From: Okeania sp. SIO1I7
Lineage (GTDB): Bacteria > Cyanobacteriota > Cyanobacteriia > Cyanobacteriales > Microcoleaceae
Length of the DNA stretch: 64,000 nucleotides
Assembly: GCA_010672585.1 (NCBI GenBank)
Contig: JAAHGF010000013.1
Location: 248,428-312,427 of the forward strand
Direction of reading: 5' to 3'
Shown in pieces: positions 1 through 64,000 of the stretch. The notes under the pieces were generated by a model, which did no database searches, had not been told where the DNA came from, and saw nothing but the letters and a program-made list of their open reading frames with translations. Each line of letters starts with the position of its first letter. The first letter of the stretch is position 1. Made by a program: the position numbers and the translations under genes.

Positions 1-1236
1 TTCTACACTATAGCGGTAACAAAAACACATTATCAGAATAAAAATTTGTCAATTTTTTTGGTCAGGCTTTTATTTGGCCTTTAATGATAATTGTATGTAG
101 TGATTATCAAAAAAAATTCTCAGGAAGAGTAAAGTAGGAGCGATCGCTTAATAAAAAACAGCCATAATAAATTGAATTTTATTCAAAACTAAGTCAAGAC
201 TTTTGTCAATAAAAAAATCGTCAAAATAAATCCCAGAAAAAGAGAATTATCCTCCGATTTAATCCATGATTATTAATATGAAATGACATCTTTGACATCC
301 TCCCGACGCTGACCTGACGGTACAGCGCGGGATTCCTAACCATCGCTGATTAGGCCTTTCTGCTTCAATGCACCAGCCTCCAAGGTCAAGCCTCTTTTCG
401 GTCTTACGGTCGCTCCACAGACTGACACTGCTAGCCCAGCAGCCTTTCTTAAGTCTAACACACTATTGGCAAAACCGTAAAATTGATTGGTTTTTCCTGC
501 GGAATGCTGCGCAAACATCCCGACGCTCCCCTTCGGGAGAGCGCGGGTCTTCAACCAACGTTGAGATAAAAACATATTAGTAATCATTTCCTGCGGGATG
601 CTATACAAATGCAAACAGCTATAAGTAGTCAGCGCTTCCTTTGGAATTCTACGCAAACAGCAATTAGTAATAGACATAGGCTTGAAAAAGATATAGACTT
701 TCTCTAAAAGTAGGGAGCAGGGAATAGGGAAGATGTTTTTAGGAAAAAAACACGGCAAATGATTTTTTGAGTGATTACACTCTAGTTTATAGCAAATAAA
801 GGGCAAGTTTATTTTCACGCCTATGCCTAATGAATAATTACTTCTAAGGTTTAGTCCGCAGACTTTGGCAGTAACTTTTATTTTGCATCAATTTCAAAGG
901 TTGCTTTTACCGAAAATTCTGGGTATGTGCCTTCCCTTTTAAAGGGATAAAAAAAAGAGAATTCCTTATTTTCGTAGCCTCCTTATTGCAGAGGTACTGA
1001 AGTCCGCACTTCCTCCGGAGGAAGCTAACTGATAACTGAAATGACTTTCCGCAAAATTAATAGCTGAAGTCCGAACTGCGGACTTTATGAGGCTAGCTAA
1101 TAGCTGACGACTGTTTGCGCAGAAATGCTGACAAACAAAGAATAAATATGAGAATTAAAAATCATACTATAGATTGACAAATCATCCATAAATGTGTATT
1201 CAATGGCTTAGATTAAAATATAATTGAAAACTAAAT
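1..1236. other. Noncoding stretch with a transposon-end remnant
   Basis: I see no convincing gene. It holds one IS200/IS605-type end element (294-570) and low-complexity, repeat-like text around 990-1110 with the cyanobacterial short repeat containing TTTGCGCAG. An open frame on the minus strand over 336-818 runs through the repeat and looks accidental. Confidence 0.6.
294..570 (-). mobile_element. Non-autonomous IS200/IS605-type (tnpB right-end) element, copy 1
   Basis: Read on the minus strand it ends in GGAATCCCGCGCTG...CGTCGGGAGGATGTCA, the usual hairpin and GGATGTCA right end that follows tnpB in cyanobacterial IS200/IS605 elements. The rest matches the copies at 5998-6386 and 21610-21894 in order: a CTCAACGTTGG block, a GC-rich hairpin with CTCCCGAAGGGGAG, CGCAGCATTCCGCAGG, CCAATCAA, then a CTGCTGGGCTAGCAGTGTC block. 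No transposase or TnpB frame is present, so it is a palindrome-associated derivative. Confidence 0.75.
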
Positions 1237-1776
1237 ATGCAATTACCAAATATGCTATCTCGTAGTCCATTAATTGTCTTAGGAGCGATCGCTGGAGTGA
1301 TACTCTCTTCTCAAAGCGCGATCGCCACACAAAAAATAGTAATAAATCTAGTTGGCCCAATAAGAGCATCAATCAAAGTCAAGGATCTGCGAGTATTTGC
1401 AGAAACGGGCAAAACTACCAAAACAATTTCCCAAGCTCTGGGAATATCAAAAATCAATCCTAATACAGTTCGTGGCTTAATGACATTAGAAGTGGGAGCT
1501 AATGTTAATAACATAGCCAAAGTGCTTTATAGTAATCTCGGCCAAAATGTCACAAAAGGTATTGCGGAAGTAGTTCAGACCAGACACAATTATGAAAGCG
1601 ACAAAGCCTTACGTTCTGCCATAATTCTAGCAGCAGCAGATGACAATCGAATATCAGTCCTAGAAGTTCTAGAAAAATATCCTACCGCAGAAATGCACAT
1701 AGACGTAGGTAAAATTAATGAAATCGTAGACAAAGTTAAAGGAACTATTGGTAATCTTGAAGAACTTCTCAGATAA
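1237..1776 (+). CDS. DUF1400-domain exported protein (no hydrolase part)
   Basis: A 179-residue protein with an N-terminal hydrophobic stretch (about residues 10-30, ending SAIA) that looks like a signal peptide. The mature part carries the DUF1400 pattern that cyanobacteria normally place in front of an alpha/beta hydrolase: V-GPI-ASI-VKDL-FAETG at about residues 38-57, then alternating small helices. Here the protein stops after that domain, so it is either a stand-alone DUF1400 protein or the remains of a longer enzyme. An alternative start is the ATG at 1252. It converges on the sipA-like gene with only two bases between the stop codons. Function unknown; family call by pattern recognition. 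Confidence 0.75.
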   Translation: MQLPNMLSRSPLIVLGAIAGVILSSQSAIATQKIVINLVGPIRASIKVKDLRVFAETGKTTKTISQALGISKINPNTVRGLMTLEVGANVNNIAKVLYSNLGQNVTKGIAEVVQTRHNYESDKALRSAIILAAADDNRISVLEVLEKYPTAEMHIDVGKINEIVDKVKGTIGNLEELLR

Positions 1777-1778
1777 GA

Positions 1779-2072
1779 CTATAATTCTGAAGGTGGACTT
1801 ATTTTAGCAGTATCCTCTTCAATATTATGATGTGGCTGGACAGTTTCAGCATCAACTGTCGCAGCTTCTATATATTGACTATCTATGAGAAATGCTCCTT
1901 TCTCAAAACGAACAGCCCAATAATTTCCTGGTTTGTGACTCAAAACAGTTCCTACTTCACCCAAACGTACAATATCAGGGGGACGTAATATCGGCATTGA
2001 TTCAGCAGTTTTGATGTATGGTGGTTTAATAGCTAACCTTACTTTCTGACCAATAAAAAATTCTTTCTCCAT
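1779..2072 (-). CDS. sipA: SipA/DUF3148-family small regulator
   Basis: A 97-residue protein starting MEKEFFIGQKVRL. I chose the ATG at 2072; the upstream TTG at 2087 would add five residues not expected in the family. The signature is clear: PPYIKTAESMPILRPPDIV, then GEVGTVL, PGNYWAVRF-KGAFLIDSQYIE. In Synechococcus this SH3-like protein binds the sensor kinase NblS (Hik33) and stimulates it, linking it to high-light and nutrient stress signalling. The last 25 residues are acidic, unconserved and probably disordered. It lies tail to tail with the DUF1400 gene. Confidence 0.85.
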   Translation of the reverse strand: MEKEFFIGQKVRLAIKPPYIKTAESMPILRPPDIVRLGEVGTVLSHKPGNYWAVRFEKGAFLIDSQYIEAATVDAETVQPHHNIEEDTAKISPPSEL

Positions 2073-2386
2073 TTTTAATAATCCCAAATATAGCGGTTTG
2101 CAGATAAGTTGATATAGCAGAAGGAGGAAGGAAGAAGGAAGAAAGGATAAGGAAAAATCTGACGTTGTCTGAGTTTTAAGCTTTTGATTTGTCCGCGCCC
2201 TTTCCTTCGACTGCTATAATCAGAATTTGAACAATCAAAATACTAAAGAGCTGATTAATTAGCACTAATTAATCATCCAATAGTATATAAATCTACTATA
2301 CGTTTACTTACGCATTTTTTTCCGTCTTTATATAAAATTGGGCGTTGCATAATTTAGATAGGAATTATAAATATTTACTCTCTTTG

Positions 2387-2486
2387 ATTACCGAATAATT
2401 AAGGTAAAAATTATCTCCTTTAAAGGAGAAACAAGGAAAATTTTTCCTTTGAGTCAATCCTATCCGTCTTTTCAAGGAGAGGTAAT
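2387..2486 (-). mobile_element. ATTACC/GGTAAT structured miniature element, copy 1
   Basis: About 100 bases bounded by ATTACCGAATAATT and GGAGAGGTAAT. Inside are two short hairpins, ATCTCCTTTAAAGGAGA and the AGGAGAGG side, which recur in the same order in copies at 10252, 26286, 39814, 45552, 61626 and 63796. This copy is in reverse orientation relative to those. It directly abuts the TATCATGTCCGG element that follows. Confidence 0.65.
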
Positions 2487-2797
2487 ATCATGTCCGTTGG
2501 GGCGCGTTTGTGTAAACCCGAGGGTGAATGTCTGGAAATTTACAGCAGTTTTCTAGTTGATGAGGTACAAAGTTTTATTGCTCTAGGTAACAGCTCATCT
2601 GGCAACAGCTCATCTGGGAATATAGGAATAAATAGTCTTATAGCTGTACCTCACGCTTCCTCAAAAGTGCTGTAAGTTTTTTTCTTGCTCTTAAGCATTC
2701 CTACTTCTTCCCTCTTCCCTCTTCCCTCTTCCCTCTTCCTTCTTCCTTCTTCCTTACCTTAGCCATACAATACCGATGCTACCGGACATGATATAAT
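2484..2797. mobile_element. TATCATGTCCGG inverted-repeat miniature element, copy 1
   Basis: The left end AATATCATGTCCG and right end CCGGACATGATATAAT are inverted copies of each other. The same ends recur at 18188-18321, 21409-21528 and 63505-63687. The body (about 310 bp) includes two in-phase copies of a 15-base unit AACAGCTCATCTGGC (2588-2620). A 61-codon frame starts at the ATG inside the left terminal repeat, which argues against it being a gene. Confidence 0.6.
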
Positions 2798-3073
2798 TGT
2801 TAATTATTAATTATTAATTATTAATTATTAATTGTTTAACTACTCCCTAAGCAAGAAAATCATACCCCCGCTTTAGCAACGCCAAACATTCCATACAATA
2901 TCCTTGCTAATGCCTAATGAATAAAAAATTCAAAATCAAAAAACTATAGCCTGGGTATTAATCAACTTCATTCTCCAAAGCTGCCTGCCATAAGTTGATC
3001 GGAAGTATCGTAAAAGTTATACAGAACTATTAGAATAGTATAGTTAAGTATTAAATTGTAGGGGGTAATGATC

Positions 3074-3505
3074 ATGGCTACAGATCGCCGCATTTCCCGG
3101 GTTGCTTCTTTAATAAAGCGGGAAGTCAGCCAGATGTTGCTCCATGACATCAAAGATGACCGTGTAGGTATTGGTATGGTCAGCATCACAGACGTAGATG
3201 TTTCTGGAGATTTACAACACGCTAAAATATTTGTCAGTATCTATGGTTCTGAAGAAGTAAGATTCCAAACTATGGAAGGTCTAAAATCTGCTACTGGTTA
3301 TGTCCGGAGTGAGTTGGGTCATAGGATACGTCTGCGTCGGACTCCAGAAGTTATATTTGTCGAAGACCGCTCTCTAGAACGTGGGACTCAAATAATATCA
3401 CTTTTAAACCAGCTTTCTGAAGAACGTCAACAACAGGCAACTGAAAATCCTACAGAATCAGATTCTCAGAATATAGAAAAACTTACTTCAGACGGAATAG
3501 ATTGA
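3074..3505 (+). CDS. rbfA: 30S ribosome-binding factor RbfA
   Basis: RbfA is a KH-fold protein needed for 16S rRNA maturation and 30S assembly, and for cold adaptation. The 143-residue product shows the family landmarks: [19 protein letters not shown] at the N-terminus, then [20 protein letters not shown], and [21 protein letters not shown] near residue 105. The C-terminal 25 residues are a charged, nonconserved tail. I chose the ATG at 3074 because GGGGG at 3061-3065 sits eight bases upstream of it; the ATG at 3068 is only two bases from that ribosome-binding site. A GH3 enzyme follows 280 bp downstream on the same strand. Confidence 0.95.
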
Positions 3506-3787
3506 ACAAGGAGTCAGGAGACAGAAGACAGGAGACAGAATCAATTGCATGGGTATAGTCTTCGACAAGCCGCTCCGCGTCTACAAATCCAAACAATTGT
3601 AGACACCGCGGGTGACGGTGGGGATTTATACCCAATAAAGCTTCGGTGTCAGGAGCCAGCTTATCGGAGCATTCGCAAAAACATTCTACTGACTCGGTCT
3701 TCCTGAGGACTAACTTCCAGCCGTTCGCGCAGCGTCTCTGTCAGGAAAAGGCTGTTAATTATTTCTACAATACTCGTCACGCTTACT

Positions 3788-5398
3788 ATGAATTTAGCAG
3801 AAAAAGTCGCTCAGATGGTTGTAGTTAGAGCTTCCGGCAACCTATTTGACAATCAAATTCGTTATCCAGACTGGGAACCTCCTACCAATAAACTTAAATA
3901 TTGGCTGCAAGACTTGGGTGTCGGAGGAGTAATTTTTGTGGATGGAAGTGCTATAGACCTGGCAACTCGCATCCAACAGCTTCAGTCTTGGGCAAAAACT
4001 CCTCTACTTTTGGCTGCTGATATTGAGGAGGGAGTAGGTCAAAGATTCGCCGGGGCAACTTGGTTTCCTCCACCAATGGCGATCGCTGCTATTGCTCAAA
4101 CAAACCCCAAAAAAGCTATAGAGTATGCTGAAATCATGGGGACTATTACGGCTCAAGAAGCTGTGGCAATTGGTTTAAATTGGGTTTTAGCTCCAGTGGT
4201 GGACGTGAATAATAATCCTGGCAACCCAGTGATTAATATTCGTGCTTTTGGAGAAACGACCGAATTAGTGGGTCAACTGGCAACAGCTTTTATTCGAGGT
4301 ACTCAAAAATATCCAGTTTTGACTACTGCTAAACATTTTCCTGGTCATGGGGATACTACGGTTGATTCTCATTTTGAATTGCCTGTTTTACCTCATTCAG
4401 AAAGTAGACTGGCAGAAATTGAATTGCCTCCCTTTGTAGAGGCGATCGCTGCTGGAGTGGATTCTGTAATGAGTGCCCATTTGTTGATTCCTGCTTGGGA
4501 CTCGGAACTACCTGCCACTCTATCCCATAAAATTGTAACAGGTCAGTTGCGCCAAAAGTTGGGTTTTAATGGATTAGTGGTGACTGATGCTTTGGTTATG
4601 GGGGCGATCGCTAATCGTTATGGTCTGGAAGAGGCTTCAGTTTTAGCTGTAGAAGCTGGTGCAGATATTTTACTGATGCCTCTAGATGCAGAGGTTACTA
4701 TTAATGCTGTTTGTAATGCGGTTAGTCAAGGCCGTATTTCTGAATCACGTATAGATGAATCTTTGCAAAGAATTGAGCAAGTTAAGACTAAAGTTTATCC
4801 TACCTGGCAACCAGGAAATGAGGAAGGGTCAGAAAATTTCTCAGCCCCTACATATCATTTAGTTGACAAGTTGGAGCGACCACAAGCACAAGAAACTGTA
4901 ACTCAGATTTTGGATGATTCTCTGGAAGTAGGAGGAAGCTATATCCCACCACAACCAAGTGTCAAGCATTTACGCAATTTAGTTTTTGTAGATGATATAC
5001 TCAACAGTACTTTTTTAGGGAATCATACTCCAGCGGTTGCTCTCCCCAAACAATTTGGTTACCAACTACAAATTATTGACAGTAATTCAGAACTCCCAGA
5101 AGCTCTTACCCCCAATAATTTGACTTTACTACAACTATTTATTCGTGGTAGTGCTTTTAGTCAAATAGCTAGTCTAACACAAGCATCCCAAGATTTAATT
5201 AAGAAATTATTAATAAATGGTGAATTACAGGGTCTCATCATATACGGTAGTCAGTATACATTGAAACAGTTTTCCTGTGAAATGTTATCAGATATACCTT
5301 ATGTTTTTTGTTATGGACAAATGCCGAAAGCCCAGGCGATCGCTTTAAAGCTTTTCTTTAAAAATTTACAAATCTACAAGTATTTCTCTAAAATCTAA
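3788..5398 (+). CDS. Glycoside hydrolase family 3, beta-N-acetylhexosaminidase (NagZ-like)
   Basis: A 536-residue protein. Residues 1-340 form a GH3 TIM barrel: KHFPGHGDT at 182-190 is the NagZ-type substrate and catalytic loop, SHFELPVL at 194-201 follows, and the nucleophile is probably Asp267 in VTDALVMG. Enzymes of this type remove N-acetylglucosamine from muropeptides in cell-wall recycling. Residues about 370-536 form a second, less conserved domain seen in cyanobacterial homologues. The start is uncertain: no good ribosome-binding site precedes the ATG at 3788, and the frame stays open upstream with ILVTLT before it, which resembles the usual family N-terminus. The 282-bp gap to rbfA contains GGAGACAG-type microsatellite. 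Confidence 0.85.
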   Translation: MNLAEKVAQMVVVRASGNLFDNQIRYPDWEPPTNKLKYWLQDLGVGGVIFVDGSAIDLATRIQQLQSWAKTPLLLAADIEEGVGQRFAGATWFPPPMAIAAIAQTNPKKAIEYAEIMGTITAQEAVAIGLNWVLAPVVDVNNNPGNPVINIRAFGETTELVGQLATAFIRGTQKYPVLTTAKHFPGHGDTTVDSHFELPVLPHSESRLAEIELPPFVEAIAAGVDSVMSAHLLIPAWDSELPATLSHKIVTGQLRQKLGFNGLVVTDALVMGAIANRYGLEEASVLAVEAGADILLMPLDAEVTINAVCNAVSQGRISESRIDESLQRIEQVKTKVYPTWQPGNEEGSENFSAPTYHLVDKLERPQAQETVTQILDDSLEVGGSYIPPQPSVKHLRNLVFVDDILNSTFLGNHTPAVALPKQFGYQLQIIDSNSELPEALTPNNLTLLQLFIRGSAFSQIASLTQASQDLIKKLLINGELQGLIIYGSQYTLKQFSCEMLSDIPYVFCYGQMPKAQAIALKLFFKNLQIYKYFSKI

Positions 5399-5706
5399 AA
5401 GGATTCGTCTGACTATTGACAAAAAAACATAAAAATGATATTCGGAGAAAATTGTTTAAGGTGAGGAGGCTAGAGAAATCCTCAATTAGTGACTTTGTAG
5501 ATCGTATTTCATAGTACATAGTTGCAATTTAGACCAACACTAAAAGAAATGTTTTGGTTCTATGACTTTTAGAATTCTTATCAAAAGAACATAACAAATT
5601 GTAACTCTGTATACTGAAAAAATTAACATTCATAATCCGGATTTTTGTTCTATATTATTAATAGCGCCGAAAATTACTAAAACTACGCAAAAAGAAAAGG
5701 GTGACT
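5399..5706. other. Intergenic region upstream of the DUF4327 gene
   Basis: About 300 bases without a recognisable gene or repeat. TATATT near 5650 could be a promoter -10 box for the downstream small gene, and AAAAGG just before 5701 its ribosome-binding site. Both are guesses from position only. Confidence 0.35.
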
Positions 5707-5931
5707 ATGACTTACACCACAGTTCAATATTCTTTAGACATCATCAGAGATGAAGCACAAGAACTTGTACAAAAAGGAGTTCTTGGACGTCAGCAACCTA
5801 TTTATACTCTCTGCCAATACATTCCTATCAGAGAATGGGCTTGTGTAGAAGATGAGTTAGAAAAATGTAACTTTCTACTTAGAGACCGAATTGCGGACCT
5901 AATAGGTAACGAAAAATGGGAAAACGACTAA
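5707..5931 (+). CDS. DUF4327 family small protein
   Basis: A 74-residue cyanobacteria-specific protein of unknown function. The family pattern is obvious: VQYSLDIIRDEAQELVQKG, then GRQQPIYTLCQYIPIREW and LRDRIADLIGNE-W-ND at the end. I chose the ATG at 5707 rather than the GTG at 5701 because AAAAGG ends immediately before 5701, which is the right distance only for the ATG. It is monocistronic, followed within seven bases by a strong terminator hairpin. Confidence 0.85.
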   Translation: MTYTTVQYSLDIIRDEAQELVQKGVLGRQQPIYTLCQYIPIREWACVEDELEKCNFLLRDRIADLIGNEKWEND

Positions 5932-5937
5932 AAAAAA

Positions 5938-5977
5938 CTAACTCAGCTAACTTGGACTATTAGCTGGGTTAGGTTTT
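5938..5977 (+). terminator. Rho-independent terminator after DUF4327 gene
   Basis: The 13-base arms CTAACTCAGCTAA (5938-5950) and TTAGCTGGGTTAG (5960-5972) pair with a single G-T pair around a 9-base loop, followed by TTTT. Confidence 0.8.
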
Positions 5978-5997
5978 GTAATTTATCCTATTTTTTA

Positions 5998-6386
5998 CAT
6001 CCTCCCGACATTGCGCTTGGGCGACAAGGCGGGATTTTTAACTATCGCTGATAGTGTATGTCTGCTGCCTCTTGACAGAAGAGCTGCGCTTTTTCCATAG
6101 GTCATGTTGCGCAAACATGTCGTGAAGCGTTAACGATAGTTATGCCCTAGCAAAACAATGCACCTACCTCCAAGGCCATTATCTCTTTCCGGTCTTATGG
6201 TCGCTCCACAGTACATCGCTAATCTGAAGGCTCCCCTAGACACTGCTAGCCCAGAAGCCTCATCTATTCTAACACACGCTTTGGCAAAACCACAAAATTG
6301 ATTGGTTTTTCCTGGGTCATGCTACGCAAAAATCCCGGCGCTCCCGTGCTTTCCTGAGGGTGGGTCTTCAACCAATGTTGAGATCA
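5998..6386 (-). mobile_element. Non-autonomous IS200/IS605-type element, copy 2
   Basis: Same order of blocks as the element at 294-570, read on the minus strand, ending in the hairpin and GGATGT right end at 5998. It is about 110 bases longer because of extra sequence at about 6055-6150 (between the end hairpin and the CAATGCACCTACCTCCAAGG block). No TnpB frame survives. Confidence 0.7.
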
Positions 6387-6450
6387 AATACTTTTTAATA
6401 GCTGGATAAAGGACTAAGATTTATCCAGAAGTAGATATTGTCATGTATGA

Positions 6451-6837
6451 TTAGTTTTGAGAGTTTGACTCCTGAAGCTTCTGTAAATCAGCTCGTAGAT
6501 TAGCGATTTCTTGAGTTAGCTCCAGCAAATCTTCTTGTACGTCTGATGATGCAAAACCAGAAGCAGAAGTAGGACTTGAAGAAACGGTTGTACTATCAGT
6601 ATTGAGCTGATTATTTTGTTGGTTCAAAATTGTATCAACAAAGTTCCTAGCTTCTTGCTCAGTCATCTCTCCTCTATCAGCCCATTCCTCAGTTAGTTGA
6701 CTGAAATCAGTACTTAATTTATTCAAATTTTCATCTCGCTTAGTAGAGTCTTGCACAGTTTCTATTAAAAAGGAAGTTGCACCTAGAGTGACACGAAATC
6801 CTTTTTGTATTATTTGGGTCAGATTATCAGGATTCAT
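6451..6837 (-). CDS. Phasin-like coiled-coil protein
   Basis: A 128-residue protein. The N-terminal 75 residues match a common cyanobacterial family resembling phasins (polyhydroxyalkanoate granule-associated proteins): IIQKGFRVTLGATSFLIETVQD, EWADRGEMTEQEARNFVD. Then comes a Ser/Thr-rich linker (about 76-98) and a C-terminal coiled coil (LLELTQEIANLRADLQKLQE). No polyhydroxyalkanoate synthesis gene lies nearby, so a granule role is only suggested by fold similarity. Transcribed alone from the minus strand. Confidence 0.7.
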   Translation of the reverse strand: MNPDNLTQIIQKGFRVTLGATSFLIETVQDSTKRDENLNKLSTDFSQLTEEWADRGEMTEQEARNFVDTILNQQNNQLNTDSTTVSSSPTSASGFASSDVQEDLLELTQEIANLRADLQKLQESNSQN

Positions 6838-7048
6838 AAGTGTAAGTTAACTCAATATCAAATGACAATTTCTCTCTGATTACAGATTGAGAAATAGACT
6901 GTACTGGTAATATAACGCGGATAGAAACAAGTGACAAAGTTATTTGAGAATATTTTTAGCTGGAACTAGATTTTTTTAATCTTAATAACTAGAAACTTAA
7001 AGGCTAATTGATTTTTGAAGCAGAAGCAATTTGTGATTATTATCTACT

Positions 7049-8305
7049 TTATGAAAGTGCTTTAAGAATAATCTCTTCTACACCCAAATTTATTAACTTC
7101 TTTTCCACTTGCGAAACAACATTTTTTAAATTGATATACATCAAAAAATATTCATTTTCTGTCAATTTGTATATTAGTGAATATTTTATAGCAAATGATA
7201 ATATATCTTTTCTTGGTACATCATCAAATTCAAATAGCTTTTGCAGAATTAATTTTCCACCAAAACTAGGTGAATAATTTTGTAATTTAACCCATGAATT
7301 ATGAAATATGTAATCTTCATTAAAAAAAGCAGGTATCAAACTATATATTAGTGGAAATTGATTGACGGATTTTCTCACATCAGTATATTTTAACATATAA
7401 TTGCTTTCTGCTTTAGTTAAATCCGAGACAAAAGCGTCAGCATTTCCTAAATAATTTTCTGGTATGCCAACGTTTCTATATCTTAGATTACCAGGAAAGA
7501 TAAATCGTTTAATAGGAACAACTGATAAAAATTCAAATAAAGCATCGTTTGTACTATATGCTTTTTCTTGATTATAAATATTTTGATTTTTTCTCTTAAT
7601 TAAGTCTAACTTTTCTTTGGTTAAGATACATTCAAGAGAGTTCCAATTATTCTTATTTTGAACAAGCATTTTACATATCAAAAGAATTGAATATGTTGAA
7701 CTTAAAAGTCGATCTTTCCATAATGACTTTTTAAAACTTGCATCAATAAAATCATCTATGTTATTAAAATCGATTGTAAATAATGGTTCAGATTTAGGAA
7801 CATATTCTGGGTCTTCGTATGCTTGAGAAAGATATTTTAACAATATAAAATATGTTCCACCATCTGCTATGAGATGATTAACCAGCAGAGTTACACCATA
7901 ATAATTTTGATTATGATTCAAAATTACATATACCAATGGAGTATCTTGATTAATAGCATCTGAAGAATTTTTGGGAATATTGAATTCATTGTTTACATAA
8001 GTTTTTGCATCTAATAAATTATCAAGATTTATTTCCTGTTCGTCTAGATCAATTTCTATAAAACCCACACCAGATTTTTGTGGGTTACATACAACTTTTA
8101 ATGGAGAGAAGAATTTCTTTACCAATCTCCCTCCCAAAATTGGCACACTATCTACTATTTGTTGAATTGCTATTTTTAATCTATGAGAATCTATTTGATG
8201 TTTATACCAACTTATTAGACCATAATAGGGCCAACCTCCCACTTGACTATCCAATTTAGAAAGTTGATACTCTTGATGCACATTACTATTTATAATTAAT
8301 TCCAT
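7049..8305 (-). CDS. BAHD-like HxxxD acyltransferase
   Basis: A 418-residue protein. NHLIADGG at 143-150 supplies the HxxxDG catalytic motif (His144, Asp148) of the chloramphenicol-acetyltransferase-like superfamily. NLRYRNVGIPENYLGNA at 273-289 closely follows the BAHD block usually written R-R-PP-P-YFGN. The BAHD DFGWG loop is replaced by SFGGK (about 350). NRPS condensation domains have HHxxxDG; here the first His is Asn, which favours a BAHD-type transferase. The acyl donor and acceptor are unknown and no biosynthetic genes are adjacent. AGGA six bases before the ATG supports the start. The gene is very AT-rich, which may point to transfer. Confidence 0.7.
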   Translation of the reverse strand: MELIINSNVHQEYQLSKLDSQVGGWPYYGLISWYKHQIDSHRLKIAIQQIVDSVPILGGRLVKKFFSPLKVVCNPQKSGVGFIEIDLDEQEINLDNLLDAKTYVNNEFNIPKNSSDAINQDTPLVYVILNHNQNYYGVTLLVNHLIADGGTYFILLKYLSQAYEDPEYVPKSEPLFTIDFNNIDDFIDASFKKSLWKDRLLSSTYSILLICKMLVQNKNNWNSLECILTKEKLDLIKRKNQNIYNQEKAYSTNDALFEFLSVVPIKRFIFPGNLRYRNVGIPENYLGNADAFVSDLTKAESNYMLKYTDVRKSVNQFPLIYSLIPAFFNEDYIFHNSWVKLQNYSPSFGGKLILQKLFEFDDVPRKDILSFAIKYSLIYKLTENEYFLMYINLKNVVSQVEKKLINLGVEEIILKALS

Positions 8306-8370
8306 TTCGTTCCTGTCAATTAAAGAGATATACTAACTAATATCCTTTCATATTTAAGACCACAAAAATT

Positions 8371-8727
8371 TTAGTCTACTTGCTCTAAATATTGACTAAT
8401 ATCCTCATTAAGCCTAGTAAGTTCAGCTTCAGTAGTAATCCGAATCCGCTCATCTCGTAAAGTAATCAAAACTTTAGCGGCAAAAGGGCTCGGCCAAATA
8501 TTAGGATTGCAGTATATTTCTAAAAAGACATCTCCTGTATACTGATATTCTGTAGGTTTTTGTGGAGTTGGTTTGCCAGAAATACCAGCAGCATTTTTGG
8601 CCGCAACAGATTTTAATTGCTGCATTAATTGAGCTATAACACCTTGTAAATTTCTTGCAGCTTCAGGAGAAAATTCAAAAGATATAGCTCCTTCTACCAA
8701 ATTCAAGGTTAGTTTAGAAGTAGACAT
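8371..8727 (-). CDS. Conserved cyanobacterial protein, unknown function
   Basis: A 118-residue protein that I recognise as widespread in filamentous cyanobacteria but cannot assign a function. The N-terminal half is amphipathic (LTLNLVEGAISFEFSPEAARNLQ, LMQQLKSVAAKN). The conserved core is DVFLEIYCNPNIWPSPFAAK followed by VLITLRDERIRITTEAELTRL at 82-105. No signal peptide or membrane segment. It lies head to tail with the acyltransferase gene, 65 bp upstream, so the two may be co-transcribed. Confidence 0.7.
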   Translation of the reverse strand: MSTSKLTLNLVEGAISFEFSPEAARNLQGVIAQLMQQLKSVAAKNAAGISGKPTPQKPTEYQYTGDVFLEIYCNPNIWPSPFAAKVLITLRDERIRITTEAELTRLNEDISQYLEQVD

Positions 8728-8836
8728 AAGAAATTAAATACAAATAAATATATAGAAACTCTTAGCAATATAGAACTATATCACACAACCTCAACCTCAA
8801 CCTCAAGTTACTATTGCAGGATGGCAGAAATAATTA

Positions 8837-9135
<299 letters not shown>

Positions 9136-9229
9136 TAATTAAATAGAAATTAACTTAATTAATTTGGGTATTTCTTGACTTAGTACAAAAAATTTTGCCC
9201 CTCAGTCGGTTTACCCATAAATTAAGTAT

Positions 9230-9760
9230 TTAATCAAAGTTAATATCATTACCCATCTTGGCAAAAGTTAAATCAGCAGGATTCATTTGTTCATATATCT
9301 CAAACGGTTGATGAATCCAAGGATTATCAGTCAAATAATCAACATAGTAATTTGGCTCAAATATTGAGCAAGCTTTATACCATAAAACAGCCGTTTTTAA
9401 TTCTTGAATTTCTTGACTATAATTATCCTGTAGCCAAACAATAGATTTTTGAATACTAATTCCCGAATCGACCAGGTCATCAACTAACAAAACATGACTA
9501 CCTAAAGTATCTGTAGTCATAGTCAAATTTTTCCCAATCTCAATATTACCTCGCTCCTGACCTTTAATATCGCCGTAGGAAAAAGTAGCGAGAATCGCCA
9601 AAGGTTTCCTAAAAATGCGAGAGAGAATATCTCCTACTCTTACTCCCCCCCTAGCTAAACAGACAATTTGATTGAACTCCCATTGGGATTGATAAATTTT
9701 TGCTGCTAGATATTCAATTGTTTGATGATACTCTGGCCAAGAGATGTAAATATCACTCAT
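9230..9760 (-). CDS. Type I phosphoribosyltransferase
   Basis: A 176-residue protein with the PRPP-binding signature VLLVDDLVDSGIS at about residues 90-102 and the N-terminal CLARGGVRVGD segment of Gpt/Hpt-like purine phosphoribosyltransferases. Such enzymes move phosphoribose from PRPP to a free base (xanthine, guanine or hypoxanthine), salvaging purines. The hood region WIHQPFEIYE near the C-terminus resembles the xanthine-guanine type (PWIVFPWE). Substrate not determinable by eye. Soluble, monocistronic as far as I can see. Confidence 0.8.
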   Translation of the reverse strand: MSDIYISWPEYHQTIEYLAAKIYQSQWEFNQIVCLARGGVRVGDILSRIFRKPLAILATFSYGDIKGQERGNIEIGKNLTMTTDTLGSHVLLVDDLVDSGISIQKSIVWLQDNYSQEIQELKTAVLWYKACSIFEPNYYVDYLTDNPWIHQPFEIYEQMNPADLTFAKMGNDINFD

Positions 9761-10831
9761 TTGTGAACTTTAAAATAATAGCGATCGTACCAATTTTATG
9801 TGAGGCTGTACAGAATTAGGTGTTAGATGTTATATCAATTTTATTTGAGGTTGTACAGAATTATGCAATTTATTCACTTGTCTATCTCAAGCTACAGTTA
9901 ACTCTCATTAAAATATTATTCTATGCAACTTCATATTAATTTGGTATCACCTAAAAATAGGATGACTTTAATTTTACCTAAAACTGTCACTTGTATTTCA
10001 AGCATTATATTTTGTGAAAGAATAGACATCTCTGAAAATACTCAAGGATACAGTGTAACTATCTTTTTGAAGGGTATGTAGCTAATAATATTTAAGATAG
10101 TTAATTGGTACGATAAAATCAGTACTATAGATACTTGCTATTAAAATTTAGCTCAAAAATAGCATCTCAAGTTAACTAATTTTTATATTTTTAAGGCTGA
10201 TTTATTTATACAAAATAAATGTACCTATTTTTCATTAATGGATAATTGATAATTACCTCTGGTTAAAACCGTTACGGAATTGAATATAAGGAAATATTAT
10301 TTCTTTTCTCTTGGTTGATTGGAGGCCAGCGAGGAGACCTCGCCATCCCACCCAACGGGTGCGCTACGCTAACGACCGCTTTTTTCCCTTAAAAGGGTAG
10401 GCTTTAAACCTGAATTATTTAATTATTAATTAGTTAATTATTCGGTAATCTAACAAGACCACAGATAGTCAATATTATTGGCTCAGATTTATGAAAATTT
10501 CATCTAAATATTTCTTGAGCTACCCGAAATATTTTCACTAATCTAATTAGATGTTCAACAAAAATACTTTCAGAGGCTAATTCTTTATTTTGGGCTTTTT
10601 TTTAGGGGTTTTAATTGCAGGTTCTCCAATATAGGCTTGACCACCGCTAAATCTTTGTTTCTGGTCAAAGTTTTGTTTGGTTTCACATTTTCATAAATGC
10701 TATAACAATTTTCTACAAACTGAAATTTTGGTATTATTCAAATGTATGTTATATCTTCCAATGATTTAGAAAAGAGGTGTATTTTATGATATTTATTTTT
10801 CTATTATTAGTTAAATAAAATAGCAAAAGTA
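9761..10831. other. Intergenic region with one structured miniature element
   Basis: Over one kilobase without a plausible gene. A duplicated TTTTAT-TGAGG-TGTACAGAATTA phrase lies at 9794-9866, and an ATTACC/GGTAAT element at 10252-10449. The rest is AT-rich text with no clear signal. Confidence 0.6.
10252..10449 (+). mobile_element. ATTACC/GGTAAT structured miniature element, copy 2
   Basis: Begins ATTACCTCTGG and ends AATTATTCGGTAAT. The middle has GAGGCCAGCGAGGAGACCTC, GCCATCCCACCCAACGGG and CGACCGCTTTTTTCCCTT, the last followed by the AGGCTTTAAACC block that is common to all copies. Confidence 0.65.
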
Positions 10832-11032
10832 TCAATCTGCAACCTTCAGCCATCCACGCCTAATAGCATGAAGTAATCGATTAATTGCTGTTGTATCTTC
10901 TTCAGTCAGATTATGGTATAAAAATAAACTTCTTAGTTGTTTTCTGTGCTCTAGAGTCAAAATGCCAGAGCGATAGACTTGGAATACTAACTCTGCAATT
11001 ATTACTTCTGGTAAAAGGTTTTGATAGTTCAT
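10832..11032 (-). CDS. Conserved small cyanobacterial protein
   Basis: A 66-residue protein whose C-terminal pattern LTEEDTTAINRLLHAIRRGWLKV is shared by a family of short proteins in filamentous cyanobacteria. N-terminal LPEVIIAELVFQVYRSGILTLEHRKQL looks like two helices. It is probably a small all-helical soluble protein. Function unknown. No good ribosome-binding site is visible. Isolated between repeat-rich regions. Confidence 0.6.
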   Translation of the reverse strand: MNYQNLLPEVIIAELVFQVYRSGILTLEHRKQLRSLFLYHNLTEEDTTAINRLLHAIRRGWLKVAD

Positions 11033-11854
11033 AGCAGTTCATCATAATATACTATTTATAGTTATAGTATTTCCAATTTAACAATAAATAATTGTGACAG
11101 ATGAATTAACTCCAAGTGATATTTATCTGGAAAATTAGTGATTTATATCACTATAGTCAAAATAGAATTCTTTCAGTTAATATATTAAGGATAATATTTT
11201 TTTATTTTAGTGAAAAAATACAACATAATAATTTTCAATCAGCAATAACTATATTTTTATTTCAAAAAAAAACTTGATCGTCAGAAGCAAATCATACAAA
11301 AATGATATTAAGTTAGATGATATTAGCGATAATTAACTGTCTGGATCGGCTATAAATAAATATGGTTCAATTAAAGATTTTGTTTGTCAGTTCTGTCATC
11401 TGAAGAGCTACTCTAATGGTTCCATACCTTATGAGTTTTTGTCTTATCTGTTTGCGCAGCATTCCCTAGGAAACTGTATTGGGCTATAAATCTTGTAATT
11501 ATCAATATCAATTATTATATTATGAAAAAAGCTCAAGTATAATATGGCAGTCATTTCAGTTATCAATTATCAGGAGGCTTAACATCAGGAATAGTCTCTT
11601 TTCTCTTGGTTGATTGGAGGCCAGCGAGGAGACCTCGCCATCCCACCCTACGGGAAGCTCCGAAGAGAGAACTCCGTTCCGCTGACGCGAAACGCGACAG
11701 CGTTGCGTTACGCCAGTTTTGCGAAGCAAAAGCAAACGACCGCTTTTTATCCCTTTAAAAAGGGAGGCTTTAGACCACAACTTTTCGGTAAAAAATATTG
11801 ATAAATCTATGATTTGGCGTTAGTAAACTATATTTTAAAATCAGCAAGACATAT
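11033..11854. other. Intergenic region with part of a structured element
   Basis: No gene seen. The right part (about 11590-11791) is another copy of the ATTACC/GGTAAT family with its GAGGCCAGCGAGGAGACCTC hairpin, GCCATCCCACC block and a terminal TTTTCGGTAAA. The left ATTACC end is degraded. Open frames here on both strands are repeat shadows. Confidence 0.6.
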
Positions 11855-13732
11855 ATGAAAAATCAGCAAAATTCTTATATTAGCATAGTAATAATAGCCA
11901 CTATACTATTAAATTTCATAATCTTAGGATGTCAAAAAAATAGCCAAAAAATACAGGAATTAGATGACAAAAACAATACAACATTGTTACAACCAAATAC
12001 TATAGAAGAAGAAAGTAAATTTCAAGCAAGAAGTTTGGCAATTCGTAAGAAACTAGCAGCGGTAGACTTAGAAGAACTAGATAGTTGGTGGAGACCAAGA
12101 AAAATTGGAGACCCTCATAAATATCTACTGCCAGTAATTTTAGCCAGATTAAGTTTAGAAGGTACACAAACAGGAGAACTTTATAATCAAGAAAAAACCT
12201 GGAAAATTTTATTCCAACTAGATAAAGATAAACCAAGCCTTTATCACTTCCGTAGTTATCTAGATGTGCGAATTTTCTTTTTATTTCGAGAGAAAATGCC
12301 ATCTGATGTATTAGCATCTTACAAAAGTCAACTACAACGACCGAAAGTCTTCAACTGGATAAAAACTGGAACAGAAAATCATATGTTTATGCATCGTGCA
12401 TCCGGTTTAGCATTGATGAATGGAAGTAGTTGGCCTGTAGAAGACCCAGCAAGTGAAGCCACAAATGAGGCATGGTTGCGAGCAGAACTGAATAAATTTT
12501 TAACTATTGGACAAGGAGAATTTCATTCTTCAGTTTATTATGGATATAGTATTGGTGGATTACTTAATATCTATGATTTTGCTCGCGACCCAAAATTAAA
12601 AGAACTGGCAAAAGGTTTACTAGATTGGTATGCAACTAATATGGCACTAAGACTAAGTTGGGGGACTGCTGGAGGTGCGGAAAGTCGGGGTTTCGATCGC
12701 CGTACCTGGAATAGTGGGTTAGGTGCAGTAGCATGGATGTGGTGGGGAGAAGGCACTGAAGCTGCAGAAAAGATGACAAATGGTACTGCTAGGTTAGCAT
12801 TGCCAGCAGCTCTAAGCACATATCGTCCTCCAGAACATCTGCGGTCACTAGCTCTTAAACAAGTGCCACTACCATTTCAGCTCAGAGCAAGTCATCCAAT
12901 TTACTACAGTTACTCTCAAGGAAACCGCTTATGGGAAAAATTCTATATAACAGAGGATTATAGTTTAGGGACTTTATTAGAGCCTACCCGCAGTTATCAA
13001 GTTGAAGGTACAATTAGCGCACAATATGTTACTTATAAGTTAGTAGTGCGCGACCCAGAAGGTATTAATAACGCAGTAGTAGGTTTAGGTGGTACTTATC
13101 ATGGACCCCAAGCAACTGGACGCAGTCCTGGCGATCAATATGTTCAGCAGAAGGGAGCAGTAATATTTCAATTAATTCTTAGCGATCGAGATTTGCAAGC
13201 AGGAGTTCCAGCACAGTCGCATTTAGTCTTGCCAAAGCGTTATGGCGAACCGACAAAATATAAAAATTGGTATATTTGGCGTATTGAAAATATTTGGCTA
13301 TGTGCTCGACCTTGGGCAAATGAGGTAAGTTTACAACCATTATCTCGGAAATATAAAGATTATCAAGCAATGGTTGCCAAAGGAAAAAAGACTGCTTGGG
13401 TTACTGATGTAGCCAGAGTAGCTGATATTGGAGATTTTGAAAGTTTGAAACAGGCATTAGATAAAACTCTGGTTGATGATAGTGAATGGGAGAGTCAAGG
13501 GCGTTTGAGTTATTTGAGTTTAGCTGGCGATCGCATAGTTATGACATATCAGCAAGATGGTGCTATTGGGGACGCTCTAATTAATGGGGAAAAAAGAATT
13601 TTAAAAAATTGGCCTGTTTTAGAGAGTCCATACGCCAAACAAGAGTTGTATAGTGGGTTACTAGAAGTTGATGACCCTAAGCTAGGTAAATGGCAATTAA
13701 GAGGTAAGTTAATGGGTCCAGAATGGGAGTAG
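11855..13732 (+). CDS. Large lipoprotein, probable alpha/alpha-toroid fold
   Basis: A 625-residue protein with a lipoprotein signal: hydrophobic residues 9-24 and lipobox ILGC, Cys26. The mature part has the look of polysaccharide-lyase or heparinase-like proteins: repeated helical pairs in residues 60-300 (TENHMFMHRASGLAL, WPVEDPASEATNEAWLRAEL, GEFHSSVYYGYSIGGLLNIYDFAR) followed by a beta-rich C-terminal half. His and Tyr in NHMFMHR and SSVYYGY are candidate active-site residues. The family call is fold-level only; substrate unknown. It would be anchored to a membrane facing the periplasm. Alternative: a non-catalytic cell-envelope protein. Confidence 0.55.
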   Translation: MKNQQNSYISIVIIATILLNFIILGCQKNSQKIQELDDKNNTTLLQPNTIEEESKFQARSLAIRKKLAAVDLEELDSWWRPRKIGDPHKYLLPVILARLSLEGTQTGELYNQEKTWKILFQLDKDKPSLYHFRSYLDVRIFFLFREKMPSDVLASYKSQLQRPKVFNWIKTGTENHMFMHRASGLALMNGSSWPVEDPASEATNEAWLRAELNKFLTIGQGEFHSSVYYGYSIGGLLNIYDFARDPKLKELAKGLLDWYATNMALRLSWGTAGGAESRGFDRRTWNSGLGAVAWMWWGEGTEAAEKMTNGTARLALPAALSTYRPPEHLRSLALKQVPLPFQLRASHPIYYSYSQGNRLWEKFYITEDYSLGTLLEPTRSYQVEGTISAQYVTYKLVVRDPEGINNAVVGLGGTYHGPQATGRSPGDQYVQQKGAVIFQLILSDRDLQAGVPAQSHLVLPKRYGEPTKYKNWYIWRIENIWLCARPWANEVSLQPLSRKYKDYQAMVAKGKKTAWVTDVARVADIGDFESLKQALDKTLVDDSEWESQGRLSYLSLAGDRIVMTYQQDGAIGDALINGEKRILKNWPVLESPYAKQELYSGLLEVDDPKLGKWQLRGKLMGPEWE

Positions 13733-14313
13733 GGGAGTTTGGGGAGTTTGGGGAGATGGGGAGATGGGAACCCACCCCTCGCCCCTCCCCCTCCCAGGAG
13801 GGGAATGTGGGGAGATGGGGAGATGGGGGGATGGGGAGATGGAGATATTTGTATATTTGCACAATTAAATGTACTTCATATTAATATTCTCCCCAGGCAA
13901 TGAATTAGCCCTGCTCCCAGGAGGGGAATTTGGGGAGATGGGGAGATGGTAATCAAACATAGCATTACTATTCAGAAATGGTATTACAAATGTCTTATCA
14001 AAATAATTGGGTCGCGCCACCCCACCTTTTAAGGCGAAATATTTTTGGAGCGAAGCTCAAACCCCCGTTACAAAAATAACTTCTGTACGTCGCCCTACCG
14101 ACGCCTCTATCTGACTTCTGACTTCGTTAAATCATGTCCGGATAATGTAGTGATCAAAAAAACTTTCTCTTTCTTCTTCTTTCTTTTATCCTGACTCCTG
14201 ACTCCTTTGACTTATGACTCCTGAGGACTGACTCCTGACTCCTTTGACTTATAACTTCCGTGAAACAGTATTACGATAGAATTTAACAAAAAGTCACAGA
14301 GAGAAAATTACTT
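13733..14313. other. Repeat-filled gap before ndhM
   Basis: Starts with GGGGAGATGG microsatellite interrupted by the GC-rich hairpin repeat (13768-13803), then a TATCATGTCCGG-type left end at 14131 with TGACTCCTGACTCC microsatellite behind it. No gene seen. Confidence 0.6.
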
Positions 14314-14661
14314 ATGCTATTAAAGTCAACCACTAGACATATACATATCTTTGCCGGAATTATAGAAAACAATGAACTTGTTCCTGATGACAAGGTACTA
14401 ACTCTCGATATCGATCCCGATAACGAACTTAACTGGAATGATACTGCTGTGCAGCAGATTAACAGCAAGTTTGACGAGCTGGTAGAATCTTATAATGGGG
14501 AAGATTTAACTGAATACAACCTACGTCGTATAGGTTCCGATTTAGAGCATTTCGTGCGATCGCTATTACAATCAGGTCAAATTAGCTATAATCTAGGTGG
14601 CCGTGTCAATAACTATAGTCTAGGACTACCAAGAGTAGACATTGACCCAGAAGCTAAATAG
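14314..14661 (+). CDS. ndhM: NAD(P)H-quinone oxidoreductase subunit M (NdhM)
   Basis: NdhM is an oxygenic-photosynthesis-specific subunit of NDH-1, the thylakoid complex for cyclic electron flow, respiration and CO2 uptake. It belongs to the peripheral arm. The 115-residue product matches the family end to end: MLLKSTTRHIHIFAG, DDKVLTLDIDPDNELNW, EDLTEYNLRRIGSDLEHFVR, then ISYNLGGRVNNYSLGLPRVD. Length is normal. AGAGAG lies upstream of the ATG as a weak ribosome-binding site. It is transcribed alone and shares a terminator hairpin with the convergent small gene downstream. Confidence 0.95.
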   Translation: MLLKSTTRHIHIFAGIIENNELVPDDKVLTLDIDPDNELNWNDTAVQQINSKFDELVESYNGEDLTEYNLRRIGSDLEHFVRSLLQSGQISYNLGGRVNNYSLGLPRVDIDPEAK

Positions 14662-14687
14662 CATATTAAAATTTAATCTCTAATATA

Positions 14688-14719
14688 ATAATCTGATAAC
14701 ATCACTGTTATCGGATTAT
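14688..14719. terminator. Bidirectional terminator hairpin between ndhM and convergent gene
   Basis: Arms ATAATCTGATAACA (14688-14701) and TGTTATCGGATTAT (14706-14719) pair with one G-T mismatch around TCAC. The right arm overlaps the stop codon of the convergent minus-strand gene. Confidence 0.7.
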
Positions 14720-14991
14720 ATTTGTGCTCTTCTACTCTGATAATGTTGCAAAAATTGCTTCATAGATATCTGACGATTGGCCATAAATTGACTCCAAGTA
14801 CCAGGAAAAAATTCCTCTAGAGTTTCGACTAAAGCAAAAATTTCCAGATTAAGCATTTTATAATATAATTCATGAGAATGTTTAAGTTGAGTTAACAGCT
14901 CATCTATGTCTATCTTAGGAAGTGGCTGTTTGTCATTAGTTTCTTGATTGGTAAAATTACTAAAAGCACCAGAATCAGAATATTTAGACAT
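14716..14991 (-). CDS. Conserved cyanobacterial protein, unknown function
   Basis: I start this at the ATG at 14991 (MSKYSDSGAFSN), giving 91 residues. The longer frame to 15144 adds 51 residues of unconserved hydrophobic sequence. The conserved part is DIDELLTQLKHSHELYYKML, then LEIFALVETLEEFFPGTWSQF and ISMKQFLQH, which I recognise as a common cyanobacterial family of unknown function. It is probably helical and soluble. It faces ndhM tail to tail. Confidence 0.75.
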   Translation of the reverse strand: MSKYSDSGAFSNFTNQETNDKQPLPKIDIDELLTQLKHSHELYYKMLNLEIFALVETLEEFFPGTWSQFMANRQISMKQFLQHYQSRRAQI

Positions 14992-15224
14992 GAATGACCT
15001 CAAATGACTAAAAACAATATATGATAAAATTATCTTATACAACTGAATAATTGAAATAATATTTATAGTTTTATCAGGAAAACACTTTAGTAATTTAGAT
15101 ATTTTGAGATAGGTATTGAAATTATGCTGAAAAATCAAGAACAAATACCTAATTCAACTAGCACAAATAATTAAAGATAAATCTAATTTAGAAAAGAAAT
15201 GGCCGAAAGCTGCGAGGACCCTTG

Positions 15225-17381
15225 ATGCAAAACACTATGCCAAAACACTACCTGTGGGCTATAGGTGAAGGGATAAAAACCTATCGGCCAGGAGAAATAA
15301 TAGTAGATCGTTATCAAGTTCAAGGCGATCGAATACTACTGGATACTCAACCAGAAAAAACACCCCAGATGCCCGAAGAAATTCCGGGTGAAATAGAGCC
15401 ATATTTGAGATTATTTCCCTATAGACTTCATATTCCTCAAGTTTATGGAATTTTATCAGTAACAGAAAAAAAAAGGACTCGAGAAATTTGGCTCCTAGAA
15501 GGAGGGCCAATTGATGCAAATTCAGGAAACTTAATGCCAGAAATAGCTATAGCATGGAAAGATGCTACACCAATGCGACAGTTAAATTGGTTATGGCAAA
15601 TGGCTCAACTTTGGCAACCGTTGAATGTGCAAAAAGTAGCTTCTAGTTTGCTAAATTCAGAAAATCTGCGGGTAGAAGGACAATTAGTACGCTTATTAGA
15701 GCTACAAGCAGATCGAAAATCTTTGACATTACAGCACTTAGGTAGATTCTGGCAGAAATGGGCAAGCAATGCTCATCCAGTAGTAGAAAAATTCTTGAAA
15801 CAACTGTTTCACCAAATGATTGCAGGTGAAGTCCACAATGCCGATCGACTGATAGTACAACTAGATCTAGCTCTGGAAGTATTGGGGCGATCGCAAATTA
15901 GAAAAATTCACATTACTACTGCTACAGATACCGGACCTAATCGTTCTAACAATGAAGATGCTTGTTACCCAGCGAGTAAAACAATGATTAGCTATCCACC
16001 GAGTTATAAAACAGTAGCTATGGTCTGCGATGGTATTGGTGGTCAAGAAGGAGGGGAAGAAGCATCAGAGTTAGCAATCAAAGTTTTGTGCCAAAGATTA
16101 CAGAATATACCCGAAGATGGAGATCCTCTGACTATAACTACAAAGTTAGAAGAATCTGCTTATGTTGCTAATGATGCTATCTATGACCGTAACGATAATG
16201 AGCAACGTCAGGGTCGTCAACGGATGGGAACGACTCTAGTTATGGCACTTGCCCATCTCCACGAACTCTACATCACTCATATAGGAGATAGTCGTGCTTA
16301 CTGGATTACTCCGAATCGATGCCATCAAGTAACTCTAGATGATGACGTTGCAACTCGTCAAGTCAGATTAGGCTACTCTTTATATCAGGATGCCGTCAAC
16401 CAAATTGCATCAGGTGCTCTAGTACAAGCTTTGGGTATTACGGCCTCAACAAGTTTACATCCAACTGTACAACGTTTTCCAATAGATGAAGATAGTATTT
16501 TCTTGATTTGTTCTGATGGTTTAAGCGATAGAAATAGAGTAGAGGAATATTGGCAAACAGAAATATTACCATTGTTACAAGGCAAAACAAATTTAGCTAC
16601 AGTCAGAGATAGATTAATAGAAATTGCTAACGCTACAAATGGGCATGATAATGTAACAGTAGCTTTAGTGTATTATCAAGTAACTGATAAAGGTCAGATC
16701 ACAGAATTGTCTCTTCCACCTGTAAAAGTTCAGCATTTAAAAGTACAAAAATCACGAAAAAATTCGGAATTTAATTCATCAGATAGTCAATTTTTCGACA
16801 ATAAACCCAAAAATTTTCCATATGACTTAGAATATAAAAGTGGGTGGTTTTACTTGTCAGGAATTCTGATACTTCTGGTATTAGGTGGAATATTAGCATA
16901 TTTTTTAAGTCCCTTAGCAAAAGAATTAACACAGCCATTGGATGTAAAGTCTCCAAAGAGTAATACTTTTGCAGCAAATACGGAAAAGCCTAGCCAACAA
17001 CCAAATTCCATATTTTCTCCTAGTTTATCTTTGGATATAGGTTCATTTATATTGATTAGTCATAGTGCTAATTCTCGCGAAAGGTTACACGAACCAATTC
17101 AATTACTAAATAGTACAAAAAATAAGACAGTTAAAGGCATAGTTAGTGGTGGTAGTATTCTCCAAGTAACTAGAAAATTGAATCAATCAGAAGAAAATTG
17201 GTTAGAATTACAAGTTGTTTGTTCAACTGAAACTCCCTCAAATATTGACTCAGAATTTTCTAATGTTTTACTACAAACAAAAGATAAAGGTTGGATTCAA
17301 CAAGACAAAATAGAGGGTAGCTTGGATGTCATTATTTTGGAAAGAAATTCAGAAAAGCTAGATGGATGTTTTAATAATTAA
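15225..17381 (+). CDS. Membrane-anchored PP2C-type serine/threonine phosphatase
   Basis: About 718 residues. I chose the ATG at 15225: GAGGA at 15214-15218 lies six bases upstream; the TTG at 15222 and ATG at 15237 are alternatives. Residues about 1-225 form an N-terminal region found in cyanobacterial PP2C proteins, here without the zinc ribbon that often precedes it. The PPM phosphatase domain spans about 227-490, with metal-binding motifs ATDTGPNRSNNEDA, MVCDGIGGQEGGEEAS, TTLVMAL, THIGDSRAYWI, ICSDGLSD and NGHDNVTVALV. One membrane helix (about 539-563, GWFYLSGILILLVLGGILAYF) is followed by an SH3-like tail outside the membrane. It likely reverses Ser/Thr kinase signalling. Confidence 0.9.
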   Translation: MQNTMPKHYLWAIGEGIKTYRPGEIIVDRYQVQGDRILLDTQPEKTPQMPEEIPGEIEPYLRLFPYRLHIPQVYGILSVTEKKRTREIWLLEGGPIDANSGNLMPEIAIAWKDATPMRQLNWLWQMAQLWQPLNVQKVASSLLNSENLRVEGQLVRLLELQADRKSLTLQHLGRFWQKWASNAHPVVEKFLKQLFHQMIAGEVHNADRLIVQLDLALEVLGRSQIRKIHITTATDTGPNRSNNEDACYPASKTMISYPPSYKTVAMVCDGIGGQEGGEEASELAIKVLCQRLQNIPEDGDPLTITTKLEESAYVANDAIYDRNDNEQRQGRQRMGTTLVMALAHLHELYITHIGDSRAYWITPNRCHQVTLDDDVATRQVRLGYSLYQDAVNQIASGALVQALGITASTSLHPTVQRFPIDEDSIFLICSDGLSDRNRVEEYWQTEILPLLQGKTNLATVRDRLIEIANATNGHDNVTVALVYYQVTDKGQITELSLPPVKVQHLKVQKSRKNSEFNSSDSQFFDNKPKNFPYDLEYKSGWFYLSGILILLVLGGILAYFLSPLAKELTQPLDVKSPKSNTFAANTEKPSQQPNSIFSPSLSLDIGSFILISHSANSRERLHEPIQLLNSTKNKTVKGIVSGGSILQVTRKLNQSEENWLELQVVCSTETPSNIDSEFSNVLLQTKDKGWIQQDKIEGSLDVIILERNSEKLDGCFNN

Positions 17382-17436
17382 TAATTAATAATTAACAATT
17401 AATAATTAATAATTAATAATTAACAATTAATAATTA

Positions 17437-17674
17437 GGGTTTGCGCTTCACTAGTCTTTCTGTTAAGGTAGGGAGTAGGGAGTAGTTAAGAGTCAGGATA
17501 AATGGGAGTTATAGAGGAGGTAGAAGTAACAATTGTCTCTTAATTTTTCTGTCCTACGAAACTTTTTCTGCTAACTTTTTGCACCTTTTTGACCTAAAAG
17601 CTGGTACTTTTTCCAGACATAAAATTGCTAAAAGCAATATCAGTCAATGCTTTCATATTTATGAGCGCAAACCC
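17437..17674. mobile_element. TANTTA-duplicating miniature element, copy 2
   Basis: 238 bp, ends GGGTTTGCGCTTC and GAGCGCAAACCC, flanked by TAATTA at 17431-17436 and 17675-17680. Confidence 0.8.
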
Positions 17675-17684
17675 TAATTAATTA

Positions 17685-17926
17685 GGGCTTGCGCTCATAA
17701 AGCTAAAAGTATTTATATGTCAATACTTTAGCGTTTTTGCGGTCCAGAAAAGTGCACCTGTTTCAGTCTAAAACGCTCAAAAAGTTAGTATTTTAGGCGC
17801 ATAGTTGAACATAAAATCATTCTTACAATTCTTACTTCTACCTCCTCGCTCATTCCCATTTCTCCTGTCTCCAGTATAGCTGTCTCCTATTTACTACCTC
17901 TACTAAAATACTTTTTCAGCAAGCCC
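17685..17926. mobile_element. TANTTA-duplicating miniature element, copy 3
   Basis: 242 bp, ends GGGCTTGCGCTC and CAGCAAGCCC, flanked by TAATTA at 17679-17684 and 17927-17932. It overlaps flanks with copy 2, so it inserted next to, or into the duplicated target of, its neighbour. Confidence 0.8.
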
Positions 17927-17935
17927 TAATTATTA

Positions 17936-18000
17936 GGGCTTGCTGATTAAAGATCAAAGGTTGCACATTAATGTAATAATATTGCCAAAAATTTAGTTTA
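17936..18000. mobile_element. TANTTA-type element, truncated copy
   Basis: Begins GGGCTTGCTGATTAAAGATCAAAGG, matching the GCTGATTAA end of other copies, but no second end is found. The right boundary is arbitrary. Confidence 0.5.
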
Positions 18001-18187
18001 AACTTTGATAAAAAAACCATTAATCAATTACTATAATGATTGATTAATCCAAAATCCTATTCATAAAAAATCTAAAATAATTCGCCACCGTTCAACGACA
18101 CAATTTGAATTAAAAAATATCAAGGACTACTAATAGACATCTCCAAAAATCAAAAATAAAATCAATTCTTATCCATAAATCATTAAT

Positions 18188-18321
18188 TATATCATGTCCG
18201 GTTGAATAGTTATAAGTTAGAGCTTCGTAGTTGGGCTTGAGCAAGAAGATAGATATTTCAGTGGCTCAAGCCCAACTACAAACAAAAATTTTTTTATCAA
18301 TAATTATCTGGACATAATATT
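18188..18321. mobile_element. TATCATGTCCGG inverted-repeat element, copy 2
   Basis: Left end TATATCATGTCCGGTTGAA, right end TTATCTGGACATAATATTA. It encloses a perfect hairpin with arms GTAGTTGGGCTTGAG and CTCAAGCCCAACTAC. Confidence 0.7.
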
Positions 18322-18357
18322 ATTCCTTCCTGTTCCCTGTTCCCTGTTCCCTCTTTT

Positions 18358-18726
18358 TTAGAGATGTTTAATTTCCATGTAGCTTAACAGCCAATTGGCC
18401 ATAGTAGCACGACGTGCTTGTACAGGAGTAAATTCTCCTATTTTATAACCTTTAAAACCCAACTTTTGCTTTAGTAACTGTTTATTTTCTTTAGGAATAG
18501 AACGAGTCAACTTGACAGTAGGGGGGCGAAATTCAATAAAATTAGGAGGTTCTGGATATTCATCTCGCCACTCTGGTTCTACACCTGAAGAGTCCCACTT
18601 ATCAGTAGTAGCATCATAGCGATAACCAAGATAATACCAAACTAATTGATTAACAGTATTATCATCAATTTTTTCATCAATAATTGCCTGAATAGTTTCT
18701 GTATTCAGTGGTGGTAGTTCAGACAT
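18358..18726 (-). CDS. DUF1823 family protein
   Basis: A 122-residue member of DUF1823, a family restricted to cyanobacteria and plastids, function unknown. Signature text: LPPLNTETIQAIIDEKIDD, VNQLVWYYLGYRYD, EWRDEYPEPPNFIE-RPPTVKLTRSIP and LKQKLGFKGYKIGEFTP. I chose the ATG at 18726 because GGAG lies about eight bases upstream and the family starts MSxLPPLNTET; an ATG five codons earlier (18741) is possible. Soluble, no signal. Downstream is microsatellite and the gap to gap1. Confidence 0.85.
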   Translation of the reverse strand: MSELPPLNTETIQAIIDEKIDDNTVNQLVWYYLGYRYDATTDKWDSSGVEPEWRDEYPEPPNFIEFRPPTVKLTRSIPKENKQLLKQKLGFKGYKIGEFTPVQARRATMANWLLSYMEIKHL

Positions 18727-18911
18727 AAAAGCTGACTCCATTTAACTTATTTTTATATGATTATATTATGATATAGCAGAAGGAAGAAGGAAGAAGGAAG
18801 AAGGAAGAAGAAAAATTTTGGTATTATGTGAGTTTTAAACTTTTGATATGTCAAATACAGTAATGACAACTGCTATACTTATGAACTAGAGAAACAAAAG
18901 AAGAATAAAAT

Positions 18912-18934
18912 GTAGAGGTGTGGAGTACCTCTAC
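18912..18934 (-). terminator. Hairpin downstream of gap1
   Basis: Perfect 8-base arms GTAGAGGT and ACCTCTAC around a 7-base loop, 25 bp beyond the GAPDH stop codon and followed on the minus strand by ATTTTATT. A weak T-run makes it a probable, not certain, terminator. Confidence 0.55.
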
Positions 18935-18958
18935 CATAATTGAATTATTGCTAGTTAG

Positions 18959-20038
<1,080 letters not shown>

Positions 20039-20145
20039 TTAGAACCTATCACGAAGATAATTGCTTCAAATATATTCTTTTCCATATTTTAAGAATTTTT
20101 CTGTCAAATGACTTAGGTTTTACGGGAAGCTTATGCTCTATAGTA

Positions 20146-20240
20146 GGCAACAGCTCATCTGGCAACAGTGGGAAAAATATTTCCCTGTCTCAGGTTTATT
20201 ATCAGCATAAGTCCTAAGCAACCTATTCTTTGCTATAGAT
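20146..20240 (+). repeat. Dispersed repeat with 15-base unit, copy 2
   Basis: Begins GGCAACAGCTCATCTGGC and continues AACAGTGGGAAAAATATTTC through TCAGGTTTAT to CCTATTCTTTGCTATA. About 95 bases are nearly identical in order to 31160-31265; the 15-base unit also occurs at 2588-2620. A 63-codon frame passes through it but looks accidental. Confidence 0.65.
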
Positions 20241-20447
20241 TAAATAGATCAACTTAGCTACTCAGTAGGTCGAGTCCAAAATTTCATACTTGAGAATATT
20301 TTTGACAGATAATACTGAGTTTTTACAGAGTTAAAATCAGTATTATCTACACTGTAAATTGACAATTATTTCAGCTTAATAATTGTTCTGTCTAACAAAT
20401 AATTTTATTTAAAGCGCTATCTACCCGTTTTGGATTTTTTATAATTA

Positions 20448-20707
20448 GGACTTGCTGATTAAATCTAAAAGTATTTACAGATAAAGGTAAGTGCCTTTTT
20501 GGGGCCTTGAAAAAGTGCCTGATTTTCAGCTATTGATGCTCATGCATGTTAATATTTTAGGCTAATAGTTGGGCAGAAAAATCCCAAATTGACAATTGTT
20601 ACTTCTACCTCCTGGCTCCCGACCCATTTCTCCCCTCCACGGTCGGGGGAGGGGCTAGGGGCGGGTTGTCTCCTACCCTCACCCATAAGACTTTTGAGCA
20701 CAAACCC
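20448..20707. mobile_element. TANTTA-duplicating miniature element, copy 4
   Basis: 260 bp, ends GGACTTGCTGATT and GAGCACAAACCC, flanked by TAATTA at 20442-20447 and 20708-20713. It contains a copy of the GC-rich hairpin repeat at about 20633-20668. Confidence 0.8.
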
Positions 20708-20713
20708 TAATTA

Positions 20714-20928
20714 GGACTTGCTGATTAACTTTCAAAACATTGACAAATAAAGGCAAGTACTTTTTTAGATCGAAAAAAGTGGTCTAAAAAGCTCAAAAAT
20801 TTAGTATTTTGTGCATACAAGGGCAGAAAAGTCAAGGAATAATTCTTCCGACTACCTCCTCTGAATTAATTCCTATTTATCCTGAGTTCTGAGTTATAGC
20901 CTTACCAAAACTTTTTTTCAGCAAACAC
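20714..20928. mobile_element. TANTTA-duplicating miniature element, copy 5
   Basis: 215 bp, ends GGACTTGCTGATT and CAGCAAACAC. It shares the TAATTA at 20708-20713 with copy 4 and has TAATTA at 20929-20934. Confidence 0.75.
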
Positions 20929-21095
20929 TAATTAATCATTCTATTTGTATCTGTAATACTGCTGAATAATTGAATAAGCTTAGATGAATTTACTGAAAGA
21001 AAATATTTACAAAAAAATCATTTAAATCCCTACAAAATAATTGCAGGTTACGATAAGATGAAGGTATAATTTGAAAAAGTAAGCAATATAAATCA

Positions 21096-21338
21096 ATGAA
21101 TAATTCATCTGTACAAATCACAACATCTGCTTTAGATTTAAGAATAGTTAGTACAAATTATATTAAAGAAATTACAACTTTTGATGGCATGAATAAAACA
21201 GATGTTAAAACTAATAAATTAGGCAAGGGTTACATTCTCAGAGGAAGTACAGATATGACTACTTTTTGCAGAGATGAAGAAAGTAATTTTTCAAAAAATT
21301 ATCATAATAATTCGAGCGCCAATCTTATTTTTGTTTAA
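21096..21338 (+). CDS. Doubtful small hypothetical protein
   Basis: An 80-codon frame (MNNSSVQITTSALDL...) outside any recognised repeat. The composition is Asn/Thr/Ser-rich, with no signal peptide or membrane segment and no ribosome-binding site in front of the ATG. I do not recognise it. It may be chance or a remnant. Confidence 0.3.
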   Translation: MNNSSVQITTSALDLRIVSTNYIKEITTFDGMNKTDVKTNKLGKGYILRGSTDMTTFCRDEESNFSKNYHNNSSANLIFV

Positions 21339-21408
21339 TGAGTTATAAAAAAACTTGATCCGATCTCTACTAGGTGATTTTCTCATTCTCTATCTGTTTT
21401 AGATTCTC

Positions 21409-21528
21409 TATCATGTCGTGTCCGCTTAATAATTTGATGACAAAACCTATCCTCTAGCTTCAAAAGCAAATCTCTCTATATCTCCCTGCTAACTTTATAA
21501 GTACGCAACCGAACATGATATTATTTAT
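21409..21528. mobile_element. TATCATGTCCGG-like element, copy 3 (diverged)
   Basis: Left end ATCATGTCGTGTCCGCTTAA, right end CAACCGAACATGATATTAT; both ends are diverged versions of the family terminus. Confidence 0.5.
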
Positions 21529-21609
21529 AAGTAAGACTAACTTCATATCAAGGTTGGAAAAAAGTAAAAGCGATTAAGATATGTTGCTATTTCAGTAGTA
21601 GCATGACTT

Positions 21610-21894
21610 ATCTCAACGTTGGCCCTTGACCCGCGCTCTCCCGAAGGGGAGCGTCGGGATGTTTGCGCAGCATTCCGCAGGAAAAACCAATCAATAAGAG
21701 CGGTTTTTACACATAGTATGCTATAGTAAACAAATCTAGGCTGCTGGGCTAGCAGTGTCAGTCTGTGGAGCGCGCCTTTAGACCAGAAAGAGGTTTGGCC
21801 TCGGAGGCAGGTGCGGAGCGAAGCAGAAAGTCCTGAGCCGTGAGGTTTAGGAATCCCGCGTTGTCGCGCCATGTGCAACGTCGGGAGGATGTCA
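21610..21894 (+). mobile_element. Non-autonomous IS200/IS605-type element, copy 3
   Basis: Opposite orientation to copies 1 and 2: starts ATCTCAACGTTGG, has the CTCTCCCGAAGGGGAG hairpin, GCAGCATTCCGCAGG and GCTGCTGGGCTAGCAGTGTC, and ends GGAATCCCGCGTTGTC...GTCGGGAGGATGTCA. No TnpB frame. Confidence 0.75.
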
Positions 21895-22098
21895 ACTAGA
21901 ATACAAGTAATACCAATTCAAAAAAAGAATATTACGAATTAATTTGGGCAATAAGGGCAAATGGCCATTCGCCCCTACTTTATAGGAGATGCCTCTTGGA
22001 CTAAAAAGATAAATTCTGACCTAAAAACTGCTATTAAAGCCATTAATTCTGTACGTCGCCAATCCGACTGCTCCCTTACAACTCTATATTTTTAGTTA

Positions 22099-22352
22099 GG
22101 GTTTGCGCTCAAAAGTCTTATGGGTGAGGGTAGGAGACAACCCACCCCTCGCCCCTCCCCCGACCGTGGAGGGGAGAAATGGGAATGAGCGATGAGGTAG
22201 GAGTAACAATTGTAAGAATGATTTTTCTGCCCAAATCTTGCCAAAATACTAAATTTTTGAGTGTGAAGAGCTGAAACAGGCGCACTGCAATTCGACCCTA
22301 AAAAGGCTAAAACCTTTATCTGTAAATGCTTTGATATTTAATCAGCAAGCCC
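22099..22352. mobile_element. TANTTA-duplicating miniature element, copy 6
   Basis: 254 bp, ends GGGTTTGCGCTC and CAGCAAGCCC. The flanks are TAGTTA on both sides (22093-22098, 22353-22358), so the variable base differs from the usual A yet is still duplicated. Confidence 0.85.
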
Positions 22353-22536
22353 TAGTTAACTAATCCTAGCAAGATGTACAAAATTTCAAAGGATACAATT
22401 TTTCTAAGGGTGACAATCGGAGATGATATCAAAGACTTGGATAGTAAAATGGAGGTATATTAGCGAAACAATTTTAAGAATTGAGAGATTATTTCGCTAT
22501 TTTTCCCTCTTCCTTCTGCAATAATCCTAGCTCGAT

Positions 22537-25500
22537 CTAACTTTGAGGTGGCTTCTGTCTGACAACCTCATCAATATCAGAATCAGAGGCAGTATTTTCT
22601 GTAGAATTAGCTTGATTTTCAGATGAACCATTGGAACCATTTGCAGTGACAGTGTGCTCGCGATCGCTATCTTTAATACCATCATCAACAGATTCATATC
22701 CATTAGACAAATCAAGTCGCTCTGACTTCTTAGGTTTTTCACCCTTCAACAACCATCCCTCCAAATTTTTAACAGCAATATATAAATTAGGAGTAATCAA
22801 CAAACTCAAAAGCGTACCAAACAACATACCCCCAAATATTGCAGTACCAAGAGACCAACGACTACCCGAACCTGCACCAGTAGCAATAACTAGAGGTGTA
22901 AAACCAATCAAACTGGAGATTGCCGTCATCTGAATTGGTCGAAAACGCTGCTCTGCCGCTGTAACCGCTGCTTTAGTAATATTTACACCCTTATCCCTTA
23001 ACTGGTTAGCAAATTCTACAATCAAAATTGAGTTCTTGGAAGCCAAACCAATCAACATCACTAAGGCAACCTGAGCATAGATATCATTTGTCACCACTGG
23101 CCAAACAGAACCAGCCATAAGTATATTCGACCGAAACCAAATTGCTACCAAAGCACCCAATACTGCCAGTGGTACCGAGAGCATAATAATTAAAGGGTCG
23201 ATGTAACTCTCATATTGAGCGGATAGTACCAGAAACACCATCACAAAACCCAAGCCAAAAATAATCGGTGCAGCACCACCAGAAGACTTTTCCTCTAAAG
23301 CACTACCCTGCCAAGCATAACCAAAACCAGGGTCTAACAATTCTTCCGAAGCTTGCTCCATAGCAGCGATCGCTTGTCCGGTACTATAACCAGGAGCAGG
23401 TCCACCTTGAATTTTCATGGAACGGAAAATATTATAGTGAGTGATAATCTCCGGTCCAACAAAATCTTTAATTGTGACTAAACTTCCCAGGGGAATCATC
23501 TCACCATCAACAGAGCGGACATACAATTGATTAATATCATCAGGTTTAGAACGAAACTCAGGTTCTGCTTGAACATAAACCCGATACTGACGTTGCCCTA
23601 ACACAAAATCATTCACATAAGACGAACCGAAATAAATTTGTAAGGTAGAAAATATATCATTAACATTCACATTTAATGCCTTAGCGCGATCGCGTAAAAC
23701 TTCAATTTGCTTCTGAGGCTTATTAGCGCTAAATTGACTGTAAACACCTTGTAAACTTGGATATTCTGGGGAATAAGCTGCTCCAATTAATCTATTACCA
23801 TTATCTAGCAATGCTTGAATAGGCAAATTTCCACTGCGGTCTTGTAACTGAAACTCAAAACCTCCTGTACTACCTAATCCTGGTACTGGTGGGGCGTTCA
23901 CAGCAAAGGCGTTCACTTCTTTTATTCCTTGCAACGCTCCATTTAATCTTCTGGTGATGCCATAAACAGACTGCTCTGGTAAAGTTCGTTCTTCCCAAGG
24001 TTTCAGTAGGACGAAAAACACCCCTTGACTGGGGTTAAGACCATCAAAACCAAACCCAGCAACACCAAAAGAAGATTTGATTTCGTCAATCTCCTCAATT
24101 TCCTGTTGAATTTTGGCTGCTGCATCAGCATTATAATTGAGGGAAACTCCGTCAGGAGCTTGATAAATGACGATAAAATAACCTTGGTCTTCTTCGGGAA
24201 CAAACCCACCAGGAACTAAACCGTACATCCAAACAGTTGCTACTAGACCCGCAATAAAAATCCCCATGACAATGATATTAATGCGAGTGAGAAAGCTGAC
24301 TAATTTACCGTACTTATCTTGTAACCAACCAAAACTTTGGTTAAAGGTATCAAATATCCAACCCAAGGGTCCAGTAGCTTCTTGTTTTGGACGCAGTAAT
24401 AAACCAGATATACTAGGAGAGAAGGTCAGAGCATTAAAAGTTGAGCAGGCAACTGCAAAAGCAATAGTCAAAGCAAATTGTTTGTAAATTACTCCAGTGG
24501 TTCCAGGGAAGAATGAAACCGGAATAAATACAGCCATCAATACTAAGGAGGTAGCGATCGTTGCTCCAGTGAGTTCCTCCATCGCATCCAATGCTGCTTG
24601 CTTTGCCTTCATTCCTTGTTCAATTTTACTAGAGACTGCCTCCACAATTACGATCGCATCATCCACCACCAGACCTGATGCTAAAGTACAAGCAAACAAA
24701 GTCAGAGTATTAATTTCAAAATTCAAAATTTTCAAACCTGCCATTGCACCAATTAAAGCTACAGGAATAGCGATCGCTGGAATCAACGTAGCTCGCCAAT
24801 CTTGTAAGAAAATAAAGATAATCAAAACCACTAACCCTACAGCTTGGAGTAGAGTAATAAGTACCTCTCGCAGTGATACTTCCACGAATAACGTTGTATC
24901 ATAAGCAACGCTATATTCTAATCCGGGGGGGAAACTCTGACTAAGCTCCAGCATTGTAGCTTTGATTTGATTTGCTGTTTCTAGAGCATTACTACCGGGA
25001 AGTTGATAGATTGCTAAACCCGTAGTAGGGTCTCCATTATATGTGGTAACTAGATCGTAATTTTCCGCTCCAAGTTCAGCTCTACCTATATCTCTAACCT
25101 TAACCAAAGTACCATTTTCATCGACTTTCAGCACTAAATCCTCAAATTCTTGAGCATTTTTTAACCTACCAATAGCTTGCAGAGGAATTTCATAAACTAA
25201 ATCTGGTGGCGCTGGGTTTTGACCAATTTTACCTGCTCCCACCTGAATATTTTGTTCTTGCAAAGCATTGACTACATCCTGAGCTGTTAATTCACGAGCT
25301 GCCATTTTCTGGGGGTTAAGCCAAATGCGCATAGCATATTTCCGTTCTCCTAAAATTGTCGCCTGACCAACTCCAGGAATACGCTTAATTTGGTCCAAGA
25401 CATTCAGATCGATGTAGTTACTCATAAAGTCAGGACTGTAGTAAAAGTCGCCATTTTCATCTTTTTCTGAGTAAGTGGCAATCACTAATAGAATATTAGG

Positions 25501-25911
25501 GGATGCAGCTTCTACAGTAATACCTGTTTGTCTGACTGAATCTGGTAAAGAAGCTTCTGCTTGAGAAACTCGGTTTTGAACATTAACCTGAGCGGTATCT
25601 CGGTCTACATCATTAGGGAATACAATATTAATACTCGTCTGACCGCTATTACTGGTGTTGGAATACATATATTTCATGTCTTCAACACCGTTAATTTCTC
25701 TTTCTAAAATTGTGGTTACGGTATTTTCTGTAGTTTGAGCATCAGCTCCAATATAGGTTGATGATACTTGAATTTCGGTATTAGCTAATTGTGGTAATTG
25801 GGCAATGGGCAACAATGGAATTGAAATTGTCCCCACTAATATAATTATGATTGTACAAACTGTCGTTAAGACAGGTCGTTTAATAAAGGTGTCAGCAATA
25901 CTTAAAAGCAT
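22537..25911 (-). CDS. RND (HAE1/AcrB family) efflux permease
   Basis: 1124 residues, full length for an inner-membrane RND drug/hydrophobe-proton antiporter. N-terminal FIKRPVLTTVCTIIIILVG is the first helix; two large periplasmic loops alternate with 12 membrane helices. FACTLASGLVVDDAIVIVEA is the helix 4 region carrying the proton-relay Asp pair (VVDDAIV). ALVMLIGLASKNSILIVEFAN holds the helix 10 Lys equivalent, and PEEDQGYFIVIYQAPDG lies in the second loop. The C-terminal 65 residues are a charged, Ser/Asn-rich tail. The matching membrane-fusion protein (27622-29436) lies upstream in the same direction but 1.7 kb away. No outer-membrane channel gene is in the window. Substrate unknown. 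Confidence 0.93.
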   Translation of the reverse strand: MLLSIADTFIKRPVLTTVCTIIIILVGTISIPLLPIAQLPQLANTEIQVSSTYIGADAQTTENTVTTILEREINGVEDMKYMYSNTSNSGQTSINIVFPNDVDRDTAQVNVQNRVSQAEASLPDSVRQTGITVEAASPNILLVIATYSEKDENGDFYYSPDFMSNYIDLNVLDQIKRIPGVGQATILGERKYAMRIWLNPQKMAARELTAQDVVNALQEQNIQVGAGKIGQNPAPPDLVYEIPLQAIGRLKNAQEFEDLVLKVDENGTLVKVRDIGRAELGAENYDLVTTYNGDPTTGLAIYQLPGSNALETANQIKATMLELSQSFPPGLEYSVAYDTTLFVEVSLREVLITLLQAVGLVVLIIFIFLQDWRATLIPAIAIPVALIGAMAGLKILNFEINTLTLFACTLASGLVVDDAIVIVEAVSSKIEQGMKAKQAALDAMEELTGATIATSLVLMAVFIPVSFFPGTTGVIYKQFALTIAFAVACSTFNALTFSPSISGLLLRPKQEATGPLGWIFDTFNQSFGWLQDKYGKLVSFLTRINIIVMGIFIAGLVATVWMYGLVPGGFVPEEDQGYFIVIYQAPDGVSLNYNADAAAKIQQEIEEIDEIKSSFGVAGFGFDGLNPSQGVFFVLLKPWEERTLPEQSVYGITRRLNGALQGIKEVNAFAVNAPPVPGLGSTGGFEFQLQDRSGNLPIQALLDNGNRLIGAAYSPEYPSLQGVYSQFSANKPQKQIEVLRDRAKALNVNVNDIFSTLQIYFGSSYVNDFVLGQRQYRVYVQAEPEFRSKPDDINQLYVRSVDGEMIPLGSLVTIKDFVGPEIITHYNIFRSMKIQGGPAPGYSTGQAIAAMEQASEELLDPGFGYAWQGSALEEKSSGGAAPIIFGLGFVMVFLVLSAQYESYIDPLIIMLSVPLAVLGALVAIWFRSNILMAGSVWPVVTNDIYAQVALVMLIGLASKNSILIVEFANQLRDKGVNITKAAVTAAEQRFRPIQMTAISSLIGFTPLVIATGAGSGSRWSLGTAIFGGMLFGTLLSLLITPNLYIAVKNLEGWLLKGEKPKKSERLDLSNGYESVDDGIKDSDREHTVTANGSNGSSENQANSTENTASDSDIDEVVRQKPPQS

Positions 25912-26285
25912 AATTAATATTGATAAATGTTTGCTACAAATAGCTAGGATATTTATTAGGAGTCAGGAGTCAGTCCTCAGGAGTCAGGAGGAGAAAGATA
26001 AGACAAGATGAGCTTAGTTATGGCAATTGGAGAATTTTTTTTATGTCCAATTGAACGGATTTGATATTATCAGTACAGCAACAATTTAACTTCTGACTTC
26101 AGCTTAAGACATTCTCAAGGTCTCAAATTTAGTCACAGCAGTAATTTAACTTCTGACTTCTGAATTTATTTGTCATATAGAACCCCCGATCGTATCTTCA
26201 TAAATATTAATTTAGCTAGGAAACAGGAGACAGGAGACAGGAGACAGGAGTTCATTAATTGATAATTGATAATGGATAATTGATA

Positions 26286-26608
26286 ATTACCTCGGGTTTT
26301 AACCGTTACGGAATTGAATATAAGGAAATATTATTTCTTCACAGGAGTCGATAGTCGGACAGCTCCAAGACCCGCTCTTATCAGAGCCGCTCCGAAGATC
26401 GCCATCCCACCCTTCGGGAAGCTACGCAACGACCGCTTTTTTTCCCTTTAAAGGGGAGGCTTTAAACCAGAATTATTTAATTATTAATTATTAACAGGAC
26501 TTACGCAAAGGCACTATTTATAGAGGAAAGTAACTGTTGGACAATAGTTTTGAGCGCTATATATAGCGTATCTGCGTAAGTCCTAATTAATAATTAATAA
26601 TTCGGTAA
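26286..26608 (+). mobile_element. ATTACC/GGTAAT structured element, copy 3, with nested insertion
   Basis: Begins ATTACCTCGGGTTTTAACC and ends AATAATTCGGTAA. The middle has the GCCATCCCACC block and CGACCGCTTTTTTTCCCTTT followed by AGGCTTTAAACC. It is interrupted near its right end by the 87-bp element at 26497-26583. Confidence 0.65.
26497..26583. mobile_element. 87-bp element with 11-bp perfect terminal inverted repeats
   Basis: Ends are GGACTTACGCA and TGCGTAAGTCC, exact inverted complements. An inner palindrome AGCGCTATATATAGCG lies near the right end. It sits inside the ATTACC/GGTAAT element. A diverged half-copy (GGACTTACACAGAGACTC) is at about 63055. Confidence 0.65.
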
Positions 26609-27443
26609 GAGGGAAGATGTGAGGAGAAATAATACAAAAAATTCAACACTCCTTCAGATGATTTTTCCTCAAAATTGATGCGCCAAAAGACTTGACTACC
26701 ATAATTATATAGCTATCAAATGGGTTCTATAGAATCCAGTTATATATATAGACATCTCCACCAAAAGAGGGATAGGAAGAAATAATTGATAATTTCTGTG
26801 CGATAATTGATTTGATTTTTCGGCGTTGGTAATTTGAGGTATTATATCATGTCCGGATAAGAGCACGATAGAACTCCATGACCTTTACGCTACCCGAAAA
26901 ACTTTATCCTTCTACTTGGGGTTTCTTCTTCTTTCTTCCCTCCTGACTCCTGACTCCTAAGTAATTAGGATTAATATCATACACTAATTTACCAACGCCG
27001 ATTTTTCATGATTGGATATGTCTAGTTATAGCAGTCGAAGCAAAGGTTAGGACAGTTAACGAAGTCAGAAGTCAGAAGTCAGAAGTCAGAAGTTATTTTT
27101 GTAAAGGGAATTTGAGCAACTCTCCAAAAATATTGCGCCTTAAAAGACGGGGTTGCGCGACCCTTATGATTTTGATAAAAAGCTTAAAACTCAGACAAAG
27201 TAATACTTTTCCTTCTTCCTCTCTTGGTGCGCATTCCCTCTCTTGGTCAGCATTCCCTTGCGACTGTCGTCGTCGCGGGGTCGCACCGCTTCTTTCTTCT
27301 TCCTTCTTTCTTCTGCTATATCAGTTCTCAATTTTTTCAGTTATATCATGTCCAGATAAGCAGTTGCCATTACTAGCGCGGAGATTATTGCTCCTCTCAA
27401 ATTTAGTCACAGCAAGATTTTATATGAAATACAAAAAATTAAT

Positions 27444-27562
27444 TAGACATCTCCTCCAAAAGAGGGAACAGGGAACAGGTAACAGGGAACAGGTAACAGG
27501 GAAGAATAATTGATAATTTATGGATAAGAATTGATTTTATTTTTAATTTTTGGAGATGTCTA
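27444..27562. mobile_element. GACATCTCC inverted-repeat miniature element, copy 1
   Basis: Left end TAGACATCTCC, right end GGAGATGTCTA. The inside includes GGGAACAGG microsatellite and TGGATAAGAATTGATTTTA, shared in reverse with 18133 and 40664. Confidence 0.65.
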
Positions 27563-27621
27563 TTGTGCAAATACACGAATTTCTCATACTCCCTTACTCC
27601 CCTACTCCCCTACTCCCCCAC

Positions 27622-29436
27622 CTAATTATTCTCAGCGGGATTGCCCAACTCAGAATCATCAGCAATAGGTATACCATTCCGGAGTTTTACCACACCTGAA
27701 ACAACTATTTTGTCAGTGCCTTTCAATCCCTCAATTACTTGATAAGCTTGACCTTGAATGCTTCCCAACTTCACAGGTTTTTGAGTGGCAACCAACTTTT
27801 TCTCACCATCCATGATTTTCTCTTCTGCAACAAAAACAAAAGCTTGATCTCCGATCCTTCTGACAGAAGTAACCGGAACAGTTAATCCTTGTTTTTCCTC
27901 CCAGATAACTCTTGCTCTTACCTGCTGGTTGGTCTGTAGTTTCTTTTCCGCATTGTTATATATTGCTTTGACTAAAACAGTTTGAGTTCCTTGACCTGCA
28001 TCTGGAGAGATAAAAGATACCCGACTGCTACCAATTAATTGACCTGTCTGCTGACTTAATAACTCAACTCTTGTACCCAGTCTAATTTCAGGCAGTCGGT
28101 CTATAGGAATATTAATATTAGCTTCTAAAGTATTATTGTCCTGAATAGTGGTTAGTTCAGTTTGACTATCTACATAATCACCCACTTTCGGTCGTACATT
28201 TCCTACCACCCCACTAATCGGAGCAAGAATATTGTAATATTGTAACTCTACTTGTTCTGCCACTGCATTTGCCTGAGTTTGTTGTAGTTGACCGCGAGCT
28301 TGAACTACCTGACTTTCCTGAGAGGAAATTTGTTCGTCTTGAGCTGCTATTTGAGCATCTAGAGTTTCAATACGACGCTGCAAATCTTTTTTAGCACTTT
28401 CTACCTGTGCTTTAGTAGCATCTATAACTTCTTTTTGAGCTGCTATTTGAGCATCTAATGTACTTGTACGCCTTTGTAAATCTTTTTTAGCACTTTCTAC
28501 CTGTGCTTTAGCAGCATCTATAACTTCTTTTTGAGCTGCTATTTGAGCATCTAATGTACTTGTACGCCTTTGTAAATCTTTTTTGGCACTTTCTACTCGT
28601 GCTTGTGCTGCATCAATTTCTTGTTCTATAGCATCTATTTCAGCTTCAGCTTGTCTAATGTCGCGGGTAGCTTGGTCGAACCTTTCTTTCGGGACAGCTC
28701 CTTCTTCATACAGGGTAGAAAATCTTACTTGTTCAATTTTTTGGTATTCTAAAGTCGCTTCTCTTCTTTCTTTTTCAGCTCTCTGTGCTCGTAAAGCTGC
28801 TTCGGCATCTTCTAATTGTGCTTCTTCTGATAAAGAACTTGATTCAGCTAGTAATCTATTTAGTTCCTGACGCTCTGACCTGAGAGTTGCTTGAGTATTT
28901 TCTAAATTAGCTTCTTCAGACAAAAAACCAGATTCAGCTAGTAATCTATTTAGTTCCTGACGTTCCCTCCGGAGATTCGCTTCAGCATTTTCTAAGTTAG
29001 CTCTTTCAGAATTTAAGTCTCTTTGCGCTATTAGTTCTCTTCTATCGTCCCTCAAGGCTCTTAGTTGAGCTTCTGCACTATCCAATTGTGCCTGAGCTGA
29101 ACTTATCTGAGCAATATTACTATCAAGAACTGCCTGTTGTTGAGAAGGATCTATTTGCAGTATGGGGTCTCCTTTTTGAACTCTATTACCCAATGATACA
29201 AATACTTGGCTTACTTGTCCACTAACTCTTGGTGTAATAGTTGCTCTTTCTTTTCCTTCTACTGTTGCGATATACTCTGTGCTTTCTGCCACTTGAGTTT
29301 GATCGACTCTGGCTATTTGAACCGCAGTAGGTGGGGGTGCTACTGCTTGTGGTGTTCCACCTTCACAGGAGCTTAATAGAAGGGCAGATAACAGCAAAGG
29401 CCAATATCTAGCCTGGTTGACTAATTTACTATCCAT
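27622..29436 (-). CDS. RND efflux membrane-fusion protein (AcrA family lipoprotein)
   Basis: 604 residues, longer than the usual 380-450. Lipoprotein signal: LLLSALLLSSC, lipidated Cys24. Order of parts: lipoyl half (VSGQVSQVFVSLGNRVQKGDPILQID, about 73-98), a very long coiled coil (about 100-400), second lipoyl half (ILAPISGVVGNVRPKVGDYV), then beta-barrel and membrane-proximal domains. The coiled coil holds tandem copies of two units: an approximately 31-residue unit with RSERQELNRLLAESSSLSEE, and a 34-residue unit with AQIAAQKEVIDAAKAQVESA. They are also visible as DNA repeats (28340-28620). It bridges the RND permease to an outer-membrane channel. It lies upstream of its permease, separated by repeats. 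Confidence 0.9.
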   Translation of the reverse strand: MDSKLVNQARYWPLLLSALLLSSCEGGTPQAVAPPPTAVQIARVDQTQVAESTEYIATVEGKERATITPRVSGQVSQVFVSLGNRVQKGDPILQIDPSQQQAVLDSNIAQISSAQAQLDSAEAQLRALRDDRRELIAQRDLNSERANLENAEANLRRERQELNRLLAESGFLSEEANLENTQATLRSERQELNRLLAESSSLSEEAQLEDAEAALRAQRAEKERREATLEYQKIEQVRFSTLYEEGAVPKERFDQATRDIRQAEAEIDAIEQEIDAAQARVESAKKDLQRRTSTLDAQIAAQKEVIDAAKAQVESAKKDLQRRTSTLDAQIAAQKEVIDATKAQVESAKKDLQRRIETLDAQIAAQDEQISSQESQVVQARGQLQQTQANAVAEQVELQYYNILAPISGVVGNVRPKVGDYVDSQTELTTIQDNNTLEANINIPIDRLPEIRLGTRVELLSQQTGQLIGSSRVSFISPDAGQGTQTVLVKAIYNNAEKKLQTNQQVRARVIWEEKQGLTVPVTSVRRIGDQAFVFVAEEKIMDGEKKLVATQKPVKLGSIQGQAYQVIEGLKGTDKIVVSGVVKLRNGIPIADDSELGNPAENN

Positions 29437-29454
29437 TGGTATTTAGTTCACTGT

Positions 29455-29665
29455 TGACATCCTCCCCAGCCTAAAGGCACAGGAATTCCAACCGAGCCAA
29501 AGCTCCTCGGTGGGTTGACGTTTTGCTGGCGCAAAGATCCGCTAACATCGGCTGCTGTACCCACCCCTCTTGCTCCCCTCCCGGGAGGTGATGGGGGTAG
29601 GTTACGCTTGCCTCCGTGTCCATTATTTGTCTCTGGACTGCCCGCCTGCGACAAATAATAAAAAC
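29455..29665 (-). pseudogene. tnpB 3' end with right-end hairpin, fragment A
   Basis: On the minus strand it encodes GSPETNNGHGGK, then an inserted PPSPPGRGARGVG peptide from the GC-rich hairpin repeat, then VNPPRSFGSVGIPVPLGWGG, the typical C-terminal tail of cyanobacterial TnpB that overlaps the right-end RNA. It ends in CCTCCCCAGCCTAAAGGCAC, the terminal hairpin. Confidence 0.65.
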
Positions 29666-29747
29666 ATAACATATGTATTCAAAAAAAACAACTAAAAAGT
29701 CGCCCGCTTATAGGCGAGGCTTTAAACCCAATTTTTCGGTAAATTTG

Positions 29748-29935
29748 ACATCCTCCCCGGCCTAAAGGCGCGGGGATTCCTACTGAGCCAAAGCTCTTCG
29801 GCGGGTTGACGCTTTGCTTGGCATAGCTGTCGCGCTTCACAGGGTGCTGCTTCCTTGGCGGTAGTCTGATGCTTCCCTCCACGTCCGCGCACGAGTTTCC
29901 GAGTGCCCCCCGGCAACTAATAACAGTTTAGCATA
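29748..29935 (-). pseudogene. tnpB 3' end with right-end hairpin, fragment B
   Basis: Minus-strand frame GSIRLPPRKQHPVKRDSYAK followed by QSVNPPKSFGSVGIPAPLG, ending in CCTCCCCGGCCTAAAGGCGCGG. Homologous to fragment A but without the hairpin insertion. No catalytic core remains. Confidence 0.65.
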
Positions 29936-30570
29936 TATCCAATTCACTTGCATGCTCAAATAAAAAGTCGCCCGCTTATAGGCGAGGCTTTAAACCCAAT
30001 TTTTCGGTAAATTATCTTTTTCTCTGGGTGCGCTACCAGGTGCAATTGGCGTCGTCGCGGGGTCGCACTGCTCTCTTGGTCAATTGGATATAGCGAGGGA
30101 ACCCGCTCTTATCAGAGCCGCTCCGAAGATCGCCATCCCACCCAACGGGTGCGCTGCGCTAACGACCGCTTTGTCAAAAGGACATTTCCTGCATTTGTCT
30201 TTTTATTGCTCTTACTATTCGTAACATTCTTTTTTGAAATTGTTATAACACCTAAGACTTAACACCTAATTCTGTGCAGCCTCAAATAAAATTCGTATAA
30301 GCACCTTTTTTAAAATCAAAATATGTAGCAAAAATTTTAGTATTTAATATAATTTAAACCATTTTTTATGGTATAAATTACTATAGCAGTATTTCCTAAT
30401 AAAGGTTATAATTTACAAGACTTGTCTGTTAAGCTTAAATATTGTGAAAACTCTGACAAGCATTTGATTCAAGTATTCTAGAAAATCAAAAAAATCATCA
30501 ATAACTTGATTCTTAAATCTTGAATAGTGATAATTCAATTGACTGAGAACTATTAGAACTATATAAATAT

Positions 30571-31029
30571 ATGGAAACTGCAAATTTTTTGACTTGGTTA
30601 CTCTTTTTTGGATTGATAAGTGGCATTGGTATTGGTACTATGATATATGCTTATCGTGGAAAAGGTAGTATTTATGTCCTATTTACAGAATTTATCTCAA
30701 CATCTTCATCAATACCATCAGAGGTAGAAGTAGATTTTCAACAAGGATGTGAGGCTTTTCAACAGGGAAATTATCAACAGGCAATAAATAAGTTTACTGA
30801 AGTTATGAAAAATAATTCAACTATTGCTGAAGCTTATCATAATCGGGGTTTGGCTTTTGCTAATCTACGTCAAGATGATGAAAGTGTAGAAAATTTATTG
30901 CGGGCTGGAGAATTATATATAGAACAAAAAAATCAAGATGCTATAGTTATTTTGAAAAAAAATTTGGAGTTATTAAAGGCTAGAAAAGAAGCTGGTTTCG
31001 CTACGGGGAAGTTAAAAGTTAAAAGTTAA
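30571..31029 (+). CDS. Membrane-anchored TPR protein
   Basis: A 152-residue protein: a membrane helix at about 7-27 (LTWLLFFGLISGIGIGTMIYA), a linker, then TPR helices at about 55-130 (FQQGCEAFQQGNYQQAINKFTEVM, AEAYHNRGLAFANLRQDDESVENL). Similar short cyanobacterial TPR proteins exist but their partners are unknown. Just past the stop codon, 31043-31124 repeats the last part of the gene (30909-30991) almost exactly, ending in a TAA right after KARK. The present C-terminus (EAGFATGKLKVKS) therefore looks like junction sequence from a partial duplication. No ribosome-binding site is clear at the ATG. Confidence 0.75.
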   Translation: METANFLTWLLFFGLISGIGIGTMIYAYRGKGSIYVLFTEFISTSSSIPSEVEVDFQQGCEAFQQGNYQQAINKFTEVMKNNSTIAEAYHNRGLAFANLRQDDESVENLLRAGELYIEQKNQDAIVILKKNLELLKARKEAGFATGKLKVKS

Positions 31030-31042
31030 AAGTATTGAAAGG

Positions 31043-31124
31043 AGGATTATATATAGAACAAAAAAATCAAGATGCTATGGTGACTTTGAAAAAAAAATTG
31101 GAGTTATTAAAGGCTAGAAAATAA
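31043..31124 (+). pseudogene. Duplicated 3' end of the TPR gene
   Basis: About 80 bases repeating LYIEQKNQDA...LKKKLELLKARK of the gene just upstream, then TAA. It has no start codon of its own. Confidence 0.75.
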
Positions 31125-31159
31125 CCTAGGAAAACTCTAGTTATAGGGAATAGGAAATA

Positions 31160-31265
31160 GGGAATAGCTCATCTGGCAACAGCTCATCTGGCAACAGTGG
31201 GAAAAATATTTCCCTGTCTCAGGTTTATCTATCAGTCTATCTCCTAACCAACCCATTCTTTAAGC
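31160..31265 (+). repeat. Dispersed repeat with 15-base unit, copy 3
   Basis: Two copies of AACAGCTCATCTGGC-type unit, then AACAGTGGGAAAAATATTTC and TCAGGTTTATCTATCAG, matching 20146-20240. The frame through it would read GNSSSGNSSSGNSGKNISLS. Confidence 0.65.
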
Positions 31266-31345
31266 TATATAATTTAGTTTTTTTAGGAGTTATATCAAAT
31301 CCATTTGATTGGACATAAAAAAAATCTCCAAAGCAGACGTAATTA

Positions 31346-31607
31346 GGACTTGCGCTCATAAATATAAAAGTATTGACTGATATTGGTTTGAGCAATTTTA
31401 GGTCCCGAAATTGTACCAGCTTTTCGGTTGATGGAGAGGAAAAAGTAAGAATGCGTGGGGTAATGATGAGAGAAAAACTAAGGGGCAATGATGAATGACT
31501 ACCTCTTCTACAACTCCCCTAAATCCGCTCCTCTTCACTACTCCCTACTCCCTACTCCCTACTCCCTACTCCCTACCTCAACAAAAAGACTAGTGAAGCG
31601 CAAACCC
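31346..31607. mobile_element. TANTTA-duplicating miniature element, copy 7
   Basis: 262 bp, ends GGACTTGCGCTC and GAAGCGCAAACCC. The left flank is TAATTA (31340-31345); the right flank reads TAATAATTA, so the duplication is imperfect. Confidence 0.7.
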
Positions 31608-31710
31608 TAATAATTAATTATTAATAATTAATAATTAATTATTAATTGTTGAATCCCCTCAATAGTATAATTAGTATTCAATAGGTATTTTATTTTTTAA
31701 GGGGGTAATC

Positions 31711-32718
31711 ATGGGATTAGGTATTTTAATTGATGGTAAATGGGTATCTAAACGAGAACAAGAAGATTCTGAAGGTAGATTTATTCGCCCCAATACCACA
31801 TTTCGGAATAAAATTACAGCAGATAATTCTAGTGGGTTTAAGGCAGAAACAGGACGTTATCATCTATACATTTCTTGGGCTTGTCCTTGGGCACATCGAA
31901 CTGCTATTATGCGAAAGTTAAAAGGATTAGAAGATGCTATTGGATTGTCAGTTGTAGCAGCAGTAATTGACCAAAATAGTTGGGAATTTTCTGATTCTGA
32001 ACTGGGATGTATTCCTGATACTATTAATGATACTAATTATCTTTGGCAAGTTTATCTGAAGGCTGATGCTAATTATAGTGGGAGAGTTACGGTACCTGTA
32101 CTTTGGGATAAGAAAAAAAATACTATTGTTAATAATGAATCCCGTGAAATTATTCGGATATTTGATACTGAGTTTAATAGTCTTGCTAAAAATGACCTAA
32201 ATTTGTGCCCTGAAGATTTAAAAGATACCATTGAAAAAACTCTTGATACTATCTACCAACCAATTAATAATGGTGTTTATCGGGCAGGTTTTGCTGGTTC
32301 TCAATTAGCTTATGAAGAAGGAGTAAAAGATTTATTTGCAGCTTTAGATTATTGGGAAAATGTATTGTCAAAACAACGTTATTTGTGTGGCGATCGCTTA
32401 ACTGAAGCTGATATTTGTATGTTTACTACTTTGCTTCGTTTCGACCTGGTTTATTATGTTCATTTCAAGTGTAATTTACGTCATATTTGGGATTATCCAA
32501 ATCTCTGGAATTATCTGAAAGATATTTATCAATATCCAGGGGTAAAAGAAACTTGTAATTTTGACCATATTAAACGGCATTATTACATGAGTCATCCTAA
32601 TGTTAATCCAACTAAAATTGTGCCAATTGGTCCGGAGATAGATTTAGATTCTCCTCATAACCGCGCATCAATAAACATCCCCACAGAAGCTCCTGAAACT
32701 ATTATTCCACCGTTCTAA
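31711..32718 (+). CDS. Glutathionyl-hydroquinone reductase (GST Xi class)
   Basis: 335 residues. These GST-fold enzymes remove glutathione from glutathionyl-hydroquinones using a catalytic Cys. The motif CPWAHR at 58-63 (Cys58) replaces the usual GST Ser/Tyr. SREIIRIFD and the C-terminal RLTEADICMFTTLLRFD, with VYYVHFKCN after it, are typical of YqjG/PcpF-like proteins. AAGGGGG about five bases before the ATG is a strong ribosome-binding site. Soluble cytosolic enzyme, alone in its transcription unit. Likely role: quinone or oxidative-stress housekeeping. Confidence 0.92.
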   Translation: MGLGILIDGKWVSKREQEDSEGRFIRPNTTFRNKITADNSSGFKAETGRYHLYISWACPWAHRTAIMRKLKGLEDAIGLSVVAAVIDQNSWEFSDSELGCIPDTINDTNYLWQVYLKADANYSGRVTVPVLWDKKKNTIVNNESREIIRIFDTEFNSLAKNDLNLCPEDLKDTIEKTLDTIYQPINNGVYRAGFAGSQLAYEEGVKDLFAALDYWENVLSKQRYLCGDRLTEADICMFTTLLRFDLVYYVHFKCNLRHIWDYPNLWNYLKDIYQYPGVKETCNFDHIKRHYYMSHPNVNPTKIVPIGPEIDLDSPHNRASINIPTEAPETIIPPF

Positions 32719-32745
32719 AATTAGCATTTCCGGAGAGGTTTAATT

Positions 32746-33150
32746 TCAACAATTAATAATTAGGGTTTGCGCTTCATTAGCTAGTGAGCCAACTCCCCGT
32801 AGAAAAAAACTACCTAACCTCTCTTCAAAACCAGGAGCAGCTATATCAATTCCTCCTCCTTTTGTTGAATAAAAACCTACTACAGGATCTGAATTACCAA
32901 CCGCTTCCAACCTGGGGAAAAGTCCGGCATCGGGTAAACCATCCAGGTTACGGTCGATGCCAAAAGTTACACCCAAGGATGAAAACTGATCTGTAATTGG
33001 CATATTATCTACAGCTACACTGCCATCAGGAAATTTACCATCTACAGGTTCAAAGTTAATCAGAGATGTTGCATTAACTGAATGATTGGGCAATACACAC
33101 GCAGAGGTGGCTACCACAATACCCATCAATATTTGTTTGATTGCACCCAT
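32746..33150 (-). pseudogene. Exported protein truncated by a miniature-element fragment
   Basis: 134 codons. A signal peptide is clear (about 1-27, LMGIVVATSACVLPNHSVNA). The mature part resembles the start of cyanobacterial secreted beta-sandwich proteins, often PEP-CTERM (INFEPVDGKFPDGSVAVDNMPITDQFSSLGVTFG, then FFLRGVGSL). The frame then runs into the end of a TANTTA element (GGGTTTGCGCTTC at 32763) and stops with a C-terminus encoded by repeat DNA. The usual further 100 or more residues and sorting signal are missing. I regard it as broken, though a short secreted product is possible. Confidence 0.6.
32763..32782. mobile_element. TANTTA-type element, left-end fragment
   Basis: GGGTTTGCGCTTCATTAG preceded by TAATTA (32757-32762). 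Only this end is present; it terminates the exported-protein frame. Confidence 0.6.
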
Positions 33151-34249
33151 AATTATTCGGTCAAAAATACAAAGTTAATTTTCCCTATGATATGTTCTGT
33201 TTGTCAAAGGTTTTGACTTTTATGCACTAATACCAGAATCAATATTTGAAAAGTTTTAATTATCAATACCAGTTTCTAATTTTAAAATTTTCAACTTTGT
33301 CATCAATCCCTGACAAAAAGCAGTAAAAAAAATTCCAACCACTCAACATAATTTCAATACTTTCAGCCTTTTTTCTCGATCTGTGTGATATGATAAATTA
33401 AATATAATCCATAGGTATTTACTGCCTAATACAAATTTAAAGCTGCAAATACTGATTATTTCGTTGTTTAAAGCAGCGATCGCCTCATATACCTCCAAGC
33501 ATAATGAACTAATTTTCCTCAGTTGGTCTAAGCATGAGTTGACTTATTAACAATCATATAGTACAGTAGGCAAAAAAAATTAATTAGGGCTAGCCGATTA
33601 ATTATCAAAGTATTGACAGATAAAGGTTTTAGAGTTTTAGAGTTGAAAAAAGTACCAGCTTTGGAATGGAAAAAGCTAGAAAAGCTAGTATTTTGGGATG
33701 ATTATGGCAGAAAAATTGAGAGACAATTCTGACTCCTACCTCCTCGCTCATTCCCCATTCTCCCCTCCTGGGAGGGGGAGGGGCGAGGGGTGGGTTGTCT
33801 ACTGTCTCCTGTCTCTTGTCTCCTACAAAGAGCAAAAAGACTTTCCATACGCAAACCCTAATTAACCTATTAACTATTGCGCTTTGATTCCCTCAAAAAT
33901 ACAAAAAGGTTAGCGCCAGCTTATCCGTTAGGATAAACCCAACAGTAGTAAGGCGCGTGTTGGGTTTCCCTTCGGGAAGCTCCGCTAACACTACCGTTCA
34001 ACCCAACCTACATTTTTAGGCGTGTCAGTCCACTACTCAGTCTTTTGACTTTTAACTTCTAACTTTTGAGTTCTAATTCAATGGTGCATTACAACGGATT
34101 GCTAAATACCTTGGCCGTTCGCCCCCTACTCCCCTACTCCTCTACTCCCCTACTTCCCGACTCCCGACTCCCCTACTCCTCTACTCCCCTACTTCCCGAC
34201 TCCCGACTCCCCTACTTCCCGACTCCCGACTCCCCGACTCCCCGACTCC
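33151..34249. other. Gap with a TANTTA element and microsatellite
   Basis: No gene. A TANTTA element at 33587-33858, a hairpin around 33918-33990 (GGGTTTCCCTTCGGGAAGC), then a long CTCCCGACTCCCGACTCCCC microsatellite (about 34120-34250) that runs up to the stop codon of the solute-binding protein. Confidence 0.65.
33587..33858. mobile_element. TANTTA-duplicating miniature element, copy 8
   Basis: 272 bp, ends GGGCTAGCCGATTAATT and CGCAAACCC, flanked by TAATTA at 33581-33586 and 33859-33864. It includes the GC-rich hairpin repeat at about 33765-33799. Confidence 0.8.
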
Positions 34250-35107
34250 CTACTCTTGAGTACAAGCATCATAAATTCTTTGACTATTCTCACTTAAATC
34301 GCCCAACCATTTTTGTCTGACTCTTTGAGCTTTTTTATTATGAGCAAGAAAGTCATTAACATACCTTTTCCAACTATAATTTTCTTCCCCTCCAGGAAGT
34401 ATGAAGCCATAACCAGCGCAAAATGGACGGCCATTTTGCTGAGGAGTGAGTAAATTATAATCGTCCCCTAACTCAGAGTTCAGTATAAATAATGAACCCA
34501 ACAAAAGAGTTCCATCGCTAGCAAATCCATTAATTTCACCATCCAATAAAGCTTTTACCCCTTGTTCTCTGCTTAAATATTTATTATCAATTCGTTCATT
34601 AGGATAAGTTGTCTTGATATCATTTTCATTAGTTGTATTCTTAACTACACCAACTACCCCCTTACCCTCTTTCAAATCTTCTTCTTGGGTTTCTTTGTTG
34701 ACTAATATTTGTGTTGCTGTAATAAAAAAAGGTGTAGAAAAATTAACACCATACTTTTCTTCACGTTCAGCACTAATAGTATTAGGGCCACACTCCAAAT
34801 CTACCCTACCACTTGTTACCATATCCCAACGACTTTGGGTAGTAGATGTAACTAATCTTACCCTGATTGGTTCGAGTTGATTGGCACTAAGATGTTCGGC
34901 TAAAGCATAGGCAATATCTATACAATATCCCGTCCATTCTCCATCATCTCTGAAACCAAACCAAGGAGAATCTCCTCTAACTCCCACAAATAAAAGCTCT
35001 CTTCTAATAATTGTTTCTTGTGTTTGTGCTTGACTTATTTTTTGAGGAAAAATAGTTGCCAACAATGCTAGGGATGAAGCAATAATAATTTTTAGTTTCA
35101 AGTTCAT
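34250..35107 (-). CDS. Periplasmic amino-acid-type solute-binding protein (family 3)
   Basis: 285 residues from the ATG at 35107; the TTG at 35137 would overlap the upstream gene and adds residues before the signal. Signal peptide at about 4-28 (IIIASSLALLATIFPQKISQA). The mature part follows the polar amino acid ABC transporter binding-protein pattern: LFVGVRGDSPWFGFRDDGEWTGYCIDIAYALAEHL, then RWDMVTSGRVDLECGPNTIS and NFSTPFFITATQILVNK. It starts 17 bases after the porin stop codon, so the two are probably co-transcribed: the porin admits the solute and this protein captures it. No permease or ATPase is in the window, so the ABC partner must lie elsewhere. Confidence 0.85.
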   Translation of the reverse strand: MNLKLKIIIASSLALLATIFPQKISQAQTQETIIRRELLFVGVRGDSPWFGFRDDGEWTGYCIDIAYALAEHLSANQLEPIRVRLVTSTTQSRWDMVTSGRVDLECGPNTISAEREEKYGVNFSTPFFITATQILVNKETQEEDLKEGKGVVGVVKNTTNENDIKTTYPNERIDNKYLSREQGVKALLDGEINGFASDGTLLLGSLFILNSELGDDYNLLTPQQNGRPFCAGYGFILPGGEENYSWKRYVNDFLAHNKKAQRVRQKWLGDLSENSQRIYDACTQE

Positions 35108-35124
35108 AATTGTCAGTTTTAAGA

Positions 35125-36891
35125 TTAAAATCTCCAAACGCTTCGAGTAACGAATACCAAAATTGGGTCATTTTTATCATTATGTTCTGGTTGTGTTTCA
35201 AGGAAAAAACCAGACGTTATATCTATATTATTTGAAATTCGATAACTGTAGAAAATTTGAAATTGTATAGAGGTATCTGGGTCATCTTCACCATTGTCAA
35301 TATCAGTCACTTTTGGCTGTTGACCAACCGAAAGACCTAACATTCCATTTTCAAATACTAAGTCATCTATAGCTACTGTTACTGCCCAATGCCAAATATC
35401 CGCTTCATCCCCTTCGCGCTCCCCCGCTTCTGCTTCAGCATTGCTATAACCAACCCAACCAGAAATAGTAAATGGTGCCCACCGATAGCTAGTTTGAAAT
35501 CCAAAATGGTCTGCTGAAGTTGGCACTCTACCAAAAGGTCGTTGAGCATTTTGGCTACCTGTAAAACCTGCTACATTAACTAAATCTGCCGTATAATATG
35601 CTCTGACATAAGCAAAAGAAAAATCAAAATCTAGGGTTGGTGAGACTGTTAACTGAGCATAAGCACTGTTTGTACCATTAAAAATTCCACCACCTTCATT
35701 TGGATCGTTGACTCTACCCGTACCACCACCAGGACCACCTCCGAGATAGGCCAAATCTAACCTGAAGTTATCATTAATTTGATAACTATAACCTAAACCA
35801 GCACCCCCTACCTGAATGTATATAGTAGGGTTGTAAGCTGGATACAAAGCTAGGCTTCCTATACTACCACTGATTAATTTAGGATTAAGAGCAGGAGCCA
35901 TTAAATCGAAGTCAAGTCCAGCAGCTCCTATATAAAGACTCATTTCGTTATTGAGGGGAAAAATATAGTATACTTCTGTTAGTCTCGCTATGTCGTTAGG
36001 TGGAGAGCCTGAGTTCAAGAAGGTCATAGCAGTACCTGTATTTACTCCAGGGAGATCTCCAGCTCTGATCCTCGTTCTGAGGAAGTCTTTACCAGTAAAA
36101 CTGGTATCGAAGTTAAATGTCAAGGCATGACCAAACCCCAGTTGGCTATCATCGGCACTCACGGTAGCGCCATCTTCTCCATCATTACCAAAGGCGTCAT
36201 ATAGAGCCATTACTACTTGCCCTTTTAGTAAGGTTGTGGTAGAAAACTGATTAGCTTCGAGAATATCTGTCCGTGTTTCTAGAGCATTCAGGCGGGATTT
36301 AGTATCGGCTATTTCGACGGCAAAATCTGCTTGTAATCGTTGGCTTTTTGCTAGGTCTTCTTGAGATATATAACCTTCACCGAATTCTTCAATTAGACTT
36401 TGAATAACTTCTAAACATTCGTTGAGGTTAGCAGCAAATTCATAACGACTGATGGCTCTATTTCCACCAAATGTACTATTTGGGGCGGCCAATAGACAAC
36501 CGTAGCGTTCTGCTAATCCTTGTAAGGCACTATAAGCCCAATCTGTTGGTAGAACGTCACTAAGTTGATTGACAGAGTTAACTCGTTCTAGGGGGGGTGG
36601 TACTTCAGGAGGTCGATCGAGTTGGTTGTATTGTTCTATTTGTCCTAAAGTATCATCATTTTTGTCTGTGACGATAGTTGTTTTTTTTTGGTCTAGCTCT
36701 TCAAGTGGTTTTGATTTCTGTGGAGGTTGTTTGAGTGGGTTGTATTCCTCTATTTTGTCTAAAATTTTAGCAGTTTGGTCAAGACCTTCACTTGATTGTG
36801 GTTTCTGGGCTTTACTACTTGGAGTAATGGATAAGACAAATCCTATGCCTAAAATGAATGGAAATACTACACCATAAAACTTACGTCCCAT
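35125..36891 (-). CDS. Outer-membrane porin with S-layer-homology domain (OprB/iron-uptake porin type)
   Basis: 588 residues. Signal peptide at about 7-28, then a charged low-complexity stretch with two IEEYNPL/IEQYNQL repeats (45-95). An SLH domain (110-165, LSDVLPTDWAYSALQGLAER, NRAISRYEFAANLNECLE) binds the peptidoglycan-linked polymer. A coiled coil with DTKSRLNALETRTDILEANQ leads into a beta barrel ending in Phe (FVTRSVWRF), as outer-membrane proteins do. Cyanobacterial SLH porins of this family carry inorganic ions, including iron, across the outer membrane. Upstream partner of the solute-binding protein. Confidence 0.9.
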   Translation of the reverse strand: MGRKFYGVVFPFILGIGFVLSITPSSKAQKPQSSEGLDQTAKILDKIEEYNPLKQPPQKSKPLEELDQKKTTIVTDKNDDTLGQIEQYNQLDRPPEVPPPLERVNSVNQLSDVLPTDWAYSALQGLAERYGCLLAAPNSTFGGNRAISRYEFAANLNECLEVIQSLIEEFGEGYISQEDLAKSQRLQADFAVEIADTKSRLNALETRTDILEANQFSTTTLLKGQVVMALYDAFGNDGEDGATVSADDSQLGFGHALTFNFDTSFTGKDFLRTRIRAGDLPGVNTGTAMTFLNSGSPPNDIARLTEVYYIFPLNNEMSLYIGAAGLDFDLMAPALNPKLISGSIGSLALYPAYNPTIYIQVGGAGLGYSYQINDNFRLDLAYLGGGPGGGTGRVNDPNEGGGIFNGTNSAYAQLTVSPTLDFDFSFAYVRAYYTADLVNVAGFTGSQNAQRPFGRVPTSADHFGFQTSYRWAPFTISGWVGYSNAEAEAGEREGDEADIWHWAVTVAIDDLVFENGMLGLSVGQQPKVTDIDNGEDDPDTSIQFQIFYSYRISNNIDITSGFFLETQPEHNDKNDPILVFVTRSVWRF

Positions 36892-37491
36892 ATTTTCAAT
36901 TTTATAATTTTATTGGAAGTACAAAAAGCATTATTATGTTAATATGGTTTGTAACATTATTAAGTAAATATTTATCTTTATTAGGCTGTAGGTGTTAAGT
37001 GATAAATCGTAGGTGTAAATTCAAGACCTAACACTGGAAACGAAGCAGAAATTTGGGATATTCCTTCAATAACCCTTCAATAAAAAATTTTGGGCATTGC
37101 TGAGGGGAGGGATGAATATCAGCGGGTATCTTGCCTGCCAGAAAATATCAGGAACGGGCAAGATGCCCATTCCACAAAACTATTAAAATCATCCCCCATT
37201 TATGCGATGCCAAATCTTGATTATGCTTAATTATCTGGACATGGTATAAATACTCTCTAAATTATTACCAAATTACCAACTCTTCCTTCTTCTTTCTTCC
37301 CTCCTGACTCCTGACTCCTCCGTAGTTATTTATTTATCACTGTTCAACCGGACATGATATAATAACCCACCACCAAAGGGGGTGCGGAAAATTGTTTGGA
37401 GTTATAAGACACGGAGTAGCGTCATCGAAGACTATCCATAAGCAATTTTTCCTTCTGCCTTCAGCTCCCGCTGCCTTCTGCCTTCTTCAAT
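36892..37491. other. Gap with TATCATGTCCGG-type ends
   Basis: No gene. ATTATCTGGACATGGTATAA at about 37218 and CAACCGGACATGATATAAT at 37345-37365 are ends of the TATCATGTCCGG family in the same orientation, so this is not a complete element. CCTGACTCCTGACTCC microsatellite lies between them. Confidence 0.5.
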
Positions 37492-37683
37492 ATGAATGAC
37501 TCATCAAAAAAATACTATATTATCAAGAAACCAGAGGAAAATTGTGAAATTTTGCTTAGTACACAAGTCGAACAAAAAAAAGACCCCGACATTGTAGCAA
37601 CATGGGGTCCATTTAATACTGTTGATGAAGCGATCGCCCGTCGTGTAGGATTGATTCGAGCGGGAAAATGTCAACCAAAATAA
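37492..37683 (+). CDS. Conserved small cyanobacterial protein
   Basis: 63 residues. The C-terminal pattern WGPFNTVDEAIARRVGLIRAGKCQP is strongly conserved in a family of 60-80 residue cyanobacterial proteins of unknown function. The N-terminal YYIIKKPEENCEILLS would form a short beta unit. The stop codon overlaps the TAATTA flank of a miniature element inserted immediately downstream, so the end of the transcript has been replaced. Confidence 0.7.
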   Translation: MNDSSKKYYIIKKPEENCEILLSTQVEQKKDPDIVATWGPFNTVDEAIARRVGLIRAGKCQPK

Positions 37684-37686
37684 TTA

Positions 37687-37950
37687 TTGCTCTGCTGATT
37701 AAATCTAAAAGTATTGACAGATAAAGACTTTAGCCTTTTTGGAGTCGAAAAAAGTACCTGGTTTTCAGCTCTTCATGCTCAAAAAAGAGCGTATTTTAGG
37801 CGCATAGTTGAGCAGAAAAATCAAGGGACAAAACGCCCGCTCCTACCTCTTCGCTCCCGATCCTTTTCTCCTGTCTTCCCCTCCTGGGAGGGGGAGGGAC
37901 GAGGGGTGGGTTGTCTCCTACCCCTACTAAAAGACTTTTTCAGCAAACTC
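37687..37950. mobile_element. TANTTA-duplicating miniature element, copy 9
   Basis: 264 bp, left end degraded (TTGCTCTGCTGATT), right end CAGCAAACTC, flanked by TAATTA at 37681-37686 and 37951-37956. It contains the GC-rich hairpin repeat at about 37876-37914. Confidence 0.75.
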
Positions 37951-37989
37951 TAATTAATAGAATGAATTTATCGCTGCTTCATAAAACTG

Positions 37990-38205
37990 ATACAAAGAGT
38001 CACATCGATGCGACAAATTGATGTTTACTTCCTGCTTCTTGTGAGGCCGTCGGCGGTTACTCATCCACAGGCATTAACGGTCAAGCCAACCGCATCTCTA
38101 CACTCTATACTTACATTTAAGTCTTTGTCAATTAACATAACTAAAAAAGTCCTCAAACCCTTACTACGCCGTTTTAGCGTAGGAAGCGGGATTTCAGGAT
38201 AGGTC
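37990..38205 (-). pseudogene. tnpB C-terminal fragment with rearranged end
   Basis: The minus strand from about 38139 reads KDLNVSIECRDAVGLTVNAC followed by stops and VTADGLTRSRK, like the DRDLNASINI...LTVNACG tail of TnpB. A hairpin CTACGC-CGTTTTA-GCGTAG followed by GCGGGATTTC (38166-38197) resembles a transposon end but lies on the wrong side, so the locus is rearranged. Confidence 0.5.
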
Positions 38206-38348
38206 TACGTCTATATAGATAGACTGCCAGAAATGCGAATAGCAGGGATGAGTGCAGAAGATACAAATTTCACCCTCATTACTACTTGCCTGTGAGAACT
38301 AGCGTATTATGTCAATAAATTGCGCAAATTGTTAACTAAGTCGAAACT

Positions 38349-39641
38349 CTACTTTTTTGTTGACTGAGCTTTCTTATTTTGAACTTTTGCAATCTCTTGA
38401 TTCAAAATTTCCAACGCTTTTGCATATTGAGGATCGTCAAGAGTACCTATTTTGTCGCGACTTTTCCGCAAAGCCTCTTTTTGTTCATCTGTCAGAGAAA
38501 TTTCTACATCTGGCTTAATTCCCTCATGGTTAATATCGCGACCGCTTGGGGTGAAATATTTAGCGATCGTCACTGCTAACCCTGCACCTTTACCCACACC
38601 ACGCACAGACTGCACCAACCCTTTACCAAATGTCTTAGTACCCACTAATGTTGCCCGTTGATTATCTTGTAGAGCACCGGAAAGAATTTCACTTGCACTT
38701 GCCGAACCCCCATCCACCATAATCACCAATGGTTTATCTGTCAAAGACCTATTAGTAGCCTTTTGGCGATCGGTAACACCACTACGGTTAACAGTAGAAA
38801 CAATATCTCCACGTTCGAGCCACATCCGAGCAATTTCTACGCTAGCATAAAGCAATCCACCAGGGTTAGAACGTAAATCTAAAATATAACCTGATACATT
38901 CTGAGTCTCTAACTCATCTATGGCCTCTCGCATTTCACCAGCAGCATTAGCGCTAAACTGATTTAACCGGATATAACCAACTTTGCCCAGAGAACTTTCT
39001 TTCTGAGAATACTTTACAGGATGAATTTCAATTTTAGCTCTGGTAATAGGAAACTCTATTTCCCGACCTTCTCGTTTAATGGTTAGAGTTACTTGAGAAC
39101 CTATGGGACCGCGAATCAAACTTACTGCCTGATTTATATCCATCCCCTCAGTGCTTTGACCGTCAATTTTGCTAATAATATCTTTAGCTAGAATACCTGC
39201 TTCAAAGGCCGGAGTATCCTCTATTGGTGAAATTACTACCAATTTTTTTGTATCCTGGTCTTGAGTTAGTTGAATACCTACACCTGTGAGTTCTCCAGAA
39301 GTGTCAATTTGCATATTTTTAAACTCTTCCGGGTCCATGAAGCGAGTATAAGGGTCTCCTAACTTTTCTAGCATTTCCCTAATGGCATCATAAGCTTCTT
39401 CATCAGTTGTATAAGTTTGATCGAGATATTCAGTGCGAGTAGCTTTCCAGTCTACTTGATTGAAAGTACCATCAACATAAGTTTTATCAATAATTTGCCA
39501 AACTTGGTCGATTAATTCTTTAGGATCGTTATTATTTAATGATGCTTGAGAGGAAAGATGAATACCAGCACCTATGACAGTAACGCCTGTTAACATTAAT
39601 GCTGTTGCACCAAGAATTAGCCCACGTTTTGCTATAACCAT
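38349..39641 (-). CDS. ctpA: Carboxyl-terminal processing protease (S41, CtpA family)
   Basis: 430 residues. An N-terminal hydrophobic segment (about 8-30) directs export to the thylakoid lumen or periplasm. A PDZ domain spans about 115-200 (GVGIQLTQDQD...ISPIEDTPAFEAGILAKDIISKIDG). The S41 domain has GYILDLRSNPGG at 251-262, catalytic Ser315 in GGSASASEIL and Lys340 in GTKTFGKG, 25 residues apart as in Tsp and D1 protease. In cyanobacteria CtpA trims the C-terminus of photosystem II D1 precursor; the paralogues CtpB and CtpC look similar, so the exact letter is uncertain. Transcribed alone. Confidence 0.88.
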   Translation of the reverse strand: MVIAKRGLILGATALMLTGVTVIGAGIHLSSQASLNNNDPKELIDQVWQIIDKTYVDGTFNQVDWKATRTEYLDQTYTTDEEAYDAIREMLEKLGDPYTRFMDPEEFKNMQIDTSGELTGVGIQLTQDQDTKKLVVISPIEDTPAFEAGILAKDIISKIDGQSTEGMDINQAVSLIRGPIGSQVTLTIKREGREIEFPITRAKIEIHPVKYSQKESSLGKVGYIRLNQFSANAAGEMREAIDELETQNVSGYILDLRSNPGGLLYASVEIARMWLERGDIVSTVNRSGVTDRQKATNRSLTDKPLVIMVDGGSASASEILSGALQDNQRATLVGTKTFGKGLVQSVRGVGKGAGLAVTIAKYFTPSGRDINHEGIKPDVEISLTDEQKEALRKSRDKIGTLDDPQYAKALEILNQEIAKVQNKKAQSTKK

Positions 39642-39813
39642 TTGTTTGTTTGTTGAATTAATTTATACAATAATTACTACATCACTACTACGCTTAATTT
39701 AGCATAAGTAATATAATGCTTGGAGTTAGGTTCTTTGATATGTAAAAATCAAGAAGGAAAAAGGGAATCAGTTCAACAATTAATAATTAATAATTAATAA
39801 TTAATAATTAACA

Positions 39814-40129
39814 ATTACCTCTCCTTGGAAAGAAGAGGATTGACGCGGAGCGTGAAAATTTTTTCTTTTCTCTTGCTCGATAGGAGACCCGCTCTGGACA
39901 GAGGATCTTCGCTAACGCTAACGCTAACGCTAACGCTTTACATGTTGTGGAGCAAAACGCCATCCCACCCTACGGGAAGCTCCGCTTTTTCCGTTTGTCA
40001 TGCTACGCAAACATGTCAGCGACAGCCGTTAACGTTTGCGGTAGCATTCCGTTAGGAAAGTTGTACGCCAGCAAAACGACCGCTTTTCTCCTTTAAAGGA
40101 GATGCTTTAAACCTTAATTATTCGGTAAA
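39814..40129 (+). mobile_element. ATTACC/GGTAAT structured element, copy 4
   Basis: Begins ATTACCTCTCCTTGGAAAGA, ends AATTATTCGGTAA, with CGCTAACGCTAACGCTAACG microsatellite, the GCCATCCCACC block, CGACCGCTTTTCTCC and AGGAGATGCTTTAAACC. Confidence 0.65.
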
Positions 40130-40663
40130 TCTTCATCAATAAATTTAGGTTTTTTAAATCCAATACTGTATTTTGTTTTTATGGTGTATGTCTAGAAAAA
40201 AATATTCTTATCTAACTTTAGGAGCTTGGTCAAACTTCAGCACTAATACCTTATTAACAGATATCAAATTATGAAAATTTATAGCAGTCGAAGCAAAGGG
40301 TGCGGATATTTCAAAAGCTTAAAATTCAGACAACGCCAGATTTTTCCTTCTTCCTTCTTCCTTCCGCTATAACTGTTTATTTCCGTTCTTAGAAACCTAC
40401 GATTATCTACATAAATCTATGATTTTCTATAAATAATCATTTCTATTCCTGCTTCACCCTGGCAACGTCGGCGCCTGTCCAGTCCACAAGCTGTCACGGA
40501 GGAACTGCCCGCCAAAGCTAGATTCAAGCTAGCATTTAAGTCTCACAGGCAACTGAAACCACAGTGTTCACACTTAAACACTCTCTCAGATAAAGATAGA
40601 GACTGCTTTACATTTCCACAGTTAGAGCAAGTTTTAGAGCTAGGAAACCATCTGTCAATAATA

Positions 40664-40805
40664 AACATCTCCAAAAATCAAAAATAAAATCAATTCTTAT
40701 CCATAAATTATCAATTATTCCCTTCCTGGGAGAGGGAGGGGCTAGGGGTGGGTTGCCTGTTGCCTTTCGGAGCTGTTGCCTATTGCCTCTTTTCTGGAGA
40801 TGTCT
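40664..40805. mobile_element. GACATCTCC inverted-repeat element, copy 2, inside tnpB
   Basis: Ends AACATCTCC and GGAGATGTCTA. The left part is near identical to 18133-18180 (CCAAAAATCAAAAATAAAAT) and carries a GC-rich hairpin repeat at 40725-40752. Confidence 0.65.
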
Positions 40806-40881
40806 AATGGTTAGCTTGGAACCATATAACACGCACTTGTACTCGTGCCTGTCTACGAAACTCATAAAAACCCATATCAGC

Positions 40882-40931
40882 ACCCACACCCACCCCTCTA
40901 GCTCCCCTCCCGGGAGGGGATGGGGGTGTTT
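40882..40931. repeat. GC-rich hairpin repeat inside tnpB, first
   Basis: CACCCCTCTAGCTCCCCTCC, then CGGGAGGGGATGGGGGTG: a near-perfect hairpin. Related copies: 13768, 20633, 22137, 29567, 33765, 37876, 40725, 40969, 43214 and 63561. Confidence 0.7.
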
Positions 40932-40968
40932 TTAGCCCGGCCATCATACCTGATACATTTAAGTCTTC

Positions 40969-41014
40969 ACCCACCCCTCTAGCTCCCCTCCCAGGAGGTG
41001 ATGGGGGTGGGTTG
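40969..41014. repeat. GC-rich hairpin repeat inside tnpB, second
   Basis: Same unit as 40882-40931 (ACCCACCCCTCTAGCTCCCC...GGAGGTGATGGGGGTGGG), 40 bp away, also in frame with the tnpB remnant. Confidence 0.7.
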
Positions 41015-41288
41015 TGATTTTTAGCAAGATTTGTAGTCAGCTTATGCAATATATCTTTTCTGATGTTAGCTATCCTGTTATGCAATTGAGCTATCTTGAG
41101 TTGAGCCTTCTTCCAGTTATTAGACAACTTGGTTTTATGCTTGTTTAGGTATTGCCACCGAGAGAGTTTAGCTTCTAACCTTCTGTAAGATTTAGCACCT
41201 TTCCAACGGAGATGCTCCGCTTTTTCCTATGGAAATGCTGTTTGCGGAGCATTCCGGTACGGAAAATGCCGATCGCTAGTTAACCTAA

Positions 41289-41312
41289 GGAGTGTAATTA
41301 AAAATACACTCC
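41289..41312 (-). terminator. Hairpin downstream of ispG
   Basis: Perfect 8-base arms GGAGTGTA and TACACTCC around ATTAAAAA, 22 bp past the ispG stop. The T-run is weak. Confidence 0.6.
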
Positions 41313-41333
41313 CTATTAAATTACAATTATAAA

Positions 41334-42554
41334 CTAGGGTTCAACCCAACGCCCATCAGTTTTAATTAAATTAATTAATTCTTCAACACCTTGAGACTCA
41401 GGGACTTTTTTAATTTCTTCCCGGCCACGATATAAAGAAATATACCCTGGTTGCTTACCTACATAACCATAATCTGCATCTGCCATTTCTCCAGGGCCAT
41501 TGACAATACAACCCATAACAGCAATGTCCAATCCTGTTAAATGTTTTGTCGCCTCTCGCACTTGATGCAGAACATTTTCCAGATTAAATAGAGTTCGGCC
41601 ACATGAGGGACAGGCCACATACTCTACCATTGTTTTCCGCAGGCCCAAGGCTTGGAGAATACTGTAGCAAACTGGAATTTCTTTTTCGGGTGCTTCAGTT
41701 AAAGAAACGCGAATTGTATCTCCTATTCCGTCTGCCAAAAGTGTAGCTATACCAGCAGTAGACTTAATCCGACCATATTCTCCATCACCTGCTTCAGTTA
41801 CACCCAAATGAAGAGGATAGGCCATATCTAGTTCGTCCATCCGTTTGACCATTAATCGGTAAGCAGCAAGCATGACTGGTACCCGCGATGCCTTTAGAGA
41901 AATTACCAAGTTGTAGTAGTCTAAGGATTCACAAATTTTGATAAATTCCAGGGCAGATTCTACCATGCCTTCTGGGGTATCTCCATAAGTAAATAACATT
42001 CTTTCTGCTAAGGAGCCATGGTTAACTCCAATTCGCATGGCTTTATTTTGGTCTCGTAAAGAAATTACTAAAGGTTCGAGGGTTTGGCGGATTTTTTCAC
42101 CTATTTCCTCAAATTCTGCTTCGGTATATTCGTTTCTGCCAGATTGAGGTTTCTCGAATACATATAAACCAGGATTAATTCTGACTTTATCAACGTGCTT
42201 GGCAACTTCTAGGGCAATTTTCATGCCGTTATGGTGGACGTCAGCTACCAATGGTACGGGTTTGTAGGTCTCTGTTAATTTCTGTCTAATCTCTGCTAAG
42301 GATTTTGCATGGGCCATACTGGGAACGGTAACGCGGACTATTTCGCAACCAATTTCATGTAAACGACGAATGGCAGCTACGGAACCGTCAATGTCAAGGG
42401 TGTCTTCATTGATCATTGACTGCACTACGACTGGATGGCCACCACCTATAGTTACATCACCGACTTTTACTGGACGGGTTTTTCGCCGATGGATAGTTGT
42501 GTCAAAGGCGGGTTGATTTGCTGGAGTTTTGGTTGGTTTGGGTAGAGTTTGCAT
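41334..42554 (-). CDS. ispG: 4-hydroxy-3-methylbut-2-enyl-diphosphate synthase IspG
   Basis: 406 residues. IspG converts methylerythritol cyclodiphosphate to HMBPP, the penultimate step of the MEP isoprenoid pathway; in cyanobacteria it draws electrons from ferredoxin. The [4Fe-4S] ligands are visible: Cys315 and Cys318 in [10 protein letters not shown], Cys349 in [11 protein letters not shown], with Glu356 as the fourth ligand. The barrel motif [13 protein letters not shown] is near the start. Length normal. The first 20 residues are a nonconserved leader; the ATG at 42554 is the only good start. Essential, single gene unit, closed by a hairpin. Confidence 0.95.
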
Positions 42555-43295
42555 AATATATCGTTATATTTCTGTAGTGAAAGGCTCAGTAATAGATTTT
42601 GTCCTATATTCAGATTGCCATATAATAGTTCAATCTTATTAGTCAAGAGTCTAAAATTAAAAGTCATATGGATATTTGAAAAAGGCGAGTGGCAAATATG
42701 AAAAATGTTAGTTTAGTTCTTTTATCTACGTTTTAAGTTTGCATCAAGAATGCCAAAACGCTACACCGAGAGAACAATCTTTTTGGTTGATTTTCTTTTC
42801 TAATATAAAATGAGAGGCTTGAAAATTTAATTATTTGGTAAAAGTCCTAACTTTTTGATAACTATAGTGTTTTTATTTAAAATGCAAATCTAGATTGAGT
42901 TTTTTTCTGATAAAAAAAGTGCGCCGTTCGAGTAACTTATATTATTATCTTTGCTACTATTTAATGCTGTTTTCCCTCCTTTAATATTTTCTATTCCCTA
43001 TTTCATAGCACTTGGTCTCCACATCCCAGAACAAAACACTATATCGGGACTTTAGTCAAAAACATCTAGAAAATAAACTCAAAAATTTATACCAATTCCC
43101 ATGCATTAATGCTTAATTTAGGTAAGACTTCAGTTATTAAGTAATTAAAAATAGCAGAATAACTTTTTTGCTAATTAGCAGCTCAGTTAATGTTAATTAT
43201 TCATATCTTTAACTTCCCCTCCTGGGAGGGGGAGGGGCGAGGGGTGGGTTCCCTACTCCCCTACTCCCCTACTCCCTATTCCCTTTATTCTCTAT
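42555..43295. other. Gap upstream of ispG
   Basis: No gene. It includes one member of a 113-bp repeat pair (43091-43203, partner at 47591-47703), a GC-rich hairpin repeat (43214-43252) and TACTCCCC microsatellite near the end. Confidence 0.55.
43091..43203 (+). repeat. 113-bp dispersed noncoding repeat, copy 1
   Basis: CCAATTCCCATGCATTAATG through CTTCAGTTATTAAGTAAT and TTTTTTGCTAATT to AGTTAATGTTAATTATT; nearly co-linear with 47591-47703. Confidence 0.75.
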
Positions 43296-44732
43296 TTATT
43301 CAGTTACAAAATTATCATAATCAGCTTCAACTTGTTCTGCATATTTAAAGGCTATTTCACGCACTAATTCTCTAAATTCTTCATGCTTACCATCAGTAAT
43401 TTTTTTTACTTGTTTTTCAAAGGAAGTAGAAACTAATTTTTGATCAAAATTTTTATCTGCTCTGGCATGGTCGGTAGCCAGAATTTTTCCCCATTGTTGA
43501 GCAACTTCTATAAAACTGTTTTTATCTGTTAAATTTTTAATTTTGAGAGATTTTTTATAGGGAGATATTTCTCTAACAGAATAATCACCAGAAAAATCTC
43601 CATCAATAGGATTATTATCTACAAGTTTTATCCATCCTAAAAAATCATCAGCGTCTTTAATCAGTGCTTTATAAGCTAGAGCATGGCGTTGAGCACTATT
43701 GTTAAATATTTTCCTATAATTAATGCGGTCATATAAGCTGAACAATTCATAAATAGGTGTCGGTTGAAACTGATGTTTAATATCTAGGATATGATCGTCA
43801 TCTAAAGCATCAGTTTTCCCTTCTATTAATACATAATAACGTGGTGTTCCTAATGAACCTAATCCGGCATTTAGTCTTTGGGCAACATCTTTAACTTGAA
43901 AATATTCTGGGTCATAATTTAGGTTACCGGAAAGGGTTTTACCATAATCTAGCATTCCTGATTCAATAGCGTTTTTAGCATCAGTGGCAAGACCTAAATT
44001 TTCACTGGAAAAATCAAACATTCTTTGATTTTCTATAACTTTGCTCCACTTATCTAACATTCCTTGTCGTGTTTTTTGAGCAGCTTTTTCTATAGTTTTT
44101 TTCACCTCTCCTTTAGTATTAGTTTCTGTAAAATATATTTTAGTTTCTTCATCATTTCCTACATAAGAAGCTAAGGTATCTAGATAAGTTTCACTAAAGC
44201 TATCAACAATTTCTTCTTGTTCGGATTTAGATAGGTTAGAATCATTCGTTACTAAAATAATACTGGCTGCTAAACGCCATAAATCATATTGATAATCAGC
44301 AATAATTGATTCGTCAAAATCATTCATATCGAAGATAATTTCTCCTTTATCGTTATTAAAAGCACCAAAATTATCAACATGACAATCTCCTAAAATCCAA
44401 GTTTTTGTATTAGCATTACCAAATTTTATGAGTCTACTATCATTGGCAAAATCTTGCCAAAATAAATGATTTGTTGCTCTATAGAATGCAAATTCTGAAT
44501 CTTGCATTTGAGCATATTTTTCATTTTTCAACTGTTGTTTTTCTACAGGATTTGCATTTTCTAAAATTAAATCTGTATTTAATTCAATGGATTGCAATAC
44601 TTTTTGTTCACGCCGACTATTATCAATAGGTTGAGCTGAAATATTAGAAGATAGCAATAGCCAATTTATGATAATTAGGGTAGTTATTACTATTAGGCTA
44701 TTCCCGATTGTATTAGTTAATTGATTAATCAT
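43296..44732 (-). CDS. Exported DUF2252 protein
   Basis: 478 residues with an N-terminal hydrophobic segment (about 10-32) that would export or anchor it. DUF2252 proteins have a kinase-like fold resembling aminoglycoside phosphotransferases; the expected pattern is present: LGDCHVDNFGAF followed by IIFDMNDFDES, analogous to the HxD...N and D-metal motifs. Activity is unproven for the family. MQDSEFAFYRATNHLFWQDF near residue 75 is the typical N-terminal block. An exported location is unusual for a kinase fold, since ATP is absent outside; this may be a nucleotide-independent enzyme. Monocistronic. Confidence 0.8.
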   Translation of the reverse strand: MINQLTNTIGNSLIVITTLIIINWLLLSSNISAQPIDNSRREQKVLQSIELNTDLILENANPVEKQQLKNEKYAQMQDSEFAFYRATNHLFWQDFANDSRLIKFGNANTKTWILGDCHVDNFGAFNNDKGEIIFDMNDFDESIIADYQYDLWRLAASIILVTNDSNLSKSEQEEIVDSFSETYLDTLASYVGNDEETKIYFTETNTKGEVKKTIEKAAQKTRQGMLDKWSKVIENQRMFDFSSENLGLATDAKNAIESGMLDYGKTLSGNLNYDPEYFQVKDVAQRLNAGLGSLGTPRYYVLIEGKTDALDDDHILDIKHQFQPTPIYELFSLYDRINYRKIFNNSAQRHALAYKALIKDADDFLGWIKLVDNNPIDGDFSGDYSVREISPYKKSLKIKNLTDKNSFIEVAQQWGKILATDHARADKNFDQKLVSTSFEKQVKKITDGKHEEFRELVREIAFKYAEQVEADYDNFVTE

Positions 44733-45991
44733 TATTAGAGTAATTTGAGTGACATTAATTATATCAGCGGGTTAGCGTTAAAAATTATTGTTATGCCAAG
44801 ACAGGTAGGGTGGTCGTTGGATTGGTAAAATTACAAAGGGCACAAGGAAATAAATTTTTGACAAACTTTCTTTTCGTCAAATACTTAAGTTTTTTTGCGG
44901 GTTATTCTTCTTATTTAGTAATATTCGACGCACTTATAAGTAAGCATTCAGCCGTCAGCCATAAGTTATCAGCTAGCCTCCTCCGGAGGAACTGCGAACT
45001 TCAGCTATTGCTTTTAGTTTACGATAAAAGCTTTATTAATTGTCTTACTACAAAAGTTGGTTCTCTTGACCTTAAAGTCTATATTAATTTAAACACTGTT
45101 CTTAAAGAGAAAGTCTTGTTGCTGAAAGCTGATAGCTGTTTGCGCAGCATTCCGCAGGAAATGCTTACAGTTATAAAGAAAATATCTTAAGAATCGGGAA
45201 AGAGGAAATAGTGGTAAATATTTCAGACTTTATTCTGTCTATTTTTGAGGATTTTACAAATCTGACAATAATTACTACTTCCCAAGTATATTGGAAAACT
45301 AAATAGATAGGTATAAACAGGCCATAGAAAGACCTAAAAAATATGAAAAACAAAAAGAATATTACTCAGAAAGAAAAAAAATCATACTAGAAAAAGTCAG
45401 GTAATTGTGTTGCCTTCAGGTAAAGATATTGTTTATGTAGAATACCGCTTTTTTTTTCTCCATGAATTTAGTGGCTTTATACCTTAATTTTTCGTTCAAC
45501 AATGTAATAATTAATTATTAATTATTAATAATTAATTATTAATTATTAATTATTACCTCTTCTTTTCAAGGAGAGGATTGACTAATCATGAAAATTTTTC
45601 TTTATTATCCCCTTAAAAGGGGAGGCTTTAAACCACAATTTTTCGGTAAAAATGAATGAATATCAATTCAGTAAAGTATTTTTCCTACTTTTGCCTTCTG
45701 AAATTGCTATAAATAGATGTAAAATTCATTAATATCCATCCAGCGAGCTAGAGAAATTTATAAAAAATCTTAGATTAGCACAGTGAATAATCTGATAGTT
45801 AAAGAAACATTTGCCCCTTTAGCTAAAGAAGTTAGAATTTTTTTGCTCTATTTATAGCAATTACCAAAAATAATACCACAAAAAAGAAATTGGAAATTTA
45901 TGCCTCAAAGGAGAATACTCAATTCTATTGCTTCCCTATTTCTATCATTGTTGACCTTCTTATTATTTCCTATTTATTGAAATTTATTTGA
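44733..45991. other. Gap with structured element
   Basis: No convincing gene. Contains TTTGCGCAGCATTCCGCAGG repeat text at about 45139, TTAATTATTAATTATT array (45505-45551) and an ATTACC/GGTAAT element (45552-45650). The 126-codon frame at 44810-45190 overlaps repeat text and is rejected. Confidence 0.55.
45552..45650 (+). mobile_element. ATTACC/GGTAAT structured element, minimal copy
   Basis: The shortest complete copy (99 bp): ATTACCTCTTCTTTTCAAGG, AGAGGATTGAC, then CCCCTTAAAAGGGG, AGGCTTTAAACC and TTTTTCGGTAAA. It lacks the GCCATCCCACC middle block, so the two hairpins and the ends define the core. Confidence 0.7.
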
Positions 45992-46777
45992 TTATTTTTG
46001 CTTTCTTTTCCTGTCAATATAAGGAGGTAAAAATTTGGTTTCCTCCTCCTCATAAATAGTATATTGCCAAGGAACATTAATATCATGAGTTGTACTCTTA
46101 CCATTGTAAGAAGATCGACGTTGGGGTTGAGCTAATAAAATAATCATTCCGATTAAAATAATGCCACCACCAAGAAGTAAAATAGCTAAGACAATTCCTC
46201 CAATAAACCACAATATGCCTTTTTCTAAATAATTCGCAGAACTATTTGAAGAGCTTCTGCTATAATTATCCATCCCCTGCTGTAGACTCAAGCCAGAAAT
46301 CAAACGTTCTTGTTGCTGGACTTGAATCAACAGTTGGTCATTTTGTAGTCTCAGTTGATCTTGTTGTAGTTTGAGTTGTTGTGTCTCTGCCCATTGTTGT
46401 TCTAACTGAGTTTTCAACTGTCGCATATCAAGTAATTGCTGCTGTAGTTGAGTTTTCAGTTGCTCATAAGCTGAACGTTGTTGTTCTGATTGATTTTTAA
46501 TTTGTTGTTCCAACTTATAGTCCTTAAAGTCAGGAACTGAAGGGACTGAAATTGGTGGCGGTGGTAATGGTAGTGGCTGAGGAGAGACGGTTACTAAAGG
46601 AGAAGGATATACTTTTGGAGAAGGGGAAAATGCGATTGAGGGAGAGGGAGATGGTTTTGGCGCTTCCGTCCGATAATCAGGAGAAGACTTGCCAAATACA
46701 ATCCAACCCATGAGCAAGAGGACAATCAATATCCCCGTCAGAATACATCCTCCTATAAACGCTGCAGTCTGATTCAT
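45992..46777 (-). CDS. Membrane protein with proline-rich and coiled-coil segments
   Basis: 261 residues. Layout: membrane helix at about 5-28 (AAFIGGCILTGILIVLLLMG), a Pro/Ser-rich stretch (about 38-85, many SPSP), a Gln-rich coiled coil (about 88-165, LKTQLEQQWAETQQLKLQQ), a second membrane helix pair at about 188-215 (LWFIGGIVLAILLLGGGIIL), and a charged tail with EEEETKFLPPYI. I do not recognise the family. The middle would sit on one side of the membrane as a rod. A role in envelope organisation is possible but not shown. Confidence 0.6.
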   Translation of the reverse strand: MNQTAAFIGGCILTGILIVLLLMGWIVFGKSSPDYRTEAPKPSPSPSIAFSPSPKVYPSPLVTVSPQPLPLPPPPISVPSVPDFKDYKLEQQIKNQSEQQRSAYEQLKTQLQQQLLDMRQLKTQLEQQWAETQQLKLQQDQLRLQNDQLLIQVQQQERLISGLSLQQGMDNYSRSSSNSSANYLEKGILWFIGGIVLAILLLGGGIILIGMIILLAQPQRRSSYNGKSTTHDINVPWQYTIYEEEETKFLPPYIDRKRKQK

Positions 46778-47030
46778 TATTTAATTTCACTTTATGGTTA
46801 AACCAGGACTATTTGACAAATCATATAGAGTATCTATTCCCTAATGCCGATTAATATCATAACCAAGCTTATGCAACAAACATCAAAAACATCACTACTG
46901 TCTTACATCAAGTCAAAATGTTTCAAATGTTTAACCTTCTGTTAAGAGTAGGATATTTTGGGCATACTGCACTACTTTCTAGAAAAATTAATATAGAAAT
47001 AAGGAAGTTAGAAGAAAAAATGCAAGGATG

Positions 47031-47243
47031 CTAGGAAATCTCAGGGTTATAGTAATCTTCAGATTTGACCTTTCCAACTTCATCTAGATCTTGATTTATA
47101 CAACCTTGTCTTTGAGCATATTGACAAACACGAGCCCATAACTTTGCTTTAGTACCAGGTGGTCCAGAAGAAAACAACACTCGATCTCCACCTACTATTT
47201 TAACTAGACAGACTGGGCAAATTTCTTGCTGATTTTCTGACAT
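47031..47243 (-). CDS. Small cysteine-containing conserved protein
   Basis: 70 residues. CPVCLVKI near residue 9 and CQYAQRQGC near residue 40 give two Cys pairs that could bind zinc. FSSGPPGTKAKLWARVCQYA is the conserved core in short proteins of filamentous cyanobacteria. Function unknown. Soluble. Confidence 0.65.
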   Translation of the reverse strand: MSENQQEICPVCLVKIVGGDRVLFSSGPPGTKAKLWARVCQYAQRQGCINQDLDEVGKVKSEDYYNPEIS

Positions 47244-48046
47244 TGTTAATTATTTACTGTTTAATCATAAATTGACTTATAAGTATATAACGCTTTTTAT
47301 TCAATTTGGCAAATCTCATATCTAGCAGATGTAATATTTTAGGAGGAAGGCACATTGAGGTTTTTCTGGAAAATCTCAAATTTCAAGTTATTCATTAAGT
47401 TTTTTATTGGCATATAGAATTTACGTTTGAAATGTGAATAGAGAATTAAATCTTTAAATAAAACAACTATAAATAAATCAAATTGCTTTAAAATATTTAT
47501 GTTCTCAACAATTCAAAAATAAAGTCATACTAAATCCTGTTGATATGGGAGCTTTATTGCTAATGAGAAGGTAGGATGTAATAGACTTATGCCAATTCCC
47601 ATGCATTAATGTTATACTTAGGTAACACTTCAGTTATTAAGTAATCAACACAGGTAGAATAACCTTTTTGCTAATTTAAGCCAAGTTAATGTTAATTATT
47701 TTTATGTATGGGCGTTAACGATAGTTATGCGAAGCTAACGGCCGTTTACTAAGGTAGAACTGCCGCTTTACATGTCGCGGAGCGTTAACTGAGTTGTGCG
47801 CTAGCAAAACGCCCCTACTGCTGTACGGATGTTGCATGCAACGTCCCTACTTACTCCTCTACTCCCCAGCTCGATAAAATGTAGAAAAGTTTTTGAGAAA
47901 TGGTATTGTAGAAGGTCGATCAGTACCTTTTTATCAACATATCTTTTGATCAACATATTTGGTATAAAAAACAAAAAAAATTACCCTTTTTTCCTAATTT
48001 TGCCTATGTATTCTATACAAGCATTCTAATAATTTGCATAACATAT
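47244..48046. other. Gap upstream of the methyltransferase gene
   Basis: No gene. It contains the second copy of the 113-bp repeat (47591-47703) and GTTAACG-type repeat text (47709-47820). No promoter can be named with confidence. Confidence 0.5.
47591..47703 (+). repeat. 113-bp dispersed noncoding repeat, copy 2
   Basis: Co-linear with 43091-43203, differing by scattered substitutions. Confidence 0.75.
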
Positions 48047-49060
48047 ATGAATTACATAAATAAAATCAATCATTTACTTAAACCATCTGTTAATCGCACT
48101 AATTTAGTTATCGATCTATTTGCTGGATGCGGTGGTTTATCTCTCGGTTTTGAAGCCCAGGGATTTGAAACTTATGGTTTTGAAATGGATGCTGATTGTT
48201 GTGCAACTTATAATCAAAATTTAAAAGATAATTGCGCTCAAATTACCCTAAATTCAGAAACAGAATTACCTCCTGGAAATGTAATAATTGGCGGTCCTCC
48301 TTGTCAACCTTTTAGTGTTGGGGGAAAGCAAAAAGGTTTGAAAGATTCGCGAGATGGTTTTCCTATTTTTATTAATGCAGTGGCAAGATTGAAGCCGGAA
48401 ATTTGGTTATTTGAAAATGTAAGAGGATTACTTTATCGTAATAAATGGTATTTGGATGAAATTACTCAAGCACTTCAATCTTTGGGTTATATTATTGAGG
48501 TTAAATTGTTAAATGCTGTTGATTTTGGCGTGCCTCAAAATCGTCAACGAGTAATAGTTATTGGGCATAAAGGTGAGTTTAAATTTCCTCAAGTTTTAGA
48601 CAGAAAAGTTACTGTTGGAGAAGCTTTGGAAAAAATGGCATTGCACGCGCTTCCGGAGTCAAAATTTCTCACTCCAAATATGGATAAATATGTGGCAAAG
48701 TATGAAAAAGCTTCTAGTTGTAAACAACCTCGCGACTTATATTTAGATAAACCTGCTAGAACTTTAACTTGTCGAAATATTTCGGCTCCTACTGGCGATA
48801 TGCACAGGATAAAATTGCCAGATGGGAGAAGAAGACGTTTATTTTTAAGGGAGGCAACAAGATTACAAAGTTTTCCTGACTGGTTTGAATTTATAGGAAA
48901 AGAAACCAGTTGTTTTAATCAGATTGGAAATGCAGTTCCCCCTTTATTTGCTTTTCATTTGGCAGGAAGTATTAGGAGTTACTTAGAATCTGAGAAAAGA
49001 TTCTCACCAGAGGAAATTTCACAAAAAATTATTCCTGTACAATTATCATTACCTTTTTAA
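48047..49060 (+). CDS. DNA cytosine-5 methyltransferase of a type II R-M system
   Basis: 337 residues with all C5-methyltransferase landmarks: motif I DLFAGCGG (23-30), motif IV GPPCQPFS with catalytic Cys86, motif VI ENV (123-125), motif VIII QNRQRV (164-169) and a C-terminal motif X GNAVPP. The target-recognition region lies between about 185 and 270 (DLYLDKPARTLTCRNISAPTG). It transfers methyl from AdoMet to cytosine and would protect host DNA from the cognate nuclease. The next gene, nine bases after the stop, is a BsuBI/PstI-type restriction gene that is broken. The methylase itself looks intact, so it now acts alone. Recognition sequence not predictable by eye. Confidence 0.93.
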   Translation: MNYINKINHLLKPSVNRTNLVIDLFAGCGGLSLGFEAQGFETYGFEMDADCCATYNQNLKDNCAQITLNSETELPPGNVIIGGPPCQPFSVGGKQKGLKDSRDGFPIFINAVARLKPEIWLFENVRGLLYRNKWYLDEITQALQSLGYIIEVKLLNAVDFGVPQNRQRVIVIGHKGEFKFPQVLDRKVTVGEALEKMALHALPESKFLTPNMDKYVAKYEKASSCKQPRDLYLDKPARTLTCRNISAPTGDMHRIKLPDGRRRRLFLREATRLQSFPDWFEFIGKETSCFNQIGNAVPPLFAFHLAGSIRSYLESEKRFSPEEISQKIIPVQLSLPF

Positions 49061-49334
49061 GAAATAAAAATGTCTGAAATTTCTCAATATCTTACTAAGT
49101 CGGATAAGTATGAACAATTTAAAAAGTTAATCAATGAAGCATTATATATTGTTAGTAAGTTTGGTGTACCTCTTGAGGGAATGACTCAAAGACGGTTGGA
49201 AAGAATAGCAATGGCTTTTTTAGCTGTAGCCAACGTTAAGAAGACTAATGAATGGGGAAAAATTGATAATTCTCATACTTTAATAACTAGGGAAATTATT
49301 AGGTACTCGGATATTCATTTTTGTACCTTTATAT

Positions 49335-50137
49335 ATAGATAGCTATTGAAAATTATTTTATACAAGAATATTTTTTATGATACAGGTTTAAAAACTACTC
49401 AATAATATTAATAGCCATTTGTTTTATTCTAGTTATTAACTCTAAAATATTATTATCTTTGTCATATTTTCTAAGCATTACTCTTAAAGTATCAATGCTA
49501 TAATCTGAACTATAATAACTGCTAATTAATTTTCTAAAATAAGCCAAAGAAATTAATTCCTTTTGTTTTCTGATTTTATTAAATTTATCATCACTTTTTT
49601 GATCGTAAATATTATCTAGATGATAATAATTATTAGGGTCTGTGGGAACTTTTAAAATCTCACACAAATATTGGTTCATCAGAGGATGGCTTGAAGTAAT
49701 TAAAATTGTTTCATCTATATTTGCTTCTATATTTGCTTCCTTTTTTAAGCTTTCTTCCAATAAATATAATAATTTTTCTTCCCTTGTAACTTCATCTTGA
49801 TTAATTTCTTCATTTTTGATCTTACTATTTTCATCATTGCTTTTATGTTTAATTTCATCTTCCATTTGATTTTCAATCTTAGAAACACTATTAATTGTAT
49901 TTAATCCAAGTTTCAGTGCTTCAAGTAAGAATGTCTCTAAAGACAAATTTGCTTTATCTTGAGGTATTAAATCTAATATTTCTGAAGGTATTTCTAGATT
50001 CATCATAATATTTTGGATTAACTATACATAATTAAGCTTGAAATTAAATAGTTATCATAACACATAATGAAACGAAGTGGATGAAGTACAGCAAAGTGAA
50101 CAGTTTTTTTTTGCACAATTGATTACAAAAAACACTA
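49335..50137. mobile_element. Insertion of about 800 bp in the restriction gene
   Basis: The restriction-gene homology stops near 49321 and resumes at 50145. TTTATAT occurs at both edges (49328-49334, 50138-50144) and could be a target duplication, but removing exactly 810 bp leaves the two parts out of frame by one base, so either the edge is elsewhere or a further indel exists. No inverted terminal repeats are obvious. It carries one minus-strand frame. Confidence 0.6.
49395..50006 (-). CDS. Unknown protein carried by the insertion
   Basis: 203 codons (MMNLEIPSEILDLIPQDK...). I do not recognise it. N-terminal LEIPSEILDLIPQDKANLSL resembles the start of small DNA-binding or antitoxin-like proteins, followed by LETFLLEALKLGL, a Lys/Asn/Glu-rich central linker (45-85), then a helical C-terminal part (YFRKLISSYYSSDYSIDTLR). 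No transposase motifs (no DDE, HUH or serine-recombinase signature). Very AT-rich. It is antisense to the gene it interrupts. Start may be either of two adjacent ATGs (50006, 50003). Confidence 0.5.
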   Translation of the reverse strand: MMNLEIPSEILDLIPQDKANLSLETFLLEALKLGLNTINSVSKIENQMEDEIKHKSNDENSKIKNEEINQDEVTREEKLLYLLEESLKKEANIEANIDETILITSSHPLMNQYLCEILKVPTDPNNYYHLDNIYDQKSDDKFNKIRKQKELISLAYFRKLISSYYSSDYSIDTLRVMLRKYDKDNNILELITRIKQMAINIIE

Positions 50138-50922
50138 TTTATATGAACAAATATCTGAAAGTTCTTATGACGATATTCGCCGGAAAGATTTAAAATTAAT
50201 CGTCCTCGCAGGAATTATTATTCCTAGTGCTGCTAATCCAAATTCAGCTAGAAATGATGGTACAAGATCTTTTGCTTTAAATCCCGATATTGCTAATCTA
50301 GTTAAAAATTTTGGCTCAAATAATTGGGAAGAAGAGGTTGATATTTTTTTAGCTAATCGAGTCACTCTAGAACAACAACTTTCTAGTCAACGAGAAATAA
50401 GTTTAATTCCTGTTAATTTTCCTTCTGGTAAAGTCTTAAATTTTAGTCCTGGCAAACATAATGAATTACAGAAAGCAATTATTGAAAGTTTTTTACCTAG
50501 ATATGGTTATGGTGCAGAAATTTTATATGTCGGCGATACAGCCAAGAAGTTTTTACATTTAGAAAAAAACAAACTGAAAAAACTAAACTTTTTTGAATTA
50601 TCTAATGGAGAATTACCCGACATACGACATAGTAGCTTACTCACAACAGAAAAATTGGATTTATTTGATAGAAGCTGTTCATAGTTCAGGCGTAATTTCC
50701 AATGTACGTTTATTAGAATTGAAAAAATTGACAGAAAAATGTCAGGCTGACATAATTTTTATCACAGCTTTTCTAGACAATAGTACTTTTCGCAAGTTTG
50801 CGGCTGATATTGCTTGGGAAACAGAAGTTTGGATTGCTGATGCACCAGACCATATAATTCATTTTGATGGGGAAAAATTTTTAGGTCCTTATTCTCAAAT
50901 AACCGATACTTGAAAAAAAATT

Positions 50923-51108
50923 ATGACTGAAATTAACTGGCAATTATTCTGGATATTAATGATTTTGCATTGTGTTATTGGTACTGCTGCTGCTTTTGTG
51001 GCAAAAAGTAGAGGTAGAAATTTTAATATTTGGCTAGGTTGGGGTTTATTGGGGGGTACTATTGCTTTGATAACTGCATTTTTGATGCCAGATAAAAATT
51101 TAGATTGA
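50923..51108 (+). CDS. Small two-helix membrane protein
   Basis: 61 residues with two hydrophobic helices (about 8-26, FWILMILHCVIGTAAAFVA, and 36-56, IWLGWGLLGGTIALITAFLM) separated by KSRGRNFN. Such short proteins with the KSRGR-x-x-x-W pattern are frequent in bacteria and of unknown function. It starts nine bases after the broken restriction gene, in the same direction, and may be part of the same transcript. Confidence 0.6.
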   Translation: MTEINWQLFWILMILHCVIGTAAAFVAKSRGRNFNIWLGWGLLGGTIALITAFLMPDKNLD

Positions 51109-51299
51109 CAAGAAAATTAATTAGTTGATAATTAGAAAAATTTACCTAGATATAGACAGAGAGAAAAGTTGAGAGATATTACTCTTTACTTACCTATAAA
51201 AATTTGTCTGCTTTGGAATAGCTTTGATATTTTGAGGGATGGAATAAGTGAAAGAAACTAGAAAGCAATTTGCGGAAGTAATTATAATATTTAGCCAAA

Positions 51300-51480
51300 A
51301 AAGTAGTTGAATAAAAAGTCATGCGTAGGGGCGAGCAGATCCTTATAGTTCCTATGATATCAAAATTTTTGTGCAGATGCAACCGAAAATCCTTTGACGC
51401 GCGATTTTTTAGAGCTTAAGACAATGAAAATATTTGTGGTTTTCCACGCTAGGAGGGATGGATGGAAAGATTTGATGAGG
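51300..51480 (-). repeat. Inverted relative of the 59.5-60.7 kb repeat unit
   Basis: The minus strand reads CTCGCCCCTACGCATGACTTTTTATTCAAC and, upstream of that, AAGCTCTAAAAAATCGCGCG...AAAATTTTGATATCATA, the same blocks in the same order as at 59690-59800, 60160-60280 and 60610-60720. (Motif text abbreviated; the blocks lie at 51308-51340 and 51355-51425.). Confidence 0.65.
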
Positions 51481-51531
51481 GAAAAACAAGCATATAAAAT
51501 TCCTAGAGCTTCACAGGATGAAAATTTCAAC

Positions 51532-52900
51532 AAATATCTACTTACCTCTAGGTAGACCAAACATCTGGTGAAATTATCTGATAAATTGGCGACTATCTAT
51601 ATTTGGAAGTGAAATTTTCATCTGCTCCGAAAACTGGTAAAAAGTCGAAGGGAGATAAGAGGCGATCGCTCCACTTTAACAAATATCTACTTGACTCTAG
51701 CTAAAGCAGATATTCTGGAAAAGTCTCTGAGAAATTTTCGACTATCTATAGAAAGAAGTGAAATTTTTATCTCCTCAAAAAACTGGTAAAAAGTCGAGGG
51801 TAGACAAGAGGCTATCGCTCAACTTCAGAAAATATCTACTTCCCTATAGAAACAGCAAATGTTCTGGAGAAGTCTCTGAGAAATTTTCGACTATCTATAG
51901 AAAGAAGTGAAATTTTTATCTCCTCAAAAAACTGGTAAAAAGTCGGTGGTAAGCAAGAGGCGATCGCTCAACTTCAGACAATATCTACTTACTTCTAGAA
52001 AGAGCAAATATTTTGCGAAAAGTTTCTGGCAAATTTTCGGCTACCTGTATATAGAAGTGAAATTTTTATCTCTGAGAAAACTGGCAAAAAGTCGAAGATA
52101 GACAAGAAGTGATCGCTCAATTTCAGAAAATATCTACTTATCTCTAGGTAAAGCAAAAATGCAGATATCTGAGAAAAATCTCTGACAAGTTCTCGACTAC
52201 CTATATATGAAAGTTAAATTTTCATCTCTGAGCAGAACTGGTAAAAAGTCGAGGGGAGGCAAGAGGCAGTTGCTCCACTTTAGAAAATATCTACTTACTT
52301 CTAGATAGACCAGATATTTAAGAAAAGTCTCTGACAAATTTTCGACTATCTATATATAGAAGTTAAATTTTCACCTGTGAGGAAAACTAGCAAAAATTTG
52401 ATGGGAAGCAAGAGATAGTTGCTCCACTTCAGAAAATATCTACTTAGGGTTTGCTGAAAAAGTCTTATGGGTGAGGGTAGGAGACAGGAGACAGGAGAAA
52501 TGGGAATGAGCGAGGAAGTAGTCGGAAAAATTGTCAGAGCGATTTTTCTGCCATAATCATCCCAAAATACTAGCTTTTTGGGCTTTTTGAGCTGAAAACA
52601 GGCGCACTTTTTTAGACCAAAAAACGCACTTACCAATATCAGTCAATGCTTTGATATTTAATCAGCAAGCCCTACTTACTTCTAGATAGACCAGATATTT
52701 GAGAAAAGTCTCTGACAAATTTTCGATTATCTATATAAGAGTGAAATTTTCATCTCTGAGAAAAGTCTCTGACAAATTTTCGACTATCTATATATAGAAG
52801 TGAAATTTTCTACCTGTTCCAAAAACTGGCAAAAAGTTGAGGGAAGCCAAGAGGTAGTTGCTGCACTTCAGAAAATATCTACTTACCTGTAGGCAGAAAT
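51532..52900. repeat. 149-bp-period tandem array
   Basis: The phrase AAATATCTACTT recurs with starts at about 51532, 51681, 51830, 51979, 52128, 52285 and 52434, spacing 149 bases apart from one 157. Each unit also has AAATTTTCGACTATCTATA, GAAGTGAAATTTTCATCT and ACTGGTAAAAAGTCGA. The array resumes after the miniature element and fades out before 52930. 149 is not a multiple of three and no frame stays open, so it is noncoding. Confidence 0.85.
52447..52672. mobile_element. TANTTA-duplicating miniature element, copy 10, inside tandem array
   Basis: 226 bp, ends GGGTTTGCTG and CAGCAAGCCC. Flanks are TACTTA on both sides (52441-52446, 52673-52678). The neighbouring array unit at 52285 has the uninterrupted target ATCTACTTACTTCTAGATAG, which equals this site with the element and one TACTTA removed. 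Confidence 0.9.
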
Positions 52901-52941
52901 GTGAAAATTACTGACTGAAAAAATTCATACTTCAGTAAATC

Positions 52942-55905
52942 TCAATTTTCCTCCACTTTGGGCGGATATTTTTCCAATACTTCTCGCAAATATTTCCCAG
53001 TATAAGACTTTAAATTCTCTGCCACATCTTCCGGCGTTCCACAAACAATTATTTCTCCTCCTTTATCTCCACCTTCCGGACCTAAATCTATTACCCAGTC
53101 TGCACAACGAATCACATCTAAATTATGCTCAATTACCACAATCGAATTTCCCTTATCTACCAACCTCTGCAAAATATTCAATAACTGATGAACGTCATAA
53201 AAAGATAAACCAGTTGTTGGCTCATCTATTAAATAAATAGTTTTTCCAGTTGCCCGTCGAGATAACTCCGAAGCTAATTTTACTCGTTGAGCTTCCCCAC
53301 CAGAAAGAGTCGGTGCAGACTGACCTAATTTGACATAACCTAACCCCACATCTAATAAAGTTTGTAATCGACTCGCCGCCCTCGGAATATTTTTAAATAC
53401 TTCCAAACCTTCCTCCACAGTCATATCCAAAACATCAGCAATTGACTTATCCTTATATCTGACCTGCAAAGTTTCTCTGTTATATCTTGCACCCTTACAA
53501 ACATCACATTGCACATAAACATCTGGTAGAAAATTCATTTCAATTACATTTACACCTTGTCCGCTACAAGCTTCACATCTCCCACCTTTAACATTAAAAG
53601 AAAATCTTCCCGGTTTATAACCTCTTGCCTTAGCTTCAATAGTTTCAGCAAAAATTCCTCGAATTACATCAAATACTCCTGTATAAGTTGCCGGATTTGA
53701 ACGGGGAGTTCTACCAATAGGTGATTGGTCAATTACAATTGCCTTATCTATTGCTTTTAATCCCTTGATTTTTTCCAAATTTTTCGGGAATGGAACTTTT
53801 CGACTTAGATGATTTTGCAAAGCCGGATAAAGTAATTCGTTAATTAAGGTAGATTTTCCCGAACCAGAAACTCCAGTAATACAGACAAGTTTTCCCAGAG
53901 GAATTTCTACATCTATATTTTTGAGGTTATTTCTATGACAATTTTTCAACAGTAGAGACTTTCCATTTCCCTCTCTTCTTTCCGGTGGAGTAGCAATAAC
54001 TTTTTTGCCAGATAAATAAGCACCAGTTACCGACTCTTCAGTTGATAATAATGTCTGAAAATTCCCCTGAGAAACTATTCGCCCCCCATGCACTCCCGCC
54101 CCCGGACCTATATCAATAATATGGTCGGCTGTTCTAATAGTTTCTTCGTCATGTTCCACAACTATTAATGTATTTCCTAAATCTCGAAGTTTGATTAAAG
54201 TTTGCAAAAGACGACTATTATCTCTTTGATGTAAACCAATACTTGGTTCGTCTAAAACATAGAGAACTCCTGTTAAACCAGAACCAATTTGTGTTGCTAA
54301 TCTAATTCTTTGCGCTTCTCCTCCAGAAAGTGTCATTGTTGCTCGGTCTAATGTTAGATAATCTAAGCCAACATCCAACAGAAATTGTAATCTTGCCCGA
54401 ATTTCTCTCAATACTAATTCGGCAATTTTTGCTTGCCGTTCGCTCAGTTGTAAATTATTGATTTTCTCCAAACATTCCCGAATCGAAACTTCTGTAAAAT
54501 CTGTAATTCTGTATTGCCCGACTTCTACAGAAAGTGCTTCTGGTTTTAATCTTTTCCCTTGGCAAGTTTCACAGGTTTGATTGACTAAATATTGTTCTAA
54601 TTTTTGTTTGATTAAATCCGAACCAGTCTCCTTATATTGCTTTTCCAAAGTCGGGATAACTCCAGGATAGTAACGATAATCTCCTTCTCCATTTTTCCTT
54701 TCTATCCAAATAGGTTCGTCGCTACCTTCAAGTACCAACTTTTGCTCTTTCTTGCTCAATTTATTCCAAGGAGTTTCTATCTCAAAGTCATAAGCTTCAG
54801 CCAAACTATAAAGCAGAGAAAAATAATAAGGATTTTCCTTATTCGACCAAGGAGCGATCGCTGAATATAAAGGTGCATTAGGGTCGGGTACGATTAAGTC
54901 CGGGGAAAATTGCTTCAGACTACCCAAGCCGTGACAAGTAGGACAAGCACCGTAGGGAGAGTTGAAGGAAAAGAGTCGCGGCGACAATTCCTCCATCACC
55001 GCTCCATGTTCCGGACAGGCAAAATTTTCCGAAAATACTATTTGAGTATGAGATTTTTCTATTTCTGTATCTAGTTCCTGATTGGAATTCTGCGAATTAT
55101 TAGCAGATTTAGAATTAGCTGAAGTTGCTATTTTTGCCGAGGTTAGGTTATACTTATTAAAACTCTGCACTGCACCTACCTCTGCTGATGTATTATTTAC
55201 TACGTCAACTAAAGCAATTCCAGTAGATTGACGTAGACAAGTACTAAGAGAATCTGCTAAACGTTCTTCTATACCTGGCTTTTTTATAAGTCTGTCAATC
55301 ACAACTTCTATCGTATGTGTATGATTTTTATCTAAATTGATGTTTTCAGCAATTTCTACAACCTCTCCATCAACCCTCAAACGAACAAATCCTTGAGCAG
55401 CTAAACTAGACAAAAGTTTCTTATGAGTACCCTTTTTGCCTCGAACCACGGGAGCTAAGATATGAAACTTAGTCCGGTCCGGAAGAGCCATAATTCTGTC
55501 ACACATTTCATCTATAGTCTGTGGGGCAATATTATGATGGCAGATGGGACAATGAGGTTCTCCCGCTCTACCAAATAGTAATCTCAGATAGTCGTAAATT
55601 TCGGTGACGGTGCCGACGGTGGAGCGAGGATTATGAGATGTAGATTTTTGGTCGATGGAAATGGCAGGGCTTAATCCTTCGATGGAGTCTACGTCTGGTT
55701 TATCCAGTTGTCCGAGAAATTGTCGGGCATAGGCACTGAGAGATTCCACATAACGACGTTGCCCTTCGGCGAAAATTGTGTCGAAGGCAAGGGAGGATTT
55801 GCCAGAGCCAGAAACTCCTGTGAAGATAATTAGGCGATCGCGTGGTAGTTCGAGGTCGATATTTTTGAGGTTATGTTGTCTAGCACCTCGGATGCGGATG
55901 GTCAT
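52942..55905 (-). CDS. uvrA: Excinuclease ABC subunit A
   Basis: 987 residues, within the normal UvrA range. UvrA is the ATP-dependent damage sensor of nucleotide excision repair, loading UvrB. Two ABC modules are present: Walker [13 protein letters not shown] (about 30-41) and [19 protein letters not shown] in the C-terminal half, each with an LSGGEAQR signature and an EPS/EPT Walker B. Zinc-binding Cys pairs are visible ([37 protein letters not shown]). An insertion of about 50 residues, Asn/Ser-rich, lies in the first module around 245-290 ([20 protein letters not shown]), which is variable in cyanobacteria. Transcribed alone; the start is the ATG at 55905. Confidence 0.96.
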
Positions 55906-56748
55906 TTCAGTTATCAGTTATCAGTTATCAGTTATCAATTATCGGTGAACTGCTAAATTTTTTCCCACCATCAAATCTTTCCATCTATCTCTCCTCAGTG
56001 GAAAATTACTAACGTTTTCATCTTGTGAAGCTCCGAAAAAATTAGTTGCCTCAAAGGATTTTCAGGAATCTTCCCCATGAGCAATGGCAGAATATTTTCA
56101 TTCTGTTAAGTACCCATAAGTATATGCTTGTTGTTCTCGAAATTTTTCCATCCATTCCTCCCCAGTGAAAAATTACCAAATCTTGAACAATACTTGCTCG
56201 ATAATTTCTTTTTTATGAATTAAGCCTCCGAGTAATTCGTCATTTTTATCTGGATGTTTGTCTAAAACTAGATAGTAATTTTCTGGTATTTCTATTTTTA
56301 TTTCGTCGCAATCTTGAGTCGGTAATTTCAGTTATCAGTTATCAGTTATCAGTATTTCCGGATGAAATATCTGGCTTAAAATACTGAAGTTTATTTTTTT
56401 CATTCCCTGAAAATGAGAGACTTGATACCTTGTTTTTCGGTCAAAACATTTTTCTTCGTTACGCCAAAAATCTATTAGATTTCCTCTTTCTAAGTTACGT
56501 CGTTTGCAAGTCAATTATATTGCTGAAAAACCAGTTTTTTGTTTATATAGCTGAAGTAAATATTTTGGTTATTGGAGTGATACTGTTTCAGGGAAGTTAA
56601 AAGTCAAAAGTAAGATTTTATATAGTCAAAACTTCGGCGCTAGAGTAATTTAAGAAAATTATTTTAAATCTTAAAGTTTAAAACTATTAACCCCAAAAAA
56701 TAATAATTCTTAGCTAGAAATTTTTGTCTGATTGAGGAGGTAAAAAAG
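55906..56748. other. Gap between uvrA and the NACHT gene
   Basis: No gene. CAGTTATCAGTTATCAG microsatellite flanks (55908-55940, 56325-56350) and diverged text of the 470-bp repeat (about 55965-56075, TGTGAAGCTCCGAAAAAATT). Confidence 0.5.
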
Positions 56749-58599
56749 TTATCCGTTATAGCTAACAAAATGTTGACGCAAAGAATCATGGATAAAGCGA
56801 AAACGACCTCCGACTTGTTGAATTAATTTTCTCTGAGCAACATATTTCAAAAATTTTTCATAGTTCCAAGGAATTAAACCATTTTGCCAGAGAATTAGTC
56901 TTAAACTAAAGTGTTGAATACATGGTACGCCTCCAGTTGATCAACCCATTATTACTCCTAAATATAAGCTAAATATTAGTGAATTTTGCAAAAATGTATT
57001 GTCTGTAGCTAAGGTGTACAAGTAGGGAATTAATAAAAAAAATGGAGTAGTTATTATAGAAATATATAGAGAATTTTTTAGTGATTCTTTAATTCCTTGG
57101 TTAGGAGTATGCTTTAATTTAATGTCTGTATTTAGCCCTAAAATCAGCCCTCCAATCAGCCCAAAAATCAGCCCATAAATCAGACTTTTCTTGATTGCTT
57201 GCCAGGAAAAGCTGAAAACTTCTTGGCATTTAATGTCTCCTGCCTTAAAAATCAGCCCTACAATCAGCCCTAAAATCAGCTCTAAAATCAGCCCTACAAT
57301 CAGCCCTACAATCAGCCCTCCAATCAGCCCATAAATCAGCCCTCCAATCAGCCCAAAAATCAGCCCATAAATCAGCCCATAAATCAGCCCATAAATCAGC
57401 CCATAAATCAGCTTTTGAGCATTATTTTTTAACCAACTAGGCTGGATATTTTCAATCAAAAACTCCGTTTGATTTTCAGCCTCTAACCGCGTTGCTAAAA
57501 AAGTTAACCAATGCCTAGTTTGCTTTTCAGAATAGAACAATTTTTCACGTTTTTCCACTTTATTACGCACTCGTTGTAAACATTCATCAATATAAGCTGC
57601 AAATAATTTTTCCTCATCATAAATAGGCTCCCCTTGATAAACAGTAACCATAATATTCAACAACAAAGGAATATTTGCCAACTCCCACATTTGAGAATTA
57701 TTTTGAATCACTTCCCACAAATCAACCTTACCCAAACCTTCCAAATAACGATAAATTTCCTCTCCTTCAGGAGACTGCAAACAATAAGCACCATTCAACT
57801 TTTCCAACCTAATATTTCCCTCTTGATATTCCTCATCCCGACAACAAACAACCAAACAAGTCCGAATATCCTCCCCAATAAAATCATTAATTTTCTCAAT
57901 ACAAAGTCGCTGCCGAACTAAACCTAATTCATCCAAACCATCCAACAACGGCAGAATTTTTCTATGACTTAATAAACTTCTGCTAATACTAAGTCGGCGA
58001 TCGCTCATACTATAAAATTTTTTCAAATACTGAATCAACCAATCTTGAATAGATAAATTATCCTTCTGCCAATTAGACAATTCAAAAATCACAGGAACAG
58101 GAGCATCAATATCATTTTCTGCCTCCTCAATTAACTCTTTTGCCAACCTCAATAAAGTAGTAGTTTTTCCCGATCCTGGTTTACCCATAATTAATAACTT
58201 ACCCGCCACATCCTGCCGATAAAAAACATCAATAATCTTAGTTTCAGGAGGTAGAGAAATTATCTTTTTTCTCTCAAATCTACCAACAGCTTCCTTCTGG
58301 GAAAACATCGGTAATTCTAAATATTGATTTACCAACAATTGATTTTGCTGTAGAGAATCTTCCAGTCGTTTAACAACTTCAACCTTAATTCCTTTCAGAA
58401 GTTCCGATCTAACTTTTGCCTCCCGATCTTCCGGGCGAAAAAAATTCAGAAAACCTTGAATAAAATCGGCAAAATTAAAATTATTAACATTTACATTTTC
58501 ATTGATAATAGCTGCAACTTTACCGTGATCTTTAACATCCCTAATATTTTGACTACCAATTCTAGCTGAATCATTTTGGTACTTATCTTTATTTCCCAT
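56749..58599 (-). pseudogene. NACHT NTPase with GLIxGLI membrane repeats, in-frame TGA near the end
   Basis: I start at the ATG at 58599 (MGNKDKYQND); the ATG at 58620 and TTG at 58629 are alternatives. The N-terminal tag IGSQNIRDVKDHGKVAAII (about 14-32) is shared with the next gene upstream. NACHT domain: Walker A GKPGSGKT (139-146), Walker B LPLLDGLDE (216-224), VVCCRDEEY and WELANIPLLLNIMV. Residues about 395-480 are a run of GLIYGLIxGLI units forming membrane helices. A TGA at 56941-56943 stops the frame after LGVIMG; the same frame continues for 63 codons (STGGVPCIQHFSLRLILWQN, NYEKFLKYVAQRKLIQQVGG, FIHDSLRQHF), exactly the usual C-terminus of this family. NACHT proteins in bacteria are often antiphage or programmed-death sensors. 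Confidence 0.8.
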
Positions 58600-58629
58600 A
58601 CTTAGGTAAAATTTCCCCATTTCAACCAA

Positions 58630-58980
58630 AAAGTATAGTTAACTGAGCAGCTAACTATACCTTCCATCAACAAATTCCTGAAAGATTTATTTATAGTAGT
58701 TATTAGAGTAGTTAGGGCATTCTCAAACTGTCAAATTTCTTCACAGCAAGAGTTTAACTTCTAACTTTTGACTTCTAATTTCTAGCTTTTGACTTTAGCC
58801 TGTCAAATTTCTTCACAGCAAGAGTTTAACTTCTAACTTTTGACTTCTAATTTCTAGCTTTTGAATTTTGACTTTTGACTTTTGACTTCAGCTTGTAAAT
58901 TTTTTTCACAGCAAGAGTTTAACTTCTAACTTTTGACTTCTAATTTCTAACTTTTGAATTTTGACTTTTGACTTTTGACT
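58630..58980. repeat. Three imperfect copies of a 70-90 bp repeat
   Basis: TCACAGCAAGAGTTTAACTT begins units near 58741, 58813 and 58906, each followed by CTAACTTTTGACTTCTAATT. Similar text (CACAGCAGTAATTTAACTTC) is at 26125-26160. No gene in the gap. Confidence 0.75.
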
Positions 58981-59352
58981 TCAGCTTTCTTGCCATCCTT
59001 TAATCGCACTAACAATAAAGGCACCCACTGGATTATCCAAAGCTTTTTCAAAAGCTGCTAACCCACCTGATGTACTTGCACTAATTAATTTTTGTTTTAA
59101 ATTAGGGTCACTTTCTATCTTTTTAATAGTCTCAGTTGCCACAATCATTTGTTCGGTAGTGGTATTAGTGGGATAGCTTTGAGAAAGCTGTTGTAAAATT
59201 TGTTGAACCTCTGCCACTGTCTCAGCCAAATTTTGCTCTTGAGCTTCATAGATTACCCCTGCAACTTTACCATTGTCTTTAACTATACGAACATTTTGAT
59301 TGCCTATACTAACTAAACTTTTTTGGTCGTAATTATTTCCGCTTGATTCCAT
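58981..59352 (-). CDS. Small NACHT-associated helical protein
   Basis: 123 residues. N-terminal IGNQNVRIVKDNGKVAGVI (about 16-34) matches the tag of the NACHT protein encoded just downstream. Then a helical stretch (LAETVAEVQQILQQLSQSYP, 45-65) and a C-terminal part (TIKKIESDPNLKQKLISAST...NPVGAFIVSAIKGW) typical of small proteins that accompany NACHT and other conflict NTPases in cyanobacteria, related in idea to effector-associated adaptor domains. It probably forms a homotypic contact with the NACHT protein. No enzyme motifs. Same strand, about 380 bp upstream of the NACHT start. Confidence 0.65.
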   Translation of the reverse strand: MESSGNNYDQKSLVSIGNQNVRIVKDNGKVAGVIYEAQEQNLAETVAEVQQILQQLSQSYPTNTTTEQMIVATETIKKIESDPNLKQKLISASTSGGLAAFEKALDNPVGAFIVSAIKGWQES

Positions 59353-60775
59353 AGGTATTATTAGATTAATTGGGATATTTACGATTATATCAACTGATTT
59401 TTCATAGCTGGAAATAGGCGATCAGGAGACTATCAACTTTCAGAGCTGAGGGTAAATACTTAGTCTGACAAATAAAATAAATGATGTGGCTTTTCTTGAG
59501 GAGTGATCGCCTCAACCTTGCCTAGCAATACCCCTCCCTATTCTCCCCAAAATTTTCACTCCACGAAATTCACTCATTTTCTCGCCGAAAAATAAAAATA
59601 CTGCCAAATTTTTCAATTCATTCAATTAACGTCTTTTCCATAATTCCTACCTAATACTCCTCACCACAAAATTTTTCATCCTGTGAAGCTCCTGAAAAAA
59701 ATCGGCGCTCGAAAGGATTTCTCATTGCATCCTCAAAAAAATTTTGATACTATTAATTTAGTGGTGGTTGTTCGCCCCTACACATGACTTTTTATTCAAC
59801 CCAAAAAGTAAGGTTAGGATATTAAGAGATTGTAGCGATCGCGAAGCGTGGTATCAGTCGTATCGTCAACAGCAGATAAAACTCCTAGAAAAACCAGAAG
59901 ATACAGGTTCACTTAAAACCAGAGAAAATCATTCTGTGAAGCACCTAAAAAACAACCATATCTTTGTTTTGTAGCGATCGCCTCAACCTTCCCAAGGAAT
60001 ATCGCTTCCTGCTCTTCCCACAATTTCCACTCCACAAAATTAACTCATTTTCTCAGCCATCAAAAATCAAATAAATATCACCACCAAATCTTTCTATTCA
60101 TCAAATAAATATCATTTCGATGATTCCCACCTATAACTCCTCACAAAAAATCATCTTGTGAAGCTCCTGAAAAAAAACGGCGCGCGGAAGGATTTCTCAT
60201 TGCATCCTCAAAAAAATTTTGATACTATTAACTTAGTAGGGGTTGTTCGTACCTACACATGACTTTTTATTCAACTCTAAAAGTAAGGTTTAGGATATTA
60301 AGAGATTGTAGCGATCGCGAAGCGTGGCATCAGCCGTATCGCTAAAAGCAAATAAAACCCCTAGAAAGAGCAGAAGATATACACTCACTTAAAACCAGAG
60401 GAATAATCATTCTGTAAAGCTCTAAAAAAACAACCACATCTTTGTTTTCTAGCGATCGCCTCAACCCTGCCAAGCAATATCGCTCCCTACTCTTCCCAAA
60501 ATTTCCACTCCACGAAATTAACTCATCTTCTCAGCCATAAAAAATCAAATAAATTAACTACCAAATTTCTCAAGCCTAAATTATAATTCCTCACCACAAA
60601 AATTATCATTCTGTGAAGCTCCGAAAAAAACGGCAGAAATTACCATTGCATCCCCAAAAAAATTTTGATACTATTAACTTAGTGGGGGTTGTTCGCCCCT
60701 ACGCATGACTTTTTATTCAACTAAAAATACAATCTTTAATACTAGATAAACCAATCAGCTCTGAGAAATTAAGCA
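59353..60775. other. Noncoding region dominated by a 470-bp tandem array
   Basis: 1.4 kb with no accepted gene; see the array at 59503-60725. A 68-codon frame at 59768-59974 lies within one unit, is not conserved between units and is rejected. Confidence 0.7.
59503..60725 (+). repeat. Tandem array of about 470-bp units (2.6 copies)
   Basis: GATCGCCTCAACC starts near 59505, 59976 and 60454. Each unit continues with CCACGAAATTAACTCAT-type text, TGTGAAGCTCCTGAAAAAA, AAAAATTTTGATACTATTAA, GTTCGCCCCTACACATGAC and TTTTTATTCAAC. The first two units add TAGCGATCGCGAAGCGTGG; the third ends after TTTTTATTCAAC. Confidence 0.8.
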
Positions 60776-61552
60776 TTACTTAGTATTTGAAGCGATAGCC
60801 AATTCATACCTGCGATTAATTTCCGGCCAATTAACAACATTCCACCAAGCCTTCAAATAATCACCGCGACGATTTTGATAGTTCAAATAGTAAGCGTGCT
60901 CCCAAACATCATTACCCATAATAGGATAATCTCCTTGGAAAAAAGGACTATCTTGATTAGGAGTGCTTGTTACTTTTAACTTTCCATCTTTACCCAAAAC
61001 CAACCAAGCCCAACCACTACCAAAACGACCACCACCAGCAGCATTAAACTTTTCCTTAAAACTATCAAAATCACCAAAACTTTCTTGAATAGCAGAGGCT
61101 ATTTTTCCATCAGGTTCACCCCCACCATTAGGAGTCATAATTTCCCAGAACATCTTATGATTAACATAACCACCGCCATTGTTTTGTACAGCAGTACGAA
61201 TATCCTCCGGTAAAGTATTCAAATTACGCAATAAATCTTCTGCATTTTTGTCCTTAAGTTCAGGATACTTAGCGATCGCCCCATTCAAATTTCTAATATA
61301 ACCAGCATAATGTTTATCATGGTGAAACTGCATAGTTTCTTTATCAATATAAGGTTCCAATGCATCATAATCATAAAGTAGAGGTGTCAGTTGAAAAACC
61401 CCAGAATTTTCCACTAATTTAGTATCATTTACTGAAGTAGAAGGACTTACAGATGAAGAAGAATTATCTCCTGATGTTTGGCAAGCACCTAGAGTAATAG
61501 ACCCTAAAGTGACACTGGTTAAGATTAAGAAATTGCGCCGATTAATGTTCAT
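60776..61552 (-). CDS. sodA: Exported Mn-type superoxide dismutase (lipoprotein-like signal)
   Basis: 258 residues from the ATG at 61552 ([13 protein letters not shown]). The N-terminus has a twin-arginine-like RRNF and a lipobox LGAC, so the enzyme is probably exported and lipid-anchored, not cytosolic. The mature part is a complete Fe/Mn SOD: metal ligands in [20 protein letters not shown] and [25 protein letters not shown] and Gln in PNQDSP are typical of the manganese type. It dismutates superoxide to peroxide and oxygen outside the cytoplasm or in the lumen. An ATTACC-family element lies just upstream of its start (61626). Confidence 0.92.
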
Positions 61553-61625
61553 TATTAGTTTCTCAGAAAAATAGTTGATAGAAAATATATTATAGCTATA
61601 AGCATTCAGCAATGGATAATGAATA

Positions 61626-61731
61626 ATTACCTATCCCTTTTAGGGAGAGGATTGACCAATAAGGAAAAAAATTATTTTTTTCCCCTTTCAAGGGGAGGCT
61701 TCAAGGCGCGAATTATTTAATTATTTAATTA
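61626..61731 (+). mobile_element. ATTACC-type structured element between sodA and the next gene
   Basis: ATTACCTATCCCTTTTAGGG, AGAGGATTGACC, then CCCCTTTCAAGGGG and AGGCTTCAAGGCGCG; the right end is replaced by a TTAATTATT array that runs into the stop codon of the upstream gene. Confidence 0.6.
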
Positions 61732-62958
61732 TTAATTATTAATTGTTGAACCCAGTTCATCAGTTACTAAACGCCTCATAATTTCTGTAACTTCGGTTGC
61801 CATCCGAGCATCTATTTCTACTGCTTCTTTGTCAAAATCTCCTAAAGCTTTTGCTCCTCGCAAAGTCATCGCAATAGACCTAACTTTTTGCTGATATTCA
61901 AACTGTGTGAAACAAGTATAAGTAAGTTCTGTACGTTTGCGACTACTACTGTATCCAAAACCTAATTTAGATAGAATAACAGGATATTTAATACTATTTT
62001 GAATCCCTAATTTTTCTAGAGCTACATCAACATAACGAGAAGTATCTTTACCCGCATTACGAATAAAAGGTTGCAAATTTTCCCACGACATTCCTGACAG
62101 TTTTGCCGACTCTGGTAAATGATAATAGCAACCAACCATTGACATAATTTTAGTTAAATCATAAGTAGCGACAGTATTTTCTCCTGGTTGTTCTGCTCGT
62201 TTTTTACTTTCTGATACTGCACTTAATAAAACCCGGTCGTCTTGTGTTATTTGGGGAGAAAAAATAAAAGGTTCTTCACCATATAAACCTTGAAATTCTG
62301 TATGATTATTACCTGTAATTTCCTTTAGCCATGATTCTAAATCTACATAATTTTGAAAACATTTAAACATTGCAGATAAAGCATTTGAACTACCAATTTT
62401 TTCTCCATAAGTAAAAATATCTTCCACAACTTCATTAAAGTCTAATTTTTTTCCATCTCCGCAGATTTTGCATTTATTAATATCGCCATTAATAGAACAA
62501 ATAACATTTAAAACTGCGATAATTTTAGTAGAACTCCAATATTGACATTTATCTAAAGAATTTCTACCTAACCAACGAGATTTAAAAGGTCCGCCAGCAG
62601 TACCAGCTAAACAAATACAAGCCTCTTTAATATCAGGATGAATAAAATTAAGAGCCTGTTCATCAATATCAGGAAGTTCGCCAACATTGGGAAAAACTTT
62701 TGCTCCTGGGATTGCTAAATTAGGCAGTCTAGTTAAATGTTCAGGATAATTTTCTACCTGGTTTTGATAGGGAGAATTATTAATGCCTTTATCCAGAAAA
62801 GCTAGTTTATAACTGTTAAAACCAGCCTCAGCTTTTAAGAAATCGTCATATACTTTTTCTCGGTCTATTGCTAGTAGGAGAGTAAATGTTTCTTTTTGAC
62901 CAAAATAGGCAAAAAACTCTGCCACTATATTTAAAATGTTATCGTTGATATCTTCCAT
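61732..62958 (-). CDS. Putative serine hydrolase of the penicillin-binding/beta-lactamase fold
   Basis: 408 residues. SSTK at 142-145 gives the SxxK catalytic motif and SSN at 190-192 the SxN motif of serine beta-lactamases and DD-peptidases; spacing (about 48 residues) fits class A-like folds. The third motif (KTG) is not clear; RTELTYTCFTQF may stand in. Four Cys (CSI, CKIC, KC) occur around 154-200. There is no signal peptide, which is unusual for a wall enzyme, so a cytosolic hydrolase is also possible. I recognise related cyanobacterial proteins but not their substrate. The C-terminal 15 residues abut TTAATTATT repeat. Confidence 0.55.
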   Translation of the reverse strand: MEDINDNILNIVAEFFAYFGQKETFTLLLAIDREKVYDDFLKAEAGFNSYKLAFLDKGINNSPYQNQVENYPEHLTRLPNLAIPGAKVFPNVGELPDIDEQALNFIHPDIKEACICLAGTAGGPFKSRWLGRNSLDKCQYWSSTKIIAVLNVICSINGDINKCKICGDGKKLDFNEVVEDIFTYGEKIGSSNALSAMFKCFQNYVDLESWLKEITGNNHTEFQGLYGEEPFIFSPQITQDDRVLLSAVSESKKRAEQPGENTVATYDLTKIMSMVGCYYHLPESAKLSGMSWENLQPFIRNAGKDTSRYVDVALEKLGIQNSIKYPVILSKLGFGYSSSRKRTELTYTCFTQFEYQQKVRSIAMTLRGAKALGDFDKEAVEIDARMATEVTEIMRRLVTDELGSTINN

Positions 62959-63504
62959 AATTTTAGTTGGTTAAAATACAGATACAGAGAGAAAGGAGTG
63001 AATTTTTTTTGCTATAGCAATCCCAAATGATTTGTAAAAAATCTCAGGATATCAGGACTTACACAGAGACTCTACATATAGCGAGGGCACCATTCGGAGC
63101 TTTGCGGAACACAAATGCAATTCCACCCTACAAACTTTTCTAAATCAACCAAAGATAAGAGAAGGTGAAAAGATTGATGCTTCTATTTCCGTTGTAAGAT
63201 TTTAGTGGTAATTAGGAGTTAGAAGTCAGAATCTAAAAGGATTTTGATCGGTCTTAATTAGACTTGTCGCTAAATAGAGGGAAAAAATCGCTCCAACCTA
63301 GACAGAGCAATAACTCCAAGGATTTTTAGATTCTAATGGCTACAATCGTTATAGAACAAGGTTTTTGGGGATTTTTGAAGTTATAAAGCGATAAGTCTAT
63401 TGTTCTGAAATATCTCATAAATCATTTCTGATTGCTATATCAGTATGTAAGTATTCCGCAGGAAATGCTTACATCATTATTATAATGATTTTTGAAACAT
63501 ACAT

Positions 63505-63687
63505 AATATCATGTCCGGTTGAACAGTTATAAATAAACGACGGAGTCCTCAGGAATCAACTCACCCCTAGCCCCTCCCCCTCGACTCCTGGGAGGGGAAG
63601 TCAGTAGTCAGGAGAAAATAAAGAAGAAGAAAGAGGAGGAGAAGGAAAAAGTTTTTTTATCGCTAATTATCCGGACATGATATAAAT
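63505..63687. mobile_element. TATCATGTCCGG inverted-repeat element, copy 4 (best preserved)
   Basis: Left AATATCATGTCCGGTTGAAC, right AATTATCCGGACATGATATA. The body carries a GC-rich hairpin repeat (63561-63599) and GAAGAAGAAAGAGG microsatellite. Confidence 0.75.
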
Positions 63688-63795
63688 AGATAAAAATTGT
63701 GAATTATTACTTATTTTTATTAATCTCAATATCTTGTTTACACAACTCAAATAGATAGGTTTCAATAATGGATAATTGATAATGGATAATTGATA

Positions 63796-63924
63796 ATTAC
63801 CTCTCCCTAAAAGGAAGAGGATTGAATAAAAAGAAAAAATTTATTTTTTTTTCCCTTGAAAGGGGAGGCTTTAAACCTGAATTATTGAATTATTGAATTA
63901 TTGAATTACTAATTATTCGGTAAA
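63796..63924 (+). mobile_element. ATTACC/GGTAAT structured element, last copy
   Basis: ATTACCTCTCCCTAAAAGGA, AGAGGATTGAA, then CCCTTGAAAGGGG, AGGCTTTAAACCTG and AATTATTCGGTAA; a TTGAATTATTGAATTATTG array is inserted before the right end. Confidence 0.7.
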
Positions 63925-64000
63925 GACATACTATATTACAAGTTATACTAATTTTTCCTGATTACTTTGAGTCATATTTTAGAAAAATTAAAAACAACAA

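What the first reader, a model, noticed from the sequence alone, without database searches (positions are those of the whole stretch)
52441..52678. Filled and empty target sites reveal a miniature element with 6-bp TANTTA duplication
Inside a 149-bp tandem array, one unit is interrupted by a 226-bp element flanked by TACTTA on both sides. The adjacent unit at 52285 has the uninterrupted text ATCTACTTACTTCTAGATAG. Removing the element plus one TACTTA restores it exactly. The other copies have TAATTA (8831, 17431, 17679, 20442, 20708, 33581, 37681) or TAGTTA (22093) duplicated, so the middle base is a true duplicate and not part of the element. Ends are GGGYTTGCK and its complement. No transposase is in the window.
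Basis: seen in the sequence. Interest (0 to 1): 0.78.

Follow-up and report, generated by a model that had tools for sequence, protein, structure and literature searches.

The report
Stranded miniature transposons in a cyanobacterium
The finding is a real small jumping-DNA element that copies six letters of its landing site; it descends from a known kind of bacterial transposon of which no intact copy turned up in this genus, so it is a well-documented but fairly ordinary case.

Summary
Window 52447-52672 is a 226-bp non-autonomous element (MITE), flanked by TACTTA on both sides, inside a 149-bp tandem array. Ten copies lie in the window and several hundred in the 9.48-Mb genome: 741 exact TANNTAGGGYTTGC sites against 2 for the reversed control.

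In 119 end pairs from five genomes of the genus, left and right flanks agree at six positions (106-111 of 119) and fall to 19-27 of 119 outside. Deviant targets (GAATTA, CAATTA, TAATTG) are duplicated too. Matches lacking the element at six sites show one hexamer, or near it. So the duplication is 6 bp.

The parent is an IS5-family insertion sequence (NCBIfam NF033578; ISMae6/ISAcma17-like), about 1.67 kb, with the same ends. In other cyanobacteria 51 of 72 copies with assigned ends have identical hexamers. In this genus only broken copies were found: 0 of 5 genomes exceed the family cut-off. The MITEs look stranded, though insertion differences between species show fairly recent movement.

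Verdict: a new member of a known kind. The mildly unusual point is the 6-bp TANNTA duplication.

The parts
52447..52672 (-). MITE copy named in the finding, 226 bp, inside the 149-bp array; strand given relative to the parent IS
   Evidence: profile E=5.3e-61
52441..52446 (.). left 6-bp target duplication TACTTA
52673..52678 (.). right 6-bp target duplication TACTTA
51526..52446 (.). 149-bp tandem array that supplies paralogous empty units; similar units resume after the element, to about 52895
   Evidence: for the array; (by eye) for the continuation
8837..9135 (-). MITE copy, TAATTA both sides, carries an AGGAGAC heptamer array
17437..17674 (-). MITE copy, TAATTA both sides
17685..17926 (+). 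MITE copy, TAATTA both sides; its left hexamer overlaps the right hexamer of the previous copy by 2 bp
20448..20707 (+). MITE copy, TAATTA both sides; absent at the orthologous site of genome G042, inserted into the TAATTA of the next copy
20714..20928 (+). MITE copy, TAATTA both sides; shares one TAATTA with the copy before it; present in G042
22099..22352 (-). MITE copy, TAGTTA both sides
31346..31607 (+).
33587..33858 (+). MITE copy, TAATTA both sides
37687..37950 (+). MITE copy, TAATTA both sides, left terminus decayed

Best explanation
The element is a non-autonomous derivative (MITE) of an IS5-family insertion sequence of the ISMae6-like kind. Shown: short terminal inverted repeats (5' GGGCTTGCTGATT, 3' GGGTTTGC followed by a weaker TGAA), a length of 215-299 bp in the window, and a 6-bp duplication of a TANNTA target; elements with the same ends and a transposase gene exist, and in this genus those found are broken. 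Inferred: the DDE transposase of the parent bound the MITE ends in trans and joined them to a target with a 6-bp staggered cut spanning two TA steps two bases apart; gap repair made the duplication. The MITEs multiplied to several hundred copies per genome and are now stranded, or driven by a source not in the assemblies.
For: 1) Register test on 119 end pairs: flanks agree at six positions. 2) Deviant targets duplicated on both sides, two at the first and two at the last base relative to the parent's orientation. 3) Single-hexamer empty sites. 4) Two transposase-bearing elements in the same genome are framed by the same ends and hexamers: C1, 949 bp, TACTTA; C88, 1938 bp, TAATTA, with NF033578 matches. 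5) Relatives with an open 497-aa transposase frame: NF033578 at 467-485 bits against a cut-off of 275, Pfam DUF772 + DDE_Tnp_1_2, 3 of 3 tested; 51 of 72 copies with assigned ends have identical hexamers. 6) MITE matches to four fossil IS copies fall almost only in the terminal 100-bp bins.
Against: No intact transposase of this family was found in any of five genomes of the genus, so the driver is inferred from fossils and from other genera; the best fossil (G041 C24, 262 bits) has 12 stops. MITE interiors match the fossils little beyond the ends, so the middle has another or an unknown origin. 24 of 119 MITE pairs and 21 of 72 IS copies do not have identical hexamers. In the IS copies the two middle bases agree less often (57 and 58 of 72) than the TA steps (63-68 of 72); I ascribe this to exchange between copies, untested. 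Only 17% of the genome was read base by base.
Confidence: 0.92

Rival explanations
1. The ends are really TAGGG...CCCTA and only the middle two bases (NN of TANNTA) are duplicated; the outer TA steps are just target preference.
For: For a canonical TANNTA site the filled and empty sequences are identical under both readings. In the IS copies the TA steps agree more often than the middle bases.
Against: Deviant sites are duplicated in full: GAATTA and CAATTA (first base) and TAATTG twice (last base), orientation normalised; TATTTG in an IS copy of Microcoleus vaginatus (L056). A sister genome has a single CAATTA at one of these sites, though the flanks are only 81% identical. In the MITEs all six positions agree at 106-111 of 119, without a step between inner and outer bases.
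Confidence: 0.03
2. A different, living transposase family in this genome moves the MITEs, and the likeness to the IS5 fossils is incidental.
For: At least one insertion postdates the split from a close relative (window 20448-20707 against G042), yet no NF033578 match over the cut-off is present in 5 of 5 genomes.
Against: Among the 20 large end-pairs examined, out of 28 listed, the only long frames beside the IS5 fossils are an Apea-like HEPN protein, a TnpB and a cyclophilin (frames under 120 aa were read by eye only). All loci fetched from other genera were fetched by likeness to the IS5_1 transposase, so other families with these ends in other genera were not searched for.
Confidence: 0.06
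3. The hexamer repeats are a chance result of AT-rich flanks and the elements spread by recombination, not transposition.
For: TAATTA is common in AT-rich DNA (the window is 36% GC), and some neighbouring copies share or overlap hexamers.
Against: Positions just outside the hexamer agree only 19-27 of 119 times; empty sites are precise; reversed control pattern 2 against 741.
Confidence: 0.01

Closest known systems
ISMae6 (IS5 family, Microcystis) and ISAcma17 (Acaryochloris)
   Same: Same transposase family, GGGYTTGCT ends, 6-bp TANNTA-type duplication in the one copy of each examined (TAATTA, TAGTTA)
   Different: Those are full-length, 1682 and 1697 bp, with an annotated transposase gene; the window elements are 215-299 bp without such a gene
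Nezha MITE of cyanobacteria (Zhou et al. 2008, seen only in the reference list of PMC10969869)
   Same: A MITE described as active in cyanobacteria (title only)
   Different: Sequence and parent were not compared here
187-nt Microcystis MITE (PMC11448079, passages)
   Same: MITE in a cyanobacterium, matched to its parent by shared ends and duplication length
   Different: Its authors assign it to ISL3-family transposases with 8-nt duplications
Minisatellite-bearing MITE of Porphyromonas gingivalis (PMC4596501, search listing and start of abstract)
   Same: A MITE that contains a tandem minisatellite
   Different: Different organism; sequence not compared

Membership tests
MITE (bacterial miniature inverted-repeat element) | short, below about 500 bp, without a transposase gene | tested here: met
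   172-505 bp, median 264, in 119 end pairs, the search itself being limited to under 520 bp; no copy in the window overlaps a frame of 150 aa or more
MITE (bacterial miniature inverted-repeat element) | terminal inverted repeats shared with an autonomous element | tested here: met
MITE (bacterial miniature inverted-repeat element) | target site duplication with empty sites | tested here: met
MITE (bacterial miniature inverted-repeat element) | moved in trans by the parent's transposase | not testable with these tools
   needs an experiment
IS5 family (parent element) | transposase over the curated family cut-off | tested here: met
   3 relatives with open frames score 467-485 bits against 275, NF033578; the fossils of this genus stay under the cut-off
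IS5 family (parent element) | duplication length of a recognised IS5 subgroup (recalled: IS5 4, IS427 2-4, IS1031 3, ISL2 3, IS903 9, ISH1 8 bp) | tested here: not met
   6 bp TANNTA, occasionally 7 bp TANNNTA; the subgroup values are recalled and come from no call, and newer subgroups may exist, so this does not remove it from the family
ISMae6 group | same transposase lineage, ends and target | tested here: met
   one ISMae6 copy examined, 70% identical to the Microcoleus transposase used as query

The most novel reading that the evidence does not exclude
The NF033578/ISMae6-like elements form an IS5-family lineage that recognises two TA steps and cuts with a 6-bp (sometimes 7-bp) stagger, TA-N2/3-TA. 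The rule holds from cyanobacteria to Bacteroidota and probably Bacillota, outside the recalled IS5 subgroups. In this genus the lineage has lost every working transposase while its MITEs persist in hundreds of copies.
Probability: 0.35. Interest if true: 0.45.

Novelty: new member of a known kind. Interest (0 to 1): 0.33.

Why it matters
It gives a clean, testable link between a large cyanobacterial MITE family and its parent insertion sequence, with target duplications shown by filled and empty sites rather than assumed. It also marks a genus in which the MITEs appear to have outlived the transposase, and it suggests a distinctive target rule for one branch of the IS5 family.

Tried and rejected
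Rejected: a 2-bp duplication with TAGGG ends, and a one-sided 4-bp duplication. Rejected as parents: large end-pairs that turned out to be neighbouring MITEs or MITE pieces around other genes. An open 550-aa frame in G041 (C146) that matched NF033578 weakly is an IS1182-family transposase (NF033551, 333.5 bits against 270). The 1096-bp pair at window 32763-33858 is a lone end plus the 33587 MITE.

Led nowhere: ISLrh2-type copies gave no convincing ends (L157, L273, L274); no solved structure matches the transposase sequence (best E 0.15). Paper searches. Searches (IS5 family, 6 bp, cyanobacteria; MITE, Trichodesmium) returned no paper; (ISMae6) returned two, with one mention each, and the passages of one were seen around that mention (a table row), while one search showed other passages; PMC12730594 (passages) names IS5 subgroups in a figure legend without their duplication lengths. 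The library holds only open-licence papers, and ISfinder could not be consulted, so I cannot say that the 6-bp duplication is unpublished.

Full report
Observation. The window holds a 226-bp element at 52447-52672, flanked by TACTTA on both sides, inside a 149-bp tandem array that ends at the base before it. Removing the element and one TACTTA gives the text of the adjacent unit. A profile built from the family finds 10 copies in the window, one of them (8837-9135) split into two hits, plus one weak partial hit at about 25930-26071 (E=0.00025). Eight of the 10 have identical hexamers and recognisable termini at both ends, 31346-31607 has TAATTA/TAATAA, and 37687-37950 has TAATTA on both sides but a decayed left end. 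None of the 10 overlaps any of the 24 frames of at least 150 aa.

Scale. The window lies in a 9.48-Mb genome in 109 contigs. It has 366+375 exact TANNTAGGGYTTGC sites against 2+0 for the reversed pattern; the four sister genomes have 481, 677, 849 and 1902. In that search 60 of 61 genomes of the taxonomic family have at least one site, mostly a few to some tens; higher numbers also occur in G004 (159), G032 (116) and several genomes of genus g11 (up to 486). In 1.654 Mb of the own genome the profile finds 106 clusters, 1.6% of the bases, which extrapolates crudely to about 600 copies.

The duplication is 6 bp. From 1.654 Mb of own and 0.639 Mb of sister sequence I collected 119 end pairs under 520 bp whose interior matches window copies by BLAST, without any condition on the flanks: 75 from the own genome, 35 from G043, 6 from G042, 2 from G041, 1 from G040. 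95 of 119 have identical hexamers: TAATTA 66, TAAATA 5, TATTTA 4, TAACTA 4, TAAGTA 4, TACTTA 3, TATCTA 2, TAGTTA 2, TAATTG 2, and one each of TAGATA, GAATTA, CAATTA. Left and right agree at 106-111 of 119 in the six positions and at 19-27 of 119 at the three positions tested on either side. The 24 non-identical pairs, listed, include point changes, different TANNTA hexamers on the two sides and what look like wrongly paired ends. With orientation set by the interior (118 of 119 could be oriented), two copies deviate at the first base (GAATTA, CAATTA) and two at the last (TAATTG), each time on both sides. A reading with TAGGG ends and a 2-bp or one-sided 4-bp duplication would not predict that.

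Empty sites. All 119 copies were tested against the stretches held of the other genomes; seven gave a match spanning the joined flanks. Most of the rest had no orthologous sequence among those stretches, which I did not count. Two of the seven (G041 and G042) are the same site, so there are six sites. They are: TATTTA in the window at about 42960, where G042 and G041 carry a MITE (G040 reads TCTTTA there, one change); TAATTA in G041 and G042 where G040 is filled; TAATTA in G042 where the window has 20448-20707, flanks 98.3% identical; CAATTA in G043 where the own genome has L222 4385-4681 (flanks 81% identical, so it may be a paralogue); TAATTA in G041 where the window has 31346-31607; and, for 52447-52672, units of the array in all four sister genomes, which are paralogous units and of which some read TACTTT, TACTTC or otherwise. 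In the 20448 case the new copy entered the TAATTA that belonged to its neighbour.

The parent. Two elements of the own genome with the same ends and hexamers carry broken transposase genes: 949 bp on contig C1 (L018 15451-16399, TACTTA) and 1938 bp on C88 (L022 610-2547, TAATTA). Their pieces match NF033578, an IS5-family transposase. In the taxonomic family, 36 of 61 genomes, the own one included, have a relative. Of the 29 loci fetched there (L024-L052), 14 have an end pair 1.65-1.69 kb apart with GGGYTTGC termini and identical TANNTA hexamers; two of these 14 (L040, L051) are fossils of this genus. Three proteins with open frames score 467-485 bits against a cut-off of 275 and contain DUF772 and DDE_Tnp_1_2. 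The one scan of named genomes was capped and kept the best 80 of 490 relatives, several of them copies of one genome. Both ends were assigned in 72 of 80, and 51 of 72 have identical hexamers, among them one deviant, TATTTG. Of the other 21, two have 7-bp duplications (TAGAGTA, TATGGTA), 11 have different TANNTA hexamers on the two sides, as exchange between copies would give, four have poorly matching termini and are probably wrong assignments (L061, L088, L091, L103), and four remain (L086, L087, L114, L117). The register test gives 57-68 of 72 inside the hexamer, lowest at the two middle bases, and 9-24 of 72 outside. Copies annotated ISMae6 and ISAcma17 have TAATTA and TAGTTA.

More distant relatives. 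Persicobacter (38% identity) has TATTTA, TATATA and TAAGTA in three of five copies examined; one has TATTTA with either TAAATA or, at a further end, TATTTA, and one lacks the right end. Alicyclobacillus acidoterrestris has TAACATA, 7 bp, but the A. fastidiosus copy has no identical hexamers. Enterococcus and Tetragenococcus have TTATTTAA and Ruminococcus TAATTA, with ends that cannot be fixed from one copy; ISLrh2-type copies gave no clear ends.

Relation of MITE and parent. The MITE 5' consensus is GGGCTTGCTGATTAAAT..AAAG.ATT.ACAGATAAAGG; the 3' consensus is GGGTTTGC followed by a weaker TGAA. In BLAST of 99 MITEs against four fossils (L018, L022, L040, L051), hits fall in the terminal 100-bp bins except 8 of 116 for L022 and 6 of 105 for L040; the longest matches from the 5' end reach position 54-66 (116 in one copy) against L018, L022 and L051, and 88-99 against L040. 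So MITE and fossils share ends, and little of the middle matches.

Stranded. With the whole NF033578 profile, 0 of 5 genomes of the genus have a match over the cut-off; the strongest (G041, 262 bits) has 12 stops, and the others carry stops or are short pieces, apart from an IS1182-family transposase in G041 that matches weakly. Of the 28 large end-pairs listed, 20 were examined; seven of the other eight overlap these and one (L184 18271-18808) was not looked at. Besides IS5 fossils and MITE pieces they hold an Apea-like HEPN frame, a TnpB and a cyclophilin. Yet insertions differ between close relatives, and the two most alike copies of different places are 98.3% identical over their whole length, while the median best neighbour is 83%. 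So movement was fairly recent on the scale of species, and the source is lost or not in the assemblies; drafts in 109 to about 790 contigs could hide it.

Organism. Coordinates of several copies indicate that G039 of the same family is Microcoleus vaginatus HSN003, which NCBI places in Microcoleaceae, Oscillatoriales. The host is therefore inferred to be a large-genome cyanobacterium near that family; the species was not identified.

Judgement. The finding is right and the mechanism ordinary: an IS5-family MITE. The duplication length is the point a specialist might pause at, since the IS5 subgroup values that I recall (2, 3, 4, 8 and 9 bp) do not include 6; I could not consult ISfinder, so I do not claim that it is unknown.

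Noticed in passing
window 8869-8904 and 31538-31576; 99 MITE copies of under 360 bp: Many MITEs carry heptamer minisatellites: 42 of 99 copies have at least two tandem heptamers of the TCCTGTC type, and two heptamer arrays of the window (AGGAGAC, CTACTCC) lie inside MITEs.
   Followed up: partly
MITE interiors, e.g. window 20448-20707 and 22099-22352: 40 of 99 copies hold a CCCCTCC...GGGG block that looks like a separate palindromic repeat within the MITE.
   Followed up: no
window 51526-52446 and about 52679-52895; G040 C334, G041 C90, G043 C42 and C686: The 149-bp tandem unit next to the uvrA gene (Pfam UvrA domains) is a dispersed satellite: besides the syntenic arrays, similar units occur on other contigs of three sister genomes.
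   Followed up: no
L169 9925-11746: A TnpB gene (NF040570, 159 bits against 100) lies between two MITE pieces of opposite orientation, with matching outer ends and TAATTA on both sides, 1822 bp in all; whether it is one unit is unresolved.
   Followed up: partly
L201 3496-5098: Two MITEs flank a cyclophilin gene (PF00160) in a 1603-bp stretch with TAATTA on both sides; it could be chance or a composite unit.
   Followed up: partly
L013 4723-6631: An Apea-like HEPN frame (PF18739) lies between two matching ends with TAATTA on both sides, 1909 bp apart; only one end belongs to a recognisable MITE.
   Followed up: partly
window 17936 and 32763: Lone MITE-like ends with no partner end found nearby.
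   Followed up: partly
L089, L130, L158: 7-bp duplications of the form TANNNTA in relatives, suggesting that the spacing of the two TA steps sets the stagger.
   Followed up: partly
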